A DNA stretch of 49,178 nucleotides, taken from Alphaproteobacteria bacterium (GTDB lineage: Bacteria; Pseudomonadota; Alphaproteobacteria; Rickettsiales; JABCZZ01). The position numbers and the translations under genes are program-made. Under the pieces are notes generated by a model. The model did not search any database, had not been told where the DNA came from, and worked only from the letters and a program-made list of their open reading frames with translations. This document shows, piece by piece, positions 1-49,178 of the stretch; the stretch's first letter is position 1, and every line of letters begins with the position of its first letter. The DNA lies in NCBI GenBank assembly GCA_013288335.1, contig JABDCC010000010.1, forward strand, positions 1,723 to 50,900. Reading direction: 5' to 3'.

Positions 1-2
1 GA

Positions 3-977
3 AATATACCGTTGCCAGAAGCGCAGAAACTCGAAAAAAATCCCATGGTTAAATCAGCAATTCCGTTGGCGCTCGGTGATAATTATAACGGTCACAGAAT
101 CATTGGAACGAATGAAGATTACATCACCCATTATAACGGACGAATCACACAGGGCAGGGCGTTCTCAGCGTCAATGGAAGCAGTGCTTGGCAGTGAAGTA
201 GCAAGAATTAATAAACTGAAATTAGGCGATAAAATCGTCGGTGCACATGGGCTGGTAAATAGTGACGATTTGCATACTGCGTTTCCGTATACGGTGGTGG
301 GAATATTGGCGCCCATGGGCACAGTGCTTGACCGGCTTGTGCTCACACCGGTGGAAAGTGTTTGGCACGTGCATGAAGTTCCCGATGCGGATAACCCGGA
401 AGAGGTAGAATATAAAAAAGAACATCCCGGCAAAGAAATAACCGCGCTGCTCATCAGCTACAAATCTCCGCTTGCGGCAGCGAGCTTACCCCGTCTGGTG
501 AATAAAAGTAGCTCCATGCAGGCAGCAAGCCCAGCCTTTGAAATGGCGCGTTTAGTACATATTTTAGGCGTGGGCGGTGATACGATTCAGCTTTTTGGAG
601 CGATGCTTATACTCATTGCCGCTGCAGGATTTTTTATCACGTTATTTAATGTGGTAAACGAGCGGCGTTACGATATTGCGCTGCTCAGGAGCTTAGGCGC
701 AACACGCACAAAGATATTTGCGTTTGTGATGACCGAAGGCATGACTTTTGGCATTATTGGCACCGTTCTCGGAGTGTTTTTAGGTCACGTTTTTGCGTAT
801 GGTGTGCAAAAATGGATTGAGACGACCAAACATATTTCACTCGCCGGTATTGTGATTCACCCATACGAAATTTGTGTTATACTGGGCGCACTTGCCATCA
901 GCGTAATTGCTGCGATTCTGCCTGCTTTTATGGCGTACCGTGTGAATGTGGCACAAGTCATTTCCAAAGGCGCATGA
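3..977 (+). CDS. ABC transporter permease, FtsX/MacB type (5'-truncated by window edge)
   Basis: C-terminal part of an inner-membrane permease. The reading frame is open to the window edge without a stop, so the true start lies upstream and the TTG at 12 is not convincing. About the first 170 visible residues look like the periplasmic MacB-type domain. A hydrophobic segment (LFGAMLILIAAAGFFITLFNV), the conserved NERRYDIALLRSLGATRTKI stretch and two further membrane segments form the FtsX-like permease domain. The family moves lipoproteins, peptides or other substrates, or transmits force, with a separate ATPase that would be encoded upstream. The next gene starts 9 bases downstream and is probably in the same operon. 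The substrate cannot be told from sequence. Confidence 0.85.
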   Translation, partial: NIPLPEAQKLEKNPMVKSAIPLALGDNYNGHRIIGTNEDYITHYNGRITQGRAFSASMEAVLGSEVARINKLKLGDKIVGAHGLVNSDDLHTAFPYTVVGILAPMGTVLDRLVLTPVESVWHVHEVPDADNPEEVEYKKEHPGKEITALLISYKSPLAAASLPRLVNKSSSMQAASPAFEMARLVHILGVGGDTIQLFGAMLILIAAAGFFITLFNVVNERRYDIALLRSLGATRTKIFAFVMTEGMTFGIIGTVLGVFLGHVFAYGVQKWIETTKHISLAGIVIHPYEICVILGALAISVIAAILPAFMAYRVNVAQVISKGA

Positions 978-986
978 AGATAAAAC

Positions 987-1454
987 ATGAAGATAAAAAC
1001 CACTTTTTTGTTGATTTCATTTCTTCTCATTTGCGGGTTCTCCACTCAGCCGCTGGATGAACGCAAAGCGCAGGATGCTTTGCCTATGTCCAAGGATCCC
1101 ATATGGCATACATTGCTCAAAACTAAAATTACGGTCGATAAAAAAGACGGGTATTATGGTGCAAAATTCACGCCAGAAGTAAAAGCATTAGTGGGTAAAA
1201 CATTAACGGTGAGCGGGTTCATCATGCCGCTTGAGTCCAAAGATAAATTCCAGCATTTCCTGCTTGCCAAACGTACGCCTACCTGCCCATTCTGCCCGCC
1301 GGGTGAGCCCAATGAAATCATTGATGTATGGACAGTTAAAGCTATAGAATATACCGACGATATGGTCACGGTAAAAGGTAAGTTCGAGTTGATGAATGAC
1401 AAAGATATGGGCTTATTCTTCAAATTGAAAGACGCCAATCTGGAAGCAAGATAA
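987..1454 (+). CDS. DUF3299-like secreted protein
   Basis: 155 residues with an N-terminal signal-like segment (basic MKIK, then a hydrophobic run to LLICGF). The body contains [19 protein letters not shown], then [18 protein letters not shown] and a VKGKFEL strand. This resembles DUF3299, small periplasmic or lipid-anchored proteins often next to FtsX-type ABC permeases. The C-x2-C pair (CPFC) could bind metal or form a disulfide; this is inference. The Cys after LLI is a poor lipobox, so either a lipoprotein or a plain secreted protein is possible. Its TAA stop overlaps the ATG of ispG by one base, so it is co-transcribed with ispG. Confidence 0.7.
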
Positions 1455-2668
1455 TGGTTACACGTCATAAAACACATAAGGTGCAGATTGGAAATGTCTC
1501 CGTAGGTGGTGATGCACCGATTGTGGTGCAATCGATGACCAATACCGACACCGCCGACAGAGAAGGTACCATAAAACAAATTCTGGAGCTGGCAAATGCA
1601 GGTTCCGAAATTGTGCGTATCACAGTGAATAACGAGGATTCTGCGCGCGAGGTGCCGTTTATTGTTGAGGCGCTTCATAAGCAAAATTGTTTCGCGCCGA
1701 TTGTTGGTGATTTTCATTATAACGGTCATAGGTTGCTGAATGATTTTCCGGATTGTGCGAAGGCGCTTTCCAAATACCGTATTAACCCTGGCAATGTAGG
1801 TTTTGCCGATAAGCGTGATGCGCAATTCTCGCAGATGGTAGAATGTGCCATTAAAAATAATAAACCCGTGCGCATTGGGGTGAATTGGGGCAGTCTCGAT
1901 TCTCAAGTAGTTGCCAGAATGATGGATGAAAATGGCAAATTGAAAAACCCCAAAAGCGCCGAAGAAGTTTCACGCGAAGCATTGGTGGTTTCTGCACTTT
2001 CAAGCGCAAAAATGGCAGAAGAAATTGGCTTGGCTTCCGACCGCATCGTGATTTCCTGCAAAGTAAGCCGCGTGCAGGATTTGATTCATGTCTACCGCGA
2101 TTTGGCAAAGCGTTCCAGCTATGCACTGCATTTAGGCCTCACCGAAGCGGGCATGGGCAGCAAGGGTATTGTGGCGTCTACCGCTGCAATGGCAAGTTTA
2201 CTCATGGAAGGAATTGGTGATACGATTCGTGTATCACTGACACCAGAGCCAAATGGTGACCGCACACAAGAAGTGATAGTCGCGCAGGAGATTTTGCAAA
2301 CTACAGGACTGCGTTCTTTTACGCCGATGGTGACTTCATGCCCTGGTTGCGGACGCACCACGAGCACCTATTTTCAGGAGCTGGCCGAGAATATTCAATC
2401 CTTCCTGCGTAACAGCATGCCAATCTGGAAAACCAAATATAATGGTGTTGAAAATATGAATGTGGCGGTGATGGGCTGCATTGTAAACGGCCCGGGCGAG
2501 AGCAAACACGCTAATATTGGCATTAGCCTGCCGGGCACCGGAGAATCGCCGGTGGCGCCGGTGTTTGTTGATGGCAAAAAAACCGCGACTCTGCGCGGTG
2601 AGCATATCACACAGGAATTTCAGCAGATGGTGACTGAATATATTGAAAAGACTTACGAAAAAGTCTAA
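1454..2668 (+). CDS. ispG: 4-hydroxy-3-methylbut-2-enyl diphosphate synthase
   Basis: 404 residues, normal for the short bacterial IspG (GcpE). It is the [4Fe-4S] enzyme of the non-mevalonate isoprenoid pathway that converts methylerythritol cyclodiphosphate to HMBPP. The N-terminal TIM-barrel part contains [14 protein letters not shown] and the R-I-T-V-N-N-E-D segment. The C-terminal cluster domain has CPGCGRTT (Cys296 and Cys299), a third cysteine at about 342 in [10 protein letters not shown], and the adjacent conserved Glu. All cluster ligands are present. The start overlaps the stop of the preceding gene by one base. hisS follows after about 33 bases, an arrangement common in proteobacteria. 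Confidence 0.97.
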
Positions 2669-2701
2669 GCATTGATTTAGCAATATTTAAGTAGCCCTAA
2701 T

Positions 2702-3967
2702 ATGTCACAGAAACTCCAACCCGTCCGCGGTACTCACGATTTACTTCCGGAAGACTCACGCAAATTCCGCTTTATCATTGAGCAGGCGCTCTCCGTTGCT
2801 GCGCGCTATGGTTACGGCGAAATCAACACCCCGATTTTTGAATTCAGCGATGTGTTTCACCGCACACTCGGCGATACATCCGATGTGGTCACTAAAGAAA
2901 CCTACAGTTTTGAAGATAGAGGCGGCGAGAAATTAACCCTGCGCCCGGAATTCACTGCAAGCATTGCTCGGTCTTTTATTTCCAATAGTCTGCAGGATAG
3001 TTTGCCGCTCAAGTTTTTCTATTCCGGCCCGGCATTTCGCTATGAACGCCCGCAAAAAGGCCGCCAACGTCAATTTCACCAGATAGGCGCTGAACTGCTC
3101 GGCGTTGCAGAACCGCTTGGCGACATAGAAACTATCGCGCTTGGTGCGCAGATTTTAAAAGTGCTTGGGCTCGGCAATGATAAAGTGAAATTGGAAATAA
3201 ATACGTTGGGCGATACGGAAAGCCGCAATAATTATCGCGATGCATTGGTAAAATATTTCCGCGCTCATGAGACAGAATTATCGGAAGACAGCAAAACGCG
3301 CCTCGCAAAAAATCCTCTGCGAATTCTAGATTCCAAAGATGAGGGTGATCGCAATATCATCGTGAATGCACCTCGCATGATGGATCATTTAACGCCAAAT
3401 GCTTCAAGCTATTTTTCCAAAGTGAAAGAAGGCCTTGAAGATTTGGGTATTTTATATGAGCACAATGAGCGCATCGTGCGCGGTCTTGATTATTACAATC
3501 ACACGGTGTTTGAATTCACGACAGAGTTACTGGGTGCGCAAGGGACAGTGCTTGCCGGTGGACGCTATGATGGTCTCATTGAAATGATGGGTGGCGCGCC
3601 AACGGCGGGTATTGGCTGGGCAGCGGGAATTGAACGTCTTGCCTCACTCATTGATTTTACCGGAAAAATAAAAATACCTCGGCCAATTGCCATGATACCG
3701 CTCGGTTGTCCCGCTGAAAAAGAAGCGCTTAAATCTACACAGTGGCTTCGCAATGAAGGTTTTACGGTGGACCTCGGTTATAAGGGCAATCTCGGCAATC
3801 GCATGAAGAAAGCAAATAAGGCGAATGCTGTAGTTGCTGTTATTTTTGGGGATGCTGAACTTGAAAAGCAAGCAGTGCTGCTTAAAGATTTAGACAAAGG
3901 CACCCAGGAAGAAATTGCTTTGAGCAATTTAATATCAGCGCTTGCACCTTACAAAGATAGCCATTAA
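2702..3967 (+). CDS. hisS: Histidyl-tRNA synthetase
   Basis: 421 residues, class II synthetase charging tRNA-His in the cytoplasm. The N-terminus QPVRGTHDLLPEDSRKF contains the histidine-binding region. Motif 2 lies around FRYERPQKGRQRQFHQIGAE, the HisRS-specific VRGLDYYNHTVFEF is in the middle, and motif 3 is at AGIGWAAGIERL. An anticodon-binding domain follows (IAMIPLGCPAEKEAL to the end). No defect is seen. prfA begins 9 bases after the stop, so the two are co-transcribed. Confidence 0.97.
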   Translation: MSQKLQPVRGTHDLLPEDSRKFRFIIEQALSVAARYGYGEINTPIFEFSDVFHRTLGDTSDVVTKETYSFEDRGGEKLTLRPEFTASIARSFISNSLQDSLPLKFFYSGPAFRYERPQKGRQRQFHQIGAELLGVAEPLGDIETIALGAQILKVLGLGNDKVKLEINTLGDTESRNNYRDALVKYFRAHETELSEDSKTRLAKNPLRILDSKDEGDRNIIVNAPRMMDHLTPNASSYFSKVKEGLEDLGILYEHNERIVRGLDYYNHTVFEFTTELLGAQGTVLAGGRYDGLIEMMGGAPTAGIGWAAGIERLASLIDFTGKIKIPRPIAMIPLGCPAEKEALKSTQWLRNEGFTVDLGYKGNLGNRMKKANKANAVVAVIFGDAELEKQAVLLKDLDKGTQEEIALSNLISALAPYKDSH

Positions 3968-3976
3968 GAAATCATA

Positions 3977-5050
3977 ATGAACCTTGAAGATAAACTAGAG
4001 ATGCTGATAAAGCGTCACGACGAATTACGTGATGCGATGGCGCGCCCGGATGCCGGCTCGGATTATGCCAAACATTCCAAGGAATTCTCTGATTTAACGC
4101 CGATCGTGGATTCCATCAATTTGCTCAAGAAAGCCAATGCTGATCGTCGTGAAATGCAAGGATTGCTTGCCGATCCCGCTTGCGATCCGGAAATGAAAAA
4201 AATGGCGGAGGAGGAGCTACGTGGACTTGATAAACAGGTTCCTGATTTGACCCGCCAGGTGCAGTTAGCGCTTTTGCCGAAAGATGAAGCCGATGAGAAA
4301 AACGCAATTATCGAAGTGCGTGCGGGCACAGGTGGCGATGAGGCAGGGCTATTTGCTGCGCAATTATTCCGCATGTATCAGCGTTACGCTGAAAATCAGC
4401 GCTGGAAATTCGAGGTGCTTTCGCTCTCCGATACCGGCATTGGCGGGGTAAAAGAAGCAAGCGCATCCATCACCGGCCGCGGCGTGTTTGCCAAATTAAA
4501 ATTTGAATCCGGCGTGCATCGCGTGCAGCGTGTGCCGGTCACGGAAGCGGGCGGTCGAATCCATACCTCTGCCGCCACGGTTGCGGTGCTTCCTGAAGCG
4601 GAAGAAGTGGATATCGTCATCAACGACAAAGATTTGCGCATAGATGTGTTTCGTGCAAGTGGCCCCGGCGGGCAGTCGGTAAACACGACCGATAGCGCCG
4701 TGCGCATTGTGCATATTCCAACCGGTGTTACGGTACAACAGCAGGACGAAAAATCACAGCATAAGAACAAAGAGAAGGCGATGAAAATTCTGCGCTCACG
4801 GCTTTATGAGGCAGAACGCGCACGCGTAGATGCCGAACGCTCTGCATCGCGCAAAGGGCAGGTGGGTAGTGGTGATCGCTCCGAGCGCATCCGCACCTAT
4901 AACTTTCCCCAAGGCCGCGTCACTGACCACCGCATTAACCTGACGCTCTATAAAATTGAAGACGTCATGAACGGCGGCAATGGCCTGCAGGAGCTCATCG
5001 ACGCGCTGGTGAGCCACGATCAGGCAGATAGACTGGCCGAATACGCTTAA
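3977..5050 (+). CDS. prfA: Peptide chain release factor 1
   Basis: 357 residues, full length for bacterial RF1, which terminates translation at UAA and UAG. The catalytic GGQ motif is at residues 231-233 in the context [18 protein letters not shown]. The coiled N-terminal domain and the C-terminal [19 protein letters not shown] segment are typical. The glutamine of GGQ is the substrate of PrmC, encoded at 8998-9891. In many alphaproteobacteria prmC follows prfA directly; here about 3.9 kb intervenes. Confidence 0.97.
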
Positions 5051-5060
5051 AACTGGCTGC

Positions 5061-5093
5061 TTAAGACAAAATTAACCTATTTGGTGATATACT
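5061..5093 (+). promoter_or_regulatory. CtrA-like box and -10 upstream of the unknown gene at 5137
   Basis: TTAA-GACAAAA-TTAAC at 5061-5076 matches the CtrA consensus TTAA-N7-TTAAC exactly. A -10-like TATACT lies at 5088-5093, 12 bases after the second TTAA. The same geometry appears upstream of the reverse-strand genes starting at 8842 and 16132. CtrA is the alphaproteobacterial cell-cycle response regulator; binding here is inferred from the motif only. Confidence 0.55.
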
Positions 5094-5136
5094 TACAGCA
5101 ATTGAGAATGTCATTTATGGGCGAAAGATCAGAGTT

Positions 5137-5832
5137 ATGAGTTTTGACAGTAAAAGAGATGAATTGCTTGATCTTGCCAAAGAAGCGGGAAGTATTCAAG
5201 ATGATGACACCGGGTACGAAAACCTGCTCACTAAGAATCTAATATCCATAGTGTCTCATACATTCGATGACGCTCCGGATACGCAAAAGAATGACGTATA
5301 TGAAGAAATCAAGAACAAATTAAATAACTATATTAAACAATCCAGAGTATTTGCATCACACACCACACCAGATATGGAATATGACCAGATTTCGGTGTTT
5401 AGTAATCTCAGGGCGGATATACAAGATCAGCATGGGCAGATGATCTTAAAGAATCATAAAGATTTTTCTCCTAATGGCATATTCAAACAAATGCTGGTGA
5501 TGATAGAAGGGAAAAGACCGGAGCGCGATTCGGCAATTAGTACATATAATAAAGCTACGGGTAAGTTGAATAAGGACGAAAAAGCGGTTTTTGACCATTT
5601 GTTACATGGCACGATACAATCGCAGCTATGGCGTATGCCTGATTATAATAAGACGCGCATTCTGCTTTCCAATAATCAGTTGGAATTTGAACAGCAATTT
5701 GGAGAGCTTGGTAGAATGTTGAATACATCGTTTATTGAGAAATATATAGGTATTGAAGATGGCAATCATTCTAAATTTGTGACATCCAAACTGGCCAAAG
5801 CAGCGAATCAGTCCTCTCAAGGCAAATCCTAA
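5137..5832 (+). CDS. Hypothetical protein, 231 aa
   Basis: I do not recognise this family. It is a soluble, charged, probably helical protein without signal peptide or membrane segment, beginning MSFDSKRDELLDLAKEAGS and ending in a polar tail (AANQSSQGKS). The ATG at 5137 is chosen because a GGGCGAAAGA-like ribosome site precedes it; a nine-codon frame (5108-5140) overlaps the start. The gene has its own CtrA-type promoter and stands alone between prfA and a polyamine-type synthase gene. Its codon usage looks more AT-rich than that of prfA upstream. It belongs with the other lineage-specific CtrA-boxed genes of the window by promoter, not by visible sequence similarity. Confidence 0.75.
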   Translation: MSFDSKRDELLDLAKEAGSIQDDDTGYENLLTKNLISIVSHTFDDAPDTQKNDVYEEIKNKLNNYIKQSRVFASHTTPDMEYDQISVFSNLRADIQDQHGQMILKNHKDFSPNGIFKQMLVMIEGKRPERDSAISTYNKATGKLNKDEKAVFDHLLHGTIQSQLWRMPDYNKTRILLSNNQLEFEQQFGELGRMLNTSFIEKYIGIEDGNHSKFVTSKLAKAANQSSQGKS

Positions 5833-5928
5833 CAAAATTACTGAAGAGCCGACTATTAAGCTTTTTATTGCATTTTACTGTCAAATAACTAAAAGAAGCC
5901 AATTACTATAATTTTGGGGTGCCAGCAC

Positions 5929-6894
5929 ATGTCCGCTATTTCAAACTTTATTGACAAAAATTACCGTCATTTTAACGCGGCGACGCTCCGCGAAGCTGCC
6001 GTTGCTTACCGCAAGCATTTAGCCGATGGCGGGATAATGTTTATGACGCTTGCCGGTGCCATGAGCACGGCGGAGCTTGGTATATCGCTGGCGGAAATGA
6101 TACGCAAAGGCAAAGTGGCTGCGATTTCTTGCACGGGTGCTAACCTCGAGGAAGATTTATTCAATGCGGTGGCGCATAATTTCTATCACCGCATTCCCAA
6201 TTACCGCGATTTGACTCCGCAGGATGAAAAAAATCTCTGCGACAATAACATGAACCGCGTGACCGATACTTGTATCCCTGAAGAAGAAGCGATGCGCCTG
6301 GTGGGCGGATTTGTGATTGCTGAATGGGAAAAGGCACAGGCGGCAAAAGAGTCATATTTCCCGCATGAATATCTTTATAAAGTAATTTTAAATCCTGAGT
6401 TCCAGAAACTCTTCCAGATTCCCAAAGAACATAGCTGGATGCTCGCTGCGGCGGAAAAAAACATCCCGATTTACGTTCCCGGCTGGGAAGATTCAACGCT
6501 TGGTAACTTCTTTGTCGCGCACCGCCTTAAAACCGGCCTCGAATTCAGCGTAATGAAATCGGGCCTTGCGTACATGGAGCATCTTTCTTTCTGGTACAGC
6601 AAGCAGACCGAAAAGCGCAAAGTAGGCTTCTTCCAGATTGGCGGTGGTATTGCCGGTGACTTCCCGATTTGTGTGGTGCCGATGCTCAATAAAGATTTGG
6701 AACGCGGCGTTCCTGCCTGGGGCTATTTCTGCCAGATTACTGATGCGCAGGAAAGCTACGGCGGTTATTCGGGTGCATTGCCCAACGAAAAGATTACCTG
6801 GTGGAAATTGGAAATCGATACGCCAAAATACGTAATCCACAGTGATGCAACCATCATCGCGCCGCTCATTTTTGCGTATGTGTTGGAGCAGTAA
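5929..6894 (+). CDS. Deoxyhypusine synthase family protein (probable homospermidine synthase)
   Basis: 321 residues from the ATG at 5929; a TTG at 5914 in the same frame is less likely because GGGGTG precedes the ATG. The Rossmann-like DHS fold is recognisable: GGIMFMTLAGAMSTAELGIS, then ISCTGANLEEDLFNAVAH, FFQIGGGIAGDFPICVVPML and SGALPNEKITWWKLEI. Lys293 in WWK aligns with the lysine that forms the enzyme intermediate in eukaryotic DHS (WGK), so the enzyme should be active. DHS moves the aminobutyl group of spermidine onto eIF5A. Bacteria lack eIF5A, and some bacterial homologues make homospermidine instead. The reaction here is inferred. The stop abuts the stop of the convergent gene with no gap. 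Confidence 0.85.
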   Translation: MSAISNFIDKNYRHFNAATLREAAVAYRKHLADGGIMFMTLAGAMSTAELGISLAEMIRKGKVAAISCTGANLEEDLFNAVAHNFYHRIPNYRDLTPQDEKNLCDNNMNRVTDTCIPEEEAMRLVGGFVIAEWEKAQAAKESYFPHEYLYKVILNPEFQKLFQIPKEHSWMLAAAEKNIPIYVPGWEDSTLGNFFVAHRLKTGLEFSVMKSGLAYMEHLSFWYSKQTEKRKVGFFQIGGGIAGDFPICVVPMLNKDLERGVPAWGYFCQITDAQESYGGYSGALPNEKITWWKLEIDTPKYVIHSDATIIAPLIFAYVLEQ

Positions 6895-7326
6895 CTAGGC
6901 GGCTAACAGCGTTGGAAAATATTCCTGCGTGATAGATTGCTTCAAGTCTTCGCATAACTCGCTGTCGCAGACATATTCCGGCGCTTCGGGGCGCGGTGAA
7001 GTGTTAAAGAATGTCTGATTATCAGCAAATACCGCATCGCTTAATGCCAGATAAAGTCTGCTGTTGAATTTTACATCTGCGCAAGCTTCGTCGATTTCTT
7101 CTTTGTTGAAGTTCGCAATGATATGAGTTTTTTGCTCATATAAGGATTTGCGCATTTGCTCTACAGCTTCCACAATCATCTCGCCATTATCTGTATCGCC
7201 GGCTTTGATTTTTTCTAAGCCTACATGATGCAGCACCATGCAGGTGATTTGCAGCTCCAGATATTTTTCCATAATGGAACCAATATTTTGCTGATAAACC
7301 GATTTTTCTTTTTGCGCTTGGGTCAT
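6895..7326 (-). CDS. Hypothetical protein, 143 aa
   Basis: Not recognised. A helical, acidic protein (MTQAQKEKSVYQQNIGSIMEKYLELQ...) without signal or membrane segments, with two cysteines near the end (YVCDSELCEDL). It is the second gene of an operon: the stop of the upstream 501-residue protein is 10 bases before its start, and a good AAGGAAAT ribosome site overlaps that stop. Expression therefore probably depends on the CtrA-boxed promoter of the upstream gene, and the two products may act together. Confidence 0.7.
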   Translation of the reverse strand: MTQAQKEKSVYQQNIGSIMEKYLELQITCMVLHHVGLEKIKAGDTDNGEMIVEAVEQMRKSLYEQKTHIIANFNKEEIDEACADVKFNSRLYLALSDAVFADNQTFFNTSPRPEAPEYVCDSELCEDLKQSITQEYFPTLLAA

Positions 7327-7336
7327 AAAAATTTCC

Positions 7337-8842
7337 TTATCCTACCTGATTCTGGTTGGGGCCTTTGGGCACAGCAGTAGTTATCTGCTTGGCTACATCG
7401 CTTATAGACTGACCACCGGTAATGGTGTCCTTGCCATGCTTCTGCAGGCCTTTTAGCGCAAGCTCAATGTCACCCTGAAGATAATCGAGTTTCCTGTTGT
7501 TTTTATTAACGAGTTTATCGATTTCTTTCTCGTCTTTTTTGAGATGATTAATCTCTTTATCATATTCTTTTGCAACTTTTTCCTGCTTTTTCTCGGTTTT
7601 AGCATTTATGCTTGCCAAATCCTGCTCGGCTTTATTGGCTTTGTCTGCCTTTTGCATCATCTCGATTCTTGCTTGCTCTGTTTTATTCTGAGCATCCACT
7701 ACTTCTTGCACCTTAGCAATGTTGGCTTCGATAGCGGCTAATGATTCAGGGGGTACTCCACCTCCAACTTTTGCCATGCCTTCCAGCATATGTTTGGTGG
7801 ATTGTAAGTTAGCGAGTTTTTCGCCCATGCTGGTGCCGTCATCCTTAAATAATGGCACGTCATTTCCATCAACGTCTTTGGTTTTGAGTGCGTAAAGCGC
7901 AGCAATTTTCGTATTTGCGTCCGTAGAAACGGTTTTGAAATTAGCCTCAGCTTTAGTAGCTTCGCTGCGTTGTAAAGTTGCAATTTCCTGTGCAATGCTT
8001 GCGGTTTTACCAATACCAGCTTTAGCCAGATCGCGATTGGTTTCCGCTGTTTTAATTCTGTCAGTTATATTCTGCTTATCTGCAGCGGCCTGAGCGTTCT
8101 GAGCTAAAAGTTCTCCTGCCAGTGCTTTGTCTTCTTGGAATCTGTTTTCCAGAGAACTTGCGCGGCCATACTGAAGAGTGGCAACGAGGCTGGTAAATTT
8201 GTCCTCAAGCGTTTGTATGATTCTATGATACAAATCATCGGCTTTATATTTAAAGCGGTCAACGGCATTACCGAGCATTTCTTCTCTTTGCGCAGCCTTA
8301 AGTTTGGCCTGAAGCATTGCTAATTTGTCTTCCGGACTCATGTCATCTGGAATGGATGCTTCCTGAGCTTTTTCTGTAGTTTTTTCTTTGCCCTTATTCT
8401 GTGTTTTTTCATGATGCTCCATGATACCGTTTGCTTCAGTACCTGTTAAGCCTGCAATAGCAAACCACTCTTTGCCATTAGCAGCGTCCCTTACTTTTAT
8501 CACTTCCAGTTTATGTTCTGGTGGAAAATAAGATTGTAATGCTGCCATTTGTTTTTCAACATCTTCGACAGTACTGCCTGCGGGGGCTATGGCGATGTCT
8601 TTACCTTTTGGGAGTCTCTCCAGATATTCATTATCCAGTACTATAATATCGGCAGGTTTTGTATTGGTGATTACATTAGCCAATGCTTTATCAGCGTATT
8701 TGTCTTCCGGAAATTCGGTAGGCAGTATAATTGGTGCATCTGAAAACAAAGCTACAGAAGGTTTTTCTTCTTCCTCAACTGCAACTGAACTGAAAAACAA
8801 ATCAGAAGGTCCAACCAGAGGTTCTTTTTCTTCACCAGCCAT
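7337..8842 (-). CDS. Hypothetical coiled-coil protein, 501 aa
   Basis: Not recognised. The N-terminal 30 residues are acidic (MAGEEKEPLVGPSDLFF, then EEEEKPS). Residues of about 35-145 may form a small globular domain (PADIIVLDNEYLERLPKGK ... EWFAIAGLTG). From about 165 to 470 the protein is rich in Ala, Lys, Glu and Gln, with long heptad-like helices (EKLANLQ..., KANKAEQDLASINAKTEKKQEK) that predict coiled coil. The C-terminus is flexible (VPKGPNQNQVG). There is no signal peptide or membrane segment. A strong AGGGAGAA ribosome site precedes the ATG. Structural, cell-organising or effector roles are all possible; nothing decides between them. Confidence 0.75.
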   Translation of the reverse strand: MAGEEKEPLVGPSDLFFSSVAVEEEEKPSVALFSDAPIILPTEFPEDKYADKALANVITNTKPADIIVLDNEYLERLPKGKDIAIAPAGSTVEDVEKQMAALQSYFPPEHKLEVIKVRDAANGKEWFAIAGLTGTEANGIMEHHEKTQNKGKEKTTEKAQEASIPDDMSPEDKLAMLQAKLKAAQREEMLGNAVDRFKYKADDLYHRIIQTLEDKFTSLVATLQYGRASSLENRFQEDKALAGELLAQNAQAAADKQNITDRIKTAETNRDLAKAGIGKTASIAQEIATLQRSEATKAEANFKTVSTDANTKIAALYALKTKDVDGNDVPLFKDDGTSMGEKLANLQSTKHMLEGMAKVGGGVPPESLAAIEANIAKVQEVVDAQNKTEQARIEMMQKADKANKAEQDLASINAKTEKKQEKVAKEYDKEINHLKKDEKEIDKLVNKNNRKLDYLQGDIELALKGLQKHGKDTITGGQSISDVAKQITTAVPKGPNQNQVG

Positions 8843-8887
8843 AAAATTCTCCCTAACAAGTAAATTCTTTAAGTAATCTTCTCTACC

Positions 8888-8933
8888 AATATATCGTGAT
8901 ATAGTTAAAGAAGTGTTAAATTATTGTGAATAT
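8888..8933 (-). promoter_or_regulatory. CtrA-like promoter of the 8842 operon
   Basis: Read on the minus strand, TTCACAATAATTTAACACT leads into TTAA-CACTTCT-TTAAC (8904-8919), a perfect CtrA consensus. A -10-like TATATT lies at 8893-8888, 11 bases after the second TTAA. The part from TCACAA to TTAACACT is nearly identical to the sequences upstream of the genes starting at 16132 and 18864. Confidence 0.6.
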
Positions 8934-8997
8934 TTCATGAACCATTTATGACAATGCATTATCATACGCTTGCAAACCATTAAACCTGCTTCATTTC

Positions 8998-9891
8998 ATG
9001 AATAATTTACCTAATATCAAGTCTATCTTGAAGGCTGCCACAGTCAAACTAGAGGCTTCCGGCATTGAATCTGCGCGACTGGATGCCAGCATTTTACTTG
9101 CGCATGTATTAGGTATATCTCGAGAAATGCTGCTAATTACCCCAGAAAAATTATTAAATAACATTGAAATACAGCAATTTAATGAACTTATTGTGCGTAG
9201 AGTTGCAAAAGAGCCAGTTGCCTACATAATTGGAGAAAAAGAGTTTTGGAGCCTTGATTTTATCGTAACACCTGATACATTGATTCCCAGACCTGATAGC
9301 GAAAAGCTTGTTGAAGCTGCTCTTAAAAGAGCAAAAATAATTACAGCTCAACAACATTTTAGGGAAAATGGGCGGGTCAAGCCTTTAACTTTACTTGATA
9401 TAGGAACCGGCACAGCGTGTTTGCTTGTCGCTCTGTTGAAAGAATTGCCATCGGCACTGGGTATTGGTGTTGATATTAGTCAACTTGCATTGCAAGTGGC
9501 GGAAGAAAATGCAAAACGGCACAATGTTATAAGCCGCGCGCAATTTTTTCGAAGCCTCTGGTGCGATGCCGTAAATGGGACATTTGATCTGGTTATTTCT
9601 AATCCACCGTATATTGCTACTGCCGAGGCAGCTTCCCTTATGGAGGATGTCGTGAAGTATGAACCGCATTCCGCATTATTTGCAGGCAATGACGGGCTTG
9701 ATGCGTATCGTGCTATTTCTGCGCAGGTAAGCAGTAAGCTCAATCGCGGCGGCTACGTTTTGTTAGAAGTAGGGCAAGGTCAAGCGGGTGCGGTTGCGGG
9801 ATTATTGCAAAACGCAGGCCTTGCTATAGACGGAATAGAAAAAGACTTAGCAGGAATAGAGCGCTGCGTAATCGCTCAGAAAATTAATTAA
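8998..9891 (+). CDS. prmC: Release factor glutamine methyltransferase
   Basis: 297 residues, usual length. PrmC (HemK) methylates the glutamine of the GGQ motif in RF1 and RF2 using S-adenosylmethionine. Visible features are the helical N-terminal domain (about 1-85, with ARLDASILLAHVLG), FWSLDFIVTPDTLIPRPDSE, the SAM-binding LLDIGTGTACLLVALLKEL and the catalytic NPPY at residues 202-205. The substrate gene prfA ends at 5050. It is followed 34 bases later by the DUF4167 gene, a common alphaproteobacterial neighbour. Confidence 0.96.
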   Translation: MNNLPNIKSILKAATVKLEASGIESARLDASILLAHVLGISREMLLITPEKLLNNIEIQQFNELIVRRVAKEPVAYIIGEKEFWSLDFIVTPDTLIPRPDSEKLVEAALKRAKIITAQQHFRENGRVKPLTLLDIGTGTACLLVALLKELPSALGIGVDISQLALQVAEENAKRHNVISRAQFFRSLWCDAVNGTFDLVISNPPYIATAEAASLMEDVVKYEPHSALFAGNDGLDAYRAISAQVSSKLNRGGYVLLEVGQGQAGAVAGLLQNAGLAIDGIEKDLAGIERCVIAQKIN

Positions 9892-9925
9892 AACAAAAAA
9901 TCAACAAAGTAGGGACTAAAATTTT

Positions 9926-10411
9926 ATGCATACCAACAAACGCAGGCCTAACAATAATATGAACGGTGGAAGCAATGGCGGTGGCCAGCATCGCAATAAC
10001 AATAACCGCCCGCGCCGGTTTGGTAGCACTAACAATAACAGATCGCAGGGTGGTGATGATTCTGCAAATGTAGCGCGCTCACGCCGTAACGCGATGCAAA
10101 ATCGTGAAAAATATCAGGCGATGGCGCGTGATGCCATGTCTATGGGCGATCGTGTGCTTGCTGAAAATTACTTGCAGCATGCCGATCATTATTATCGCGT
10201 TCTGGCGGCATTGCCACCGGAAGAAATCAGACCGCAATATATACGTCAGGAAAACGGTGCCCAGACAGGTGCTGAGCAGCAAGCAGAGGGCAATTCAAAT
10301 CAAGGGTATGATAATAATACTTCTGAAAATATTCCGCCGGAAACCATGCTGCCATCTTTCATCACCCAGCCCGTTACCCCGCAAGTGATGCAAGAAAATC
10401 CTGAAGAATAG
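9926..10411 (+). CDS. DUF4167 domain protein
   Basis: 161 residues. The N-terminal 45 residues are low-complexity Asn, Gly and Arg (RNNNNRPRRFG), which suggests nucleic-acid binding. Residues of about 50-95 (SRRNAMQNREKYQAMARD..., GDRVLAENYLQHADHYYRVL) are the DUF4167 core. The tail is Gln, Asn and Pro rich. The family is found mainly in alphaproteobacteria, often directly after prmC as here; its molecular role is not established as far as I know. A TAGGGAC ribosome-site-like sequence precedes the ATG. The split tRNA-Arg lies 52 bases downstream. Confidence 0.9.
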   Translation: MHTNKRRPNNNMNGGSNGGGQHRNNNNRPRRFGSTNNNRSQGGDDSANVARSRRNAMQNREKYQAMARDAMSMGDRVLAENYLQHADHYYRVLAALPPEEIRPQYIRQENGAQTGAEQQAEGNSNQGYDNNTSENIPPETMLPSFITQPVTPQVMQENPEE

Positions 10412-10463
10412 AATTTTCACCTTGTGACGCGGGCGTACACACGTTATCACTGCTTTATCCATT

Positions 10464-10505
10464 GTGCCCGTAGCTCAGCTGGATAGAGCAACAGCCTTCT
10501 AAGCT
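10464..10505 (+). pseudogene. 5' half of a split tRNA-Arg(TCT) (left attachment site)
   Basis: The sequence from GTGCCCG through the D-arm and anticodon loop equals the intact tRNA-Arg at 10610 except at one position (G instead of A at position 7). Similarity stops right after CTTCTAAGCT (10496-10505), in the 3' side of the anticodon arm. The acceptor strand GTGCCCG pairs perfectly with CGGGCAC at 19218-19224, not with the intact copy's TGGGCAC. The two fragments were therefore once one gene. Confidence 0.88.
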
Positions 10506-10576
10506 TAGGGTACATGGATGTTAACGTATTCAAGCTACGAATTTATTTCTGTTAATATTGTAATAAATTTTATAAA

Positions 10577-10595
10577 AGTAAGGCCATAGTAAGGT
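10577..10595 (+). repeat. Left terminal repeat, putative integrase arm site
   Basis: AGTAAGGCCATAGTAAGGT, which contains AGTAAGG twice at an 11-base period. An 18/19 identical copy in the same orientation lies at 19046-19064 near the other end of the element. It sits 72 bases inside the left core site. Confidence 0.65.
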
Positions 10596-10609
10596 CTAGC
10601 TTACTCTGT

Positions 10610-10686
10610 GTGCCCATAGCTCAGCTGGATAGAGCAACAGCCTTCTAAGCTGTAGGTCGTGGGTTCGAATCCCGCTGGGCACACCA
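10610..10686 (+). tRNA. tRNA-Arg(TCT), intact, with encoded CCA
   Basis: 77 bases including the 3' CCA. The acceptor stem GTGCCCA/TGGGCAC is perfect. The D-arm is GCTCAGCTGGATAGAGC, the anticodon stem ACAGC/GCTGT encloses loop CTTCTAA with anticodon TCT (reads AGA), and the T-arm contains GGGTTCGAATCCC. It lies inside the inserted element, 105 bases from the left core, and presumably replaces the host tRNA destroyed by the insertion. One acceptor pair differs from the split host copy (A-U in place of G-C), so it is not a simple recent duplicate. Confidence 0.97.
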
Positions 10687-10825
10687 TTCATCACTTTCGG
10701 GCAATTTTGCCAGTATATCGAATGGTTTTCTCAAGGAATAACACAGAGTTTTCCTGTATATGATTTGAATGGAAAATCATTGGTAAATTTTACAGGGTCG
10801 GGGGTTTTTTGTAAGCATTGATATC

Positions 10826-10859
10826 TGCCTCACCTGCTGGAATTGGCAGGTTATAGGCA
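10826..10859. other. Two-step hairpin downstream of the giant repeat protein gene
   Basis: TGCCT-c-ACCTGC, loop TGGAATTG, GCAGGT-tat-AGGCA: an 11-pair interrupted stem. It lies 57 bases beyond the stop of the reverse-strand gene at 10916. Neither strand has a T-run directly after the stem, so it is not a canonical terminator; it may stabilise the 3' end of the transcript. The rest of 10687-10915 shows nothing else I can support. Confidence 0.4.
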
Positions 10860-10915
10860 ATTGGCTGACGAATATCGTCATGTTCATCATATACATGCAG
10901 GAGTTCAAATTAAGA

Positions 10916-13900
10916 TTATATATCGCGCGCGATATTAGTCGTAATTTTAGTGGCTGCATTCATGAAATTTGCACTGGTATCCATTGCAATATCTCCCATA
11001 TGTTCAAACATAGCATTATTAAAGAGATTACGAATGGTAACAGTGCTAAATTTTTGCCGTGTTTTACGCGCCGTTTGCTTGTCTACAATAGTACGATTTC
11101 CATAGGCATCTTTTAGAAAATTTTGTATAGAAGCGTTCATTCTTGCTACTTTTTCCTTAATGTTATCCACATCATGAAGACTGCATTCAAAGGTTTTAGA
11201 AATAGGACGACCACTCACATCATTAAAAATACATAAATCATTCTCGGCTTTGCTTCCACGCTGCATTTGGATGGTAACGGATACGCGATTATTCTCTTTA
11301 AGTGTTTCCACTAATGCGATATGAAAATTTTGTTTAGGGTTAGGCATATCATCTAAAAAATCGGCTAAATTCTGAGGATCAGGATTGCGTGGAATAATCT
11401 CTCCGCCAATTTCTTGTAGCTTGAGCTCGCTATTGTTAAATCCATCCCATTTCCATTCCATATTTTTAAAATAATGGCTAAAATATTTAAAATCTTCCAT
11501 TAATGCTTTTATTGCTTCACCGCCGCGCGCTTGGGCGGCAGTTTCATCAGCCGTATGCAAATTAAGACTCGCCTGATAAAACATAGGTTCCGAAGGATGC
11601 AAAGGATCTAATCCTGTCACGCCTAAACGTAGCATTAATCGCCAAGTGGGATTTGCAGTTTTTCCACCTTCTTCTAGACGCAAAGATGCCGTTCTTAAAA
11701 AGGTGGATTGGTGAGCTTTTGCTGGAAATTCAAATAATATATCTTCATTCGAGTTCTGCTTCTTTAAATCATCGACATAATGCAATGGCATAGACTCAGT
11801 TGTGCGCCAGCCTTGGCTAAAGAGGGGGAGCTTTCCATCAGATGTTTGTGTATTTTCAATCACCGCACGTTTTAAATGTTGTGCAACTTCGCCTAAGGTT
11901 TCCCAATTATCCAGGATGAATAGATCATCCACATATTCATGCAAGAATGTTAAACGAGTTTGTGCTTCTTTTTCTGCCAGGTCACGTAATTCACGATAGG
12001 ATTCATCTGATAATCTGGCTGTTTTTTTGATTTCATACCGAAGTCCTAAAGGAATCACAATGCGCTGTGCTTCTTCATTATCGGTTTTGGAAAACACAAA
12101 ATTTGCTGCATAACAGCCGCCATACTCAATAAGTTCAACGGCTTCGGCAGGGCGATTTGGCATGATAGTATCTACACCATTATCCGGTCTTTCAGGCTCA
12201 TCAAGCCGGTGAAGACGCAAAGGAATAAAAGAAGGGTGGCTGAGTATATGGCTTTGAATGGCTTTTTTAAGTGAAATCGCATCATCCAAACTAGTCGTGC
12301 TGGTGCTAACCATACATTCAATGGTTTTGCCATCGGCATTACGAAACGTTAAACGAATGGGAAAGTTGGTTCCGGTGTTATCGCTTAAAACTAAGGAACA
12401 TTTAAATTGATTATGGGGCGGTTCATTATCTAATGCTTCATTTAAGAATGGTACTACCGCTTGTAATAACCGCACTTCAGCAGCGTGATTAGTAATCAGT
12501 TTTGGTTTATAAGCCCAATTTGTAATATCAATAGGGGTAGGAGTCGTAATAATGGGTTCTACTGGTTTTTTAACAGCAGCAGGAGGTTTGATGGTTTGGG
12601 GCTTCTCAGAGTCAGATTTAGGAGTAATACGGTTAATAACAGGTTCTAGAGATGGCTCTGCAGGGAATTGTTCTGTAGTGGTAGCTATTTCACCCGTATT
12701 TTTTAGCTTAGCTTCTGCTTCCATTTGAAGAAGTGCCGCCATATCGGCTTTATATTCTGCTATTTTTGCCATTAATGTGTCGTGTTTGATCCGCGAGCCG
12801 GATAATTCAAACTCATATTCACTTGCAAGTTTTGAGCACACATCAAAGAGATGAGGATATTTTTCACTGTCTTCCACTATTTGCGACAAACTTGATTTGC
12901 GATGGCTAAAATTAAAGGCTTCCACAATAGCTATAAGCCCCTTATTATCGTAATAAGAGCGTGTGACTTCATCTAGATTTTGATAATTTACAAATTCTTG
13001 ACCTTCTTTGAAGAACTCGGCCACATCAGATTGATTGCTTAAACCAAACTGTTCAAGGTTTCTTGCATTTTTAATCAATATTAAGAGTGTCACTTCTCCT
13101 AATAAATAACTTTCCATTCGAGCACGCTTTAGTTCATTGTCGCCACATAACTCATTGACAAATGTTTCAGTCAAAATAAGCCCAGAACCCAGAGTTAGAA
13201 AACAAGGCGTATTGTTATATGCATGTGGGTTTGTTTTTAAGATGCTAATAGGAATATTTTCACGTGCTAAAAATCCAGATGCCTCACGAAAATCTTCTAT
13301 TGTTAGCAAATTTTGTTGTGCCTGGGTAAAGCCATCGTCATCAAGCACCGAAGACTGCCATAGCCCCAATGCTTTTTGGATTTTATCGGCAGGTCTTATT
13401 TTATTATGTTTAAGATTATGTTCGGTATGTTTGACAAAATTTTCAAAAAATAAATGGGATACGGGCTTACCATAGCGATATTCATTCAGGGTATCTGAGC
13501 CCAGCAAACCTTTATGTGTTCTGCTAATGGCAAATGCTGCTTCAAATTGACGTGTATTTTTTGAAAGTGTGCTTACCGTAACCGCACGATATGATTTGTC
13601 ATTGTTTAACCGCTGAATCTGTTTTTCTAAAGAAATGATGTCACTATAAGGTGCATAGCCTGCTGCCAAGCGCAAGGGTACGGTGGTTTCATTAGGTTTT
13701 GTACGATAAGTTTTATCAGCATTGAGATACCATTCGGGTTTATAATCTGCTCTTGCCACCATTTCGTCACCGCGCAAGAACGTAGCCGCAGTAAGATGGC
13801 TTACATCAGGCATTGAGAAAATAACGGGTGGTTCTGGAATAGTTGGTTCTGTATTTGTAATAATGACTTCAGAAGTCTTGTTAGGCAGTGGCGTTATTAC

Positions 13901-16132
13901 AGTAGTTGCAGCCACAGGTGGTTCAGTAATAATCGTCCCTACGGCTGGCTCCAGGCTTTGTTTATATGCATCAAGATTTTTGTGTAAATCAGGAAGAAGA
14001 TTTTTATCTAACGTACCAAGTACTTGCCAGCAAAAATGAGTCAGTCTTGGATATTGCTGATTTAATTCATAAAGTTTTGCAATTTCTTCTACTTGGTGAG
14101 TGAGCAGAAAGTCAGCAATCATACCTGAAACACCATAAATTTCGTGCATTTCTTTCGTGCTTTTTGACCAACTCTCTTTCTCATTCCATAGTTGAAATTC
14201 ATTTTGCAGAGCAATAGCATCTTCAGCAGTTTCTAAGCCAAATTTCTTAAGTGTTCTTGTGCCTTTTATTACTTCTGTATTGCTGATAAGTACTAATATT
14301 GCTAGCTCTCCAACTAATTGAGCTATCGCAAAATCTTTTTTAGCAATATCTTCACCGCAAAAATCATTTACAAAGTTTTCCGTTAAAACCAAGCCTTGTC
14401 TTGTAGTAAGAAAACATGGAATCTCGGATTTACCCGTTTGTAAAATACTGATGGGTAAAATACTAATAGGGATATTTTCGCGTACTAATAAAGGGATATG
14501 TATAGCGAAATTCTTGTTTGCCAGTAATTTGGCTTTAGCATTTGTATATGCCTCATCGTCAAGCAATCGATTTTGAATTTGTGCTTCAAGCGCTTGCTTA
14601 TCTGCTATTTTAGGCCTTGCTATGCCTTTTTTAAGTGACTCATTATTGCTTTTAATCAAGCTATCCTGTAAAGATTTAGGAACATGTTCGCCAAATCGTA
14701 GCATATTTAATTTTTCGGAACCGAGCAGGCCATCATAATTAACGGCGATCTCATTTGCTATATGGGACTGACGCGCTGCTTTGGTAATTCTATTGATAAC
14801 CGCTTCGCGCGCACTTGGGTCTTTTGCTAATTTTGCAATTCTATTATCTAATATATCGGTTTTTTTAGTTTCATCTTTAGCGGATGCCACTAACTGCTGA
14901 TAGGAAACATATAGGGGGGACAAACGCATAGGCACATTGCTATTTTCCAAGTAATAGCGCAAAGTATAATCTTTAGAGATGCTTATCTCGTCGCCACGCA
15001 AAAATTCTGCCACAGGTTGGTCAGGTGCCCCAGCTTTTTCCGATGTTATTTCAGGAAGCTTCGCAGGATGTAAAGTTGCCTTATGTTGTTTTATTTTTTC
15101 TAAAATCTCGGTAGTCTTTTTGCGTTTTCCGGTGCGGGCAAATTCCAGTTCGCCTTCCATCTTCCAATAAAAATCAGTAAATTTAGGATGATTTTCGGCA
15201 AGTTCGTTGAGTGCAGGAATGTCTAAATTTTTTTGATATATAGTTGCTGAAGAAATGACAGCACTAATGCCATAATTAGTAAAGAAATTTTGTATATCAT
15301 TTTTTCCATCACTAAAATGAAGCATAGCATCTGCTTCAGCAAACAATGCTTTGCTGTCTTCGGAAGTGATTAAACCAAACTTAGCTAAATTAAGTGCGTT
15401 TTTTATCAAAATTGCTACCACCATTTCTGATTTCAACGTAGCTTCAGCATAAAAACGCGTATCTTCTTTTGTACTGATTAAATCATCAACAAAAGCTTCT
15501 TCAAGCATAAGTCCATGTTCAAAACTAAGTACGCAGGAAGCTTTCCAATGGTTATTTCTTTCAAGAATGCTGACAGGGATATTTTCTTGTATAAGCAGGG
15601 ATGAAAACTGATTAAAAGCAGGTGATGCGAGTAGCTTTTCTTTTTTTTCTGCAAATCTTCTATCATTCATGATCATGACAGAGTTTGTTATTTTTAAAAA
15701 CTCCTCGCCACTGTCTATATCTGGTTTTTTTATGCCATGACGCAATTCTTTATCGGTACGGTTTTTATAATCTTCAAAAAACCGTTTAGTAGTGGATTTG
15801 CCAAAACGAAATTCATTGAGTTCAATAGAGCCAAGCAAACCTTCGTGATTTGCAGCAATCTCATAACCATTGGTAAGCTGTCGTGCTGCAGCTGAAATTT
15901 TATTAATTGCTGCTGCGCGTATTTTGCCATTTTCCGTTAATTGTGCTATTTCTTTATTTAAATTAGCGCGGTATTTAAAGGAAATATATAAGGGTGATAA
16001 GCGTAAAGGAATGCTCAACTGATGTTTAAGGGTTAAATACCAACGCATAGTATGATTATCATCTGCCGTAAGCTCATCGCCACGCAGAATTTCTACGGCA
16101 GGTTGGCTTTTTTGATTTGCATTATTGGCCAT
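10916..16132 (-). CDS. Giant hypothetical protein with three tandem ~360-residue repeats, 1738 aa
   Basis: Not a family I recognise. Three degenerate repeats begin at the signature [IF]LRGDE (Gly at 18, 380 and 788). Each contains, in order, a PLRL segment, a GLLGS.xLN..R[FY]G motif, and [QR]ENIP[VI]SIL followed by C[VF]L...GL[MVI]L.E.FV[ND][DE][LF]. Pro/Thr-rich linkers precede repeat 3 and follow it (about 1150-1210). The C-terminal 530 residues are different and may hold smaller alternating strand-helix units (IECMVSTSTTSLDDAISLKK; FECSLHDVDNIKEKVARMN). Signal and membrane segments are absent. There is no clear ribosome site before the ATG at 16132. The gene lies in the inserted element and has a CtrA-like box upstream. 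Enzyme, scaffold or effector roles are all open. Confidence 0.8.
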   Translation of the reverse strand: MANNANQKSQPAVEILRGDELTADDNHTMRWYLTLKHQLSIPLRLSPLYISFKYRANLNKEIAQLTENGKIRAAAINKISAAARQLTNGYEIAANHEGLLGSIELNEFRFGKSTTKRFFEDYKNRTDKELRHGIKKPDIDSGEEFLKITNSVMIMNDRRFAEKKEKLLASPAFNQFSSLLIQENIPVSILERNNHWKASCVLSFEHGLMLEEAFVDDLISTKEDTRFYAEATLKSEMVVAILIKNALNLAKFGLITSEDSKALFAEADAMLHFSDGKNDIQNFFTNYGISAVISSATIYQKNLDIPALNELAENHPKFTDFYWKMEGELEFARTGKRKKTTEILEKIKQHKATLHPAKLPEITSEKAGAPDQPVAEFLRGDEISISKDYTLRYYLENSNVPMRLSPLYVSYQQLVASAKDETKKTDILDNRIAKLAKDPSAREAVINRITKAARQSHIANEIAVNYDGLLGSEKLNMLRFGEHVPKSLQDSLIKSNNESLKKGIARPKIADKQALEAQIQNRLLDDEAYTNAKAKLLANKNFAIHIPLLVRENIPISILPISILQTGKSEIPCFLTTRQGLVLTENFVNDFCGEDIAKKDFAIAQLVGELAILVLISNTEVIKGTRTLKKFGLETAEDAIALQNEFQLWNEKESWSKSTKEMHEIYGVSGMIADFLLTHQVEEIAKLYELNQQYPRLTHFCWQVLGTLDKNLLPDLHKNLDAYKQSLEPAVGTIITEPPVAATTVITPLPNKTSEVIITNTEPTIPEPPVIFSMPDVSHLTAATFLRGDEMVARADYKPEWYLNADKTYRTKPNETTVPLRLAAGYAPYSDIISLEKQIQRLNNDKSYRAVTVSTLSKNTRQFEAAFAISRTHKGLLGSDTLNEYRYGKPVSHLFFENFVKHTEHNLKHNKIRPADKIQKALGLWQSSVLDDDGFTQAQQNLLTIEDFREASGFLARENIPISILKTNPHAYNNTPCFLTLGSGLILTETFVNELCGDNELKRARMESYLLGEVTLLILIKNARNLEQFGLSNQSDVAEFFKEGQEFVNYQNLDEVTRSYYDNKGLIAIVEAFNFSHRKSSLSQIVEDSEKYPHLFDVCSKLASEYEFELSGSRIKHDTLMAKIAEYKADMAALLQMEAEAKLKNTGEIATTTEQFPAEPSLEPVINRITPKSDSEKPQTIKPPAAVKKPVEPIITTPTPIDITNWAYKPKLITNHAAEVRLLQAVVPFLNEALDNEPPHNQFKCSLVLSDNTGTNFPIRLTFRNADGKTIECMVSTSTTSLDDAISLKKAIQSHILSHPSFIPLRLHRLDEPERPDNGVDTIMPNRPAEAVELIEYGGCYAANFVFSKTDNEEAQRIVIPLGLRYEIKKTARLSDESYRELRDLAEKEAQTRLTFLHEYVDDLFILDNWETLGEVAQHLKRAVIENTQTSDGKLPLFSQGWRTTESMPLHYVDDLKKQNSNEDILFEFPAKAHQSTFLRTASLRLEEGGKTANPTWRLMLRLGVTGLDPLHPSEPMFYQASLNLHTADETAAQARGGEAIKALMEDFKYFSHYFKNMEWKWDGFNNSELKLQEIGGEIIPRNPDPQNLADFLDDMPNPKQNFHIALVETLKENNRVSVTIQMQRGSKAENDLCIFNDVSGRPISKTFECSLHDVDNIKEKVARMNASIQNFLKDAYGNRTIVDKQTARKTRQKFSTVTIRNLFNNAMFEHMGDIAMDTSANFMNAATKITTNIARDI

Positions 16133-16162
16133 TTTTAATAACTATACTGTTAACGTAAACAG

Positions 16163-16211
16163 CTAATAATACCGAAAATGGATTAAAATAGTGTTAAGAT
16201 TTTGTGACAAT
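16163..16211 (-). promoter_or_regulatory. CtrA-like promoter of the giant repeat protein gene
   Basis: On the minus strand TCACAAAATCTTAACACT leads into TTAA-CACTATT-TTAA (16183-16197). A -10-like TATTAT follows 11 bases after the second TTAA. The first 18 bases are identical to those upstream of the gene starting at 18864. Confidence 0.55.
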
Positions 16212-16339
16212 TACATACTTTATTCAGTTTAAAATTACGCTCGATTGATTACTAATTTAATGGGTTTTCTCAGATAGATATATGCTAATTATATTTGAGA
16301 TAATACTCTGTAGAAAATTCATAAGCTGCTATAATACAT

Positions 16340-16398
16340 GACATACCAACAATTTCTTGATAATAATCCGTTCGCAACGTATCCATTATCCCACACCA
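16340..16398. repeat. Dispersed 59-bp repeat, copy 1
   Basis: GACATACCAACAATTT ... GTTCGCAACGTAT.CATTATCCCACACCA. It matches 27411-27469 at 52 of 59 positions without gaps. Read on the minus strand both copies translate to WCGI[IM]DTLRT[ED]Y..[QE]IVGMS. In this copy the frame has no plausible start codon after the upstream stop, so it is a gene remnant or a non-coding repeat. The rest of the 16133-16533 gap holds the CtrA-like box and nothing else I can name. Confidence 0.65.
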
Positions 16399-16533
16399 AT
16401 TATCAATCTCGCCGGAAAACCATCTGCTATTGTTATGAGTAACGCGGCCTTAAGACAATAGAGTATTAAGCCCATAGGCTTCGCGTGGGTAAACCGATAT
16501 ATAGTCACTCTTCTGATTAAAAGATTGTTGAAT

Positions 16534-18864
16534 CTATATAGCGCGCACTTCTGTTCCGTCATTTCCTCGTTTGCGGAGCAACTTGTCGTTTTTAACAACA
16601 CTCCATGCTTTCTTACTCTTTGCCTCTTGTATCACCTGAGCAGCCACCTCTTTACCCGAACGAAATGCCCCTGCCATCGATGCAGGAAATTCCGTATCGA
16701 ATGTATCGCCTGCAATATAAATTTTATCTTGGTGCAATGGGCCCGTGCGTTTTCCACCCGGTGCACAGGCGGTATAGACACCAAGAGCATAAGGATTGCT
16801 ATTCCACTCAGTAATAATAGGAGGAGCTGTGATATAATTTTCGTAACCCTCGATTTCTTTCACCTGCTTCAGGTTCTGGTGAAAGAAATCTAAAGCTTCT
16901 AAGGATGACATTTTTTCTATTTCAATGGCTTTGGAGCCACCAATCAGCATAGTTATAGTTGGCTTGCCCCCACTATGCAAATGACAGAAAAGCGGGGGGT
17001 TGGAATCCAGAAGGTCTAAATGCTGATCAACTGGAATTTTTTTATTGATAAAGAATTTATGATCAAGTTCCACTATAATTTTAGTCATTTGTCCTACCAG
17101 AATTTCATCAAATCCATCACGTATTTCCTGGCTTAATGGTGGATCAAATTCAATTCCACCACTTTTAAGTACGCTAATGGGAACGGTGACAATGGCTCGT
17201 TTGCCTTTAAATACTTCCCCGGCTTGTGTTTCCACCTGCACGCCTTTGGAGGTACTGGATATTTTTTTGACGGGAGTATTAAAAAGGGTGTTTTCGTCAA
17301 GTTTTGCATCTCTGCCCATGGCATCAATCAGTGTCTTGATACCACCTTTGAGCTGAAATCCTCCGGGATTAGCTTTATCCGTGAGATATTCAAGCGCGGA
17401 AGGGTGTTGATTTGGATCCAATCCATACCATGTAGAGTATTTTCGGCAAAAATTCTTACGTGCCTCTTCATCTTTTAATAAATCTGCTAGGGGACAATCC
17501 GGTTCAAGTCCATTTATAATTCGCTGAGCTTTTTCGTTGTCGATATTATTGCCTGCGAGTTGACGCAATGTTTTTCCATGCGCAATACCACCTCTATAAG
17601 AAATTACATTGCTCACAGTATCTATGCTGTAAGACAGCCCATGCTTGTCGAGCTGTTTAGTGAGGGGGTTTTCTTCGCTGTTATGACCCCAGTGCGCGCC
17701 AGTATCTATGGCAATCCCGGAGTAAGTAGAGACGGTTTTTGCTCTTCCGCCTGCTTCACTCGTGGCCTCTAATATTCGGTAAGTAATATCGGCTTTGTTC
17801 AGTTTCTCTGCTGCTTTTAAACCTGTTATTCCGGCACCGATGATTAGTACATCCGGATCTTCTCGAGTATGTTTAGGAGGATTATTGATAACGTCTTTAT
17901 ATTTTCTAATAGACTTTGGGGGTTCATAAAATTGCCCTGCTGCCGCACCAAATATCTTTCCAAGAGGAGTATGTCTTTTTGTTTCAGGTAATTGAATAGT
18001 TGCGCCTAATGTTGTTAAGATTCCAGCCTGTTTTGCAAAGGTCGTAAACTTTCCGGGTTTGAAGAGTACAAAATTACGCTCCAGATTATCGTCGAGATCC
18101 TTCTTCATGGCCACTAGGGTAGGATGAGAAAACGTTATATCATCAGGAAAAGAAAGAGCAAAGTAACGCTTCAGATGTTCTTTCACAACGGAAACAGGGA
18201 GGGAATCTTTGGAGGCGCCTTTAACACAAAGATCGAGCACATTAGAAGGCTCATCTCCTTGCTTCATAGGCGGCTGAATATAGCGCATATTAATGGTCTT
18301 AAAGCCGTGTTTTTCATAAAGATTTCGGCGATAAATCTGATCTATGGAAGCTTCGGAATCCTGTTTGTATTCTTCAGGAGTCATCAAAAGGGGAGAATGT
18401 TGTTCTACAAAAGTAAGCAAGGTAGGGTGGTCGGGCGCATCAGCGTTTGTTTCACGTATAAAATTCTTTGCGGCCTCTTCACGCAGTTGGAATAATTTTT
18501 CACGTATACCTTGCCCCTGAAAAGATGGATTTACAAAAATGAAAATGCCTTGCAAGGTTCCATCTATTCCTTTTGCAGAACTTCCGGCAAATATATCAAA
18601 ATTAGTTGCACCGACGAGTTTTCCGTTTGCAGTTTTGAGGCATATCCACATTTCTTTACATGGACCATATTTTTTCTGGAATGCTACATCACTATTGCGT
18701 CCAAGATTACGTGCCAAAGCGGCTAACATTTCCTCATCAGATGCATATTCTCCCGGCAAGGTAAATACTTTTTTGCTATCCTCAAAAATCTGAGGGAGAT
18801 CAGGATGAGTAATTGAATCAATATTAAATTCAATAAAGTCAGTGTGTTGAGTATATTGCATCAA
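16534..18864 (-). CDS. GNAT acetyltransferase-FAD amine oxidase fusion, 776 aa
   Basis: Two enzymes in one chain. Residues of about 1-230 form a GNAT-like domain: GKLVGATNFDIFAG, then IFVNPSFQGQGIREKL with the Q-x-x-G-x-G/A-like acetyl-CoA loop, and IYRRNLYEKHGFKTI. From about 338 the flavin amine oxidase domain starts with VLIIGAGITGLKAAEKL (Gly343 onward), ILEATSEAGGRAKT and AIDTGAHWG, and ends with YIAGDTFDTEFPASMAGAFRSG, the usual FAD-contacting C-terminus. The substrate is not determined. The combination recalls polyamine catabolism (acetylation followed by oxidation), which is inference. A GAAGGT ribosome site lies before the ATG. The gene is in the inserted element, with a CtrA-like motif upstream. 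Confidence 0.85.
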   Translation of the reverse strand: MMQYTQHTDFIEFNIDSITHPDLPQIFEDSKKVFTLPGEYASDEEMLAALARNLGRNSDVAFQKKYGPCKEMWICLKTANGKLVGATNFDIFAGSSAKGIDGTLQGIFIFVNPSFQGQGIREKLFQLREEAAKNFIRETNADAPDHPTLLTFVEQHSPLLMTPEEYKQDSEASIDQIYRRNLYEKHGFKTINMRYIQPPMKQGDEPSNVLDLCVKGASKDSLPVSVVKEHLKRYFALSFPDDITFSHPTLVAMKKDLDDNLERNFVLFKPGKFTTFAKQAGILTTLGATIQLPETKRHTPLGKIFGAAAGQFYEPPKSIRKYKDVINNPPKHTREDPDVLIIGAGITGLKAAEKLNKADITYRILEATSEAGGRAKTVSTYSGIAIDTGAHWGHNSEENPLTKQLDKHGLSYSIDTVSNVISYRGGIAHGKTLRQLAGNNIDNEKAQRIINGLEPDCPLADLLKDEEARKNFCRKYSTWYGLDPNQHPSALEYLTDKANPGGFQLKGGIKTLIDAMGRDAKLDENTLFNTPVKKISSTSKGVQVETQAGEVFKGKRAIVTVPISVLKSGGIEFDPPLSQEIRDGFDEILVGQMTKIIVELDHKFFINKKIPVDQHLDLLDSNPPLFCHLHSGGKPTITMLIGGSKAIEIEKMSSLEALDFFHQNLKQVKEIEGYENYITAPPIITEWNSNPYALGVYTACAPGGKRTGPLHQDKIYIAGDTFDTEFPASMAGAFRSGKEVAAQVIQEAKSKKAWSVVKNDKLLRKRGNDGTEVRAI

Positions 18865-18914
18865 TATTTACCTTCATATTAAGATCAGGCGTTGCAACAA
18901 AGATCTACTTCTGC

Positions 18915-18962
18915 ATTCTAACCATCAATAGGTTTAAAAAGTGTTAAGATTTTGTGAAATTT
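18915..18962 (-). promoter_or_regulatory. CtrA-like promoter of the GNAT-amine oxidase gene
   Basis: On the minus strand TCACAAAATCTTAACACT leads into TTAACACTTTTTAAACC (TTAA with 6-base spacing, or TTAA-N7-TAAA), then a -10-like TAGAAT. This is the weakest of the set by the strict CtrA rule, but its first 18 bases are identical to the element at 16192-16209. Confidence 0.5.
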
Positions 18963-19045
18963 CTTTATATTTGGAAAACTAATATTGGAGATGCTGTTAA
19001 TTGCTACTTTTCCTGGTTGTAACCATAACGATTATAAGCAGTATT

Positions 19046-19064
19046 AGTAAGGCCGTAGTAAGGT
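19046..19064 (+). repeat. Right terminal repeat, putative integrase arm site
   Basis: AGTAAGGCCGTAGTAAGGT, one mismatch to 10577-10595, same orientation, 119 bases before the right core. Around it (18865-19183) I see only the promoter of the reverse-strand gene and no coding sequence. Confidence 0.65.
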
Positions 19065-19183
19065 AGCTGTATAAAATGGGATAGGGCAGTATAAAACGAA
19101 ATTGTATTATTTTTGCTTCGGAATGCCTGAAATAGAGCCAGTTTAAAAAGGTTAATGCCTAGTGTAAAAGCGCATTTGCCTAA

Positions 19184-19228
19184 CTTCTAAGCTGTAGGTC
19201 GTGGGTTCGAATCCCGCCGGGCACACCA
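19184..19228 (+). pseudogene. 3' half of the split tRNA-Arg(TCT) (right attachment site)
   Basis: From CTTCTAAGCT through the variable loop, T-arm, CGGGCAC and encoded CCA, it equals the intact tRNA-Arg except for C instead of T in the acceptor strand. That change compensates the G in the left half at 10470. Sequence before 19184 has no similarity to a tRNA. Confidence 0.88.
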
Positions 19229-19298
19229 ACAAAATCAATGGGTTAGTATTTATAAATAATTGGAATTGAGTTTATTTTATCTATATAAGCTCAGTCGC

Positions 19299-19316
19299 TT
19301 TTACGGAATTTTTACG
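19299..19316 (+). promoter_or_regulatory. TTTTACG direct repeat, candidate KdpE site
   Basis: TTTTACG occurs at 19299-19305 and again at 19310-19316, an 11-base period (one helical turn), about 100 bases upstream of the first kdp gene. OmpR-family regulators such as KdpE usually bind such direct repeats. The assignment rests on position and geometry only. Confidence 0.4.
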
Positions 19317-19346
19317 TGCATCCTTCTAATATTTACACCAACCATA

Positions 19347-19378
19347 CAGGAGGTTGATTACGATCAATCCTCTGTTTT
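19347..19378 (+). promoter_or_regulatory. Leader hairpin with T-run before the kdp operon
   Basis: CAGGAGGTTGAT, loop TACG, ATCAATCCTCTG: 11 pairs with one bulge on each side, directly followed by TTTT. It lies 34 bases before the first kdp coding region, so it could attenuate transcription or structure the leader. Its function is inferred. Confidence 0.4.
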
Positions 19379-19412
19379 CCGTAGTTATGTGTTTTATACG
19401 TTGGGGTGTCTT

Positions 19413-19505
19413 ATGGATGATGCAATTTTCATTCTCTTCGCTGCCGGATTTTTTGCCGTGTCAGTTGGACTGGTGCTACTCAGCGACAAACTGATGAGGT
19501 CATAA
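19413..19505 (+). CDS. Small membrane peptide preceding kdpF, 30 aa
   Basis: MDDAIFILFAAGFFAVSVGLVLLSDKLMRS: one membrane helix with a short charged tail. Many kdp operons have a similar tiny frame starting M-x-D-x-x-F in front of kdpF, so I regard it as real. A TTGGGGTG site precedes the ATG. A longer reading from the TTG at 19260 is rejected because it runs through the leader hairpin and has no such conservation. Its stop is one base before the start of kdpF. Confidence 0.65.
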   Translation: MDDAIFILFAAGFFAVSVGLVLLSDKLMRS

Positions 19506-19506
19506 T

Positions 19507-19599
19507 ATGCTTACCCTCTATATAATCGCGGGTGTGGTGGCATTTCTGCTGCTTATCTATCTCTTCGTGGCGCTTTTAAAACCGGAGATATTTCCATGA
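19507..19599 (+). CDS. kdpF: Potassium-transporting ATPase subunit F
   Basis: 30 residues (MLTLYIIAGVVAFLLLIYLF, ending in [10 protein letters not shown]), a single membrane helix with the typical L-x-K-P-E-x-F end of KdpF. KdpF stabilises the KdpABC complex in the inner membrane. Its stop overlaps the kdpA start (ATGA). Confidence 0.92.
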   Translation: MLTLYIIAGVVAFLLLIYLFVALLKPEIFP

Positions 19600-21368
19600 A
19601 TATTACGATTCTTTCCGGCAATGATTGGGTGCAGTTGTTGCTGTATTTTGCTGTTTTATTTGCTTGTGTGAAGCCGCTGGGAAGCTACATGGCGCGGGTT
19701 TATGGCGGTGAGCAGACGTTTGCATCAAAGGCACTTAGCTGGCTTGAGCGCGGTATTTATAAAGTTTCCGGCATTGACGCAGAAGAAGAGATGAACTGGA
19801 AACAATATTCGCTGGCCATGCTTGGTTTTACTATTGTTAGCTTTATAGGTCTTTATCTTATATTGCGTGTGCAGGCTATGTTGCCGTTAAATCCGGCTAG
19901 CATGATTGCGGTAACTCCTGATCTGGCATTTAATACGGCTGTAAGTTTTATTACCAATACTAACTGGCAGTCTTATGGTGGCGAATCCACGATGAGTTAT
20001 TTAAGCCAGATGGCGGGGCTTACCGTGCAGAATTTCCTCTCCGCTGCTGTTGGCATGGCGGTACTCATCGCAATGATTCGTGGGTTTACACATAAAAAAA
20101 CTGAAAATATCGGGAATTTCTGGGTCGATCTGGTTCGCGGTAATTTATATATTTTACTACCACTCGCGCTACTTTGGACGGTTTTGCTTGGCTCACAAGG
20201 AATGGTGCAGACTTTTTCCAGCTACATTGATGCACCGCTCATGGAGAACATAAAGCTCGATGAGAAAAAAGATGACAAAGGCGTTGTCACTCAGAAAGCA
20301 GATACCATTACAACGCAATCCATTGCGGTGGGGCCGGTAGCATCACAGGTGGCAATCAAACAGCTTGGTACCAATGGCGGCGGATTTTTTAATGCAAACT
20401 CTGCACATCCGTTTGAAAATCCCACCCCGTTTTCCAATTTCATTGAGATGTTGGCAATTTTAATGATTCCCGCTTCTTTGTGTTATACGTTTGGAAAAAT
20501 GGTGGGTGATACGAAACAAGGTTGGGCGATTCTTGCAGCCATGACCATCATATTTGTACCGTTGGTATTATTTTGCACTGTGCAGGAGGAATCCGGCAAT
20601 CCAAAGTTCACCACGCTTAATATAGAGCAATCCGCTGGTAATATGGAAGGTAAGGAAGCCCGTTTTGGTGTTATCAATTCAACGCTTTGGGCGACGGCGA
20701 CCACTGCAGCATCCAATGGCTCTGTCAATTCCATGCATGATTCATTTACACCGCTTGGCGGGTTTGTGCCACTCTTGTTTATTCAGTTTGGCGAAGTGAT
20801 TTACGGCGGTGTGGGTTCCGGTCTTTACGGGATGCTGATATTTGTAATTGTTACCGTATTCATTGCTGGGCTTATGGTCGGGCGTACGCCGGAATATCTG
20901 GGCAAAAAAATCGGGGCGTTTGAGATAAAAATGGCATCGATTGCCGTACTTGCTCCCCATCTTGGTACACTGATTGGCACTGCTATTGCGGTGATGTGTG
21001 AAGCGGGAAAAGTGGGTGTTTCAAATCCGGGCGCACAAGGATTTAGTGAAATACTCTATGCGTTTTCATCGGCTGCCAATAATAACGGCAGCGCCTTTGC
21101 CGGAATTTCTGCCAATACGCCGTTTTATAATGGCGCACTTGGCATGGTGATGTTGTTTGGCCGGTATTTTGTGATGCTTCCGGTTTTGGCAATCGCTGGG
21201 AGCCTTGCGCGCAAAAATACCGTGCCGGTATCTGCGGGCACATTGCCTACAACGACGCCATTATTTGTTTTATTCCTCGCAAGCATTGTGGTGGTGGTCG
21301 GGTTTCTTTCCTTCGTGCCATCGCTTGCGCTCGGCCCGGTCGCAGAACATTTCAATTTAATGAAATAG
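19596..21368 (+). CDS. kdpA: Potassium-transporting ATPase subunit A
   Basis: 590 residues, slightly longer than the roughly 560 usual. It is the potassium-binding channel-like subunit in the inner membrane. Multiple membrane segments and the KdpA selectivity-loop sequences are visible, such as [43 protein letters not shown] and [13 protein letters not shown]. Part of the extra length is a charged loop around residues 208-235 ([20 protein letters not shown]). It is the first large gene of the kdp operon, and kdpB follows after 7 bases. Confidence 0.97.
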
Positions 21369-21375
21369 GCTATTT

Positions 21376-23439
21376 ATGACTATGTCCTCAGCTATCATAT
21401 CACGCGAAAGTTTTGCTGAGGCAGTAAAGCTTTCATTTTGCCGCCTTACGTTCCGCTACCAGGCGCGTAACCCGGTTATGTTTGTAGTGTTTATTGGTGC
21501 GATACTTACGCTCATGCTCTGCATTTATAATATCTCTAACCCCAGCGCTGAGCCCACTTGGTTTATCGGCGCAATTTCTTTCTGGCTGTGGTTTACAGTG
21601 ATATTTGCCAATTTTGCTGAAGCAGTGGCTGAAGGCAGGGGCAGAGCGCAAGCAGCTTCGCTTAAAAAAGCGCGGCGCGATATTATGGCAAAAAAAATTG
21701 TCGATATTAAAAAGAGAAATGTTTTCCGATCAGTTGCGGCAAGTGAGTTGCGTTTAAATGATCTGGTAGTGGTAGAAGCGGGTGATTTTATACCGGGTGA
21801 CGGGCAGGTCATGGAGGGAATTGCCTCGGTAGATGAAAGTGCCATCACAGGGGAAAGTGCTCCGGTCATTCGTGAATCCGGCGGGGATCGCGATGCGGTG
21901 ACGGGTGGCACTCGTGTGTTGTCAGATTGGCTGGTGATACGCATAACCTCTAACCCCGGTGAGAGTTTCTTAGATAAAATGATAGCGCTCGTCGAAGGCG
22001 CAAAACGGCAAAAAACACCGAATGAAATCGCGTTGGGAATTTTGCTTGCTGCCATGACGATTATATTTTTGCTTGCGACTGCTACGCTTCTACCTTTCTC
22101 CCTTTACAGTGTAGAAAAAGCTGGTCAGGGGACGGCAGTAAGCATTACCGTGCTCATCGCGCTATTGGTCTGCCTTGCACCCACCACCATTGGCGGGTTG
22201 CTTTCTGCCATCGGCATTGCGGGCATGAGTAGGCTTATTAAAGCCAATGTAATCGCAACATCGGGGCGTGCGGTAGAAGCTGCGGGTGATGTCAACATAT
22301 TGTTGTTGGATAAAACCGGAACCATCACTCACGGAAACCGCCAAGCCGTTGGATTTTTTCCTGCTGATGGAGTCACCATGTTTCAGCTAGCTGAAGCGGC
22401 GGAATTATCCTCACTTGCCGATGAAACCCCGGAAGGAAAAAGCATCGTGGCGCTTGCACATAGCAAATATAATGTGCAGCCAAAAGAGATGCAGGGATTA
22501 GGTGCGACATTCATTAAATTCAGCGCCGAAACCCGTGTGAGCGGTGTTACATTTGGTGATCGCCAGATATTAAAAGGTGCAGGCGACGCTATTGCAAAGC
22601 ACGTGAAATCATTGGGTAGTTCGGTGCCGGATAGTTTAAACAAGCAGGTTGAAACCATTGCCCGCCAAGGCGGAACGCCGCTTATGGTGGCAGAAGGTGC
22701 GAAAGTGTTCGGCGTTATTCAGCTTAAGGATATTGTAAAAGGCGGCATCAAACAGCGTTTAGCAGAGCTGCGAGCTATGGGTATTAAAAGCGTGATGGTA
22801 ACCGGTGATAATCCGCTCACTGCCGCAGCCATTGCCTCTGAAGCGGGAGTCGACGATTTTCTCGCTGAAGCAACACCCGAAGCAAAGCTTAAATATATTC
22901 GTAAAATGCAGGAAGGCGGCGAATTGGTGGCGATGGTCGGTGATGGCACGAATGACGCTCCGGCGCTGGCTCAGGCCGATGTTGCGGTGGCTATGAATAC
23001 CGGCACACAAGCTGCCAAAGAAGCGGGCAATATGGTGGATTTGGATTCCAACCCCACCAAGCTCATTGAGATAGTGGAAATAGGCAAGCAATTGCTCATG
23101 ACGCGTGGATCGCTTACTACCTTTTCGATTGCCAATGACATTGCTAAATATTTTGCCATTATTCCAGCCGCATTTGTAAGTACGTACCCGATGATGAAAG
23201 TGCTGAATATCATGGGGCTTGCTTCGCCACTTAGCGCCATTCTCTCGGCAGTTATTTTTAATGCTTTGATTATTGTTTTCCTGATTCCGCTTGCCTTAAA
23301 AGGGGTTAAATATCGCCCAATTGGTGCCTCACGATTACTACGCTATAATATTTTTGTTTACGGGCTGGGCGGCGTGATCGTTCCGTTTATCGGTATAAAA
23401 ATCATTGATGTCATGCTGCAATTTATGGGGATTGTATGA
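21376..23439 (+). CDS. kdpB: Potassium-transporting ATPase ATP-binding subunit B
   Basis: 687 residues, P-type ATPase of the Kdp complex. The actuator TGES lies in [19 protein letters not shown], the phosphorylated aspartate is Asp312 in [12 protein letters not shown], and the hinge is [27 protein letters not shown] hydrolysis here drives potassium uptake through KdpA. It overlaps kdpC by 4 bases. Confidence 0.98.
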
Positions 23440-24011
23440 GTCTGTATCTTCGTCCAAACCTGATTATTTTTCTACTCTTCACTGTCATATTCGGCTTCGC
23501 ATATCCCGGTGTAGTGACGCTGGTTAACCAGTCTTTGTTTCCTGCTCAATCGCAGGGCAGCTTGATTGAGAGCAAAGATGGCAAGGTTCTCGGCTCGACT
23601 TTAATCGGACAGAATTTCAGCGATCCTAAATATTTCTGGAGCAGGCTTTCCGCTACTTCACCGCAGGCCTATAATGCAGCGAATTCCAGCGGCAGTAATT
23701 TAGGCGCGGCAAACCCGGCGTTGCTTGATGCAGTCAAAGGCAGAATATCGGATTTGCAAAAAGCCGATCCCGGCAACACCAAACCTATTCCGGTTGTTCT
23801 GGTCACAGCTTCGGCTAGTGGGCTTGATCCGCATATCAGCCCTGCAGCAGCGGAATATCAAGTTGCAAGAGTGGCAAGAGCGCGTGGTATGAGCGAGGAT
23901 AATGTACGCTCTATTGTCAGAAAATACGCGCAAGACCGCCAGTTTGGAGTGTTAGGTGAGCCTACCGTAAATGTTTTGATGCTTAATCTGGCGTTGGATG
24001 GTAAATTATAG
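23436..24011 (+). CDS. kdpC: Potassium-transporting ATPase subunit C
   Basis: 191 residues: one N-terminal membrane helix ([21 protein letters not shown]), then a soluble domain with [22 protein letters not shown] and [20 protein letters not shown], both strongly typical of KdpC. It joins KdpA and KdpB in the membrane complex. kdpD starts 3 bases after the stop. Confidence 0.97.
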
Positions 24012-24014
24012 AGC

Positions 24015-26681
24015 GTGAACATACCAGAAAACAGACCCAACCCTGATCAGCTACTCGACAAGATAAGAGACGAGGAGCGTAGAGCTGCGCGCGGAGCGCT
24101 GAAAATATTCTTTGGTAGTTGTGCGGGAGTTGGTAAAACCTACGCCATGCTTTCCGCCGGTCACCAGCGATTACTCGAAGGTGTGGACGTTGTTGCCGGT
24201 GTGGTTGAAACGCATGGGCGCGCGGAGACGAAGAAACTACTGGAAGGAATGCCGATAGTTCCACTCACCGAATTCAATCACCGCGGAATTGCGCTCAAAG
24301 AATTTAATATTGATGCAGCAATTTCCCGTCGTCCCAAAATTATTTTAATTGATGAACTCGCTCATACTAATGCTCCGGGATCACGCCATTTGAAACGCTG
24401 GCAAGATGTTGATGAATTGCTGAATTTAGGAATTGATGTGTACACCACCGTCAATGTACAGCATCTGGAAAGTTTAAGTGACTTAGTAGTCGGCACCACA
24501 GGCGTGTGGGTGAAGGAAACCGTGCCGGATTCGGTTTTTGACAGCGCCGATGACATTGTACTGGTCGACATAAACGCTGATGAATTACTCAAGCGTCTGC
24601 ATGATGGCAAGGTTTATATAGCAGAATCTGCGCGCGCGAATGCTGCCGATAATTTCTTCAAGAAAAGTAACCTCATAGCCCTGCGCGAACTGGCGCTGCG
24701 CCGCACTACAGAGCGTGTTGACGCGCAAATGGATGCGTATAACACTCACGAAGGCAAACGCGGATTTGTGCCGATTGCCGACAAGGTTTTGGTATGTATC
24801 GGACCGGATAGGTTGTCTGAAAAACTGGTGCGCACCGCCAAGCGTATGGCTGCTTCGCTCAAAGCCCCATGGACGGCGATATATATAGAAAATGCGCGCC
24901 ATTATCGCTTAAGCGAAGAAGGCAAGAAAGCCGTCGAGTCACATGTAAGCATGGTAGAGCGTTTGGGTGGTAAAGCACTCATTCTACAGGGCACAAACGC
25001 GGTGGATGAAATTATAGAATATGCGCTTACCAATGGCGTCACTAAAATTGTGTTAGGAAAACCGGAGCGCCCGCACTGGAAGGATGTTTTATTTGGCTCG
25101 CTTGCCAATAAAATTATTCACAGAAGCAATTACATGGATGTGTATGTCGTAACCGGTGAGCCATCTGTAAAAGGGCCGCTAAAACTTACCAGTGAATTAT
25201 TTGTTTTTAAGCCCCGACTTTACCTCCGAAGTCTCGCAATTATTATAATATGCACGCTCATCGGCATTTCGTTGCGCCCCATTTTAAAGCCTGCCGACCA
25301 AATGCTAATTTACCTGATTGGCAATGTAATTGTCTCAGCGAGTCTCGGCAGCGCGCCGTCTTTCATGTATGCGATTTTAAGTGCCGCGTGCCTTAATTTC
25401 TTTTTTATTGAGCCGCTATACACGCTGGAAATATATGATCGTTCCTACTGGATGACCTTGATTGTGATGCTGTCGACAAGTTTGGTGATCAACTCTTATG
25501 CTTCCAAGCTACGGCTGCAGGCAATATTCTCACGCAAACGCGAGCGCGAAACCCAAACGCTATATGCTTTCACAAGAGAGATCGCTGCTATCCGCGGACA
25601 CAAAAAAATTGTCGAAGTGGCGGCACAGCATATCAAGGACGCAACCGGCTCCGATATCGTTGTATATCTGCCCGATAAATCAGGAGATTTACATGCGCTT
25701 GCAGGAGAGTTTCCGTACCGTGATATTATCAAAGAAAACGGGTTAATGCAGTGGTGTTATGATCATGTAAAACCAGCTGGCATCGGCACGGACACTATGC
25801 CAAGTGCTGAGACATTCTATATTCCACTGGTTGCTGCGGATTATAAACTTGGTGTCCTCGGGGTCATTCCACAGAATGAAGATAAGAAATTTTCTGGCGA
25901 ACAGATTCACCTTATCGAAACATTCGCAAGCCTGCTTTCCTCCGCCATTGAGCGAGCGAATTCAGCAGAGACAACGGAGCAACTTAGTGTGGATGCAGAA
26001 AGCGAGAAACTGCGCAATGTTCTGCTTAGCTCCATCTCACATGATCTTCGAACCCCGCTTGCTTCAATAACCGGCGCGTCGAGCAGTATCGTTATGGATG
26101 GCGAAAGTTTGCCGCGTGAAACTATACGCGATTTAGGGCGTTCGATTAATGAAGAAGCATCGCGGCTTTCGCGGATCGTAACGAATATGCTTGATGTCAT
26201 GAGTCTGGAGTCTGGAACGGTAAACCCCAATACACAGCCTTACTATATAGAAGAAATCATCGGCTCTGCATTGCTTCGAATGGAGCCTCATATGGCTGGT
26301 CATACGATAATCACCAAAGCAATGCCAGATTTACCAGTGCTTATGATTGATGGCGTATTGATAGAGCAGCTTATAAGTAATTTGCTTGAGAATGCCGTGA
26401 AATATACTCCCAGCGACAGCATAATTACTATAGAAGCAAAAAGAGATTCCTCAAATATTCTGGTGAATGTCTCTGATAATGGCCCGGGAATAAAGCCTGG
26501 AGATGAGAAAAAGATTTTTGATAAATTTTATGTTGGCGGAAAAAATATAGGCAGAAAAGGCACTGGCCTGGGACTCGCTATTTGCCAAGGCATAATAACT
26601 GCGCATAATGGCACTATATGGGTAGAAAATCTTCCAGAAGGCGGGGCTTCCTTTAACTTTACATTACCATTAACCGTATGA
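24015..26681 (+). CDS. kdpD: Sensor histidine kinase KdpD
   Basis: 888 residues from a GTG start. The N-terminal KdpD domain has a P-loop (FGSCAGVGKTYAML) and LIDELAHTNAPGSRH. A universal-stress-like domain follows at about 250-370, then four membrane segments at about 395-500 (LAIIIICTLIGISL, LIYLIGNVIVSASLG, others), a GAF-like region, HisKA with His676 in SISHDLRTPLASI, and the HATPase end (NLLENAVKYTP, DNGPGI, GLGLAICQGI). It senses potassium limitation or envelope conditions and phosphorylates KdpE. It overlaps kdpE by 4 bases, so structural and regulatory genes form one operon. Confidence 0.97.
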   Translation: MNIPENRPNPDQLLDKIRDEERRAARGALKIFFGSCAGVGKTYAMLSAGHQRLLEGVDVVAGVVETHGRAETKKLLEGMPIVPLTEFNHRGIALKEFNIDAAISRRPKIILIDELAHTNAPGSRHLKRWQDVDELLNLGIDVYTTVNVQHLESLSDLVVGTTGVWVKETVPDSVFDSADDIVLVDINADELLKRLHDGKVYIAESARANAADNFFKKSNLIALRELALRRTTERVDAQMDAYNTHEGKRGFVPIADKVLVCIGPDRLSEKLVRTAKRMAASLKAPWTAIYIENARHYRLSEEGKKAVESHVSMVERLGGKALILQGTNAVDEIIEYALTNGVTKIVLGKPERPHWKDVLFGSLANKIIHRSNYMDVYVVTGEPSVKGPLKLTSELFVFKPRLYLRSLAIIIICTLIGISLRPILKPADQMLIYLIGNVIVSASLGSAPSFMYAILSAACLNFFFIEPLYTLEIYDRSYWMTLIVMLSTSLVINSYASKLRLQAIFSRKRERETQTLYAFTREIAAIRGHKKIVEVAAQHIKDATGSDIVVYLPDKSGDLHALAGEFPYRDIIKENGLMQWCYDHVKPAGIGTDTMPSAETFYIPLVAADYKLGVLGVIPQNEDKKFSGEQIHLIETFASLLSSAIERANSAETTEQLSVDAESEKLRNVLLSSISHDLRTPLASITGASSSIVMDGESLPRETIRDLGRSINEEASRLSRIVTNMLDVMSLESGTVNPNTQPYYIEEIIGSALLRMEPHMAGHTIITKAMPDLPVLMIDGVLIEQLISNLLENAVKYTPSDSIITIEAKRDSSNILVNVSDNGPGIKPGDEKKIFDKFYVGGKNIGRKGTGLGLAICQGIITAHNGTIWVENLPEGGASFNFTLPLTV

Positions 26682-27370
26682 GCGACACAGCACAAACATC
26701 TATAGTTGTTATTGAAGATGAGCCGGAAATTCGCAAGTTTCTGAAGGCGATTCTTACCAGTCATGATTATAATCCCACGTTTGCCGAGACTGCCAAAGAG
26801 GGGATAAAACTTATCTCTGCCCATCCGCCGGAGATAATCATACTCGATCTTGGCCTCCCCGATATGGACGGAATTGATGTTATAAAAAACCTTCGTGAAT
26901 GGAGTACTGTTCCGATCATTGTGCTCTCTGCAAGAGGTCAGGAAAAAGACAAAGTGACCGCGCTTGAGTTGGGTGCGGACGATTATCTTACTAAACCGTT
27001 TAGTTCAGCGGAACTTCTTGCCCGCCTGAAAGTGGCGCTTCGTCACGCGCAAAACCATTCACAGCAATCAAGTGTTTTTGAAATAGGCGATATAAAAGTG
27101 GATTTGGAAAGACGTCAAGTATTGATGAAGGGTCAGGAAATTCATCTCACTCCTACGGAATATAAGCTGTTTACCACACTTGTTAAGCATGCTGGAAAAG
27201 TAGTAACCCACACACAATTGCTTAAAGAGGTATGGGGCAAGAACTCAAATGAAAACAGCCATTATCTGCGCATTTACACGCAGCACCTGCGCCAGAAACT
27301 CGGTGATAATCCCATGCAACCGAAATATATTTTTACCGAAGCGGGAATTGGTTACCGGTTAAAACTGTGA
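26678..27370 (+). CDS. kdpE: Response regulator KdpE
   Basis: 230 residues, OmpR family. The receiver domain has an acidic pocket (VIEDEPEIR), the phospho-acceptor Asp57 in IIILDLGLPDMDG and the conserved Lys in DDYLTKPF. The C-terminal winged helix contains LTPTEYKLFTTLVKHAGKVVTHTQLLKEVWG and YLRIYTQHLRQKLGDNP. It activates the kdp operon; the TTTTACG repeat at 19299 is a candidate binding site. No terminator is visible directly after the gene. Confidence 0.97.
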   Translation: MSDTAQTSIVVIEDEPEIRKFLKAILTSHDYNPTFAETAKEGIKLISAHPPEIIILDLGLPDMDGIDVIKNLREWSTVPIIVLSARGQEKDKVTALELGADDYLTKPFSSAELLARLKVALRHAQNHSQQSSVFEIGDIKVDLERRQVLMKGQEIHLTPTEYKLFTTLVKHAGKVVTHTQLLKEVWGKNSNENSHYLRIYTQHLRQKLGDNPMQPKYIFTEAGIGYRLKL

Positions 27371-27410
27371 TTATGCCGCCCAAAGTTGCTGCATAGTCTT
27401 AATGTTAGCT

Positions 27411-27469
27411 GACATACCAACAATTTGCCGACAATATTCAGTTCGCAACGTATCTATTATCCCACACCA
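27411..27469. repeat. Dispersed 59-bp repeat, copy 2
   Basis: Ungapped 52/59 match to 16340-16398. On the minus strand it lies in a 63-codon frame ending ...WCGIIDTLRTEYCRQIVGMSANIKTMQQLWAA, whose only upstream starts are GTG or internal ATG codons. A hairpin (27508-27537: TGCCG ... CGTCC-GCAA-GGGCG ... CGGCA) lies beside it. The 321-base gap 27371-27691 otherwise shows only a 13-bp palindrome, TTACAT-T-ATGTAA, at 27585-27597. Confidence 0.6.
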
Positions 27470-27691
27470 TGAATAAGAGTAAAATTTTGCTCTTAGATAA
27501 AATGGGGTGCCGAAGGCGTCCGCAAGGGCGAGCGGCATTAAAACGCCACGAATTAATCCCACCGCATCAATCCCACTGGCAGCCTTACATTATGTAAAAA
27601 TTATTTTTTTGCAGCTAACTTGTCATGGTTTCATTATTTTTCCTCTCTTAGGGTGCTCTCAAGTTATTTTAATATAATAGAGGAAATCATT

Positions 27692-28111
27692 ATGAGAAAG
27701 TTCGCTTTAGTCACAGTAGCATTGATTGCACTGCAACTTCCTATGTCAGTTTTGGCTGACGATGCGCCTAGCAGTCCCATGGAACAGGCCATATCAACGT
27801 TGCCTCAAGATAAAGCGCAAGGTTTTCGTGATTCTTTGCAATCAGCCCATGAGGAAAATGCACCCCTTTATCAGAAAGCACAGCATTTACATGCGCAACT
27901 ACATGATATTTTAGCGGCCGATAATTTTGATAGAAATGCATTTACTGCAAAAAACAAAGAATTGCGTAAGGTGCATGATAAAATTCATGCCAATCTTGAT
28001 GATGCCTTTGCTGACGGGCTTTCCAATCTTTCTACAAGCGACCGCCAGAAACTCTTAGCTGCTTTAGAGCAACAGCACACAGCGAATAAGGCAACGAAAG
28101 AAGCGGAGTAA
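27692..28111 (+). CDS. Periplasmic Spy/heavy-metal-resistance-like protein
   Basis: 139 residues from the ATG at 27692, chosen for the AGAGGAAAT ribosome site and the signal peptide that begins there (MRKFALVTVALIALQLPMSVLA, cut near LADDAP). The mature part is all helical and charged, with a DKAQGFRDSLQSAHEENAPLYQKAQ helix resembling the Spy/CpxP and heavy-metal-resistance group of periplasmic chaperone or metal-sensing proteins. It lacks a clear LTxxQ motif, so the family call is moderate. It is followed after 4 bases by another small secreted protein, probably in the same transcript. Confidence 0.6.
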   Translation: MRKFALVTVALIALQLPMSVLADDAPSSPMEQAISTLPQDKAQGFRDSLQSAHEENAPLYQKAQHLHAQLHDILAADNFDRNAFTAKNKELRKVHDKIHANLDDAFADGLSNLSTSDRQKLLAALEQQHTANKATKEAE

Positions 28112-28115
28112 ATAT

Positions 28116-28370
28116 ATGTTTTTTTTAAAACAACACAGAATGATTTCAATCGCACTTGCGGTTGCCGGTTTGCTTACAAGCTCCGCAGCTATCGCAAGGA
28201 TAGACATAGGTTTAAATATAGGTGTCCCGGGTCCAGTATACGCTGAGCCAACCTATGTGGCACCCGAGCCAGTATATGCCGCCCCTACCTATGTAGTGCC
28301 TGTTGGTGGTCCCGCTTATTATCATGGCCGGCATTATTATCATGGCCGGCGGGATTACCATCATCGCTAG
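28116..28370 (+). CDS. Small secreted His/Tyr-rich protein
   Basis: 84 residues. The signal peptide is ISIALAVAGLLTSSAAIA (the start could be the ATG at 28116 or 28140). Next comes a Pro, Val, Tyr and Ala-rich stretch of repeats (EPTYVAPEPVYAAPTYVVP) and a His/Tyr/Arg tail with the repeated YYHGR motif. The tail could bind metal ions or polyanions. Similar low-complexity proteins are common in proteobacterial envelopes without known function. It is co-transcribed with the Spy-like gene upstream. Confidence 0.6.
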   Translation: MFFLKQHRMISIALAVAGLLTSSAAIARIDIGLNIGVPGPVYAEPTYVAPEPVYAAPTYVVPVGGPAYYHGRHYYHGRRDYHHR

Positions 28371-28451
28371 CAATACGTGCAATCTGCGCACCAGTAGAAG
28401 ATTTATTGAAGACTGCTTTGCCTCATCGATCCTAATATATTGAATAATATA

Positions 28452-28488
28452 AAGTGGCGGGTTCCTGATAATAACCGGTTCACCACTT
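28452..28488 (+). terminator. Weak hairpin after the small secreted protein genes
   Basis: AAGTGG ... CCACTT with an inner GGTT/AACC pairing, 82 bases after the stop of the His-rich gene. The stem is imperfect and lacks a good T-run, so terminator function is uncertain. Confidence 0.25.
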
Positions 28489-28515
28489 GTCTAATATCTC
28501 ACACTATTTTCATAA

Positions 28516-28548
28516 TTAAATATTTCTTAATCATTTATATGTTATGAT
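28516..28548 (+). promoter_or_regulatory. TTAA-N7-TTAA motif upstream of lhgO
   Basis: TTAA-ATATTTC-TTAA at 28516-28530, then TATGAT 12 bases later (28543-28548). The spacing is the same as in the other CtrA-like promoters, but the local sequence is very AT-rich and one such match is easily expected by chance. Confidence 0.3.
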
Positions 28549-28576
28549 GGGCATATAGCATGTGTAAGGGATATGA

Positions 28577-29848
28577 ATGGAAACTCGTGTAAAGACTACA
28601 GCAGATTTTCTGATTATCGGTGCTGGCATCATTGGGCTTAATGTTGCTCGTACTTTGCATGCACAACATCCATCCGCTTCCATTATTGTCATCGATAAAG
28701 AAAGTGATGTGGCGCAACATGCAAGCGGTCGTAATAGCGGCGTATTGCATGCCGGGTTCTATTACAGCCCCAATTCACTCAAAGCGCAATTCTGTCGCGA
28801 TGGCAACACCGCCATGCGTGCATTCGTGCGTGAGAATAAACTGAGGATAAATGATTGCGGCAAGGTAGTGGTTGCTAGAAACGAAATGGAATTACCCGAA
28901 TTGGAAAGACTCTACGAACGCGGTAAAGAAAATGGCGTGAAACTCCAACTAGTCGATGAAAAGGAATTGGTCGAAATCGAACCCAATGCCAAAACCACCG
29001 GCAAGGCCATTTATTCACCCACTACCGCCATTATAGACCCTATTGAAGTTTGCCAGACGATGCGCAAGGAATTGCAGTCGCAAGGCATTCAAGTGCTAAC
29101 CAACACTCCTTATGAGCATCGCATTGGCGGCAACACCATTGTAGCCGGTGGTAAAACTTTTGAAGCCGGACGCATCATCAATTGCGCTGGGTTATATGCT
29201 GACCGCATCGCAAAAGATTTTGGTTTCTGCGAGCAGTATTCCATCGTGCCCTTTAAAGGCGTATACCGTGAATATACCGGAGCAGATAAACCCATCAGCA
29301 AGTGCGTATACGGCGTGCCTAATCCTCATAATCCATTTTTGGGCGTGCATTACAGCGTAACGGTAGATGGTCGCGTAAAAATTGGTCCGACTGCTATTCC
29401 TATTCCCGGCCGGGAAAATTATCACGGCATGGAAGGGGTGAATATACATGACGCACTGCAAATCATGAAATGCGACGCGGTCATGTTCGCTACCGATCCG
29501 GATTTCCGCTCCCATGCGTTTCGTGAGATACGCAAATATTATGGGCCGTATATGATTTCTCAGGCAGCGCAAATGGTAAAGCATCTTGATAAAGACAAGT
29601 TCACGTCCTGGGGGCGCCCTGGCATCCGCGCTCAACTGATGGATGACCAGAGCTATAAACTGCTGCATGATTTCAAAGTGGAGGGTGATAATGAAAGCAC
29701 CCATGTGCTAAACGCCGTGTCGCCCGCATTCACCTCAAGCATTCCTTTTGCGAAGTATATTGTAGAGAATTATATCGAAAAGACTCCGCCTTCGCCGGTA
29801 CTTTCAGAGGCCTTTCTGCATTCGCAGAAAGGAAAACATAGAGGTTGA
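28577..29848 (+). CDS. lhgO: L-2-hydroxyglutarate oxidase/dehydrogenase
   Basis: 423 residues, FAD-dependent, DAO superfamily. FAD binding is shown by ADFLIIGAGIIGLNVARTL and VIDKESDVAQHASGRNSGVLHAGFYY, the latter very typical of LhgO/L2HGDH. Conserved later parts are INCAGLYADRIA, VPFKGVYREYTG, NPFLGVHYSVTVDGRVKIGPTAIP and GRPGIRAQLMD. The enzyme oxidises L-2-hydroxyglutarate to 2-oxoglutarate and passes electrons to the membrane quinone pool. An AAGGGAT ribosome site precedes the ATG. A perfect 9-bp hairpin (29811-29832) lies in the last codons. Confidence 0.93.
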   Translation: METRVKTTADFLIIGAGIIGLNVARTLHAQHPSASIIVIDKESDVAQHASGRNSGVLHAGFYYSPNSLKAQFCRDGNTAMRAFVRENKLRINDCGKVVVARNEMELPELERLYERGKENGVKLQLVDEKELVEIEPNAKTTGKAIYSPTTAIIDPIEVCQTMRKELQSQGIQVLTNTPYEHRIGGNTIVAGGKTFEAGRIINCAGLYADRIAKDFGFCEQYSIVPFKGVYREYTGADKPISKCVYGVPNPHNPFLGVHYSVTVDGRVKIGPTAIPIPGRENYHGMEGVNIHDALQIMKCDAVMFATDPDFRSHAFREIRKYYGPYMISQAAQMVKHLDKDKFTSWGRPGIRAQLMDDQSYKLLHDFKVEGDNESTHVLNAVSPAFTSSIPFAKYIVENYIEKTPPSPVLSEAFLHSQKGKHRG

Positions 29849-29892
29849 AATTTTTCTTACTTCACCGTAATGCTGCTAAACCGCACATAAAT

Positions 29893-30495
29893 TTAAGCAC
29901 TGCCCCGGAGACGGTGTAGAATCCTCCCAAATAATCGTGGTGTCATGCGCAACAGAATATCATCACGTTCAATAAAATGATGCTTCATGGCCGCACCGGC
30001 ATGCAAACCAACAAAGGCGACAATTACCCAGGCTAATAACCAGTGAATATTTTCCAGAACTTCGCGGATGTCTTTTTTATTGGGCAGGTCGTGCAAAACC
30101 GGAAGATTCGGAATTGGGAAAAGCCCAAAAAATAATGCATTATGCGACATTGTCGAAATAATCATCCAGCCGACAAGTGGCATTATCAGTATCAGGCTGT
30201 ACAAAATCCAGTGTACTGCCTGCGCTGCAACTTTTTCCCAACGTGGCATAAAGGCAGGGAGTTGTGGCGGCGGATTTAGCAACCGCCACACCAATCGCAA
30301 TAGGCCGAGAGTAAGCACTATCATGCCAATGGATATATGTGCCTGCATTGCGACGGATTTTCCGTGACCATCTAAAATATCCCCGGCTGTCATAAGCCAA
30401 CCCAGCACCAGCATTACGACTAACACTAACGCTATCAGCCAGTGCAATATTTTGGCTGTGCCATTATATTCAGGGGATTGTGCTTGCATAGACAT
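29893..30495 (-). CDS. Cytochrome b561 family protein
   Basis: 200 residues with four membrane helices. Histidines suited to bind two b hemes occur in AKILHWLIALVLVVMLVLGWL, MQAHISIGMIVL, AQAVHWILYSLILIMPLVGW and WVIVAFVGLHAGAAMKHHFIERD. These proteins move electrons between quinone and periplasmic acceptors in the inner membrane. It is the last gene of an operon with the cupredoxin (30519-30836) and metallophosphoesterase (30848-31798), under the ECF-type promoter at 31854-31884. Confidence 0.92.
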   Translation of the reverse strand: MSMQAQSPEYNGTAKILHWLIALVLVVMLVLGWLMTAGDILDGHGKSVAMQAHISIGMIVLTLGLLRLVWRLLNPPPQLPAFMPRWEKVAAQAVHWILYSLILIMPLVGWMIISTMSHNALFFGLFPIPNLPVLHDLPNKKDIREVLENIHWLLAWVIVAFVGLHAGAAMKHHFIERDDILLRMTPRLFGRILHRLRGSA

Positions 30496-30518
30496 CTTGT
30501 CCTGTTTTGAGTTAATGA

Positions 30519-30836
30519 TTATTTCTCCGTCACGATAATATTACCAGCCATATGCGAATGTAACCGGCAGCCATACTGGTACGTTCCGGGTGTAGTGAAG
30601 GTGTAGGAATACGACTCGTCGGTATCGAGAGCAGGTGAGCGGAATAGTTTGTTGCTGTCATCGATGGTGTGCGGTATTTCATCGCGATTCACCCAAGTGA
30701 CTTTTGTGCCCACCGGTATAGTCAAACTCGCTGGAATAAAATTATACTCCTTTATTTCGATTTTTTGCTCATCTGCCCATGCCGATGTTCCAATCAACAT
30801 AAGACCAATAGTAAAAGCACCAAGATATCTTTTCAT
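30519..30836 (-). CDS. Cupredoxin (plastocyanin/amicyanin-like)
   Basis: 105 residues with signal peptide MKRYLGAFTIGLMLIGTSAWA. The mature protein has the type 1 copper ligands: His in RDEIPHTIDD, then Cys, His and Met in YGCRLHSHMAG. It is a periplasmic electron carrier or copper-binding protein. It lies between the metallophosphoesterase and cytochrome b561 genes with short gaps, so it probably exchanges electrons with the cytochrome. Confidence 0.92.
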   Translation of the reverse strand: MKRYLGAFTIGLMLIGTSAWADEQKIEIKEYNFIPASLTIPVGTKVTWVNRDEIPHTIDDSNKLFRSPALDTDESYSYTFTTPGTYQYGCRLHSHMAGNIIVTEK

Positions 30837-30847
30837 AAGTAATCCTT

Positions 30848-31798
30848 TTACAGAGTTGAATTCACGAGTGCCAATGGATGATTGCCCTGCACGGTCACTA
30901 CATCGGTAATCCCAAGATAGCTGCGTAACTGATCAGCGGGTACTTTCATCGGGCCGGGTGAAGGTGCGGCTCCCGGCGCTGGCTGTGGATAAGCCGTGCC
31001 ACGTGCAGTATGGAAGGTGATGTTGCCTTCCACTTTTTGAATCACCTGGTGTATGTGACCGTTTAATATCGTCACCGAGCCGTATTTTCTGAGCATGGAA
31101 ATAGCCTGATCCGCATCCCCTGTTGACCATCCCCATGGATCATAAATGCTCCAAAGTGGCATATGCGCAAACACGACAACAGGCGTACTTGTAGAAACTG
31201 CACTCAAATCGTCCGCCAGCCATTTTAATTGATCGGCTCCAAGCGTTGCGGGTTTGCCTGGCTGAAAATTAAAGACATTGATGAGTGCGATGAAATGCAC
31301 GCCATGATTATCAAAACTATACCAGCCATTGCCTTTGGTGCCCTTGCCGTAACGTTCCAGATATAATTTGCCGCCACCTTCATCCAGCGTGTCATGTTCG
31401 CCTGGCACGTAATGCACCGGTGCTGGCAATGTCCCCAGAACTTGCGCGGCAGTATCGAATTCAGATGCTTTGGAAAGATGCGTAATGTCGCCGGTATGCA
31501 GAATGAGCGATGGTTTTTTAGGGAAAGCATTGATCTTGCCAATGGCCTCCTGCAAAGTCTTAAGTGGTTCAGGATTCGCTTCTTTATTAAACCCTATATG
31601 ACTGTCGCTTATCTGCACAAAATGGAAATTGCTGTCCAGCGCTGCGCTATCACTCACGCTACCAGTAGCATCCAGCGCAAAAGCTTTTGGTATGCCGCCT
31701 ACCAGTGCCCATAGCACCCCGGTACCTGCCCAGGCGGAGCATTTGAGGAACGATCTGCGATCTAATTCTTGCGAATTGTCTGAAAAATCAAAAGTCAT
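30848..31798 (-). CDS. Tat-exported metallophosphoesterase
   Basis: 316 residues. The twin-arginine signal is LDRRSFLKCSAWAGTGVLWAL. Calcineurin-like metal-binding motifs follow: QISDSHIGF, LHTGDITH, PGEHDT (where GNHD is usual), VVFAHMPLW and LNGHIHQV, so the dimetal site appears complete. It is a periplasmic phosphohydrolase of unknown substrate. It is the first gene of the operon with the cupredoxin and cytochrome b561, transcribed away from an ECF sigma gene whose promoter motif it shares. Confidence 0.92.
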   Translation of the reverse strand: MTFDFSDNSQELDRRSFLKCSAWAGTGVLWALVGGIPKAFALDATGSVSDSAALDSNFHFVQISDSHIGFNKEANPEPLKTLQEAIGKINAFPKKPSLILHTGDITHLSKASEFDTAAQVLGTLPAPVHYVPGEHDTLDEGGGKLYLERYGKGTKGNGWYSFDNHGVHFIALINVFNFQPGKPATLGADQLKWLADDLSAVSTSTPVVVFAHMPLWSIYDPWGWSTGDADQAISMLRKYGSVTILNGHIHQVIQKVEGNITFHTARGTAYPQPAPGAAPSPGPMKVPADQLRSYLGITDVVTVQGNHPLALVNSTL

Positions 31799-31853
31799 AA
31801 AATTACCGTAGTTTAAGGGTTAGGTTAAGGGTTTACAGAAATGGCTTTCACGA

Positions 31854-31884
31854 TGTATAACCACCGCAGGTTCGGTTTTATTCC
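31854..31884 (-). promoter_or_regulatory. ECF-type promoter of the metallophosphoesterase operon
   Basis: On the minus strand GGAATAA (31884-31878), 18-base spacer, TATACA (31859-31854). The -35 context GGGAATAAAAC is identical to that of the divergent sigma gene. The leader to the ATG is about 50 bases. Two TTAAGGGTT repeats at 31813 and 31825 lie in this leader. Confidence 0.6.
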
Positions 31885-31911
31885 CGCTTATTAAAAATAT
31901 TTATCTCAAAG

Positions 31912-31942
31912 GGAATAAAACGGCTCTAAACACAGTTACGTA
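31912..31942 (+). promoter_or_regulatory. ECF-type promoter of the sigma/anti-sigma genes
   Basis: GGAATAA (31912-31918), 18-base spacer, TACGTA (31937-31942). It shares the spacer length and the identical GGGAATAAAAC context with the opposite promoter, which suggests autoregulation by the ECF sigma. The start codon at 31954 would leave a leader of only a few bases. Confidence 0.55.
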
Positions 31943-31953
31943 TGATGGGATAA

Positions 31954-32484
31954 ATGAGTCATAAGGCCGATGTGAAGCGTTTTAACGAGTTATTCGTACC
32001 TCATATGAATGCGGCATATAATCTTGCGCGCTGGCTTACCGGCAACGACAATGCCGCGCATGATGTGGTACAGGAAAGTGCGCTTCGTGCATTCCGGTTC
32101 ATGGATCGGTTTGCTGGTGGAAATGCGCGCGCATGGCTTCTCGCTATTGTACGCAACCAGAGTTACACATGGCTTAAACAATCTGGTAATAATCGGTGGA
32201 TAAATATTGGTGATGAAATAGCGGAAGATGACATTGCGCTTTCACACACTGAAACACCGGAGTCACATAGTATACGCAGTCAGGATACTGCCCTTTTGCA
32301 TAAAGCACTTCAGGAATTGCCACCACAGTTTCGTGAAGTTATTATTCTAAAAGAGCTAGAAGAAATGGCTTACAAGGATATTGCGATAGTTGCAGATATT
32401 CCACTCGGTACAGTAATGTCGCGCTTGGCACGCGCGCGGGGTATGCTTAAAACAGAATTAGTAAAGTTGTACGCTCATGAATGA
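31954..32484 (+). CDS. ECF-family RNA polymerase sigma factor
   Basis: 176 residues with sigma region 2 (FNELFVPHMNAAYNLARWLTG, AHDVVQESALRAFRFMDRF, ARAWLLAIVRNQSY) and region 4 (LPPQFREVIILKELEEMAYKDIA, IPLGTVMSRLARARGMLK). It directs RNA polymerase to a small regulon, probably including itself and the divergent metallophosphoesterase-cupredoxin-cytochrome operon, given the shared promoter motif. The last 8 bases overlap the anti-sigma gene, a translationally coupled pair. Confidence 0.95.
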   Translation: MSHKADVKRFNELFVPHMNAAYNLARWLTGNDNAAHDVVQESALRAFRFMDRFAGGNARAWLLAIVRNQSYTWLKQSGNNRWINIGDEIAEDDIALSHTETPESHSIRSQDTALLHKALQELPPQFREVIILKELEEMAYKDIAIVADIPLGTVMSRLARARGMLKTELVKLYAHE

Positions 32485-33238
32485 AATGCATTGTGATAAT
32501 TGCCAGAAATGGCTGCATGGGTATCTGGATAACGAACTGGATACGACCACGGCAACGAGCATTGCCGAGCATCTGAAATCATGTCCGAAGTGTAATCAGG
32601 TTTACGAAGGAATGAGGGTACTCAAGGCGGGTATCAGGGAACATATACCTACTTATGAAATGCCATCATCCCTTAGCAGAAGCGTGTTTGCCAAAATTGA
32701 AGCCGAAGCTCATTCAACTATGTGGGATGGTTTGCAAAACATGACAAAGCATTGGGGTGCGCCATTATTTTCAGCAGCAGCCGTTGCGGCGGCATTCCTC
32801 CTTTATATAGCTACTCCATCTACTCAGGATGAGTGGGTAGATGAAGCTGTTTCTGATCATGTGCGCTCACTTATGGTTGGGCATTTAAATGATGTGATTT
32901 CTTCTGATCGCCATACGGTCAAACCGTGGTTTAGCGGCAAGCTTGATTTTTCACCACCCGTATATGATTTCACCGCACAAGGTTATCCGCTTGTGGGTGG
33001 ACGGCTGGATTACCTGCAGCATCAGAATGTAGCCGCGATTTCATACATGCATAACAAACATGTCATCAATGTGTTTATTGCTCCGGTTGCGAGTACAGAT
33101 AGCGTGCCAAAAAATTCGTCTGAGCGGGGCTATAATGTAATATACTGGCAACAGAATCGCATGCGTTATGTGGTGGTTTCTGATTTGAATACCGGTGACT
33201 TAAGAATCTTTACTGAGCTATTGCAAAAAGGAATGTAA
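32477..33238 (+). CDS. Zinc-finger transmembrane anti-sigma factor
   Basis: 253 residues. The N-terminal ZAS domain has the H-x3-C-x2-C signature (EHLKSCPKC) and an earlier CDNC. One membrane helix lies at about 94-112 (APLFSAAAVAAAFLLYIATP) and the C-terminal domain is periplasmic (DHVRSLMVGHLNDV, VKPWFSGKLDFSPPVYDF, LVGGRLDYL). The DHVRSLM and VKPWF pattern is typical of sensors for oxidative or envelope stress. It holds the upstream ECF sigma inactive at the membrane until signalled. Confidence 0.92.
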   Translation: MNEMHCDNCQKWLHGYLDNELDTTTATSIAEHLKSCPKCNQVYEGMRVLKAGIREHIPTYEMPSSLSRSVFAKIEAEAHSTMWDGLQNMTKHWGAPLFSAAAVAAAFLLYIATPSTQDEWVDEAVSDHVRSLMVGHLNDVISSDRHTVKPWFSGKLDFSPPVYDFTAQGYPLVGGRLDYLQHQNVAAISYMHNKHVINVFIAPVASTDSVPKNSSERGYNVIYWQQNRMRYVVVSDLNTGDLRIFTELLQKGM

Positions 33239-33312
33239 TTACTGCTATTGCCAGTGACAAAGCTTCTATTCTTTGATATGCAGCAGTCTCTTCATTAATC
33301 TATAGGAATAAT

Positions 33313-33984
33313 ATGCCGCTACTCTGGAATCATTTTGTTTTAGCGTTCAGCGCATTGCTGCCTTTAATAAACCCGTTTGGTTTATCCATCATCTTTATTG
33401 GTCTGGTAGGTATTGCACCGGTCGAGTTATATAAACATCTTGCCCGCAGGATTGCGATAAACACCATCATTTTTATGGCCGCGGTTGAGCTGATTGGCTC
33501 TGCAGTACTTAATTTCTTTGGTATTTCACTCCCTATAGTACAGTTAGCGGGTGGGTTTGCTGTTGCTGCTATGGGTTGGACGTTGCTTAATGAAAAAGAT
33601 TCAAAACGCACTGTCAATACGAAGCAGGAGCAAATTGAAGCGCAGAATATCACTGGCGATCTTGAGCAGAAAACTTTTTACCCGTTTACGTTTCCACTTA
33701 CTGTCGGGCCGGGTTGCACTGTCGTAATGTTGACTCTCAGCGCCCACGCATCACAGAATAATATGGTTGATAGTGTTTTAGCACATATGGGATTATTGCT
33801 TGCAGTGGTTGTGCTAAGTATCCTTGTGTATTGCAGTTGTGCTTACGCGCCAAGAATCACCAAAGCCATTTCACAACAAACTGCACACGGGATGCTGCGA
33901 GTCATAGCATTTATATTGTTGTGTATCGGCGTGCAGATTGCCTGGAACGGGCTTTCGGTATTGATACCAACGATACACCATTAA
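33313..33984 (+). CDS. MarC/UPF0056 family membrane protein
   Basis: 223 residues and about six membrane helices. The N-terminus (FVLAFSALLPLINPFGLSIIFIGLV) and PFTFPLTVGPGCTVVML fit the MarC family, integral inner-membrane proteins of unclear function, sometimes annotated as transporters. MarC is not known to export antibiotics despite its old name. It starts 74 bases after the anti-sigma stop and could read through from it; no ECF-type promoter motif was seen in the gap. Confidence 0.85.
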   Translation: MPLLWNHFVLAFSALLPLINPFGLSIIFIGLVGIAPVELYKHLARRIAINTIIFMAAVELIGSAVLNFFGISLPIVQLAGGFAVAAMGWTLLNEKDSKRTVNTKQEQIEAQNITGDLEQKTFYPFTFPLTVGPGCTVVMLTLSAHASQNNMVDSVLAHMGLLLAVVVLSILVYCSCAYAPRITKAISQQTAHGMLRVIAFILLCIGVQIAWNGLSVLIPTIHH

Positions 33985-34004
33985 TTATAGTCACAGACAA
34001 AACG

Positions 34005-34496
34005 ATGAGATACTGGCTTTGCATATTATTACTGATTTTTCTACCATCACTGACAATGGCGCAGACTCCGGGCATGCTGGGATTTACGTCTCTTAAACAG
34101 TGTGTCATGCATAATGACATACCCTTTTGCCGTTCAAATATGACACAAGCTTCTTTTGAATTTTTTGATCGCTTTGTATCTTATAAACTCATGCCATGCC
34201 TGCCTACTGACTTTGTTTATGCCGGCGAGCAATCGGTGAATGGCTATACTATTGTGAAATCCACTATGCCTGCGGGTGGTGGCAGAGATTATATATTTCG
34301 GCTGGTGTTTGTGAATACTCCCGGGGGAATGAAAATAGACATTCCCGCAACATTCCAGGTTGGTTTTGGAGAAAAATGGCGCGATAAAATTGCACTAAGC
34401 GAACAATTGTTTCTGATGATGCGTCAGAATATGGGGAATAAGCTTACTTGCGATATGATAAACGATCTTATTAAGCCTCAGAATGCAAAAAATTAA
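34005..34496 (+). CDS. Hypothetical secreted protein, 163 aa
   Basis: Not recognised. The ATG at 34005 is chosen because it begins a clear signal peptide (MRYWLCILLLIFLPSLTMAQ); a longer frame from 33831 would overlap the MarC gene. The mature part of about 144 residues has cysteines at CVMHNDIPFCRSN, MPCLPT and LTCDMIND, which could form disulfides in the periplasm. The ribosome site is weak. It is probably a single small gene or co-transcribed with the MarC gene 20 bases upstream. Confidence 0.65.
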   Translation: MRYWLCILLLIFLPSLTMAQTPGMLGFTSLKQCVMHNDIPFCRSNMTQASFEFFDRFVSYKLMPCLPTDFVYAGEQSVNGYTIVKSTMPAGGGRDYIFRLVFVNTPGGMKIDIPATFQVGFGEKWRDKIALSEQLFLMMRQNMGNKLTCDMINDLIKPQNAKN

Positions 34497-34535
34497 TTGT
34501 TTGTTATATACTAAGCGGATGATATAATTGCCCTC

Positions 34536-35285
34536 ATGAAAATTCTTGTCCCCGTCAAACGCGTTATTGATTACAATGTCAAAATCCGTGTTAAGGCTGA
34601 TTCCACCGGTGTGGAAACCGCCAACGTCAAAATGTCGATGAATCCATTTGACGAAATCGCGGTGGAAGAAGCAGTAAGACTCAAGGAAAAGAATATCGCG
34701 ACCGAAGTGGTAGTGGTTTCCATGGGTAATGATTCCGTACAGGAAACTATACGCGCAGCGCTTGCTGTAGGTGCCGATCGCGGCATTCATATTTCGCTCG
34801 ATGACAATATAAATTCCCTACAGGCAGCAAAATTACTTAAAAAAATCGTCGAAGAAGAAAAACCTGATTTGGTAATTACCGGAAAGCAGGCGATTGACGA
34901 TGATGCCAACCAGACCGGTCAGATGCTTGCGGCACTGCTTGGATGGGGGCAGGGTACATTTGCGTCAAAGTTAGAAATAGCAGACGGACATGCAACCATT
35001 ATCCGTGAAGTGGATGGTGGTCATATGACGGTAAAATTAAAACTTCCTGCTGTTGTCACCACGGATTTGCGCTTGAATGAACCGCGGTATCCGGCTTTGC
35101 CAAACATCATGAAAGCGCGCAGTAAGCCGATTACAAAGAAAATGGCAACTGAGCTTGGTGTGGATTTGGCAAAACGTGTGGAAGTGTTGAAAGTGGAAGA
35201 GCCTGCCAAACGTTCTGCTGGTGTGCGTATAAAAACTGTGGTTGAGCTGGTAGATAAACTAAAAAATGAGGCCAAAGTCATATGA
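34536..35285 (+). CDS. etfB: Electron transfer flavoprotein beta subunit
   Basis: 249 residues. It starts [20 protein letters not shown] and contains [19 protein letters not shown] (AMP binding) and [18 protein letters not shown], the recognition loop that docks dehydrogenases. With EtfA it forms the FAD-containing carrier that takes electrons from acyl-CoA and other dehydrogenases to the quinone pool. The stop overlaps the etfA start by 4 bases. No ETF-quinone oxidoreductase is in the window. Confidence 0.97.
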
Positions 35286-36211
35286 GTATTTTGGTAGTTG
35301 CCGATCATGATAATGCAAAACTTTCCAAGGCAACTTTGAATGTGGTTTCTGCTGCTGCGCAAATTGGCGGTGGCACGACTATTTTGGTTGCTGGCAAAAA
35401 CTGTGCAGCAGTTGCCAAAGAAGCGGCACAGGTGCAGGGCGTAGAAAAAGTTTTGCTTGCTGATAATGAAGTTTACGAAAATTTTCTTGCAGAAAATATG
35501 GCCGCGTTGGTCGCGGATTTAGGAAAAAACTATTCGCATATTGCAACTGCGGCAACTTCAACTGGCAAGGATTTCATGCCGCGAGTCGCGGCATTACTCG
35601 ATGTTTCTCAAGTTTCAGAAATCATAACAGTTATTTCTCCTGATATCTTCCGACGACCAATCTATGCAGGCAATGCGATTGAAACGGTGCAGGCAAAAGA
35701 TGCGATAAAAGTATTAACGGTACGCCAAACCGCATTTGATGCGGCGACTGCAACCGGTGGCAATGCAACAATTGAGAATGTGAGCGGCAAAGGCGATAGC
35801 GGCCTCTCGCAATTTGTTTCAAAAGATGCAGCAAAAGCCGACAAAGTGGAATTGACCTCAGCACGTGTTGTAGTTTCCGGTGGTCGTGGGCTTGGCTCCA
35901 AAGAAAATTTTGCGCTTATTGAAAAATTGGCCGCAAAACTCGGTGCAGCCATTGGTGCATCACGCGCGGCAGTCGATGCTGGGTACATTTCCAATGATGC
36001 GCAAGTGGGCCAAACCGGAAAAATAGTAGCGCCAGAACTCTACATTGCAGTGGGTATATCCGGTGCGATTCAGCATCTGGCGGGCATGAAAGACAGCAAG
36101 GTAATTGTTGCCATAAACAAGGATGAGAATTCACCGATATTTGAAATTGCCAATTACTGGCTGGTGGGTGATTTGTTTGAGATCTTGCCTGAGTTAACTT
36201 CTCTGGTGTAA
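35282..36211 (+). CDS. etfA: Electron transfer flavoprotein alpha subunit
   Basis: 309 residues, usual length. The C-terminal FAD domain contains [62 protein letters not shown] and [15 protein letters not shown], all classic for EtfA. It is coupled to etfB and works in fatty acid and amino acid oxidation in the cytoplasm. nadE begins 9 bases after its stop. Confidence 0.97.
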
Positions 36212-36220
36212 GTTAATCGC

Positions 36221-37837
36221 ATGATAACCATAGCGCTTGCACAATCCAATTTTATCGTGGGTGATATCGCGGGCAATGTTGCAAAGATCATCAATTTGCA
36301 CATAAAAGCCAGCGAACAAAATGCCGATCTCATTGTTTTTTCAGAAATGGCTATCACCGGCTATCCGCCGGAGGATTTAGTCTTACGCAAGCGCTTCCAG
36401 GAGGCCGCAATGCAGGCAGTGAGCCAGCTTGCAAAAATTACCAGCACCGGCGCAGCAATGCTTGTTGGTGGATTATGGTGCGAAGATAATCGATTATTTA
36501 ACACGGCTTTTTTACTCGATGGCGGAAATATTATCCACCGCCAGTACAAACATAATCTGCCGAATTATGGTGTTTTTGATGAAAAACGGGTTTTCCAGGA
36601 AGGTGACATTGCAGAGCCAGTTTTGTGGCGAGGCGTGAAACTTGGTGTGTTGATTTGTGAAGATATGTGGGCTTCAAGCGTTGCAGATAGCTTAAAGAAG
36701 AATGATGCAGAATTGCTGGTTGTCATCAATGCATCGCCATATGAAATGGCAAAGGCAAAAAAGCGTATGGAAACTGCAAGTGCGCGAGTTTCTGAAACTG
36801 GATTGCCGCTCGTATATGTAAACCAAATTGGCGGACAGGATGAGCTGGTGTTTGATGGTCGCTCATTTGTGATGTCAGCAGATGCTCAAATAAAATTGCG
36901 CCTGCAACATTTTGCTGAAGATTTTGAAATGGTGAAATGGCAGAAAGAATCCGGCACATGGGATTGTGAAGCGGGAAGGGTAGAACAATCGCTTGGTGAT
37001 GAAGAAACTATTTACCGGGCAATGGCTTTGGGCCTGCGTGACTATGTAGAAAAAAATAAATTTCCGGGTGTGGTACTTGGGCTTTCCGGTGGTGTAGACT
37101 CCGCACTCACCGCAGCAGTGGCGGTGGACGCACTCGGTGGGGCACGCGTGCAGGCGATAATGATGCCGTCGCTCTATACTTCCAAAGATAGTTTAGAAGA
37201 TGCTGAAAAAGTTGCGCGTATGCTTGGCATCAGGCTTGATACTATCGCGATTTCCGGCGGCATGAATGCGTTTGATAATATGCTCGCTCCCGTGTTTGCG
37301 GGTGCAATTCCTGATACCACCGAAGAAAATATCCAGTCGCGTTTGCGCGGAAATATTTTAATGTCAGTGAGTAATAAGAAAGGCTCACTGGTGCTTACCA
37401 CCGGTAATAAATCAGAAATGTCGGTGGGGTATGCTACGTTGTATGGCGATATGTGTGGCGGCTATAGTGTGCTCAAAGATGTCTATAAAACGACCGTGTA
37501 TAAACTCTCCAAATGGCGCAATCAACAATCACCGGTGATGCCGGAGCGTGTCATCACCAAAGCGCCTTCTGCCGAGCTGAAGCCGAATCAAACTGATCAG
37601 GATAGTTTGCCACCTTACGATGTGTTGGACGCAGTTTTACTACGCCTGATTGAACAACAATTATCGGTTGCTGAAATAGCAGGGCAAGGGTACAACAAGG
37701 AGACCGTAGAACGAGTTGCCAAGATGCTCTACCGCGCAGAATATAAACGCCGCCAAGCGCCTCCTGGAGTAAAAATAACCGGCATGTCTTTTGGCCGCGA
37801 CCGGCGTTATCCGATTACTAATGGATGGGTTGGATGA
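36221..37837 (+). CDS. nadE: Glutamine-dependent NAD+ synthetase
   Basis: 538 residues, the two-domain form. The N-terminal nitrilase-type glutaminase shows FSEMAITGYPPEDL (catalytic Glu), HRQYKHNLPNYGVFDEKR (Lys) and LGVLICEDMW (Cys). The C-terminal synthetase has the ATP-binding VVLGLSGGVDSALTAAVAVD and LTTGNKSEMSVGYATLYGDMCGG. It converts nicotinate adenine dinucleotide to NAD+ in the last step of NAD biosynthesis. Its end overlaps the region where the pilin-like gene starts. Confidence 0.97.
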   Translation: MITIALAQSNFIVGDIAGNVAKIINLHIKASEQNADLIVFSEMAITGYPPEDLVLRKRFQEAAMQAVSQLAKITSTGAAMLVGGLWCEDNRLFNTAFLLDGGNIIHRQYKHNLPNYGVFDEKRVFQEGDIAEPVLWRGVKLGVLICEDMWASSVADSLKKNDAELLVVINASPYEMAKAKKRMETASARVSETGLPLVYVNQIGGQDELVFDGRSFVMSADAQIKLRLQHFAEDFEMVKWQKESGTWDCEAGRVEQSLGDEETIYRAMALGLRDYVEKNKFPGVVLGLSGGVDSALTAAVAVDALGGARVQAIMMPSLYTSKDSLEDAEKVARMLGIRLDTIAISGGMNAFDNMLAPVFAGAIPDTTEENIQSRLRGNILMSVSNKKGSLVLTTGNKSEMSVGYATLYGDMCGGYSVLKDVYKTTVYKLSKWRNQQSPVMPERVITKAPSAELKPNQTDQDSLPPYDVLDAVLLRLIEQQLSVAEIAGQGYNKETVERVAKMLYRAEYKRRQAPPGVKITGMSFGRDRRYPITNGWVG

Positions 37838-37838
37838 A

Positions 37839-38783
37839 ATGATAAAGATGGTGAATGATAAATCAGGCTTCACCCTTATAGAACTATCCATAGTTTTAGT
37901 CATTATTGGTCTGATTATCGGCGGTGTTCTGGTGGGGCAGGACTTGATTCAGTCCGCGGCTATAAGATCCACTATAGCGCAGATAGGAAAATATAATACT
38001 GCGGTGCGTGCGTTCCAGAACAAATACGGATACTACCCCGGCGATATCCCTGATCCACTTGCATCCAATTCGGGCCTTTCGGCAAGAGGCGTATATTCCG
38101 GAGAAGGTGATGGGGATGGTGTTATAAAGGGAACAAGTGCAGGTGGTGCTAATAATAATTGTGGTTTCTGCGTGCAAAGCGGCGAAACCGTCATGGTATG
38201 GGTGGATCTTGCCACGGCGGGACTCATTGATGGAGGATTTAATACCGCAACACTGCAATCGGGACAGTATTTTCCTTCTCAAATCAATCCCGCCCTATAT
38301 TTTCCTGCCGCAAAGATTGGCAATAATAATTATATATATATTTTTTCCGGCGGGCTTACCGGCAATGGAAATGCATTAATAAGTGATGATAGTGTGTGGT
38401 TCGGGATGTCTGCTACCACAGCGATTGTTACCGGAAGCTGGCAGTTTTCTTCATCTCCGGGGCTCACTGTAGCCCAAGCGTATAATATAGATCAGAAAAT
38501 TGACGATGGTTTGCCACAATCCGGCAGAGTGCTTGCGATCTATTATAATAATGCGGCGACATACGGCAGTAACTATCAGTATCACCCCACCTGGGCAGCA
38601 AGTGGTGCTGCCGGTGCGGATGTTTGGGGAGGAGGTGGCGTGGGATATATAGCCACCACCACTGCAACTGCCTATGCCAGCACTAATTGTTATGATAATA
38701 ATGGTGTTGCCGGAACCCAACAATATTCAACAGCTAAGAATGCAACTTCTGTTAACTGTGCATTGTCGTTTAAAATGCAGTAA
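37839..38783 (+). CDS. Type IV pilin/pseudopilin-like protein
   Basis: 314 residues from the ATG at 37839 (37848 is also possible). The prepilin peptidase site is NDKSG^FTLIELS, followed by the hydrophobic helix IVLVIIGLIIGGVLVGQDLI. The rest is Gly, Ser, Thr, Ala and Asn rich with tyrosines (FQNKYGYYPGDIPDP, VWGGGGVGYIATTTATAY) and two cysteine pairs (NCGFC; NCYD...NCAL). It is longer than a standard pilin, so it may be a minor pilin, a pseudopilin or an adhesin-like surface protein. No other pilus gene is nearby, so assembly would use genes elsewhere. The stop is 3 bases from the convergent aminotransferase stop. Confidence 0.85.
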   Translation: MIKMVNDKSGFTLIELSIVLVIIGLIIGGVLVGQDLIQSAAIRSTIAQIGKYNTAVRAFQNKYGYYPGDIPDPLASNSGLSARGVYSGEGDGDGVIKGTSAGGANNNCGFCVQSGETVMVWVDLATAGLIDGGFNTATLQSGQYFPSQINPALYFPAAKIGNNNYIYIFSGGLTGNGNALISDDSVWFGMSATTAIVTGSWQFSSSPGLTVAQAYNIDQKIDDGLPQSGRVLAIYYNNAATYGSNYQYHPTWAASGAAGADVWGGGGVGYIATTTATAYASTNCYDNNGVAGTQQYSTAKNATSVNCALSFKMQ

Positions 38784-38786
38784 GGG

Positions 38787-39998
38787 TTACGCCACCAATT
38801 CGCGTTTGAACTTTTCTGCGTCGCCATTCATGAAATGTTTTATGTTGCGGATTGCCTGACGTAAACGCTGGCGATTTTCCACGAGTGCAATGCGCACATG
38901 CCCGTCACCATATTCACCAAAACCAATGCCGGGTGCAACAGCAACTTCGGCATGTTTTAGTAGCAGCTTAGAGAAAGCAAGCGATCCCATGTCGCGGTAT
39001 GCAGGTGGAATCGGTGCCCATGCAAACATGGAGGCTTTCGGACTTGGTACATCCCAGCCAGCATCATGCAAACCATCAATCAAAACATCACGGCGTTGTT
39101 TATATAAATTGCGCACTTCAGTCACGCAATCCTGCGGGCCATTAATTGCAGCAGTTGCAGCAACCTGAATGGGAGTGAATGCGCCGTAATCCAAATAAGA
39201 TTTAATGCGGGTAAGCGCGTTGATAAGACGTTTATTTCCCACCGCAAAGCCAATGCGCCAACCAGCCATGGAGTAGGTTTTGCTCATGGTGGTAAATTCT
39301 ATGGCGATGTCTTTAGCGTTTTTAACCTGCAAAATCGAAGGCGGCGGATTGCCGTCAAAATAAATCTCGCAGTACGCCAGATCCGATAAAATATAAATTC
39401 CGTGTTTACGGCAAATCTCCACAATAGGCTCATAAAATGCCAAATCTACTGTTTCCGCCGTAGGGTTACATGGGTAATTGAGCACCAGCGCAATCGGTTT
39501 TGGTGTGCAATGTTTTATCGCATGTTCCAGCTGTTTTATAAAATCATGTCCCGGCGTTTTTGGCAGGTTCCAGATAGAAGCGCCAGCAATCACAAACCCA
39601 AACGGATGAATCGGATAGCTGGGGTTTGGCACCAATATTACGTCACCAGGACTACTGATGGCTTGTGCTAAATTGGCAAGGCCTTCTTTAGAGCCGATAG
39701 TGACTACGATTTCAGAATTGGGATCAATATCGACATCAAAACGGCGGTTGTAATAGGCGGCTTGTGCCTTTCGCAAGCCTGCGATACCCTTGGATTGCGA
39801 ATAGCCGTGGGTAGTTCCATCCAGTATGACTTCGCGCAGTTTTTCAACAATATGCGGAGGTGTTGGAGAATCGGGATTACCCATTCCGAGGTCAATAATG
39901 TCGCGGCCTTCGCTGCGCAATTTGGCTTTTGCGCCGTTTACTTCAGCAAAAACATAAGGAGGGAGCCGCTTTATACGGTAAAAATCTTCTTCTGCCAT
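38787..39998 (-). CDS. Class I/II aminotransferase (AlaC-like)
   Basis: 403 residues, PLP enzyme of fold type I. It starts FYRIKRLPPYVFAEVNGAKAKLR and has IIDLGMGNPDSPTP, GYSQSKGIAGLRKA, VLNYPCNPTAETV, the PLP-lysine motif TMSKTYSMAGWRIGFAVGN and GEYGDGHVRIALVEN. This pattern fits the alanine-producing AlaC/YfdZ group, related to LL-diaminopimelate aminotransferase. Cytoplasmic transamination to alanine or a related amino acid is likely. It is 5 bases after the stop of the lipoprotein gene, probably co-transcribed with it. Confidence 0.92.
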   Translation of the reverse strand: MAEEDFYRIKRLPPYVFAEVNGAKAKLRSEGRDIIDLGMGNPDSPTPPHIVEKLREVILDGTTHGYSQSKGIAGLRKAQAAYYNRRFDVDIDPNSEIVVTIGSKEGLANLAQAISSPGDVILVPNPSYPIHPFGFVIAGASIWNLPKTPGHDFIKQLEHAIKHCTPKPIALVLNYPCNPTAETVDLAFYEPIVEICRKHGIYILSDLAYCEIYFDGNPPPSILQVKNAKDIAIEFTTMSKTYSMAGWRIGFAVGNKRLINALTRIKSYLDYGAFTPIQVAATAAINGPQDCVTEVRNLYKQRRDVLIDGLHDAGWDVPSPKASMFAWAPIPPAYRDMGSLAFSKLLLKHAEVAVAPGIGFGEYGDGHVRIALVENRQRLRQAIRNIKHFMNGDAEKFKRELVA

Positions 39999-40003
39999 GG
40001 TGA

Positions 40004-41152
40004 TTATTCGGCATTTGAGCGCATTGCTGCATAACGCGAATCAGCAATATAGCGTGTATTGGAATAGGTTCCGGTGCCTGATGGCGGAACAAGGTTTATT
40101 GGTGGGTCCTGCAATGCAGAGGTACTAGGTAAAGGTTCGTTGCTCGTAGCTCCAGATCCATAAGATGTAGGTTCATGCAGCACTACCGGCGGTTCCGATA
40201 ATTGAGCAGTAGAAGGTAGCGCCGCAGGAGTAGTATTCTGCGCAACAGGTGCAGTTGCGGTAACAGATGGAGCTGCAGGCGCGACAGAAGTTGGCGCGGC
40301 AAATGGTAGCGGTTCCGACGAAGCGGTTACGGGCTGAGATATTGGTTGAACAGCTGGTTGTTGTGCTACGGGCTGCGGAGCGGAAACGGTGATAGGAGCG
40401 TTTTCAGCTTCTATGTTTTCAACCGGAGTTTTTCTCACAGCGTTTTCACTTGCCATTTCACTTGGTTTTTTATCTGGAGAGCCAAATATACTATGCAGCC
40501 AGCCATTGAATCCCGTATCGCTGGATTCTTTTGTTACAACGGGCGCAGGTGCGGCGGGTGGTGGTGTTACATCAGCAACTACCGGCTGAGCAGGAACAAC
40601 AGGCTGAGGAGTGGCGGTTTCTGCATTAGTCACCAACTGACCGGTTTGTGGAGAAGTCATGACGGTTGCGTTTGTATCGTTCATCAGATTTTTACTTTCT
40701 GAATTGGTCGCATCCCTGTCAGCCATCATCGTATTAAAATCACTCTTATTTTGTGCCTGCGTTGGATGCGGTGGCACAGGAGGAACACTGGCAAGCGTCG
40801 GATAAGTGGAATTATCAGGGGTGCTTGCTGTAGGCATTGGAGCTATATTTGCCGTTTGAACGGGTGCTACTGTATCATTCATACTGGTGGGTGAAATTGG
40901 TGCAGGAGCTGGATTGTTGGAATTATTTTCAATTGGCACATGCCTTCCTGGAGCGCCGCTCATGGGATCCACGGCATTTCCACCGGGATTTAACTCAGGC
41001 GGATGCCTCTGCTCAAAAGTAACTTGCGAACCCTCGGGTATCGTACGTTCACTTGCAAACATATCGTTCATTTTCTGAGTCGAGCAGCTGGAAGTCGCGC
41101 ATAGCGCGAGCAAAGTTCCCGATAAAATAAGTATTTTATTTTTATATTTCAT
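40004..41152 (-). CDS. Proline/alanine/threonine-rich lipoprotein, 382 aa
   Basis: Not recognised by family. The signal sequence MKYKNKILILSGTLLALCATSSC ends in a lipobox-like TSSC, so a lipid anchor is likely. The mature protein is low-complexity and disordered, rich in Pro, Ala, Thr, Val, Ser and Gln (PVVPAQPVVADVTPPPAAPA), with one short ordered-looking stretch around DTGFNGWLHSIFGSPDKKP. The tail contains SYGSGATSNEPLPSTSALQDPP. Such proteins often span the periplasm or the cell-wall layer. It directly precedes the aminotransferase, an unexplained pairing. Confidence 0.7.
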   Translation of the reverse strand: MKYKNKILILSGTLLALCATSSCSTQKMNDMFASERTIPEGSQVTFEQRHPPELNPGGNAVDPMSGAPGRHVPIENNSNNPAPAPISPTSMNDTVAPVQTANIAPMPTASTPDNSTYPTLASVPPVPPHPTQAQNKSDFNTMMADRDATNSESKNLMNDTNATVMTSPQTGQLVTNAETATPQPVVPAQPVVADVTPPPAAPAPVVTKESSDTGFNGWLHSIFGSPDKKPSEMASENAVRKTPVENIEAENAPITVSAPQPVAQQPAVQPISQPVTASSEPLPFAAPTSVAPAAPSVTATAPVAQNTTPAALPSTAQLSEPPVVLHEPTSYGSGATSNEPLPSTSALQDPPINLVPPSGTGTYSNTRYIADSRYAAMRSNAE

Positions 41153-41351
41153 AACATTTTCCTTATTGTCTCACAATTCCATGACCATTACCTGTCATTA
41201 TCTTACCCATAAAAACTTTCATTGCGCTATATGAAACCGGCTAGTATAAGCAATCCCACAGATATACAACTGAATTATCACCATAGCGTATATAATATAG
41301 CGATCAATAGTATATACCAAAACAATTGTAAGAATACTATCCAGGTAAATT

Positions 41352-43133
41352 ATGTCTGAAAATCATCCGGATGCTGCAACTTTTGCTGCCAATTTTGCTA
41401 AAATTGCTGAACAATCTCAATTGATTATCCAAGAATTTCTCACACGCAATACCCAATCTCAATCTGTTGGTACTACCGGGGATCCCCTGCATATTGGTAG
41501 CGCTTTTGCCGAATGGTTTGCACGTATCATGAGCGATCCGCAAAAAGTTGCCGAGCTGCAAATGGAGTGGTGGCAGGAAAATATGGAGCTCTGGCAGGCT
41601 ACCGCACAAAAATTCATGGGCGAGAAAACGGAGCCGGTCATTAAGCCCGATAGCAAAGATCGGCGTTTTAAAGATACGGCCTGGCAGGAAAGCCTGATAT
41701 TTGATTTTATTAAACAGTCTTATTTGTTATCGGCGCGTTGGATGCAGCAGGGTGTGCATAAAATCGATGAAATGGACCCCCAAACTATTCGCAAGATTGA
41801 TTTCTATACCCGCCAGTTTGTCGATGCCATGGCGCCGTCGAATTTTCTGTTTACGAATCCGGAAGTATTAAAAGCAACCCTTGATTCCGGTGGTGAAAAT
41901 ATCGTGCGCGGCCTCAAAAACATGCTGGAAGATTTGGAGCATAGCAAAGGCGCGCTGCGCGTCAGCATGACGGATAACGAAGCGTTTGAAGTGGGCAAGA
42001 ATCTTGCCATTACCAAAGGAAAAGTCATTTTCCAGACCGACCTGATGCAGCTTATTCAGTATGAGCCACTGACTGAGAAAGTACATAAAACACCAATGCT
42101 TATTGTACCGCCCTGGATCAATAAATATTACATTCTCGATCTGCAGCCGGAAAACTCCATGGTGCGCTGGCTAGTAAGCAAGGGTTACACGGTATTCGTC
42201 ATTTCATGGGTGAACCCTGATAAAAAACTCGGCAGCAAGAGTTTTGACGATTATCTGCTCGAAGGCCCGCTTGCGGCGCTTGATGCAATTGAGAAGGTTA
42301 CTGGCGAGAAGGAAATTAACGCGACCGGATATTGCTTGGGCGGCACGCTGATGGCGATTGCGCTTTCATATTTGAAAACCAAAAAGCAGGAAAAACGTAT
42401 TAAGTCGATCACCTATCTCACCACGATGATTGATTTTAAAGAGGCTGGCGAGCTTTCAGTATTTATTGATGAAGAACAGCTGCGCTCGCTGGAAGCGCGC
42501 ATGTCTGATAAAGGATATCTTGACGGTGACGACATGGCGGGTACGTTCAATATGCTACGCGCCAATGATTTAATATGGTCGTTTGTGGTGAATAACTACC
42601 TGCTTGGCAAAGATCCGTTCCCGTTTGACTTGCTCTATTGGAATGGCGATTCCACACGTATGCCGGCGGTGATGCATAGTTTTTATCTGCGCAATATGTA
42701 TCAGAAAAATTTACTACGTAAACCCGGTGGTATTACGATTGCTGGCGTTCCCATCCATCTGGAGAAGCTCAATTTGCCCACTTATATGTTATCGACGCGC
42801 GAAGACCATATCGCTCCGTGGAAATCGACTTATGCCGCAACGCAGATCTACAAAGGTCATGTGCGCTTTGTGTTGGCGGCAAGTGGTCATATTGCGGGTG
42901 TAGTGAATCCCCCGGTGAAGAATAAGTATAATTACTGGGTAGGCGAGGCGGTAGAAGCTACGCCGGAAGAATGGTTTGAAAAATCCAAAGAAGTCCCTGG
43001 TTCCTGGTGGACGGATTGGGAAAAATGGCTAGCGCCCTTTAGCGGAGCTAAAATTCCTGCGCGCAAAGTAGGCAAAAGCAAGCTCAAACCCATTGAAGAT
43101 GCACCGGGAAGCTTTGTGAAGGTGAAGGGTTAG
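41352..43133 (+). CDS. phaC: Class I poly(3-hydroxyalkanoate) synthase
   Basis: 593 residues, class I PhaC. The N-terminal domain includes EWFARIMSDPQKVAELQMEWWQ and DRRFKDTAWQE. The alpha/beta-hydrolase domain has LIVPPWINKYYILDLQPENS, VFVISWVNPD and the lipase-like box GYCLGGT with catalytic Cys328. The later DRIAPWKS-like segment (DHIAPWKSTYAAT) and GHIAGVVNPP hold the Asp and His. It polymerises hydroxyacyl-CoA into storage granules. No phaA, phaB or phasin gene is next to it. A ribosome-site-like CCAGGTAA precedes the ATG. Confidence 0.96.
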   Translation: MSENHPDAATFAANFAKIAEQSQLIIQEFLTRNTQSQSVGTTGDPLHIGSAFAEWFARIMSDPQKVAELQMEWWQENMELWQATAQKFMGEKTEPVIKPDSKDRRFKDTAWQESLIFDFIKQSYLLSARWMQQGVHKIDEMDPQTIRKIDFYTRQFVDAMAPSNFLFTNPEVLKATLDSGGENIVRGLKNMLEDLEHSKGALRVSMTDNEAFEVGKNLAITKGKVIFQTDLMQLIQYEPLTEKVHKTPMLIVPPWINKYYILDLQPENSMVRWLVSKGYTVFVISWVNPDKKLGSKSFDDYLLEGPLAALDAIEKVTGEKEINATGYCLGGTLMAIALSYLKTKKQEKRIKSITYLTTMIDFKEAGELSVFIDEEQLRSLEARMSDKGYLDGDDMAGTFNMLRANDLIWSFVVNNYLLGKDPFPFDLLYWNGDSTRMPAVMHSFYLRNMYQKNLLRKPGGITIAGVPIHLEKLNLPTYMLSTREDHIAPWKSTYAATQIYKGHVRFVLAASGHIAGVVNPPVKNKYNYWVGEAVEATPEEWFEKSKEVPGSWWTDWEKWLAPFSGAKIPARKVGKSKLKPIEDAPGSFVKVKG

Positions 43134-44347
43134 GGTGTTGCAAGACTCATCTGCTGAGTCTTGCTGTTTAAAATATTATCAGGCTTTATCGAATTCATTT
43201 TTAATCTCTCCGCAGCGAGTGCGCCTGGGTCGAATGCTTTGGGAGCTATAGTTTCTTGAGGCTCAGTCATTGCCATTAACGCATCCTGATTCTCCGGCAC
43301 GGCACATTCCACTTTGGATTTATTAAACCCGAGTTTTTTGTAGGCATTCTGAGCGCAGAATTTTACTTTCTCGCCAACATCTGCCGCTTTTTCTTTTATC
43401 TGCGCACTTAATTCGCCAACCTTCTTCTGCGCTGCCTGTAATTTTGCATTAGCAATTTCGAGTGCGGTCAGTTCAGGCGCATCGAGCTTGCCAACACCGG
43501 ATTGCTGATTATTCACGATAAATGCCAGCTCCTGCGCACGTATCAGGCGATTATTTAAATCGGCGGTAATTTGTTCCACATTAAACTCAGCGCCGAATTG
43601 CGTTGCTGCCAGTAATCTTTTATCATTCGGTAATTCTGCATAAGGCGCGCCAAATTCCGCGGTAACTTTTTCCGCAAGCGTGGGGTTGGCTGTCACAAAT
43701 ACGCTAAACACCTGCTCAGGCTGAATCAAAGTTCTGGGATCACGCGGATTGATATTTTGCTGCAAGCTAGCCAGGTATTTTACCTGACTCGGTAGCGATA
43801 ACTCTGGCTGAAGTTCCGGTTGTAACTTTACATTATCGATAGAGGGTTCACTGATGCCCAGTATTTTTCTGCCAATCGGTTCGAGAATTTTTTCTGCAAT
43901 CATGAATATCGAAAGCCCAAGTGCACCACCCGCAAGTATCATGAGCCCACCTGTAAGAGCCGTAAGCGCAAGTATCGCTGCCGTTGCAACTACAGCGACG
44001 GTGATGGCAATGGAACTTACAGTGAAACTAAGTGTACGTTTTTTCTTATTGCGGCTAAGCGCATCTTCCAGCGCAGGATTATTTTTTGCTACTTCATCCA
44101 GATCGTCATCGGTTAAATCCTGCGGACGCTTGCCAAGCTTTGCTGCAATTTCGGGCTCGTAAAAACGCCTGATGCGCGATTTTTCATGTTTATATTCATT
44201 CTGGCTGATCCACAAATTTATTGCATAGCTTGGCACCAGACCCCAGAAATGCAGTGCTTTACGCGCTACCGTTCCGCCCAAGCCAATGGTGCCGTTTTTG
44301 ATCGTAACGGCGGCTTTTTGAACTTTATCTGCTAAACTACCATCCAT
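43130..44347 (-). CDS. Hypothetical membrane protein, 405 aa
   Basis: Not recognised. The N-terminal ~100 residues are basic and soluble (MDGSLADKVQKAAVTIKNG ... RFYEPEIAAKLGKRPQDLTDDDLDEVA). Two adjacent membrane helices lie at about 105-155 (ITVAVVATAAILALTALTGG, LMILAGGALGLSIFMIAEKI). A long soluble part follows, with helices rich in Ala, Gln, Glu and Lys (EIANAKLQAAQKKVGELSAQIKEKAADVGEKV) and a polar tail. The topology suggests both ends are cytoplasmic. It overlaps the end of phaC by 4 bases, and the phaC terminator hairpin lies inside its last codons. It could relate to the other lineage-specific proteins here, but no CtrA-like box precedes it. Confidence 0.7.
   Translation of the reverse strand: MDGSLADKVQKAAVTIKNGTIGLGGTVARKALHFWGLVPSYAINLWISQNEYKHEKSRIRRFYEPEIAAKLGKRPQDLTDDDLDEVAKNNPALEDALSRNKKKRTLSFTVSSIAITVAVVATAAILALTALTGGLMILAGGALGLSIFMIAEKILEPIGRKILGISEPSIDNVKLQPELQPELSLPSQVKYLASLQQNINPRDPRTLIQPEQVFSVFVTANPTLAEKVTAEFGAPYAELPNDKRLLAATQFGAEFNVEQITADLNNRLIRAQELAFIVNNQQSGVGKLDAPELTALEIANAKLQAAQKKVGELSAQIKEKAADVGEKVKFCAQNAYKKLGFNKSKVECAVPENQDALMAMTEPQETIAPKAFDPGALAAERLKMNSIKPDNILNSKTQQMSLATP
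43140..43169 (+). terminator. phaC terminator hairpin inside the convergent gene
   Basis: GCAAGACTCA, loop TCTGC, TGAGTCTTGC: a perfect 10-bp stem (43140-43164) six bases after the phaC stop, followed by TGTTTAAAAT. It also encodes the last residues (KTQQMSL) of the convergent gene. The T-run is short, so termination strength is uncertain. Confidence 0.6.
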
Positions 44348-44489
44348 GTATCTTCGCCCAAAAGGGATTTATCCATGTTCCAGAATACCATATAATTATT
44401 ACAAAATGATGAATGTAAGGTTGTTTTATGGGCTAAAAGCACATAATATTGCATTTGCAAAACAATATTTATCAGTATGTTAGATAATT

Positions 44490-46169
44490 ATGCCAAAAAA
44501 TAAATTGATACCTCACAAACATTTGCTGATCATCGTCCTGTTTTCATGTGTGATGCTGGCGCCTGCATTTATTCTTGGAGCGGGTGGGGGCGATCTGCAT
44601 TGCCAGAGTTTATGGGTGAAGTTTTTTAACGAGCAGTTTTGGAATGGTGATCTTTATCCGCGTTGGCTTCAGGGGATGTATGTCGGTGATGGTAGTCCGG
44701 TGTTTTTCTACTATCCACCGTTACCCTATTTCATCACCGCGTTTTTTACTTTTCTGTCATCGTTTGATGCATTTAATTATTACCCGATAGCCGCTTCCGC
44801 GTGTCTTGCCGCAATCATTTCCGGCATCACGTTTTACATTTGGCTGAAGGATGAGGATATTTCTGGGGAAGCTGCATTAATCGGAAGTTTGCTGTATATC
44901 GCGGCACCGTTTCACATTGCGCAGAATTTTTATTACACATTACTTTTTAGCTCTGTCTGGTCTTACGCATGGATTCCACTTTTGCTGCTATTTGCCAAAA
45001 GAATGACGTTCGGCAAACCTTACTCCATTGCCGGTTTTGCGGTAGCGCTGTGCATGCTGGTAATGACAAATTTACCGATGACCTTGATTTTTGGACCAAT
45101 AGCGGTGGCCTATGCGGCTGCAAATTTTCACAAAGAGCATTTTTCTAAGCAGTCGCTGAAATTGGGAATTGCTGTGATATTAGGGTTTGCGCTTTCAGCG
45201 GTTTATTTACTGCCGAGTCTACTTTACATGGATTATGCCAATGTTGATATTCACTGGAAAATGCCTGGCCATAAAGGTGGTTACAGCAGCTATTTCCTGC
45301 CGCTCGGATTTAGCACAATCAGTCAGATATTATTTACGTGCTTGTGGCTTATATCGGCAACTCTACCATTTATGTATTTTAAATCTGTGAAGCCAAAACG
45401 CAGAGAAATATTTTTCTTCCTCGTGCTTGCTGCGTCGCTTTTTATGATATTACCCATAAGTCAATTTGTCTGGAAAATGCTGCCGATAGTGCAGATATTG
45501 CAGAATCCACTCCGCTTCTTTGCTGTTCCTGCATTATGCCTTGCACTATTTGCCGCTATCGTTTTTCCACGATTTAAAATACTCGCTTATGGGTTACTTG
45601 TCATTTATGTGGGCATAACATTTGCCATTGCGGGCACGACGCGTGTTTCGGTGGAATCATTCAGCAAAAGCGAGCCGGAGCGGTATGAGCAATATATGCT
45701 CGGTATTGATCAATATGCTAATTACCTCACCACGCCCAATTTGATTTTGCGTTACTACATGCCGGAAGGATTTGCCGATGTAAAAACTCACCGCGAAAAA
45801 GTTGAAGTCGTAAACGGCGATGCAAAAATAGATGCGATTGAGTGGAAACCGCGTAATATAGTTTTGCACTATAATGCTTCGCGTGACTCGACTTTACGGG
45901 TACGGCAATTTGATTTCCCGGGATGGCAAGTGCTTTATAACGGACGTGAGCTGGACAAGAAGCGTGATGAAAATACCGGAGAAATAATGTTTGATGTAGC
46001 GGAAGGTGAGGGGAATATCACCTTACAACTGACAAAGTTATTGCCTGAAATTGCCGGAAAAATGATTTCTATTTTGAGCGCTGCAATACTTGTGCTGATG
46101 TTTTTAATTGAACTCAGAAACACGAAAGGAGTGATTGTTGAAAAAAAGCGCAAATGGAAAAAAGCTTAA
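44490..46169 (+). CDS. Polytopic membrane protein, 6-pyruvoyl-tetrahydropterin synthase-related type, 559 aa
   Basis: About ten membrane helices over residues 10-380, starting LLIIVLFSCVMLAPAFILG. The first periplasmic loop GGGDLHCQSLWVKFFNEQFWNGDLYPRWLQ and SPVFFYYPPLPYFITAFF resemble the PTPS-related membrane domain and GT-C type glycosyltransferases, which have an acidic pair in that loop. A C-terminal soluble beta domain (about 385-520, with FDFPGWQVLYNGRELDK) and a final helix follow. A role in transferring sugars to lipids or envelope polymers is plausible but unproven; the family name is historical. Its stop overlaps that of the convergent gene by 4 bases. Confidence 0.75.
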   Translation: MPKNKLIPHKHLLIIVLFSCVMLAPAFILGAGGGDLHCQSLWVKFFNEQFWNGDLYPRWLQGMYVGDGSPVFFYYPPLPYFITAFFTFLSSFDAFNYYPIAASACLAAIISGITFYIWLKDEDISGEAALIGSLLYIAAPFHIAQNFYYTLLFSSVWSYAWIPLLLLFAKRMTFGKPYSIAGFAVALCMLVMTNLPMTLIFGPIAVAYAAANFHKEHFSKQSLKLGIAVILGFALSAVYLLPSLLYMDYANVDIHWKMPGHKGGYSSYFLPLGFSTISQILFTCLWLISATLPFMYFKSVKPKRREIFFFLVLAASLFMILPISQFVWKMLPIVQILQNPLRFFAVPALCLALFAAIVFPRFKILAYGLLVIYVGITFAIAGTTRVSVESFSKSEPERYEQYMLGIDQYANYLTTPNLILRYYMPEGFADVKTHREKVEVVNGDAKIDAIEWKPRNIVLHYNASRDSTLRVRQFDFPGWQVLYNGRELDKKRDENTGEIMFDVAEGEGNITLQLTKLLPEIAGKMISILSAAILVLMFLIELRNTKGVIVEKKRKWKKA

Positions 46170-46678
46170 ATATAATCTCTCGCCAGCTCCACATAGTTAT
46201 TGCTGGAGATTGGAATAAAGGCAGTTTCTTCCGGCTTTAAATCGCGGAAATATTTGGCGGGGTTTCCTGCCCATATCTGCCCCTTAGGAATGCGCTTTCC
46301 CGGTGTAACTATCGCGCCTGCGGCAACCCATGCGCCGCTTTCAACCACGGCACCGTCCATGATGGTTGAATGCATGCCAATGAAGCAATCGTCTTCCAAT
46401 GTGCAGGCATGAAGCAGAACACTATGACCGATGGTGACGCCACTGCCGATGATGGTCGGACCGGTTTTGCGGGTTACATGGATAACCGTTCCATCCTGGA
46501 TATTGGTGCGTTCGCCAATGCGGATGCAATTGACATCGCCGCGAATAATGCAGCCAAACCAGACGTTACTTTGCGCGCCTATATGGACGTCACCAATCAC
46601 CACTGCGCCGCCAGCAATAAACGCATCTTTGGCAATGGTAGGCGTAATATTTTTATAGGGCATTATTACCGGGCTCAT
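46166..46678 (-). CDS. Gamma-carbonic anhydrase-like protein
   Basis: 170 residues from the ATG at 46678 (MSPVIMPYKNITPTIAKDAF). This start is preferred over 46735, which would overlap argC, because GTGAGGATAAT precedes it. The left-handed beta-helix hexapeptide repeats are clear (GGAVVIGDVHIGAQSNVWFG, DVNCIRIGERTNIQDGT). Histidines in GTVIHVT and IGHSVLLHAC fit the metal ligands of the trimeric gamma-CA group. The end YFRDLKPEE is typical. It may hydrate CO2 or be a related inactive hexapeptide protein. It is 7 bases after the argC stop, so in the same operon. Confidence 0.9.
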   Translation of the reverse strand: MSPVIMPYKNITPTIAKDAFIAGGAVVIGDVHIGAQSNVWFGCIIRGDVNCIRIGERTNIQDGTVIHVTRKTGPTIIGSGVTIGHSVLLHACTLEDDCFIGMHSTIMDGAVVESGAWVAAGAIVTPGKRIPKGQIWAGNPAKYFRDLKPEETAFIPISSNNYVELARDYI

Positions 46679-46685
46679 ATTATCC

Positions 46686-47723
46686 TCACGGAAAAATGGC
46701 GGTTTGGGTAAGCGCAGTATTTTCAGCAAATCCACACATGATGTTCATATTTTGTATCGCCTGACCTGATGCGCCTTTTACAAGATTGTCGATTACGGAA
46801 ACAATAATCGCGCGCCCTTCTAGCCTGTCGGCAAAGACTCCAAGGAGGCAAAAATTTGTGCCCCGCACCATGTGGGTAGTCGGAGTGATACCTTGCGCAG
46901 CGATTTTCACAAAATATTCCTTCGCGTATGCTTTATTCAGTGAATTTTTTAAATCATCAACGGTTTTACCCTTAGTTAGCTTTACATAAATAGTCGATAA
47001 TATTCCGCGATTCATTGGCATCAGGTGCGGTGTAAAATTCACGGTGATATTTTTGCCAGCGGCTTCACTGAGGCCCTGTTCAATTTCAGGCGCATGGCGG
47101 TGTGCGCCGATTCCGTAAGCGCCAACGCCTTCATTGACTTCTGTATGAAGCATTGCTTGTTTTGCTGCTCTTCCTGCGCCAGTTACGCCGGATTTTGCAT
47201 CAATGATGATATTATCTGACTCAATCAATTTATCTTTGAGCAAAGGCATAAGTGGCAATTGTGCGGAAGTTGGGTAGCAACCGGGATTTGCAACGAGACG
47301 CGCCTTTTTAATTGCTTCACGGTGCAATTCCGTAAGTCCGTATACTGCTTCTTTCTGCAGATCTTTTGCGAGATGTTCATGCCCGTACCATTTTGCGTAT
47401 GTATCTACATTCGCAAGCCGGAAGTCAGCAGAGAGATCAATTATTTTTACGTGTTTTGGCAATGCTGCAATTACTTCTTGAGTAGTTCCATGCGGCAAGC
47501 AGCAGAATACAATATCAATCAGGCTGTAATCGACTGCGGACAGCGGAATCAGATCGGGAAGTCCTGCAAAATCCAGATGTGGATATACTTCGCGCATTTT
47601 TTTACCGGCCTGGCTATCGGCGGTAAGCGCTTTTATTTCAATTTCGGGATGCAACAGCAAAAGCCGGATAAGCTCCGCGCCTGTGTAACCGCTTGCGCCC
47701 AGTATTGCGATTCTTTTTTTCAT
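46686..47723 (-). CDS. argC: N-acetyl-gamma-glutamyl-phosphate reductase
   Basis: 345 residues, the long bacterial form. The N-terminal NADP-binding motif is IAILGASGYTGAELIRLLLLHPEI. The catalytic cysteine is Cys149 in VANPGCYPTSAQL. Other family segments are KSGVTGAGRAAKQ, YGIGAHRHAPEIEQGL, FTPHLMPMNRGILSTIYV and NLVKGASGQAIQNMN. It reduces N-acetylglutamyl phosphate in the third step of arginine biosynthesis. The cysteine, histidine and NADP segments are all present. Confidence 0.97.
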   Translation of the reverse strand: MKKRIAILGASGYTGAELIRLLLLHPEIEIKALTADSQAGKKMREVYPHLDFAGLPDLIPLSAVDYSLIDIVFCCLPHGTTQEVIAALPKHVKIIDLSADFRLANVDTYAKWYGHEHLAKDLQKEAVYGLTELHREAIKKARLVANPGCYPTSAQLPLMPLLKDKLIESDNIIIDAKSGVTGAGRAAKQAMLHTEVNEGVGAYGIGAHRHAPEIEQGLSEAAGKNITVNFTPHLMPMNRGILSTIYVKLTKGKTVDDLKNSLNKAYAKEYFVKIAAQGITPTTHMVRGTNFCLLGVFADRLEGRAIIVSVIDNLVKGASGQAIQNMNIMCGFAENTALTQTAIFP

Positions 47724-47781
47724 GGGATTAAGTTACTACTTACTTTTTGTAATCGCGCAATAATTAAATAGTGGTGATGTG

Positions 47782-49178
47782 CTAGCTTTTCCAGCCGCCG
47801 CCCAGTGCCTCAATCAGAATAACAGCGGAATTGAGACGTTCTTTATCTATATTAAGCGCGGTTAATCTATTGCTGAGTTCCGTGTTCTGCGCAGTAATTA
47901 CGCTCAAATAACTTACTGTTCCTGCCTTATACTGGTTAAGAGAAACAGTGGCGGATAACGTTGCATCGTCCACCGCTTTTTGCTCCATGTCTGCTTCTTG
48001 CTCAAGAATTCTGAGGCTTGCGAGATTATCTTCCACTTCCTGAAAAGCGCCGAGCACCGTCTGGCGGTAAGTTGCAACGGTCTGATCATATACAGCGGTA
48101 GCTGCTTTTGTTTGTGCTTCGGTAAGCCCGCCATCAAACAACGCTCCGGCGAGGTTTGGGCCTAGTGACCAGATGCGATTTGGCATGCTAAACCAGTTAG
48201 CGAGTGTCGAGCTTTGGTACCCACCTGATGCCGCTAAGGTTAAATTCGGGTAATAAGCCGCTTCGGCAACCCCGATGAGTGCGTTAGCCGCTTTCATGCG
48301 GCGTTCTGCGCCTGCGATATCTGGCCGACGTTCTAGCACTTCAGCAGGAACGCCAAGCGGAATGGAAGGAATAGCCGGGACCGAATCTATTGCCGCAATG
48401 GAGAAATCTGCTGGTGCTTTACCAACAAGAATGGCAATCGCATGTTCAAAAGTTGCGCGTTGTACACCTACATCAATTGCTTGTGCCTGTGCAGTTTCCA
48501 GCTGGGTTTTTGCCTGCAGGACATCGGAGCGTGCATCGACACCGGAATTATAGAGATTCTGTGTCAATTGCAGTGTTTTTTCATAATTTTTTACGGTGTC
48601 ATCAAGCAGGCGTTTTTGCTTATCAGCAATGCGTAAATCCAGATAATCCATTGCAAGTTCAGCGTCAGCACTGAGTTTGGCATTTGCCAAATCTGCGGCG
48701 CTTGCCTGCGCTGATGCTGTATTTGATTCAACTTGCCGTCTGATGCCGCCCCATAAATCCGGCACCCAGCTTGCCTCAAGCGCAGCTGCGTATTGATTGC
48801 CGACTGTTCCGCTTCCAGTAGCGCTGGCTCCTGAACCTGTGCCGCTTCTGGTCATGCCTATATTGCCGGAGACCGTCGGAAAGTAAGCAGCACGAGCTTC
48901 AGAAATCAGTGCACGCGCTTGGCGGTACTGAGCTTCTGCAAGTTTTACGTTTTGGTTATTGATTGCAATTTGTTCTTCAAGCTTATTAAGTTCCGTGTCG
49001 CCAAATATCTCCCACCAATTGCCGCGAATGACATCATCTTTGGGTTGCGCTTGTTTCCAGTCTTTTGCTTCCTTAAATGCAGCAGGTTTCTCTGCACTCG
49101 GTTTAACGTAATCAGGGCCTACTTTGCAGGACGCCATTGCAAGGCATAGAAGAATTAGTAAGAATTTAGAATGGCTGG
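47782..49178 (-). CDS. Outer-membrane efflux lipoprotein (NodT/OprM type; start outside window)
   Basis: An RND or MacAB efflux outer-membrane factor. The ATG at 49137 would start inside the signal peptide: the frame stays open to the window edge and reads SKFLLILLCLAMASC, a lipobox, so the true start lies just beyond 49178. Two OEP repeats form the TolC-like channel: residues after KVGPDYVKPS with ELNKLEEQIAINNQNVKLAEAQYRQAR, and later ERRPDIAGAERRMKAANALIGVAEAAYYP and GTVSYLSVITAQNTEL. It connects an inner-membrane pump and adaptor, probably encoded upstream, to the outside. argC follows 58 bases after its stop and seems unrelated. Confidence 0.93.
   Translation of the reverse strand, partial: SHSKFLLILLCLAMASCKVGPDYVKPSAEKPAAFKEAKDWKQAQPKDDVIRGNWWEIFGDTELNKLEEQIAINNQNVKLAEAQYRQARALISEARAAYFPTVSGNIGMTRSGTGSGASATGSGTVGNQYAAALEASWVPDLWGGIRRQVESNTASAQASAADLANAKLSADAELAMDYLDLRIADKQKRLLDDTVKNYEKTLQLTQNLYNSGVDARSDVLQAKTQLETAQAQAIDVGVQRATFEHAIAILVGKAPADFSIAAIDSVPAIPSIPLGVPAEVLERRPDIAGAERRMKAANALIGVAEAAYYPNLTLAASGGYQSSTLANWFSMPNRIWSLGPNLAGALFDGGLTEAQTKAATAVYDQTVATYRQTVLGAFQEVEDNLASLRILEQEADMEQKAVDDATLSATVSLNQYKAGTVSYLSVITAQNTELSNRLTALNIDKERLNSAVILIEALGGGWKS

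Follow-up and report, generated by a model that had tools for sequence, protein, structure and literature searches.

Polyamines are back-converted in eukaryotes by two separate proteins acting in turn, the acetyltransferase SSAT and then the amine oxidase PAOX. SSAT shares the GNAT fold with SpeG and PaiA, and PAOX-like enzymes belong with MAO and LSD to the PAO/MAO/LSD group of flavin amine oxidases (PF01593). Here we describe a protein, encoded in a 49,178-nucleotide stretch of alphaproteobacterial DNA (the window), that likewise pairs a predicted acetyltransferase with a predicted amine oxidase, but does so in one chain. Its C-terminal half has the full profile, the FAD motifs and the N5-lysine in common with the PAO/MAO/LSD group, from which the fusion differs by its added N-terminal GNAT half and by standing at 25–40% identity to its bacterial relatives. 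Its N-terminal half has the GNAT fold in common with SSAT, SpeG and PaiA, yet shows no sequence match to them, is much longer and carries a helical extension. The nearest counterpart of that half is an uncharacterized family of GNAT proteins of about 330 residues, which resemble it along their full length and include two members from the same order as well as distant members on sphingomonad plasmids; these proteins stand alone, whereas the fusion carries an added oxidase. The initial annotation of the window had read the gene as an enzyme for the acetylation and oxidation of polyamines in a single chain. We consider it probable that the protein is a genuine two-domain enzyme, in which a protein of a GNAT-type family is followed, head to tail, by an oxidase of the PAO/MAO/LSD type, and that its gene belongs to a specialized regulon. 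The features on which this reading is based are collected in Table 1.

Table 1. Positions of the fusion gene, its predicted domains and sites, and related features (window coordinates unless a locus is named).
Feature	Position	Strand	Basis or remark
GNAT–amine oxidase fusion gene	ORF 16534..18864	minus	776 codons, no internal stop
Fusion coding sequence, most likely	18861..16534	minus	775 aa plus stop
GNAT-type half, residues ~2–331	17873..18861	minus	Pfam, stand-alone relatives, AF2 model, PDB fold matches
Candidate acyl-CoA P-loop, Q116-G-Q-G119-I-R121	18502..18519	minus	sequence against consensus
Flavin amine oxidase half, residues ~336–751	16613..17859	minus	Pfam, profile searches
Lys595, aligned to ZmPAO1 Lys300 and LSD1 Lys661	17080..17082	minus	alignment
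Element TCACAAAATCTTAACACT upstream of fusion gene	18940..18957	minus	-10-like TAGAAT at 18920-18915, read from sequence
Identical element upstream of 1738-aa gene (10916-16132)	16190..16207	minus	-10-like TATTAT at 16171-16166, read from sequence
Third element copy, 3 mismatches, upstream of 501-aa gene (7337-8842)	8912..8929	minus	-10-like TATATT at 8893-8888, read from sequence
Deoxyhypusine synthase-family gene	ORF 5914-6894, ATG at 5929	plus	PF01916, E 1.6e-43
Element matches across the order	loci L062-L091		six genomes; mostly before genes without known family
Apparent operon: IDO, CN_hydrolase, GNAT relative, AMP-binding enzyme, LuxE, LuxC, SDR	L056 427-8273 (G443, contig C15)
GNAT + CN_hydrolase fusion, 537 aa	L058 4086-5696 (G724, contig C5)		adjoins a relative of this GNAT family

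The claim of the initial annotation that a GNAT-like domain and a complete flavin amine oxidase domain reside in one protein is borne out by the single reading frame, by Pfam and by the relatives of each half. The frame opens with TTG, followed by ATG as its second codon; AAGG lies a few bases 5′ of this ATG, so that the 775-residue product is most likely; residues are numbered here with the TTG as residue 1. The fusion is genuine at the level of the assembly. It has been seen in a single genome, a draft of 67 contigs that is 66.85% complete, and an error that removed a stop codon is unlikely but still conceivable. That sequencing or assembly error merged two adjacent genes is nevertheless highly improbable: the frame is open through the junction, which lies well inside a 50.9-kb contig, the two halves are similar in G+C (0.40 and 0.43), and no copies among the repeats listed fall at the junction. 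A separate oxidase gene would moreover need a start, and residues 300–345 hold no in-frame start codon, which rules out a start just before the oxidase domain. We therefore rejected the oxidase as a gene of its own beginning at the junction, the check covering residues 300–345.

The N-terminal half comprises a core fold at about residues 68–214, followed by a helical extension of about 110 residues that is also present in the stand-alone relatives. Pfam Acetyltransf_7 matches residues 73–189 at E 5e-5, a match that is weak taken alone (24.0 bits; cut-off 27). Two stand-alone relatives from the same order, L005 and L017, are 37% and 36% identical to the fusion over residues 21–305 and 21–273, respectively, and both exceed the Acetyltransf_1 cut-off. 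The same two genes, as L028 (MAG UBA998) and L029, were the sole GNAT relatives found in a scan of genome contigs with two degenerate peptide patterns, by which relatives may be missed. Similarity to the stand-alone proteins reaches about residue 320, just before the oxidase, and the fusion therefore contains an entire GNAT-type protein, beyond the core domain; it shares with this family the Q/R and G of the P-loop and the motifs F-x-E-Q-x-x-P...M and Y-x-Q-P. An AF2 model of the half, built from three sequences (pLDDT 52, pTM 0.52), has the helix and strand order of a GNAT, with the β-β-β-α-β-α-β-β core. Judged by entry titles, the model matches GNAT-type acetyltransferases throughout the PDB chains retrieved at E ≤ 0.001, with probabilities of 0.96–1.00 in most top rows, and SpeG and PaiA are among its fold matches. 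The complete fusion, modeled from one sequence, reached a pLDDT of 38. A profile of this GNAT family retrieved no chain at E ≤ 1 from the PDB sequences, and neither SSAT nor SpeG families appear among the Pfam and NCBIfam matches of the fusion. Taking the relatives, the low-confidence AF2 fold and the PDB matches together, we regard the predicted assignment of this half to the GNATs as secure.

GNAT enzymes bind acyl-CoA through a P-loop with the consensus Q/R-x-x-G-x-G/A (PMC4964394). The fusion agrees with this consensus at positions one and four (Q116 and G119), the final position being R121 instead of Gly or Ala. Among 12 aligned members of the family, Q or R occurs at position 116 in 11, as does G at position 119. 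Position 121, on the other hand, is variable in the relatives (F, M, L, S, A or G); it is Arg in the fusion and Phe in L005 and L017, so that none of these three has Gly or Ala. Tyr183, within NLYEKHGF, occupies the usual position of the general acid, which is not conserved either, with Phe in L005 and L017 and F, W or other residues among the relatives. The loss of acetyl-CoA-binding residues that the initial annotation had named as counting against its reading is not seen, Q116 and G119 being retained even though R121 is off-consensus.

The departures at R121 and at the general-acid position, together with the occurrence of the two halves apart elsewhere, would fit a protein whose halves do not catalyze successive steps: only the oxidase half would be metabolic, and the GNAT half would be a regulator, a substrate-binding module or a protein acylator. 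We hold this to be unlikely, as the fusion, like almost every relative, retains the P-loop positions Q116 and G119, and E154, D175 and the P158/M161 region are conserved throughout the family, a pattern that points to a working GNAT site.

The oxidase half matches the entire Amino_oxidase profile of Pfam (PF01593; residues 346–745, profile positions 1–443 of 443, E 9.6e-48, 164 bits; cut-off 19.8). The GxGxxG dinucleotide motif consists of G343, G345 and G348 and the GGR motif of G372-G373-R374, and these residues, along with E366, W687, G695, Y697 and G719-D720, are conserved as in most of 17 relatives. Lysines of the ZmPAO1 Lys300 type form a water bridge to N5 of FAD and are also found in MAO and putrescine oxidase (PMC7576179), so that K595 is not specific for polyamine oxidases. 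The Lys of SGGKPTIT (residues 631–638) was considered as the LSD1-type lysine and rejected, since the alignments place K595 there. H394, Y697 and S729 fall at ZmPAO1 positions 62, 403 and 439, the last of these aligned from sequence alone, and most eukaryotic PAOs of clades II–IV have K, H, Y and T/S at the positions of K595, H394, Y697 and S729 (PMC7576179). H394 is common to all bacterial relatives aligned and is therefore not diagnostic of a polyamine oxidase. As in the PAO/MAO/LSD group, an aromatic residue stands at the position of ZmPAO1 Phe403, with Val696 at position 402 and no Cys for covalent flavin attachment. The oxidase half retains the residues that an active flavin amine oxidase would be expected to have. 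A profile search of the PDB gave LSD2 the highest score, and spermine oxidase, PAOX, Fms1, MAO and putrescine oxidase came next. A tree built from this half places the fusion with L004, from genome G048, and with an oxidase on an Asticcacaulis plasmid (L015; support 100/99).

A search for other GNAT–amine oxidase fusions, which the initial annotation had proposed, returned none from genome samples or plasmids. The whole protein found no second fusion among 88 relatives, and no plasmid record covered 80% of it. In partly overlapping samples of the order, class and phylum, no fusion was found with the GNAT half (344, 385 and 398 genomes, respectively) or with the oxidase half (344 genomes of the order and 385 of the class). 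Phage records gave no match to either half, scans of viral contigs with either half gave no lead, and no described fusion of this kind was found among the papers listed. Both halves have stand-alone relatives in sister lineages, the GNAT in genomes G086 and G333 and the nearest oxidase in G048. In none of these was the other half seen, and this distribution over different genomes speaks against a long-standing partnership between GNAT and oxidase. The upstream gene on the Asticcacaulis plasmid, considered as a GNAT adjoining the oxidase, is unrelated. Frames in L032, L036 and L041 that seemed to be fused were likewise rejected: inspection by eye showed nothing GNAT-like in their extra N-terminal residues, which are leader sequence or read-through in other frames. 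The architecture of the fusion appears to be new, each part being of a known kind.

The fusion neighbors the kdp genes (on the opposite strand), an unmatched 1738-aa gene, DUF4167 and prmC, and no gene of polyamine transport or metabolism linked to it is found among its neighbors in the window. The deoxyhypusine/homospermidine synthase-like gene cited in the initial annotation is present, separated from the fusion by 10 kb and several genes and located on the opposite strand; its product falls far short of the cut-offs set for the named NCBIfam models, retains the active-site lysine region and is possibly a homospermidine synthase-like enzyme. Synteny around kdpA in genomes G002 and G003 is not conserved on the side of the fusion. 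The stand-alone GNAT relatives have among their neighbors sspB and thyX, a PD-(D/E)XK nuclease gene, aconitase and an ABC transporter gene, with no polyamine genes beside them. In the draft genome, ornithine decarboxylase was not found, the two PF02784 matches being LysA and a LysA-like protein, and the sole Spermine_synth match is a 715-aa fused MFS/SpdSyn-type protein. The incompleteness of the genome means that absent genes weigh little.

These data bear on the model in which the GNAT half acetylates a polyamine such as spermidine or homospermidine and the oxidase half cleaves the product, channeled within one chain. The model draws on the presence of Fms1, SMOX and PAOX among the nearest solved relatives of the oxidase, on the fit of H394, Y697 and S729 to the pattern common in PAO clades II–IV, on SpeG as a fold match and on the deoxyhypusine synthase-family gene with its active-site lysine. 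Yet the same oxidase profile ranks LSD2 first and also finds MAOs and putrescine oxidase, and SpeG is one of many unrelated GNATs with similar scores and is therefore uninformative on the substrate. The gene content described above also weighs against the model, both beside the fusion and the stand-alone GNATs and in the genome at large, as does the failure to find the two halves together in other genomes. Of the original proposal, then, the two-domain fusion stands, while its polyamine step is backed by no neighboring or co-occurring gene; we judge the model unlikely, and a different amine substrate, or a different function of the GNAT half, is no less possible.

Some distant relatives of the GNAT half adjoin genes for carbon-nitrogen hydrolases (nitrilases). 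One lies in an apparent operon with IDO, LuxE and LuxC, which is possibly a tryptophan-derived biosynthetic cluster. Another adjoins a gene that is itself a GNAT–nitrilase fusion and that, like the fusion studied here, joins a GNAT to a second enzyme of nitrogen chemistry; there, however, a GNAT from another family is paired with a carbon-nitrogen hydrolase. These cases suggest, as a lead only, that members of the wider GNAT family act in diverse kinds of amine or amide chemistry.

A repeat search revealed a 36-nt repeat, with the core TCACAAAATCTTAACACT, that precedes both the fusion gene and the gene following it on the minus strand, which encodes the 1738-aa protein. With the third, imperfect copy there are three matches in the window, a number reached in none of 100 shuffles, and each is followed by a -10-like box at an offset of 36 or 37, read from the sequence. 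A reversed-pattern control gave one match, whereas the pattern TCACAAWAWYTTAACACT itself, allowing up to two mismatches, gave 30 across six genomes of the order, some of them chance matches at this tolerance. Of these occurrences, 23 lie 34–108 nt before a same-strand ORF of at least 130 aa, compared with 10% of random positions (binomial P ~1e-17, a guide only, as background positions came from the same loci under a simple ORF rule). TATAAT-like boxes after the motif peak at offsets of 25, 36–37 and 48. Of 20 downstream proteins scanned, three passed a Pfam cut-off (an M48 peptidase, a GH16 protein and a RimK-like ATP-grasp protein), one had a weak HTH match only and 16 had nothing. Two pairs of downstream proteins are homologous between genomes of one genus, which supports conserved regulation. 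The element and its -10-like box, common to the fusion, two unmatched genes of the window and about 20 other genes, would define a candidate regulon, specialized in character, to which the fusion gene probably belongs. The spaced repeat within the element resembles the sites of OmpR-family regulators, whether PhoB, ChvI/BvrR, CtrA or another; the kdp promoter region has no copy of the element, and the KdpE-like regulator of the window is therefore not favored.

Several of the genes associated with the element encode proteins worth recording in their own right. The 1738-aa protein (10916-16132, minus strand) contains at least three internal repeats (FLRGDE...) and matches nothing in Pfam, PHROGs, PADLOC or plasmids. 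The unmatched 501-aa gene (7337-8842), with the element upstream, stands in tandem with an unmatched 143-aa gene (6895-7326), both on the minus strand. L099 211-1782 and L106 4385-5803, from the same genus, encode homologous unmatched membrane-like proteins, both behind the element. L097 3549-4001 (G000, contig C1) encodes a secreted-looking protein of 151 residues with curlin-like repeats, recognized by eye; a weaker copy of the element stands 230 nt upstream of it.

The company that the fusion keeps could also indicate that the protein is delivered outside the cell and targets amines of a different organism, as an effector or a surface-interaction enzyme suited to life in association with a host or prey. 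The genes that have the element in common are mostly without a Pfam family and their products often lack an N-terminal signal, and the fusion itself has no evident signal peptide and carries a net charge of +5 in its last 30 residues. Such a charged tail is not specific, however, and several members of the regulon are ordinary proteins, namely the M48 peptidase, the GH16 protein and the RimK-like protein, so that we regard an effector as distinctly improbable.

In the two-domain enzyme that we favor, the GNAT half would acylate an amine with acyl-CoA as the donor, and the oxidase half would carry out FAD-dependent oxidation of a C–N bond in that amine or in one related to it; their union in one chain would link the two reactions or ensure that both activities are expressed together. 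The gene would be switched on, probably via the OmpR-type tandem element, along with mostly unmatched genes, a co-regulation that makes a lifestyle-specific role likelier than housekeeping polyamine turnover. That both halves act on one substrate in sequence we hold to be less likely than not, and that this substrate is a polyamine to be unlikely. Very unlikely, in our estimation, is the most far-reaching version, in which an enzyme that first acylates and then oxidizes an amine is co-expressed with lifestyle-specific unknown proteins in an uncultured order and possibly acts on host or prey amines.

If both halves do share one substrate, the fusion would be a natural one-chain acylation–oxidation enzyme and a ready test of channeling between steps that eukaryotes split over separate proteins. 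The shared element, which links the fusion to unknown genes of a poorly studied alphaproteobacterial order, offers a handle on those genes.
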